DNA from: Gemmatimonadota bacterium
Lineage (GTDB): Bacteria; Latescibacterota; UBA2968
Length of the DNA: 15,831 nucleotides
Assembly: GCA_002714465.1 (NCBI GenBank)
Contig: PAXL01000045.1
Span: 6,662-22,492, forward strand
Direction: 5' to 3'
Made by a program: the position numbers and the translations under genes. Position 1 is the stretch's first letter, and each line of letters begins with the position of its first letter. Of this stretch, positions 1 to 15,831 are shown piece after piece. The notes beneath the pieces were generated by a model. The model ran no database searches. It was not told the origin of the DNA and saw only the letters and a list, made by a program, of their open reading frames with translations.

Positions 1-3000
1 GTCGCGCACACAAAGGCACAGGGCCTTCGCTCTGTCGCTCTGACCGACACTGACCGGGTCAGCGGTCTGATCCTGTTCTACCGAGCGTGTCAAGATGCCG
101 GCATCGACCCGATTCTCGGAGTCGAGTTGACCGACCCGGGGTCACAGAGAAACAGACATCCACCTGGGTTTCCTGGCAGTGATGGAGGCCATCTCGTCCT
201 CCTCGCCAAAAATGCGACAGGATACGGCGACCTCTGTGAAATCACCACGCAGCGACACTGTGACCCGGCCTTCTCAATCGCAGAAACATTCAGCAAGCCT
301 TGGCCGAACCTTTTCATCCTCACTGGATTCCCCGATCTGATCGAGCTGATCGTCCGGACACCCAACCGGGAGAACCTGTATGGCGAGCTCGTCAACAACA
401 GCGCGATCACTCGCCGACGCAGCCGTGCTCTCGTCGCCAAAGCCGAGTCGCTCGGTCTCCCCCTCGTCGCCACCAACAACAGCTTCTTTCTCCACCCCGA
501 CGACTGGGACACACACAAGACGCTCACAGCGATCGGACTCGTCTCGACCCTGTCCCGCCTCAAACCGAACGAGTATACGTCGCGCAACGGCTACCTCCGG
601 ACGACCGACGAGATGGAGCGACTCTTCCCGAACAACCCCGAGGCACTCCGGAACACCGAACTGATCGCCGACCTCTGCCAGATCGATCTCGAACTCGGGA
701 AATGGATTCTTCCACGGATCGAAGTGCCTCAGGGGCACACACCCGACTCCTACCTCTCCCAAGTCGCGGGTGACGGGCTCTTCGACAACTACGCCGGCAC
801 ACCCGAGTATGATCGGGCAAAAAAGGTCCAGAACATGGAACTCGAGGTCATCCAGAAGCTCGGTTACTCATCATACTTCCTGATGGTCATGCAGGTCCGG
901 AACTGGGCCAACGAGCGATTCAGACGCACCTACCGACACCCAAAGGACTGCACAATCCTGCGTGGCAGTGCAGCCAACTCGATCACCTTCTACAACATCG
1001 GTGCGAGCGATCTCGACCCGATACGATACGACCTCTACTTCCAGCGGTTCCTGAACGAGGATCGTGCCTCGCCTCCCGATGCGGACCTCGACTTCGGCTG
1101 GGACGAGCGGGACGAGATCCTCCAGCACGTCTTCAATCGCTGGGGTCGCGAGCGTGTCGCGCTCACGTGCACGACCAACCATTTTCGCGACCGAGCCGCC
1201 TTCCGCGAGACGGCCAAGGTCATGGGCTACACGGAAGAAGAACTATCCGAAATCCAGAAGAGCCTAAAAACGAAGACGTGCCGCGTCCACGACGACGAGC
1301 TCGAACGCATCATAACAATCGCTACTAAGATCAAGGGCAAACCGCGCTTTCTCGGCCAGCATCCCGGGGGATTACTGATCACGAACGACCCGATCTGCCG
1401 TCACGTGGCGTGCGAGTATTCGGGTGGAGAGAAGAACCGGCTGATCACGCAGATCGACATGCACAATGGGCTCGACGACCTCGGACTCGTCAAGTTCGAC
1501 CTGCTCGGGAACGGGTCTCTCTCGGTCCTGCGGGACACACTCGACCAAATCGAAGAGCAGAACTACCCGGACCCGGAAGTGTGGGATCTTGAGAAATGCT
1601 ACCACGACGAACGCGTGCTCGATATCGTCCGGAAGGGCCGCACCAAGGGCATCTTCTACATCGAGAGCCCGGCTCAGACACGCCTGAACAAGAAATCCCA
1701 GGTCGAATCGTTCGAAGAACTTGCGATCACCTCAAGCCTCATACGCCCAGCCGGTGCGTCGTATACGGCCACGTTCATCGAACGCCATCGCAAGATGAAA
1801 GCGGGCATCGTCGACTGGGAGTATCTCCATCCCTCACTCGAACCGATCCTGCAGGATTCCCACGATATCTGCGCCTTCCAGGAAGACGTCACCAAAATCT
1901 GTCACCAAGTCGCAGGGCTCAGCTTCAAGAAGGCGGACAAGATCCGAAAAATGATGAACAGCCTGCACGAGGGTGAGCAGAGTGAGGCCGTGATCCAAAA
2001 AACGGCTGAAGAGTTCTTGCAGGGCTGCATGGAGCACAGCGGACTCACACGGGAACAGGCCGTCGAGCTCTGGACACGTGTCAGCTCGTTCACCGGGTTC
2101 AGCTTCTGCAAGTCACACAGCGCAAGCTACGCGCAGCTCTCGTTCCAGTGCTCCTACCTGAAGGCGTATTACCCGGCACAGTTCATCGCATCGGTCATCA
2201 GCAACGAGCACGGCTTCTACACGAAGGAGGTATACCTCAACGAAGCGCGCCGTTGGGGAATCTCGATCCTGCCGATGAACATCAACGCCTCACGCGACAA
2301 ATATTGGGGCAAACACAGCTGGATCCGTCCCGGCATGATGCAAGTCCGAAACCTCACGCAGAAGAGTCTGGCCAACCTGCTACACGAGCGACGCGAGAAC
2401 GGTGATTTCAGGAACCTCGTCGACTTCATCGAACGAGTCGACATCGGCCGGAAGGAGATCGAAAAACTCATCCTTGTCGGAGCTTTCGACGGATACGGTA
2501 TGACACAGCCCGAAATGCTCTACCAGCTCGACGGCATCTACGGACGTCTGCGACCCAGCGAGCCGACGCTTTTCCAGACGAATTTCGGGCCTGACAACGC
2601 CTCAATGATGGACGAGCATCCAGGCCTCGACAACTACACGCTCGCCGAGCGCTGCTTTAACGAGCTCCACCTGCTCGGCTTCATGCTCTCCGGAAACATC
2701 CTAGAGATTCTGGATCTGCATCCGGCGGCAAAGAACGCGGTTCCGGCAAGCCGTATATCCGACTACCAGGGCCAGCGGATCAAGGTCTTCGGTTGGCCTG
2801 TCACCCGACGTGTTCACCACGTCGAACACAGCGGTCAGCCGATGCTGTTCATCACACTCGAAGACAAAACGGAGGTCATAGACGTCATGCTCTGGCCAGA
2901 CGTTTACAACCGCTTTGCCGACGTTATGGCCGAACCCGGGCCGTTCGAAATGTGGGGTATTGTTTCAGAGGAATGGGACACCCACACGGTCGAAGCGGAC

Positions 3001-3114
3001 ATGATAAAGGCCGTCTCCTGGTCACCCAACATGGTGGACTTGGAACTGGCCTCGAAGCGCCTGGAGTGCTCGTTCGCAAGCTTTGAGCCTTACTCGGATA
3101 TCGTAGCGGCATGA
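1..3114 (+). CDS. dnaE2: Error-prone DNA polymerase III alpha, DnaE2/ImuC type (5' partial)
   Basis: This is a C-family DNA polymerase that would carry out translesion, mutagenic synthesis. The reading frame is open from base 1 and begins inside the PHP domain (ALTDTDRVSGL near codon 14), so roughly the first 30 residues, including the first PHP histidines, lie outside the window. The palm follows: LRGSAANS, then PDADLDF at codons 359-365 with the catalytic aspartates, then LGQHPGG and KFDLLGNG carrying the third carboxylate. Next come a helix-hairpin-helix region (about codons 800-830, FRNLVDFIE) and an OB-fold (about codons 924-1010). The protein ends directly after the OB-fold, without the tau-binding tail of replicative DnaE1. 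This and GQHPGG/SHSASYAQL favour DnaE2 over DnaE1. An ImuB-like gene follows on the same strand, which supports a mutasome role. A DnaE1-like replicase is the less likely alternative. Confidence 0.9.
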   Translation, partial: VAHTKAQGLRSVALTDTDRVSGLILFYRACQDAGIDPILGVELTDPGSQRNRHPPGFPGSDGGHLVLLAKNATGYGDLCEITTQRHCDPAFSIAETFSKPWPNLFILTGFPDLIELIVRTPNRENLYGELVNNSAITRRRSRALVAKAESLGLPLVATNNSFFLHPDDWDTHKTLTAIGLVSTLSRLKPNEYTSRNGYLRTTDEMERLFPNNPEALRNTELIADLCQIDLELGKWILPRIEVPQGHTPDSYLSQVAGDGLFDNYAGTPEYDRAKKVQNMELEVIQKLGYSSYFLMVMQVRNWANERFRRTYRHPKDCTILRGSAANSITFYNIGASDLDPIRYDLYFQRFLNEDRASPPDADLDFGWDERDEILQHVFNRWGRERVALTCTTNHFRDRAAFRETAKVMGYTEEELSEIQKSLKTKTCRVHDDELERIITIATKIKGKPRFLGQHPGGLLITNDPICRHVACEYSGGEKNRLITQIDMHNGLDDLGLVKFDLLGNGSLSVLRDTLDQIEEQNYPDPEVWDLEKCYHDERVLDIVRKGRTKGIFYIESPAQTRLNKKSQVESFEELAITSSLIRPAGASYTATFIERHRKMKAGIVDWEYLHPSLEPILQDSHDICAFQEDVTKICHQVAGLSFKKADKIRKMMNSLHEGEQSEAVIQKTAEEFLQGCMEHSGLTREQAVELWTRVSSFTGFSFCKSHSASYAQLSFQCSYLKAYYPAQFIASVISNEHGFYTKEVYLNEARRWGISILPMNINASRDKYWGKHSWIRPGMMQVRNLTQKSLANLLHERRENGDFRNLVDFIERVDIGRKEIEKLILVGAFDGYGMTQPEMLYQLDGIYGRLRPSEPTLFQTNFGPDNASMMDEHPGLDNYTLAERCFNELHLLGFMLSGNILEILDLHPAAKNAVPASRISDYQGQRIKVFGWPVTRRVHHVEHSGQPMLFITLEDKTEVIDVMLWPDVYNRFADVMAEPGPFEMWGIVSEEWDTHTVEADMIKAVSWSPNMVDLELASKRLECSFASFEPYSDIVAA

Positions 3115-3274
3115 TTGCAGGAGCCGTCCCTAAGACGGCGACACAGATTTATAGGGCTCAGGAGAAGAGCGGAAGCCCCTTGCACTCACTCCACAAAAAA
3201 CCCACCGCCTTTCTTGGTGGCCTTGGTGTTAGTCATCTCTATATCTGCAACCCAGTTTGACACTTGACCCTGCA
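3115..3274. other. dnaE2-imuB intergenic region with two hairpins
   Basis: This gap holds two small inverted repeats. One, just after the dnaE2 stop, pairs GCCGTC (3123-3128) with GACGGC (3134-3139) over a 5-nt loop, but no clear T-run follows, so it is at best a weak terminator. The second pairs CCACC (3202-3206) with GGTGG (3216-3220). Read on the - strand it is followed by G and six T, like an intrinsic terminator facing left. No LexA-type operator was recognised. Neither candidate imuB start has a good Shine-Dalgarno sequence. Confidence 0.4.
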
Positions 3275-4519
3275 ATGTTCCTCGCCATCGACCACGATCA
3301 CTTCTCCGCGCAGGCCCTGTCGGCCTACGACCCGACGCTCCGGGGGCACGCCTTTGTCGTCGTCCGTCAGAGTACGGACAGCCACAAGTGTACTGTCCAG
3401 GCGTGTTCATCGAAGGCGCAACATCTCGGGATTCGACGAGGCCAGCCGGTACAGATGGTGCTCCAGAAGCACCCTCGAGTTGAAATCGTCACGCGGGACG
3501 ATCTGATCGAGGAAACAGCACGCGAGGAACTGGGCTGGATCGCCGAGCACTATACACCGGAGTTCGACGTCACCGAATTCGGACGATGCCTGCTCAACCT
3601 CTCCGGAACACCAGTCGCGGAGAACGATGTCGAGAATGTGGCTGGCCGGATCCGGGACGACATCTCGACCAAGATCGGGCTGTGTGACAACGCCATCGGG
3701 ATCGCGTCATCCCGACTGATCGCCAGCATGCTCGCAAAGCTCGCTCGACCGTGCGACACCCGTGTCTGCATCCCCGGATCGGAGTCTGAAACGTTGGCTG
3801 CCTTGGGGGCTGACATGCTGCCGGGTGTGTCGGGACAGGTAAGGGAGCGAATCCGTCAGTATGGGATCAAGCGGATTGGGCAGATCCAGCATCTCGGGAA
3901 GAATGCGCTGATCGCGAGGCTCGGTGGTGAAGGAGAGCGGCTGTTCAGCCTGTCGATCGGTGTCGATGCAAAGCAGAAAATCGAGAAGAAGAAAACAATC
4001 GAGGCCGAGACGATCCTCGACAGAGATATCAATAACGAGAAGGTACTGCGGCAGCACGTCCGGTATACGGCTGACAAACTCGCGCACGAACTGACACGTG
4101 CATCGGTTTGGGCATCCCGTGTCACCTTCATCCTCACGTATACGGACAATCGCCGGACGCAGAAAACGTCAGTCTTCACGTCTCCGACGAACGAGTGGGA
4201 TGCGATCACCGACAGGGCACTGGGCCTGTTCGGCGACTTGTATCAGAGACGCGTCGCCATCAAATCGATCCGGCTCGTCGTGCGTCAACTGCATCAGGAC
4301 ACCAACCAGATCGACCTGTTCGAGTCGGCGCAAAAGAAACGACAGCGCACGATCGGTCACGTCATGACAAAAATCAGAGACCGGCTCGGCTTCGATGCCG
4401 TAATGCCCGCAGCTAACTACGTCTCCACGGAACCTTCGGCACAAACTTCCGAATCGCCTCCCGCCGAACTAATCGATCATCTCGACCTGTTCGACGAAGG
4501 ACACGGCTATCAGCGCTGA
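3275..4519 (+). CDS. imuB: Y-family DNA polymerase-like protein, probably catalytically inactive ImuB
   Basis: The protein has Y-family architecture. The N-terminus FLAIDHDHF matches the usual IDMDAF; CSSKAQHLGIRRGQP is the fingers motif; NAIGIASSRLIA and LPGVSGQVRERIRQYGI match the palm and thumb; a little-finger domain covers about 245-340. At the second metal motif, normally SIDEAF.D.TG, it reads EFGRCLLNLSG, so the paired Asp-Glu become G103 and R104. The aromatic steric-gate position is S11. Both changes fit the non-catalytic ImuB branch, which scaffolds DnaE2 on the sliding clamp. QIDLF (345-349) is an excellent beta-clamp motif and a second LDLF sits at 403-406, close to the C-terminus. 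The order dnaE2-imuB on one strand supports this. ATG 3275 was chosen because it places the DxD motif at residue 6; TTG 3257 would add six residues. An active Pol IV/V is less likely. Confidence 0.8.
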   Translation: MFLAIDHDHFSAQALSAYDPTLRGHAFVVVRQSTDSHKCTVQACSSKAQHLGIRRGQPVQMVLQKHPRVEIVTRDDLIEETAREELGWIAEHYTPEFDVTEFGRCLLNLSGTPVAENDVENVAGRIRDDISTKIGLCDNAIGIASSRLIASMLAKLARPCDTRVCIPGSESETLAALGADMLPGVSGQVRERIRQYGIKRIGQIQHLGKNALIARLGGEGERLFSLSIGVDAKQKIEKKKTIEAETILDRDINNEKVLRQHVRYTADKLAHELTRASVWASRVTFILTYTDNRRTQKTSVFTSPTNEWDAITDRALGLFGDLYQRRVAIKSIRLVVRQLHQDTNQIDLFESAQKKRQRTIGHVMTKIRDRLGFDAVMPAANYVSTEPSAQTSESPPAELIDHLDLFDEGHGYQR

Positions 4520-4605
4520 CCGTAAAACCGGACAGAAGCGACGAACCACATCGAACAGGAACACCAAACGTCATAGCCACCGTTCAGAAAAGGACAAGAC
4601 CGATC

Positions 4606-4640
4606 GGGAACGAAAGAACGGGCGACAATCTCTCGTTCCC
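4606..4640. promoter_or_regulatory. Inverted repeat just upstream of the DUF72 gene
   Basis: GGGAACGA (4606-4613) and TCGTTCCC (4633-4640) are perfect 8-bp arms separated by 19 nt. They end 17 nt before the ATG of the DUF72 gene, where no Shine-Dalgarno site is seen. They could be an operator or a leader hairpin. The gap lacks a T-run after the right arm, so it is not an obvious terminator. Confidence 0.3.
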
Positions 4641-4657
4641 CGCTCCCCTCCTCAAAA

Positions 4658-5659
4658 ATGCAACAACTCACACTGACATCGATCCCAAAACCCAAATTCG
4701 CGAACTGGGCTCCTTTCCCTATCCCGATCGACATCTCTCGTTCGGGATACCTTGTGGGCACATCGGGCTACCACTTCGACGACTGGATCGGAAGATTCAA
4801 CCCGCCCAAGGCGACGAAGAGACAGATGGCAGATCTCTCGGAGTCCCAGAGGCAGGATCACGATCGGCTCCGGTTCTACCAGAAATATTTTGCCTTTGTC
4901 GAGATCAACAACACGTTCTACCGAGAACCGTTGATCGGAAATTTTCTCGACATCGAGAGACGCAGCAAACCCTCGATGCAATACGCCGTCAAAATGCACC
5001 GTTCGATCTCACACACGAAGACGTGGGATCCCGAAAACGGCAAAGCACTCGTTCGCGATCACGTCACGGCTGTGAGTCCACTGGTCGAAACAGGACGATT
5101 CTACAGCTTCCTGATTCAGCTCGAGGACAGGGTCGTCAGGAGCCAGAAGCGTCTGGACTACCTGCTCGCTGTCGGGTCAGAGGCCGTACGAGAGGGACTG
5201 GATGTTCATGTCGAGTTCAGACACGTCTCGTGGCACGAGATGCACCCGATCCAAGCACTCAAGGACAGCGGGATCGGGATCTGCAACACGGAGATTCCGC
5301 CGATTCGGCACGCATTCCCGTTAAAAACCTATGCCACGACGGACAAGGGATACGCCCGATACAGCGGACGAAACCTCGCCTCTTGGTATCCTAACCACGA
5401 ACAGAAGACCTCACGCGAGCGGACGGTTGCGCGCAACGCCCGGTATGACTACCTGTATTCCGAGGATGAGGTCCGTGAGCGAACAGCGGCGCAGTTGGAA
5501 CTGGGACTCAAGGTCAGCTCGGTGGCAATCGCGTGGAACAACCACTACAACACGAAAGCCGTCCAGAACGCCCTATTCAACATCCGGCTGCTCCAGAAAC
5601 AGTTCGGATGTCTCTCGAAAACAGAAAGGCGAATACCATCGAATGATAGGACCGCATAG
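4658..5659 (+). CDS. DUF72 (YecE-family) TIM-barrel protein
   Basis: This belongs to the DUF72/YecE family, whose biochemical role is not established. The usual family blocks are present in order: LVGTSGYHFDDW (32-43), FVEINNTFYREP (80-91), YAVKMHRSISHTK (109-121), HVEFRHVSW (184-192) and AWNNHYNTKAVQNAL (292-306). At 333 residues it is somewhat longer than many members, with about 30 extra residues before the first block. The ATG at 4658 has no good ribosome binding site, so the true start could be later, before LVGTSG. It follows imuB on the same strand after 138 bp, and a terminator comes right after it, so it is the last gene of this strand run and may belong to the same damage-response unit. 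That link is inference from position only; no signal peptide or membrane segment is seen. Confidence 0.8.
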   Translation: MQQLTLTSIPKPKFANWAPFPIPIDISRSGYLVGTSGYHFDDWIGRFNPPKATKRQMADLSESQRQDHDRLRFYQKYFAFVEINNTFYREPLIGNFLDIERRSKPSMQYAVKMHRSISHTKTWDPENGKALVRDHVTAVSPLVETGRFYSFLIQLEDRVVRSQKRLDYLLAVGSEAVREGLDVHVEFRHVSWHEMHPIQALKDSGIGICNTEIPPIRHAFPLKTYATTDKGYARYSGRNLASWYPNHEQKTSRERTVARNARYDYLYSEDEVRERTAAQLELGLKVSSVAIAWNNHYNTKAVQNALFNIRLLQKQFGCLSKTERRIPSNDRTA

Positions 5660-5662
5660 GAA

Positions 5663-5696
5663 AGGCCCGGATCACGCGTTTGCGCAACCCGGGCCT
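5663..5696. terminator. Convergent terminator between the DUF72 gene and cysC
   Basis: AGGCCCGG (5663-5670) pairs with CCGGGCCT (5689-5696). The 18-nt loop holds a further CGC/GCG pair. It lies between two converging stop codons (5659 and 5716), so it could serve both strands. T-runs on either side are poor (TAAGTTTAT on the + side, TTTCCTATG on the - side), so its strength is uncertain. Confidence 0.6.
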
Positions 5697-5715
5697 CCGT
5701 AAGTTTATGCTGCAA

Positions 5716-6324
5716 TCAGCTCAGCTTGCCCATCTTCTTCATCAGGTCGATGATCTGACTCGCTGCCTCCTCGGGCGTACACTCTGAAGTCTTGATCACG
5801 AGTTCCGGATTCTCCGGTGACTCATAAGGGTCCGAGACACCCGTGAAGTTCGGTATCTCTCCGGTGCGCGCTTTCGCATACAGACCCTTCGGGTCTCTCG
5901 CTTCGCAAACCTCAACGGACGTGTCGATAAACACTTCTGCAAAGTCGCCGTCGGCCATCAACTCGCGGACCGCGTCCCGATCGGCTCGATAGGGGCTCAC
6001 GAAGCTCGTAAAGGTGATCACACCGGCATCCGTAAACAGCTTACCGACCTCCCCAATCCTCCGGATGTTCTCTGCGCGATCCTCTGCCGAGAATCCCAGG
6101 TTCTTGTTCAACCCGTGCCGAACGTTGTCTCCATCGAGTACGTAGGCAAGGCGGTCCTGCTCAACGAGAATGTGTTCCGCCGTGAACGCGATCGTACTCT
6201 TACCCGAACTCGGAAGACCTGTCAGCCAGATCATACACCCCTGCTGGTTCAGCAGGCTCTCTCTTTTGTCTCGACTGACGTGTCCCTCGTGCCAAACGAC
6301 GTTCGTTGCCTTCACTTCAGCCAA
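5716..6324 (-). CDS. cysC: Adenylylsulfate (APS) kinase CysC
   Basis: It phosphorylates adenosine 5'-phosphosulfate with ATP to give PAPS, the sulfate donor for assimilation or for sulfotransferases; cytoplasmic. The P-loop GLPSSGKST is at residues 36-44, LDGDNVRHGL at 63-72, the SPYRADRD loop at 110-117 and the family signature DPKGLYAKARTGEIPNFTG at 144-162, followed by DPYESPENPEL. At 202 residues it is a normal stand-alone kinase, not fused to CysN. The start is TTG 6324: AAGGAGG lies 5 nt upstream and no in-frame ATG fits better. No cysD, cysN or sulfotransferase gene is in the window, so the PAPS user cannot be named. It may be translationally coupled to a short ORF immediately upstream. 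Confidence 0.93.
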   Translation of the reverse strand: MAEVKATNVVWHEGHVSRDKRESLLNQQGCMIWLTGLPSSGKSTIAFTAEHILVEQDRLAYVLDGDNVRHGLNKNLGFSAEDRAENIRRIGEVGKLFTDAGVITFTSFVSPYRADRDAVRELMADGDFAEVFIDTSVEVCEARDPKGLYAKARTGEIPNFTGVSDPYESPENPELVIKTSECTPEEAASQIIDLMKKMGKLS

Positions 6325-6679
6325 AATGTCCTCCTTACAACCAGAAAAGGAAATCCGGGCTCAACACGCGTCGACCGCCCGGATCGACTGTAGCTACGGG
6401 CCAAGGGCCCGCAAACGGACAGGCCTTAAAGCTATCCATTTCCATTGCCCGTCGCAATGGATACATCTTGAATCTCCGGCTAGACCAGGCCAAAAAGACG
6501 CTCAAGAACCATCTCAGGCAGAGCCTGTAAGTAATCAGAAGCAGGGACACAGCGACAACGAAGGGGATCAGGGTTTGTGTAGCGATCGAATTACGGCCGG
6601 CCCGATCGAACTCCATGCTTGCCACATCCTGACCGAAAGCCGACTTTTTCGTCTTCGGCCAAAACGCAGGAGGAATGTG
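6325..6679. other. Divergent cysC/leuB-like intergenic region
   Basis: These 355 bp separate divergent genes and should hold both promoters, though no convincing -35/-10 pair was found. Visible structures are CGGGCC/GGCCCG over a 3-nt loop (6397-6411), and TATCCATT (6433-6440) pairing with AATGGATA (6456-6463). The latter competes with an inner pairing of CCATTG (6442-6447) with CAATGG (6455-6460). No leucine-rich leader peptide or T-box was recognised. A possible short - strand ORF is listed separately. Confidence 0.4.
6335..6625 (-). CDS. Possible small membrane protein upstream of cysC
   Basis: This 96-residue ORF starts at GTG 6625 (or ATG 6616, three codons in). No family is recognised. 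One clear hydrophobic stretch, about residues 18-46 (TLIPFVVAVSLLLIT and onward), could be a transmembrane segment, followed by an Arg/Lys-rich stretch and a soluble tail. Its TAA stop (6335-6337) overlaps the AAGGAGG site of cysC, an arrangement typical of translational coupling. That position is the main reason to list it. Against it: the upstream ribosome binding site is weak, it contains rare-looking AGA/AGG codons, and the stretch is otherwise just the divergent cysC/leuB leader. It could also be a remnant of a larger membrane gene. Confidence 0.3.
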   Translation of the reverse strand: MASMEFDRAGRNSIATQTLIPFVVAVSLLLITYRLCLRWFLSVFLAWSSRRFKMYPLRRAMEMDSFKACPFAGPWPVATVDPGGRRVLSPDFLFWL

Positions 6680-7759
6680 GTGAAGTACAAGATCGGGCTT
6701 CTGCCCGGAGACGGGATCGGACCGGAGATCGCGCTCGAAGCGAAGAAGGTCCTAGCGGCGGTTGAGACAGATGTGGAGTTCGAGTGGCTGGAAGCGCCGC
6801 TTGGCGGGCAGGCATACTTCGACACGGGCAAGGCCTTCCCCGAGGAGACACAAGCCGTATGCGACCAGTCGGACGCGATCCTGAAAGGACCGATCGGACT
6901 GAGTCTGGACGAGGCGAAAAAGATCCCTGTAGAGGAACAGCCTGAGCGTGGCGCACTCCTCCCGCTGCGGGCGAGATACGACACGTTCGCCAACTTCCGC
7001 CCTGTCTACCTGCCGAAGGAGCTCGTCCACTTCTCACCGCTCAAACCCGAGATCACCGGGGACGGAATCGATATCCTTATGATCCGGGAACTTGTCGGCG
7101 GCCTCTACTTCGGAGCAAAGGACCAAGGGACGAACGAGGCCGGCCACCGATATGTCCGTGAAACGCTCGAATACGATGAGCAGCAGATTTCTCGAATCCT
7201 GCACGTCGCCTTCGGGGAGGCCCGAAAGCGAAAGGGAGTCCTTCACAACGTTCACAAGAGTAATGTCCTGATTTCAAGCGTCCTGTGGAATCAGGTTCTG
7301 GACGAGGTGGCCGAGGATTACGCGGATGTGACCGTCGAGCACGTGATCGTCGACGCGGCAGCGGCTGCTCTGTGCCTGGACCCGCGACAATTCGACGTGA
7401 TGGTCATGGAAAACATGATGGGTGACATCCTTAGCGATCAAGCCGGAGGCATTCTGGGATCTCTCGGGTTGATGCCCTCGGCCTGCGTCGGGCCAAGGAA
7501 AGCTTACTACGAGCCGGCGCACGGATCCGCTCCGGACATAGCGGGTCAAGGCATCGCAAACCCCTACTCCATGATCGGCAGCGTAGCCATGATGCTCGAA
7601 ACGAGCTTTGGGATGCACGAAGAGGCGAGAACGATCTGGTCCGCGCTCACGCAGGTGTTTGCGGACGGGTATGCGACGCAGGACCTCGCTCGGGAAGGTA
7701 TGGAGCCCCTCGACACGGCCACATTCGGCGACGAAGTCGCGAAGCGTCTTCATCGATAG
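6680..7759 (+). CDS. LeuB-like isopropylmalate/isocitrate-type dehydrogenase
   Basis: This is an NAD(P)-dependent beta-hydroxyacid oxidative decarboxylase of the IPMDH/ICDH superfamily. The 359 residues match LeuB length. Motifs in order are GLLPGDGIGPEI (6-17), DTFANFRP (101-108), IRELVGGLYFG (135-145), HKSNVL with the catalytic lysine K193, VDAAAA with metal ligand D225, GDILSDQA (248-255) with D249 and D253, and YEPAHGSAPDIAGQGIANP (277-295). Several positions are unlike housekeeping LeuB: ENMMGD replaces TNN.FGD, and LKGPIG replaces the usual LLGAVGGP. LeuC and LeuD are not nearby, so 3-isopropylmalate is only one candidate; homoisocitrate, tartrate or malate-type substrates are possible. 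The start is GTG 6680, with AGGAGG 6 nt upstream (6668-6673). The frame extends further upstream, but that part is not protein-like. Confidence 0.85.
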   Translation: MKYKIGLLPGDGIGPEIALEAKKVLAAVETDVEFEWLEAPLGGQAYFDTGKAFPEETQAVCDQSDAILKGPIGLSLDEAKKIPVEEQPERGALLPLRARYDTFANFRPVYLPKELVHFSPLKPEITGDGIDILMIRELVGGLYFGAKDQGTNEAGHRYVRETLEYDEQQISRILHVAFGEARKRKGVLHNVHKSNVLISSVLWNQVLDEVAEDYADVTVEHVIVDAAAAALCLDPRQFDVMVMENMMGDILSDQAGGILGSLGLMPSACVGPRKAYYEPAHGSAPDIAGQGIANPYSMIGSVAMMLETSFGMHEEARTIWSALTQVFADGYATQDLAREGMEPLDTATFGDEVAKRLHR

Positions 7760-7761
7760 GG

Positions 7762-7817
7762 TATAGTACGGACAAAGGGGCTGCGACAGATGTCGCAGCC
7801 CCTTTGTCCGTACTATA
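7762..7817. terminator. Perfect 27-bp inverted repeat, bidirectional terminator
   Basis: Arms 7762-7788 and 7791-7817 are exact reverse complements with a 2-nt GA spacer. The core is AAAGGGGCTGCGACA facing TGTCGCAGCCCCTTT, giving a GC stem with an A-run on one side and a T-run on the other, the usual shape of a bidirectional terminator. It sits between the converging stops of the leuB-like gene (7759) and the dehydratase gene (7828). Its complete symmetry over 27 bp is unusual. Confidence 0.85.
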
Positions 7818-7827
7818 TTGTGTACAA

Positions 7828-8961
7828 TCAATCCGACACGCGATTGGCCTCGATGTAGTCCCAGTCGAATTCCATCCCAAGTCCCGGTAGTGTGGGAAGG
7901 ATTACGTTCCCGGCCCCATCCATAGGATCACAGATCGCTTTCAGATACGGGGCCGGCTGATCGTAATCCAAGTCGGGCCGCAGCAACCCCCGCTCGAAAT
8001 ACTCGCACGTGGATTCCGGTGTCGCTCCAAGAACATGGCTATTTGTGAATCCTCCCCCGTGCATCTCACATTGGATTCCATAGGCCTGACAGAGCATCGC
8101 GTGCTTGTGGCTTCCCGTAATGCCTCCGTAGTGCACGTCGATCCGACTCATGTCCGAACCCTTCTGGAGCACCCATTCGGCCCGAGAGAACGGACCGCCA
8201 GATGCGTGCTCGGGCGAACAGATAGCGATATCCACAGACTCAGCCAGCCGTCGATAGGCCTCCGGACGGGTCTCTATCATCGGGTGTTCGAGCCAGTAGA
8301 AATCCAGCTTCTCGAGCTCGCGGGCAACCCAGATCGACTCCTCCAAAGTGTAGACCCCGAAGGGATCCAGCATCAGCACCATTTCTGGCCCGACAGCTTC
8401 TCGTACGGCTCGGCAAACCTCCACATCCTCTTTGGGGAACCCTGGCAACTGCGGGGCGTGTTCCCACGTCCTGGGGTTGAAGTAGATGTAGGCATGAACC
8501 TTGTAGGCCGTGTATCCGAGCGCTTTCATCTCCAGCGCGTGTCGCGCGTAGTCTTCGGGCTTGCCCATGTTCGGCCAGGTACTCGCATACGCCTTAACCT
8601 TATCCCTGCAGCCACCCAGACACTTGTGAACGGGAAGCCCGACATGGCGGCCATATAGGTCCCACAACGCACAGTCTATGTGTCCTGCCAGTCCCTCGGA
8701 GAAACCCGGATGCTGGTCCATCCAGTGCCATAGTTTCTCGCGGTCGAACGGATTTTCACCCACGAGAAGGGGTTTCACGACACGCTCTATCGTCGCGGGA
8801 TCACCTCCAGTATTGTAGCCAACGCCTCCGTCATCCGAAAGGATCCGGGTCAGAGACGTTGTCACATCGCGCTCAGAACCCCAGTAGTAATATCCGTACC
8901 GCGTTGGATGGTTCCGTGTCCGTGTCCGAAACTGGATCACCTCGATATCGACGATTTTCAA
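7828..8961 (-). CDS. Enolase-superfamily dehydratase/racemase, mandelate racemase type
   Basis: Members abstract the alpha-proton of a carboxylate, most often to dehydrate a sugar acid. The protein (377 residues) has the capping domain at 1-120 and a barrel with the expected residues: metal ligands D199 (MLDPFG), E225 (LEHPM) and E251 (SPEHASGG), and the Asp-His dyad D275 (DVHYGGITG) and H301 (EMHGGG) at the spacing seen in mandelate racemase. The second-strand base motif reads K154-V-H156 instead of the common KxK. The substrate cannot be deduced. It starts with TTG 8961, with GAGGAG 6 nt upstream. It is the last gene of a - strand run after purU, the demethylase and metVF, only 70 bp after metVF, so it is probably co-transcribed and may act on the demethylated product. 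Confidence 0.87.
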   Translation of the reverse strand: MKIVDIEVIQFRTRTRNHPTRYGYYYWGSERDVTTSLTRILSDDGGVGYNTGGDPATIERVVKPLLVGENPFDREKLWHWMDQHPGFSEGLAGHIDCALWDLYGRHVGLPVHKCLGGCRDKVKAYASTWPNMGKPEDYARHALEMKALGYTAYKVHAYIYFNPRTWEHAPQLPGFPKEDVEVCRAVREAVGPEMVLMLDPFGVYTLEESIWVARELEKLDFYWLEHPMIETRPEAYRRLAESVDIAICSPEHASGGPFSRAEWVLQKGSDMSRIDVHYGGITGSHKHAMLCQAYGIQCEMHGGGFTNSHVLGATPESTCEYFERGLLRPDLDYDQPAPYLKAICDPMDGAGNVILPTLPGLGMEFDWDYIEANRVSD

Positions 8962-9031
8962 AGCCGTCTCCTCATCCTGCTCAGCAGCGTAGCCCTGACT
9001 CTACGTTGATCGCAATATAACTCGCACCGCG

Positions 9032-10291
9032 TCAGGCCGACGCCTTCTCGTATCTGGACCGTGCGGCCCTCCCGCGTTCACGAATCTCTACAAGAAACGC
9101 ATCGATCAACTCAGGGGGCATTCCGAAATTCATGACGTGCACACCAGCAGCCCCATTCTCGGTAACTCCCTCGGCAATACCAAAGGCCCATTCCAGCGCG
9201 TTCTGCTGGTGGTCCTTGTTGTCCATCACGGCGTGAAGGGATGGGTCCACGTAGACACCCGGCAGCCGGCACAACACTTCGAACATCCTCTGGCTTCCGA
9301 CAAGCGGGATCGACGGAATCGTCAACCGGGCTTCGGCTTCCCTTCCCTCTCTGAGACCTTCATACCATCTGGCGAACGTATCGACGTTCGTAACGGCCTG
9401 TGTCTGGCTGAACCGAGCACCCGCATGTCGTTTGTTATGCAACCGTCGAAGGCTCACCTCTATCGGTGTCGAGAAGGGATTCGATGCACAGCCGATGAAC
9501 GGGACGACACCCAACCTCTGTTGATAGTCCCGAAGCCTCCGGTTGACAGCGTGGATCATCTGCAAGCTGTCCATCGGGAACCACGTCTTCTGGCTCACCC
9601 CGCGCTCGACATTAGGTAACCAGTCTCCAGTCAGCAGCAGGAAATTCCTATACCCCATATCCAGCGCCGACTCGATCTCTCTCAGCAGGTCGGGCTCGTC
9701 GTGATCTCGCCCGCAGAACTGAATCACGGACTCAACCCCGTGCGCCCTCACGACCTTTGCCGTCTCGGTCGAGTGCAGAGACGGGACACCACCCGCGTTG
9801 GTCGTCGTGTTCACCGCATCCACGTGATCAGCCACGCGACGCATGATCCGCTCTACACGTCGCAGCCCGTCCTCTGTGCGTGGAGACGCTATCTCCAGCG
9901 TCACGACGAACTCCTCACCATACATCTTCTCGGAGAGGCTGGAGGATGCCGGTATATCCCCCAAATCAACCACGTCCTGCGGCAGGCGTGTCTTTCGGTC
10001 TTTCCCGTTGACCAGGTTGACATAGCTGGCCGTGTTGTAAAGTTCTTTTTGAGGCGACAGGTGAAGCGTTTCAAACGACGGCTTCTTGCGCTGATCGATC
10101 TCCGTCCAGACACACGTTTTCTCAGGCAGGACTTCACACTTCCCTTCGAGCGTCCCCCCGCAGGGCCCGTTTCTCAATCCCTTCGGACAGTTCATTGGAC
10201 AGACCATGGCCGTATGAGACAGCACACACTGCCCGCAAGACTGACAGTCGAAAAGCTTCTCTTTGATCCATTTTTCGATTTCGTAGATCAA
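9032..10291 (-). CDS. metF: Fused MetV-MetF-type methylenetetrahydrofolate reductase
   Basis: It interconverts 5-methyl-THF and 5,10-methylene-THF. Residues 1-65 form a MetV-like cysteine-rich domain (the MTHFR C-terminal, PF12225-type domain): C16, C19 and C22, then C31, C35, C44, C52 and C60, around CPKGLRNGPCGG. Residues about 120-405 form the MetF flavin barrel: LEIASPRTEDG with E133, FCGRDHDEPDL, LLLTGDW and RFSQTQAV. In acetogens MetV and MetF are usually separate subunits; here one 419-residue polypeptide carries both. The gene lies between a THF-dependent demethylase (112 bp upstream) and the dehydratase, so it likely runs in the oxidative direction to clear methyl-THF. The start is TTG 10291, with GAGG 8 nt upstream. 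The electron acceptor is unknown; the Cys-rich domain suggests a metal or Fe-S centre. Confidence 0.87.
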   Translation of the reverse strand: MIYEIEKWIKEKLFDCQSCGQCVLSHTAMVCPMNCPKGLRNGPCGGTLEGKCEVLPEKTCVWTEIDQRKKPSFETLHLSPQKELYNTASYVNLVNGKDRKTRLPQDVVDLGDIPASSSLSEKMYGEEFVVTLEIASPRTEDGLRRVERIMRRVADHVDAVNTTTNAGGVPSLHSTETAKVVRAHGVESVIQFCGRDHDEPDLLREIESALDMGYRNFLLLTGDWLPNVERGVSQKTWFPMDSLQMIHAVNRRLRDYQQRLGVVPFIGCASNPFSTPIEVSLRRLHNKRHAGARFSQTQAVTNVDTFARWYEGLREGREAEARLTIPSIPLVGSQRMFEVLCRLPGVYVDPSLHAVMDNKDHQQNALEWAFGIAEGVTENGAAGVHVMNFGMPPELIDAFLVEIRERGRAARSRYEKASA

Positions 10292-10403
10292 ATCAGGAAC
10301 CTCAAAAACACGGATACAATAAAGATAGGTTTAAGCATCGGTCACCCCGAATAAGTGCGGCAGCGGGTGTATCGAGGGGCCAGCCTATCGAAACGGAAAT
10401 GAC

Positions 10404-11735
10404 CTAGCCCACCGGCCTTTCTGTCCGGATCACCGCACGAACCTCAGTCTGCACGTGCCGCTCAACCACCGGCTTGTCCGTACCTCCGTTCTCCTCACCC
10501 CAGACGACGGTCACCTCTGCCCCGTCCACAGCCTCCGTTTCATCAATCATGGCTAGCGAAAACCAGGCCCTGACGTTCGAGGTGTAACAGTTGTAAGTAG
10601 AGAGCCCGATGAGCTTCCCGTCTTTCAGGACAGAATCGAAAGGGCAGGCAGAATACTGTGAACCGGGTGCCTCGAGATACTTGAAGCGATCTCCGGTGCC
10701 AAGCACGCTCCGCATGATTCGCACGATGTCGTCATCGTTCCAAACTAGCCATACCTTTTCACGATGTGACTGCGATGCCTTCTCCTCTAGCGCTGCGCGG
10801 CCGACAAAGTCGTGATCGAACTTCACGTGCATACCGTAGCCGAGATCCCAAGGTGTCTGGTAGTAGTCCTCAACGTTGTCCGATTTGAAGCTGCCACCGA
10901 GTGACAGGCTGCCTTCGAAACCATCCGCTGCAAGCCATTCTCTGTAACCCTGCATCGACTCCGTATACAGTGCAGGCATCGGCGACGGAATCCAGCCCGA
11001 TTCAGGCGAAACGGTCGAATACGCTCGGGCCCCCACTTCGCGCAACCCGTGCGCCTTTCCGGCTTCCGTCAGTGCCTCTCGGACCTTCTCACCGTGTTCG
11101 GCAGCGCCAAAGATCTCCAGCCCCTGCGTCCGGGCCATACCGTGACCCAGCCCGTTCACTTCGCAACCCGCGATCGAGAACTGCCCGACGTGGAAGAACT
11201 TGATTCTGGGGAGCGATCCGTCTGCCGCCTCGGCGATGATTGCCATCGCATTAGGACCCTGGATCTGATAGCGGAAGATCTTGCGTTGTCCACCCTCGAC
11301 CGACCGGATGTCGCGTCTCACCGTGACATCGTAGTCGTCGGTCTCTGCGTGGTATGCGACCCAGTTCGGCACGGATGGCCGGCCACTGATGTTCACCTTG
11401 TTCTCTTCAAGCCCGAAGAGAATCGCGTCTCCGATCACATACCCCTCTTCATTGCAGCACACGATCTGCTTTGCCCGGTTCGGACCGAAGTTCTTGAAGC
11501 TGTTGACCGCCAGCCTTTCAAGCAGCGTTCGGACGTCCGGCCCTTCAAAGTAGATGTCCGTCATGTGTTTCGACAGATCGAACAACACGGCCGACGTGAA
11601 CCACGCCTCCTGTTCGTCTGCCCAGTTACTAAACTCAGGCGCAATCGGGAAGATGTAGGGCCCGGTCTGTGCATTTCGCATCATCTCGACCGGGTTCGCC
11701 CAGCCTTTCAGCTTCTGTTCTAAAGACTCTTCCAT
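10404..11735 (-). CDS. ligM: LigM/DesA-like THF-dependent O-demethylase (GcvT fold)
   Basis: It transfers a methyl group from a methoxylated substrate to tetrahydrofolate, giving 5-methyl-THF and a hydroxylated product. The 443 residues align nearly end to end with LigM (vanillate/3-O-methylgallate demethylase) as I remember it: VEMMRNAQTGPY, PEFSNW, SAVLFD, RYQIQGPNA, ESGWIPSP, VKFDHDFVGR and VVWGEENGGT. The LigM residues Arg-122 and Tyr-247 have counterparts in R119 (SGRPS) and Y239 (ARAY). The start is ATG 11735 with GGAG 8 nt upstream; an upstream in-frame extension to 11864 is Arg-rich and not family-like. Co-directional purU upstream and metVF downstream form the C1-oxidising partners. 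A DMSP demethylase or aminomethyltransferase is less likely given the LigM match. The substrate is not proven. Confidence 0.85.
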   Translation of the reverse strand: MEESLEQKLKGWANPVEMMRNAQTGPYIFPIAPEFSNWADEQEAWFTSAVLFDLSKHMTDIYFEGPDVRTLLERLAVNSFKNFGPNRAKQIVCCNEEGYVIGDAILFGLEENKVNISGRPSVPNWVAYHAETDDYDVTVRRDIRSVEGGQRKIFRYQIQGPNAMAIIAEAADGSLPRIKFFHVGQFSIAGCEVNGLGHGMARTQGLEIFGAAEHGEKVREALTEAGKAHGLREVGARAYSTVSPESGWIPSPMPALYTESMQGYREWLAADGFEGSLSLGGSFKSDNVEDYYQTPWDLGYGMHVKFDHDFVGRAALEEKASQSHREKVWLVWNDDDIVRIMRSVLGTGDRFKYLEAPGSQYSACPFDSVLKDGKLIGLSTYNCYTSNVRAWFSLAMIDETEAVDGAEVTVVWGEENGGTDKPVVERHVQTEVRAVIRTERPVG

Positions 11736-11879
11736 ACTTCTCTCTCCGTGTCGTTTTGTTGTGGCGTGTACGGTGAGCAATGTCCGATTCCCCAGTTCGA
11801 TTCGCGCGCCGATGGATATCCTCCGCCGTCTTCGTTCGCCCATCGCGGCGCGCCACCTCCCCACTTCCTATCACTTAGG

Positions 11880-11922
11880 GTAGCCCACCCGAGCGGAGTC
11901 GAGGCATATCTTCCGTGGCTAC
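11880..11922. repeat. Possible interspersed hairpin repeat between purU and the demethylase gene
   Basis: The 208-bp gap holds GTAGCC (11880-11885) pairing with GGCTAC (11917-11922) around a core GAGCGGAGTCGAGG (11891-11904). That core resembles a GAGCG-AGTCGA-type extragenic element that recurs in many environmental bacterial genomes, as far as I remember. Only one copy is in the window, so repeat status is inferred. Confidence 0.3.
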
Positions 11923-11943
11923 TCTCTTCGCTGAAGGTCTCTT

Positions 11944-12789
11944 CTAATCGAAGATCACGGTCCGGTTAGCGCTCACGAAGACGCGTTCTTCCAACACGAG
12001 GTTCAATGCCTTTGCCAGTACAGTCTTCTCGACGTCACGGCCAGCCTGGGCCATGTCCGCAGCGGAATGGGTGTGATCCACGGGGATCACGCTCTGGGCG
12101 ATGATCGGCCCTTCATCCAGATCGTCCGTCACGAAATGCGCCGTCGCGCCGATGATCTTCACACCACGCTGGAAGGCCTGGCCGTAAGGGTTCGCTCCGA
12201 CGAACGCAGGCAAGAAGGAGTGGTGGATGTTCACTATCCTTCTTGGAAAGCGAGAGACGAAAGCGCCGCTCAGGATCCGCATATATTTGGCCAGAACCAG
12301 AATGTCTGCTGGGTATTGCTCGACTGCCGCGAGCATCTGCGCCTCGTGTTCGTCTCGGTCGACGTCCTGATGCGGGACACAGTGGAACGGGACGTCGAAC
12401 CGACTCACCAGGGATTCCAGGTCCGGACGATTACTGATGACCGCGTGTAAGCGCGCGTCGAACTCCCCCGCCGCCTGGCGCACTAGCAGGTCGCCAAGAC
12501 AATGTGCTTCGCGAGTCGCAAGGATGACGATATCCTTAGGTCTCGACAGGCCAAGCTGAACGGATGCCTCGGGCGGCAGCTCAGCTTGGAGATCCGAGAT
12601 CACTTTCTCGGGATCGCACTCACCTTCGAGCTCAGCACGCAGAAAGAACCGCGACCTCTTTTCATCAACGAACTCGCCGTTGGACACGATGTTCATCCCG
12701 TGTCCAAAGATCACGCCTGTAATCCCGTAGATCAGCCCCTTCGCATCGGGGCATTCGACGCGCAGGATATATCTGCTCTCTCTACCCAT
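11944..12789 (-). CDS. purU: Formyltetrahydrofolate deformylase PurU
   Basis: It hydrolyses 10-formyl-THF to THF and formate. Residues 1-80 are an ACT regulatory domain (ILRVECPDAKGLIYGITG), and 85-280 are the formyltransferase-like hydrolase domain. The catalytic triad of this fold is present: N187 and H189 in NIHHSFLP, and D225 in DDLDEGPI, spaced exactly as in GAR transformylase (38 residues from Asn to Asp). SNRPDL replaces the more usual SNHPDL. The length (281 residues) is typical. ATG 12789 has AGGTG 5 nt upstream. It is the first gene of the - strand run with the demethylase and metVF and lies back to back with an AraC regulator. Such placement indicates disposal of substrate-derived C1 units as formate and recycling of THF, as seen with purU in other demethylation clusters. 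Confidence 0.93.
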   Translation of the reverse strand: MGRESRYILRVECPDAKGLIYGITGVIFGHGMNIVSNGEFVDEKRSRFFLRAELEGECDPEKVISDLQAELPPEASVQLGLSRPKDIVILATREAHCLGDLLVRQAAGEFDARLHAVISNRPDLESLVSRFDVPFHCVPHQDVDRDEHEAQMLAAVEQYPADILVLAKYMRILSGAFVSRFPRRIVNIHHSFLPAFVGANPYGQAFQRGVKIIGATAHFVTDDLDEGPIIAQSVIPVDHTHSAADMAQAGRDVEKTVLAKALNLVLEERVFVSANRTVIFD

Positions 12790-12898
12790 TCAGGCACCTG
12801 TTTGGAATTGCGCTATAGGTTTACAACATGAATAGAGTATCATTAACAGCACTAAACGTGTTTGCATATCGGGCAAATAAGAACTGGAGAATCGGGCT
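12790..12898. promoter_or_regulatory. Divergent promoter/operator region of purU and the araC-type gene
   Basis: This AT-richer 109-bp segment must carry both divergent promoters. TTTGC (12861-12865) and GCAAA (12873-12877) form an inverted repeat with a 7-bp spacer and are a candidate operator. TATAGC-like and GCATAT-like -10 elements exist, but none has a convincing -35 partner. The AraC-family regulator encoded on the right is the obvious candidate to bind here. Confidence 0.45.
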
Positions 12899-13726
12899 AT
12901 GACCAAACACGCGGCACCGGTCGAAGTTACACTACCCGAAGATGGCATCCGTGTCGTCGAGAGCATCCACGAACCGACATTCATGATGAGGCTCAGGACC
13001 GACGCGTTCGACAAGCTCTTCCTGGTCGGCAGGGGATCGATCGAAATTGCCTCGTCATCGGCGAATCGGCTTCGGGCCACTGAGGGAAGCGCCGTCTTCG
13101 TACCCCGAGGGTTGGAGCATAAGATCGAAGATATCGAGGCATCTACGCTCTTTCTTCTCTGCTTTTCGGACGCCCTAGGGCAAGGCTTCGACGAATGGGA
13201 GTCCATTCGAGTTGAGCTTGGAGACGTGGTCAGAATGTGGTCCGACCCTCCACTGGAGTCGACTCTTCTTACCCTGTGGCGTCGACTTCTTGCGGAGCAG
13301 GAACGAAGCGACCTCGGCAGCCGGGCGCTCTTGAAGGCAGAGTCCTTGAAACTTCTTGTCCGACTTGCTCGGTCTGATGACAGCTCAACGGTTAGGCAAA
13401 CCAGCCGCATCTCAGAGCTGGTATCAGAACTCGAGCGCACTTCATTCGAGCCCTGGACCATCGACAGGGCCGCAAGTTGGGCCGGTGTCTCGAGACGCCA
13501 GTTCACGAAAACTTTCAGGAGTGCCACAGGGCGCACTTTCGTCGAGCATCTAACCGGAGTTCGCCTGCAGCGTGCCAAGGAACTGCTTCGGTCGGGAGGA
13601 TACACGATAGCGGGAGCTGCATATACCTGTGGGTTCGGTGACCTGGCTCACTTCTACCGTACATTCAAGCATTATGAGGGAAAGACGCCCTTGCAGTGGG
13701 CGGATGCGGCTAACGGGTCGAAGTAA
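12899..13726 (+). CDS. AraC-family transcriptional regulator with cupin-like sensor
   Basis: This is a DNA-binding regulator. The N-terminal half (about 25-90) looks like an AraC cupin sensor (KLFLVGRGSIEI, EGSAVFVPRGLEH). The C-terminal half has the two AraC helix-turn-helix motifs: about 187-206 (TIDRAASWAGVSRRQFTKTF) and 235-257, ending in the family signature GFGDLAHFYRTFKHYEGKTP. At 275 residues it is normal in length. ATG 12899 has GGAGA 8 nt upstream. It is divergent from purU across 109 bp and followed by the rraA-like gene, so it probably activates the demethylase cluster in response to its substrate. The effector is unknown; regulation of the cluster is inferred from position. Confidence 0.88.
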   Translation: MTKHAAPVEVTLPEDGIRVVESIHEPTFMMRLRTDAFDKLFLVGRGSIEIASSSANRLRATEGSAVFVPRGLEHKIEDIEASTLFLLCFSDALGQGFDEWESIRVELGDVVRMWSDPPLESTLLTLWRRLLAEQERSDLGSRALLKAESLKLLVRLARSDDSSTVRQTSRISELVSELERTSFEPWTIDRAASWAGVSRRQFTKTFRSATGRTFVEHLTGVRLQRAKELLRSGGYTIAGAAYTCGFGDLAHFYRTFKHYEGKTPLQWADAANGSK

Positions 13727-13833
13727 CAACCGATGTCAGTATTCATCCATATTTCTCTCGACATCGTCTGCTCCGACCCTTTAAATCGAGGCAGTTCGAG
13801 CGCGAAGTCATCTAAATACGCAAGGAGTATGTA

Positions 13834-14562
13834 ATGCCCAACGATCCGCAGGACATCCCCGTATCCCAGGAGACCCTTGATCAGCTGATGGTTCCCAGCA
13901 CGGCTACGCTGACGTCGATCCTGAATAATCACGGTCTCTGGAACACTTTTATGTACAACGTGGCGCCACTCAAGCCGGGAATGAAGATGGCCGGTCCTGC
14001 TTTCACGATGCGTTACATTCCGGCACGAGAAGACGTCGACCGGATTCCTGTCGACAACCTCGTCGACATCCAGCGTATCGCGATCGAACAGATCAGTGCT
14101 GGAGAGGTATTCGTGATCGACGCACGTGGCGACGACAGTGCGGGCACGATGGGTTCGATCCTCGCAACGCGTCTCCACGTTAGGGGGTGTCTGGGAATCG
14201 TGACAGATGGGGCATATAGGGACAGTCCAGCAATCGCTGACCTGGGCATCGCCGCATACGCTCGTTCGATGAATGCACGGACAAACAAGACGGTCCACAG
14301 CCCTGTCGATCTGCAACTACCTGTCGCTTGTGGAGGCGTGGCTGTTTACCCAGGCGATATCATCGTCGGAGATAGCGAGGGTGTCATCGTTGTGCCACGC
14401 CATCTCGCCTCAGAAATTGCGGAGCAATCGGCCGGAATGGAGCTACGCGAGGAATTTATCACAGAGAAGATCAAGGATGGTGCCAGCATCGTCGGCACAT
14501 ATCCGGCAGACGAGAACACCCTCATAGAATTCGAAGCGTGGAAGAAAGTAAAGAAAAAGTAG
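13834..14562 (+). CDS. RraA-family protein (possible aldolase-type lyase)
   Basis: RraA-family members include class II HMG/CHA aldolases (such as LigK), oxaloacetate decarboxylases and the RNase E regulator RraA. Visible blocks are KMAGPAFTMRY (51-61), GSILATRLHVRG (107-118), TDGAYRD (124-130) with R129-D130, and VGDSEGVIVVP (178-188). In HMG/CHA aldolases an acidic metal ligand lies 21 residues before the Arg; here that position is S108, so aldolase chemistry is uncertain. It resembles the GSILATRL...DG..RDSP subgroup, whose function I cannot name. At 242 residues it is complete. The start ATG 13834 has AAGGAG 6 nt upstream. It lies 107 bp after the AraC gene on the same strand, so it may cleave or process a downstream intermediate of the demethylation/dehydratase pathway. 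Confidence 0.8.
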   Translation: MPNDPQDIPVSQETLDQLMVPSTATLTSILNNHGLWNTFMYNVAPLKPGMKMAGPAFTMRYIPAREDVDRIPVDNLVDIQRIAIEQISAGEVFVIDARGDDSAGTMGSILATRLHVRGCLGIVTDGAYRDSPAIADLGIAAYARSMNARTNKTVHSPVDLQLPVACGGVAVYPGDIIVGDSEGVIVVPRHLASEIAEQSAGMELREEFITEKIKDGASIVGTYPADENTLIEFEAWKKVKKK

Positions 14563-14876
14563 GCGGTTCACCCGACAGCCTTGAGCGCTACCTCCTAACA
14601 TTGAAGGTAGTCAACTGGAGGTTCCGTTGGTGGCTAGTCGAGAGATCATGGAATACCAGCATTTTGGACCCTTTGTGGTCGTTTCGGTGACTCTAATCAC
14701 CGAAACAAAGAGGTTTTTTGCGTAACGTTTTTTAGATGAACGTCTATATTGAACGGCGGCAAATCTTTAAGAATTCAGCTTAGAGACCGCCATAAATCCC
14801 AGAAACCGGTCTAGCTTCGACAAATTGTGTTCTCCATGCATCCTTAACTGAAGTGTGAGAGAAAAAAGGGAAAATT
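14563..14876. other. Intergenic region before the secreted protein
   Basis: These 314 bp contain the terminator at 14681-14719 and, after it, an AT-richer leader of about 155 bp. A TATATT at 14745-14750 is a possible -10 element, but no good -35 lies at the right distance. A weak CTACCT/AGGTAG inverted repeat is near 14588-14610. No RNA gene was recognised. Confidence 0.4.
14681..14719 (+). terminator. Intrinsic terminator after the rraA-like gene
   Basis: GTTTCGGTGA (14681-14690) and TCACCGAAAC (14697-14706) form a perfect 10-bp stem with a 6-nt loop. A CTTTG/CAAAG pairing can extend it across a bulge. A run of six T (14714-14719) follows seven bases later. It lies 119 bp after the rraA-like stop. 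Confidence 0.65.
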
Positions 14877-15831
14877 ATGTTTAAGTTCGCAAAAAGTTTG
14901 GGGGGTTGTGTTGCAATTACAGGCATCTGTGTTGCCTTCCTCCAGACTGCAGCTGCTCAAACGCCGCCGCCTCCAGGTCCTTCACAGCCACCTCCAGGTC
15001 CGACACAGCCCGGAGATTTGAATGGTGATGGTGCCGTTAACGATGCAGATGCCACGATTTGGTTTGGTGATCCGGCGGCGTTCGATGCAAATGGCGACGG
15101 GAGGATCGATCGGAATGATTTTGACATAGCCTTTGGATTGGCTCCACCGCCACCGCCTCCCGGTCAGACAGATCCGGATGGACCTGATAGTTTGCCCATC
15201 TCAGGAACATTTATTAACGGGCTTTTTGATCTTTTAGTAGCAGGCCCTGACGGCGAAACCGTACGAATAACCGGAAAACTATCTGAAGACGGTTTAGAAG
15301 CCATCCTGACAGCCCAATATGACGGTGAACGAGCCGATTTTGTCGTAAGGAGGAGAGACGCCGGCTCAGGGCCAGACGGCGAGTGGCGAGGGCGAGACCC
15401 GTTTGGCGATCCCGACGAGGAAATCATCGTAAAACTCGCACAATCTGGGGACAATATCAGCGGAGATATATTCTTCTTTGGCCCAGGAGAACTCACTCCT
15501 GTATCTGGTCCTACCGACCCTCCTCCAGGCTCGACAGATCCAAATCCCGCAGCCGAAGGTCCCGTTGAGTCGGTGGACATAGAGGGTCGGACCTTCACGG
15601 TGACGCTGCCTGACGGTGGTGTGCGTCTGGTACGTGTAGGCGACATCCCCATCGAAGTCATCATCCACGGTCCTCCCGGACCCGAAGGCGAGCCTTCTTC
15701 CGAGGAGCGCCGTCCCGGGGGTATGGAGGACATCCAGCCTCAACAGTTCGTCGTGGTCTTTGGTGAGATCCTGGACAACGGTGAAGTGGAGGCTCGGAAG
15801 ATCGAGGTGTTCCACGGCTCCGACGACCATC
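14877..15831 (+). CDS. Secreted protein with dockerin-like EF-hand pair (3' partial)
   Basis: The frame is open from ATG 14877 to the window edge (318 codons seen). Residues 1-27 form a signal peptide (KFAKSLGG, hydrophobic core, cut after TAAA), so the product is exported. A proline-rich linker (29-45) comes from a 21-bp tandem repeat (PPGPSQP/PPGPTQP). Two calcium loops follow: D47-L-NGDGAVNDAD58 and D70-A-NGDGRIDRND81, both with the DxNxDGxxxxxD pattern of dockerin/EF-hand domains. Another Pro-rich linker (89-96) is followed by acidic, beta-rich-looking sequence of no known family. AAAAAAGGG just upstream is a modest ribosome site. Codons in the first third are AT-richer than in its neighbours. 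It could be an extracellular or surface-attached protein; no catalytic domain is visible. Confidence 0.8.
   Translation, partial: MFKFAKSLGGCVAITGICVAFLQTAAAQTPPPPGPSQPPPGPTQPGDLNGDGAVNDADATIWFGDPAAFDANGDGRIDRNDFDIAFGLAPPPPPPGQTDPDGPDSLPISGTFINGLFDLLVAGPDGETVRITGKLSEDGLEAILTAQYDGERADFVVRRRDAGSGPDGEWRGRDPFGDPDEEIIVKLAQSGDNISGDIFFFGPGELTPVSGPTDPPPGSTDPNPAAEGPVESVDIEGRTFTVTLPDGGVRLVRVGDIPIEVIIHGPPGPEGEPSSEERRPGGMEDIQPQQFVVVFGEILDNGEVEARKIEVFHGSDDH
14970..15011 (+). repeat. 21-bp tandem repeat, two copies, in the proline linker
   Basis: Units 14970-14990 and 14991-15011 share CCTCCAGGTCC then CACAGCC and differ at three positions. They encode PPGPSQP and PPGPTQP, the linker between the signal peptide and the EF-hand pair. 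Such in-frame repeats can change length by slippage. Confidence 0.75.

What the first reader, a model, noticed from the sequence alone, without database searches (positions are those of the whole stretch)
9032..12789. Demethylation-to-formate module: LigM-like enzyme, MetVF and PurU under an AraC regulator
Seen: a LigM/DesA-like demethylase flanked on one strand by purU and metVF, with an AraC gene divergent from purU. Known: LigM gives 5-methyl-THF, and metF and ligH are co-transcribed with ligM in Sphingobium SYK-6. Inference: this locus strips methyl groups, oxidises them via MetVF and a FolD-type step elsewhere, and releases formate through PurU. No ring-cleavage gene is present, so the substrate may not be a lignin aromatic. 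A mandelate racemase-family dehydratase and an RraA-like protein nearby hint at a methoxylated hydroxy- or sugar acid.
Basis: partly seen in the sequence, partly recalled or inferred. Interest (0 to 1): 0.72.

Follow-up and report, generated by a model that had tools for sequence, protein, structure and literature searches.

The report
Bacterial methyl-stripping-to-formate gene module
This bacterial gene cluster very probably pulls methyl groups off methoxylated compounds, most likely phenolics, and burns them to formate; it is a recognisable relative of a known lignin-degradation system, rewired in a little-studied group of bacteria, most of whose genomes showed neither of two common kinds of ring-breaking enzyme.

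Summary
In detail: on the minus strand lie purU, a LigM/DesA-family demethylase gene and a metV-metF fusion, with an AraC gene divergent from purU. The demethylase scores 563 bits (DesA model) and 492 (LigM), against 85 for GcvT and 38 for DmdA; it passes neither named cut-off. In a tree it sits in a clade of Planctomycetota, Verrucomicrobiota and Lentisphaerota sequences.

The neighbourhood is conserved: of 30 loci of that clade, MetF is beside the demethylase in 27, AraC in 22, PurU in 19, all three in 16. Outside the clade, 13 of 50 loci have both MetF and PurU.

New evidence for the formate exit: genomes with PurU beside the demethylase mostly lack formate-THF ligase (Fhs present in 5 of 32), those without it mostly have it (36 of 47). 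SYK-6 uses LigH, an Fhs, there. The pattern fails in Actinomycetota and is only moderate in phylogenetic pairs.

LigB-type ring cleavage was found in 0 of 30 clade genomes, the intradiol domain in 7; many are incomplete bins. The sugar-acid idea is not supported: the dehydratase recurs in 0 of 80 loci. Substrate and direction of MetVF are inferred. New variant of a known kind.

The parts
12899..13726 (+). AraC-family regulator gene, divergent from purU
   Evidence: HTH_18 77 bits, weak cupin N-terminal match; an AraC relative within 5 kb in 22 of 30 clade loci and 1 of 50 other loci (38 bits)
12790..12898 (.). 109-bp divergent intergenic region, presumed site of promoters and operator
   Evidence: read directly; no sigma-70-type site found there; function inferred
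11944..12789 (-). purU, formyltetrahydrofolate deformylase: ACT domain (just below its Pfam cut-off) plus formyltransferase domain
   Evidence: TIGR00655 360.6 bits, cut-off 285.95; Pfam; solved deformylase 3w7b 238 bits, HHSFLPAF.GA.PY core shared
10404..11735 (-). LigM/DesA-family, presumably tetrahydrofolate-dependent, demethylase gene (443 aa, ATG start at 11735)
   Evidence: DesA model 562.7 and LigM model 492.3 bits, both below cut-off; GcvT 84.6, DmdA 38.4; solved LigM 416 bits; tree; residue tables
9032..10291 (-). metVF: N-terminal MetV-type cysteine-rich domain fused to an MTHFR (MetF) domain; TTG start
   Evidence: PF12225 at residues 5-71 and PF02219 at 125-387; the other 119 listed homologues (64-78% identity) carry the same two domains (best 120 of 800 listed)
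9024..9043 (-). weak terminator-like hairpin at the end of metVF
   Evidence: number of such sites not above shuffled expectation

Best explanation
A regulated catabolic module. The AraC protein senses a methoxylated compound and turns on purU, the demethylase and metVF. The demethylase moves the O-methyl group of its substrate, most likely a methoxyphenol or methoxy-aromatic acid, onto tetrahydrofolate, giving 5-methyl-THF and the free hydroxyl compound. MetVF oxidises 5-methyl-THF to 5,10-methylene-THF, the housekeeping FolD takes it to 10-formyl-THF, and PurU hydrolyses that to formate and regenerates THF, so that the demethylase does not run out of acceptor. PurU stands where LigH (10-formyl-THF synthetase, Fhs) stands in Sphingobium SYK-6. 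Shown: gene identities, clade, conserved neighbourhood, PurU/Fhs replacement pattern. Inferred: the substrate class, the oxidative direction of MetVF, the role of AraC, co-transcription, the fate of formate.
For: Family scores and full-length LigM match. LigM positions 29, 60, 122, 215, 247 and 256 identical in 31 of 31 clade members, window included (the catalytic role of Tyr247 and the numbering offset are recalled or assumed, not from a call). MetF beside the demethylase in 27 of 30 clade loci, PurU in 19 of 30, both in 13 of 50 loci of other phyla. FolD in 30 of 30 clade genomes. Fhs over cut-off in 2 of 19 clade genomes with the adjacent PurU against 10 of 11 without, and in 3 of 13 against 26 of 36 elsewhere (stratified p 3e-5). 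12 of 19 clade genomes with the adjacent PurU hold a second PurU over cut-off, so there the module copy is extra. FdhD, a formate-dehydrogenase maturation gene, in 22 of 30. SYK-6 precedent: ligM-metF-ligH operon with MetF, FolD and LigH named as the route (PMC6888825, passages).
Against: I found no member of this clade with a tested activity in the searches I ran. The direction of MetF cannot be read from sequence. Within Actinomycetota the PurU/Fhs pattern does not hold (Fhs 2 of 8 with, 0 of 4 without), and the independent-pair test is only moderate (median p 0.031, range 0.016-0.29). FdhD was not found in 8 of 30 genomes, among them four of the five nearest rows to the window (L001, L002, L004, L005; L003's genome has it). 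The nearest locus with a named organism, L001, has neither MetF nor PurU in the stretch held (2.8 kb and 10 kb of flank). No genome is held for the window itself.
Confidence: 0.63

Rival explanations
1. Anabolic one-carbon supply: the demethylase and MetVF mainly feed methylene-THF to biosynthesis, as reported for SYK-6, and PurU is only a safety valve that bleeds off excess formyl-THF.
For: In SYK-6 the LigM/MTHFR pair is described as replacing glycine cleavage (PMC12585457, whole text). The genes are the same kinds up to PurU.
Against: Eight of 30 clade loci have a GcvP-type glycine-cleavage gene within 5 kb, so at least those need no replacement; the other genomes were not searched for it. 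A second, module-borne PurU in 12 of 19 and the Fhs replacement pattern point to net flux to formate.
Confidence: 0.18
2. The substrate is a methoxylated sugar or hydroxy acid, handled together with the neighbouring dehydratase-like and RraA-like proteins.
For: A mandelate-racemase-family protein (best solved relative 1rvk, 268 bits) and an RraA-like protein flank the module; an FAH hydrolase whose best NCBIfam match, below cut-off, is 2,4-didehydro-3-deoxy-L-rhamnonate hydrolase lies beside AraC in nine Opitutaceae-type loci (only the L007 protein was scored).
Against: Dehydratase relative in 0 of 80 loci, RraA in 1 of 30 clade loci at 47 bits. As far as I recall, the characterised THF-dependent O-demethylases of this family act on aromatic ethers.
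Confidence: 0.1
3. The enzyme removes an N-methyl, S-methyl or methylenedioxy group.
For: Related THF-dependent enzymes open methylenedioxy rings (BrdA, SesA; PMC5547118, Results part 1); MABO, FolD and PurU share an operon that handles an N-methyl group on plasmid pAO1 (PMC6214936, passages); L001 carries an MTTB-family gene nearby, below the trimethylamine cut-off.
Against: Methylenedioxy cleavage puts a methylene on THF and should need no MetF (inference), yet MetF is beside the gene in 27 of 30 loci. Scores to DmdA, the sarcosine-oxidase family and dimethylglycine oxidase are low (38, 50 and 30 bits).
Confidence: 0.07

Closest known systems
LigM and the ligM-metF-ligH operon of Sphingobium SYK-6
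   Same: LigM-family demethylase next to a methylene-THF reductase and an enzyme acting on 10-formyl-THF; route MetF, FolD, formyl exit (PMC6888825, passages).
   Different: PurU instead of LigH (10-formyl-THF synthetase); MetV-MetF fusion; AraC beside the genes instead of regulation by the MarR-type DesR; the enzyme is outside the LigM clade and differs at residues beside Tyr247. Whether the SYK-6 MetF has a MetV domain was not checked.
DesA (syringate O-demethylase)
   Same: Best-scoring named model, 563 bits.
   Different: Below the 800-bit cut-off; the four DesA proteins used form their own clade (support 100); position 29 is Asn in 4 of 4 DesA and Tyr in 31 of 31 here.
MABO-FolD-PurU operon of plasmid pAO1 (nicotine breakdown)
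   Same: A demethylating enzyme with FolD and PurU in one operon (PMC6214936, passages).
   Different: An amine oxidase acting on an N-methyl group (flavin chemistry recalled), without MetF in the passages seen.
Anaerobic methoxydotrophy (corrinoid O-demethylases of acetogens and some archaea)
   Same: Uses the methyl groups of methoxylated aromatics.
   Different: Corrinoid methyltransferases (recalled), not a LigM-type protein. Only the search listing and abstract starts were seen.

Membership tests
LigM/DesA family of THF-dependent O-demethylases (broad) | full-length similarity to LigM, far above GcvT and DmdA | tested here: met
   416 bits over residues 4-438 to solved LigM; GcvT 84.6, DmdA 38.4 bits
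LigM/DesA family of THF-dependent O-demethylases (broad) | catalytic Tyr247 (LigM numbering and role recalled) | tested here: met
   Tyr in 31 of 31 clade members (window included), 4 of 4 LigM, 4 of 4 DesA, 50 of 50 other loci
LigM/DesA family of THF-dependent O-demethylases (broad) | THF-dependent O-demethylation | not testable with these tools
   needs purified enzyme
LigM equivalog (NF047885) | score at or above 580 bits | tested here: not met
   492.3 bits; LigM clade separate, support 100. The cut-off is loose: L033, L060 and L096 pass it (585, 614, 597 bits) yet lie outside the LigM clade
DesA equivalog (NF047633) | score at or above 800 bits | tested here: not met
   562.7 bits; DesA clade separate, support 100
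DmdA / GcvT | score above the cut-off (410 / 300) | tested here: not met
   38.4 and 84.6 bits
PurU (TIGR00655) | score at or above 285.95 bits | tested here: met
   360.6 bits
MetV-MetF | PF12225 and PF02219 in one chain above their cut-offs | tested here: met
   82.6 against 23 and 83.6 against 24 bits
canonical MetF (TIGR00676) | score at or above 293.7 bits | tested here: not met
   38.6 bits
SYK-6-type ligM-metF-ligH operon | MetF neighbour | tested here: met
   metVF at 9032-10291
SYK-6-type ligM-metF-ligH operon | LigH (10-formyl-THF synthetase) neighbour | tested here: not met
   no formate-THF ligase among the annotated window ORFs; PurU beside the demethylase instead. No dedicated Fhs search of the window was run

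The most novel reading that the evidence does not exclude
A widespread aerobic methyl-harvesting way of life in Planctomycetota, Verrucomicrobiota and kin: these bacteria strip and burn methoxyl groups of phenolics through a dedicated LigM-like/MetVF/PurU module under its own AraC regulator, and leave the aromatic ring untouched for others, the aerobic counterpart of anaerobic methoxydotrophy.
Probability: 0.35. Interest if true: 0.7.

Novelty: new variant of a known kind. Interest (0 to 1): 0.46.

Why it matters
Methoxyl groups of lignin and other phenolics are a large carbon pool. If the reading is right, bacteria of phyla known (from recall) chiefly as polysaccharide degraders also draw on it, some without the ring-cleavage enzymes that are normally used to recognise aromatic degraders in metagenomes, so that they would be missed. 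The PurU-for-Fhs replacement suggests a simple genomic rule for which LigM-type systems hydrolyse formyl-THF and which could conserve its energy as ATP, and it is directly testable.

Tried and rejected
Rejected: membership in DmdA or GcvT; orthology with LigM or DesA proper; the sugar-acid link through the dehydratase and RraA. A structure prediction from 20 sequences gave a mediocre model (mean pLDDT 68) and no fold search was run on it, since sequence similarity to solved LigM already shows the family. The host could not be named: no genome is held; the nearest named DnaE2 relatives among the 120 listed are only 61-62% identical (Chitinivibrionales, Chitinispirillaceae, Gemmatimonadota), while the nearest demethylase with a name is from a Phycisphaeraceae bin (79%). 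In that bin's class the demethylase was found at E <= 1e-60 in 1 of 397 genomes drawn, the bin itself, and in its phylum MetVF matched at that threshold in 6 of 392 genomes drawn, at 36-39% identity only, so the L001 contig may be mis-binned or a transfer. The first idea that PurU and Fhs exclude each other genome-wide was wrong: a PurU over cut-off occurs in 33 of 36 genomes searched; it is the copy beside the demethylase that alternates with Fhs. Literature: two searches on LigM or methoxylated aromatics with Verrucomicrobia returned no paper; four more, of which I saw only the 20 best entries of 77, 44, 26 and 119 papers, showed none on this module in these phyla. Yu et al. 2025 (Commun Biol), cited in PMC12585457 as showing similar gene sets in many bacteria, is not held and may overlap with this report.
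Full report
What is there. The window's minus strand carries purU (11944-12789), a LigM/DesA-family demethylase gene (10404-11735) and a metV-metF fusion (9032-10291), with an AraC-family gene (12899-13726) divergent from purU. All frames are intact. The demethylase start is best placed at the ATG at 11735 after a GGAGAGAG stretch. Beyond the module lie, on one side, a mandelate-racemase-superfamily gene (7828-8961, -), a leuB-like gene (6650-7759, +), cysC (5716-6324, -), a DUF72 gene, a Y-family polymerase (ImuB-like) gene and dnaE2; on the other an RraA-like gene (13834-14562, +) and a protein with EF-hand/dockerin-like motifs (by eye).

Which family. The demethylase matches solved LigM over its length at 416 bits, the DesA model at 562.7 bits (cut-off 800), the LigM model at 492.3 (cut-off 580), GcvT at 84.6 and DmdA at 38.4. 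A 96-row tree (quick method, SH-aLRT support) puts it with L001 from a Phycisphaeraceae bin (99) inside a clade of 31 rows: Verrucomicrobiota 28, Lentisphaerota 1, Planctomycetota 1 and the window (97). LigM (SYK-6 and three Novosphingobium proteins; two of the three were scored and both pass the LigM cut-off) and DesA (four Novosphingobium proteins over the DesA cut-off) form separate clades with support 100. The LigM cut-off itself is loose: L033, L060 and L096 pass it yet fall outside the LigM clade. Rooting on a very long GcvT branch is unreliable, so I use the tree only for the clades. The rows were chosen by similarity to the window's protein, so the tree does not sample the family evenly.

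Active-site positions. In the clade the LigM positions Tyr29, His60, Arg122, Glu215, Tyr247 and Trp256 are identical in 31 of 31; of these 60, 215, 247 and 256 are also identical in the 50 other loci. Phe31, Arg210, Val250, Ser251, Gln302 and His312 are fixed in 31 of 31 and Pro252 in 30 of 31. Arg210 (2 of 50), Gln302 (4 of 50) and, by the listed letters, Ser251, Pro252 and His312 are rare or unlisted in the other loci, whereas Phe31 (31 of 50) and Val250 (14 of 50) are common there. Numbering assumes an offset of 4 from the solved chain, and the roles of the residues are recalled from published LigM structures, which I could not open. Retained catalytic residues with altered neighbours of the catalytic tyrosine suggest the same chemistry on a different or broader substrate; this is inference.

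Conserved neighbourhood. I looked for relatives of the window genes by phmmer (E 1e-6; PurU at least 150 bits) with the stop codon within 5 kb of the demethylase match. In the 30 clade loci: MetF 27, AraC 22, PurU 19, MetF plus PurU 18, all three 16. Several contigs end close to the gene, so these are lower bounds. In the 50 others: MetF 14, PurU 13, both 13, AraC 1 (38 bits). At 4-10 kb AraC and MetF occurred in 1 and 0 of 30 clade loci, and PurU and MetF in 4 and 3 of 50 others. The usual layout in the Verrucomicrobiota is AraC, divergent, then MetF, demethylase, PurU; in the window, L004 and L005 the layout differs but the set is the same, and in L009 and L025 MetF follows PurU. MetV and MetF are fused in the order MetV-MetF in the window and, by similarity and cysteine pattern, in L004, L005 and L010-L013; in the order MetF-MetV in ten loci (Pfam on L007 and L023; the rest by cysteine pattern); and separate in L015 (MetV by Pfam; MetF by similarity) and, by similarity, L019. 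Outside the clade the neighbouring MetF is a single MTHFR domain in the two checked by Pfam (L039, L069). Two opposite fusions in the same operon position argue that MetV and MetF work together here. Among relatives of 62-82% identity at least ten demethylase/MetVF pairs have the same longest-contig length (for example 3201, 3408 and 4608 bases), which suggests that the two genes lie together there too; the contigs themselves were not seen.

The formate exit. In SYK-6 the operon is ligM-metF-ligH, LigH being 10-formyl-THF synthetase (Fhs), and the route is given as MetF, FolD, LigH (PMC6888825, passages only). If PurU does that job here, PurU beside the demethylase and Fhs should replace each other. 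In the 30 clade genomes Fhs is over cut-off in 2 of 19 with the adjacent PurU and 10 of 11 without (one of the two, L007's genome, has the fhs frame interrupted by a stop just downstream of purU and is counted as having Fhs). The pattern was noticed on this set. In the other loci the figures are 3 of 13 and 26 of 36 (L047 and L048 lie in one genome and count once); six of these 49 genomes had already been seen, and without them it is 2 of 10 and 24 of 33, p 0.007. Fisher p is 2e-5 for the clade and 0.003 for the others; stratified by phylum p is 3e-5. Dropping seven loci without PurU whose contig ends soon downstream (L008, L031, L041, L047, L062, L065, L080) leaves 5 of 32 against 31 of 40, p 2.6e-7. 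Phylogenetically independent pairs, on supported branches: 11 pairs, on average 6.6 in the predicted direction, 0.4 against and 3.9 ties; median sign-test p 0.031, range 0.016-0.29. My own greedy pairing on the best tree gave 12 pairs: 8 for, 0 against, 4 ties. Against: within Actinomycetota there is no such pattern (2 of 8 with, 0 of 4 without), and Acidobacteriota are uninformative (no adjacent PurU, Fhs in 10 of 14). Genome incompleteness can hide Fhs. PurU itself is not tied to the module: 33 of 36 genomes searched have a PurU over cut-off, and 12 of 19 clade genomes with the adjacent copy have a second one. FolD occurs in 30 of 30 clade genomes, as expected of a housekeeping gene. FdhD, a formate-dehydrogenase accessory gene, occurs in 22 of 30 clade genomes and 5 of 6 comparison genomes.

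Ring cleavage. LigB-type extradiol dioxygenase: 0 of 30 clade genomes, 4 of 6 comparison genomes over cut-off. Intradiol dioxygenase domain: 7 of 30 and 6 of 6. So 23 of 30 clade genomes showed neither. Many are bins of unknown completeness, and gentisate, homogentisate, other extradiol and anaerobic routes were not searched. The pattern fits use of the methyl group alone but does not prove it, and the window's own genome is unknown.

Substrate. The module has no conserved partner that would name a skeleton. Relatives of the dehydratase and of the leuB-like gene were found in 0 of 80 loci, RraA in 1 of 30 and 3 of 50. One Opitutaceae-type branch has an FAH-family hydrolase beside AraC (nine loci), and five of those loci also a URO-D-family gene; the one scored (L022) resembles MtaA/CmuA methyltransferases below cut-off. 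L001 has AFOR, FAH and MTTB-family genes. These are leads, not an answer. That the family's characterised members act on aromatic ethers rests on PMC9404685 (passages, naming DesA, LigM, Dmt and Dmt50) and recall.

Verdict. It is a variant of the LigM/MetF one-carbon route with PurU in place of LigH, a MetV-MetF fusion and an AraC neighbour, in a separate clade of demethylases. The published statement that many bacteria have similar gene sets (PMC12585457, whole text, citing Yu et al. 2025, not held) lowers the novelty.

Noticed in passing
L007:12396-14058: An fhs (formate-THF ligase) frame interrupted by an in-frame stop lies just downstream of purU in this Opitutaceae bin (coordinates converted), perhaps Fhs being lost after PurU took over, perhaps an assembly error.
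   Followed up: partly
L008, L014, L021, L022, L023, about 2.7-3.0 kb upstream of the demethylase: A URO-D-family gene (the L022 protein resembles MtaA/CmuA methylcorrinoid methyltransferases, below cut-off) sits between AraC and the MetF-MetV fusion; all five genomes have Fhs and none of the five loci shows an adjacent PurU, though L008 has only 203 bp downstream.
   Followed up: partly
L007:8333-9904 and nine other loci: MetF and MetV are fused in the order opposite to the window's protein.
   Followed up: partly
L001: This Phycisphaeraceae bin contig (79% identical demethylase) has AFOR, FAH, MTTB and anion-symporter family genes round the demethylase instead of MetF and PurU; the gene was found in 1 of 397 genomes of the class, so the contig may be mis-binned.
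   Followed up: partly
7766-7813: A hairpin of at least 20 pairs followed by TATATTGTGT lies between the converging leuB-like and mandelate-racemase-family genes, probably a two-way terminator.
   Followed up: no
7828-8961: Enolase-superfamily protein with no curated family over cut-off; best solved relative 1rvk (268 bits), named only isomerase/lactonizing enzyme.
   Followed up: partly
1-4519: dnaE2 and an ImuB-like Y-family polymerase gene in tandem, as in known mutagenesis cassettes (recalled); dnaE2's nearest named relatives are only 61-62% identical.
   Followed up: partly
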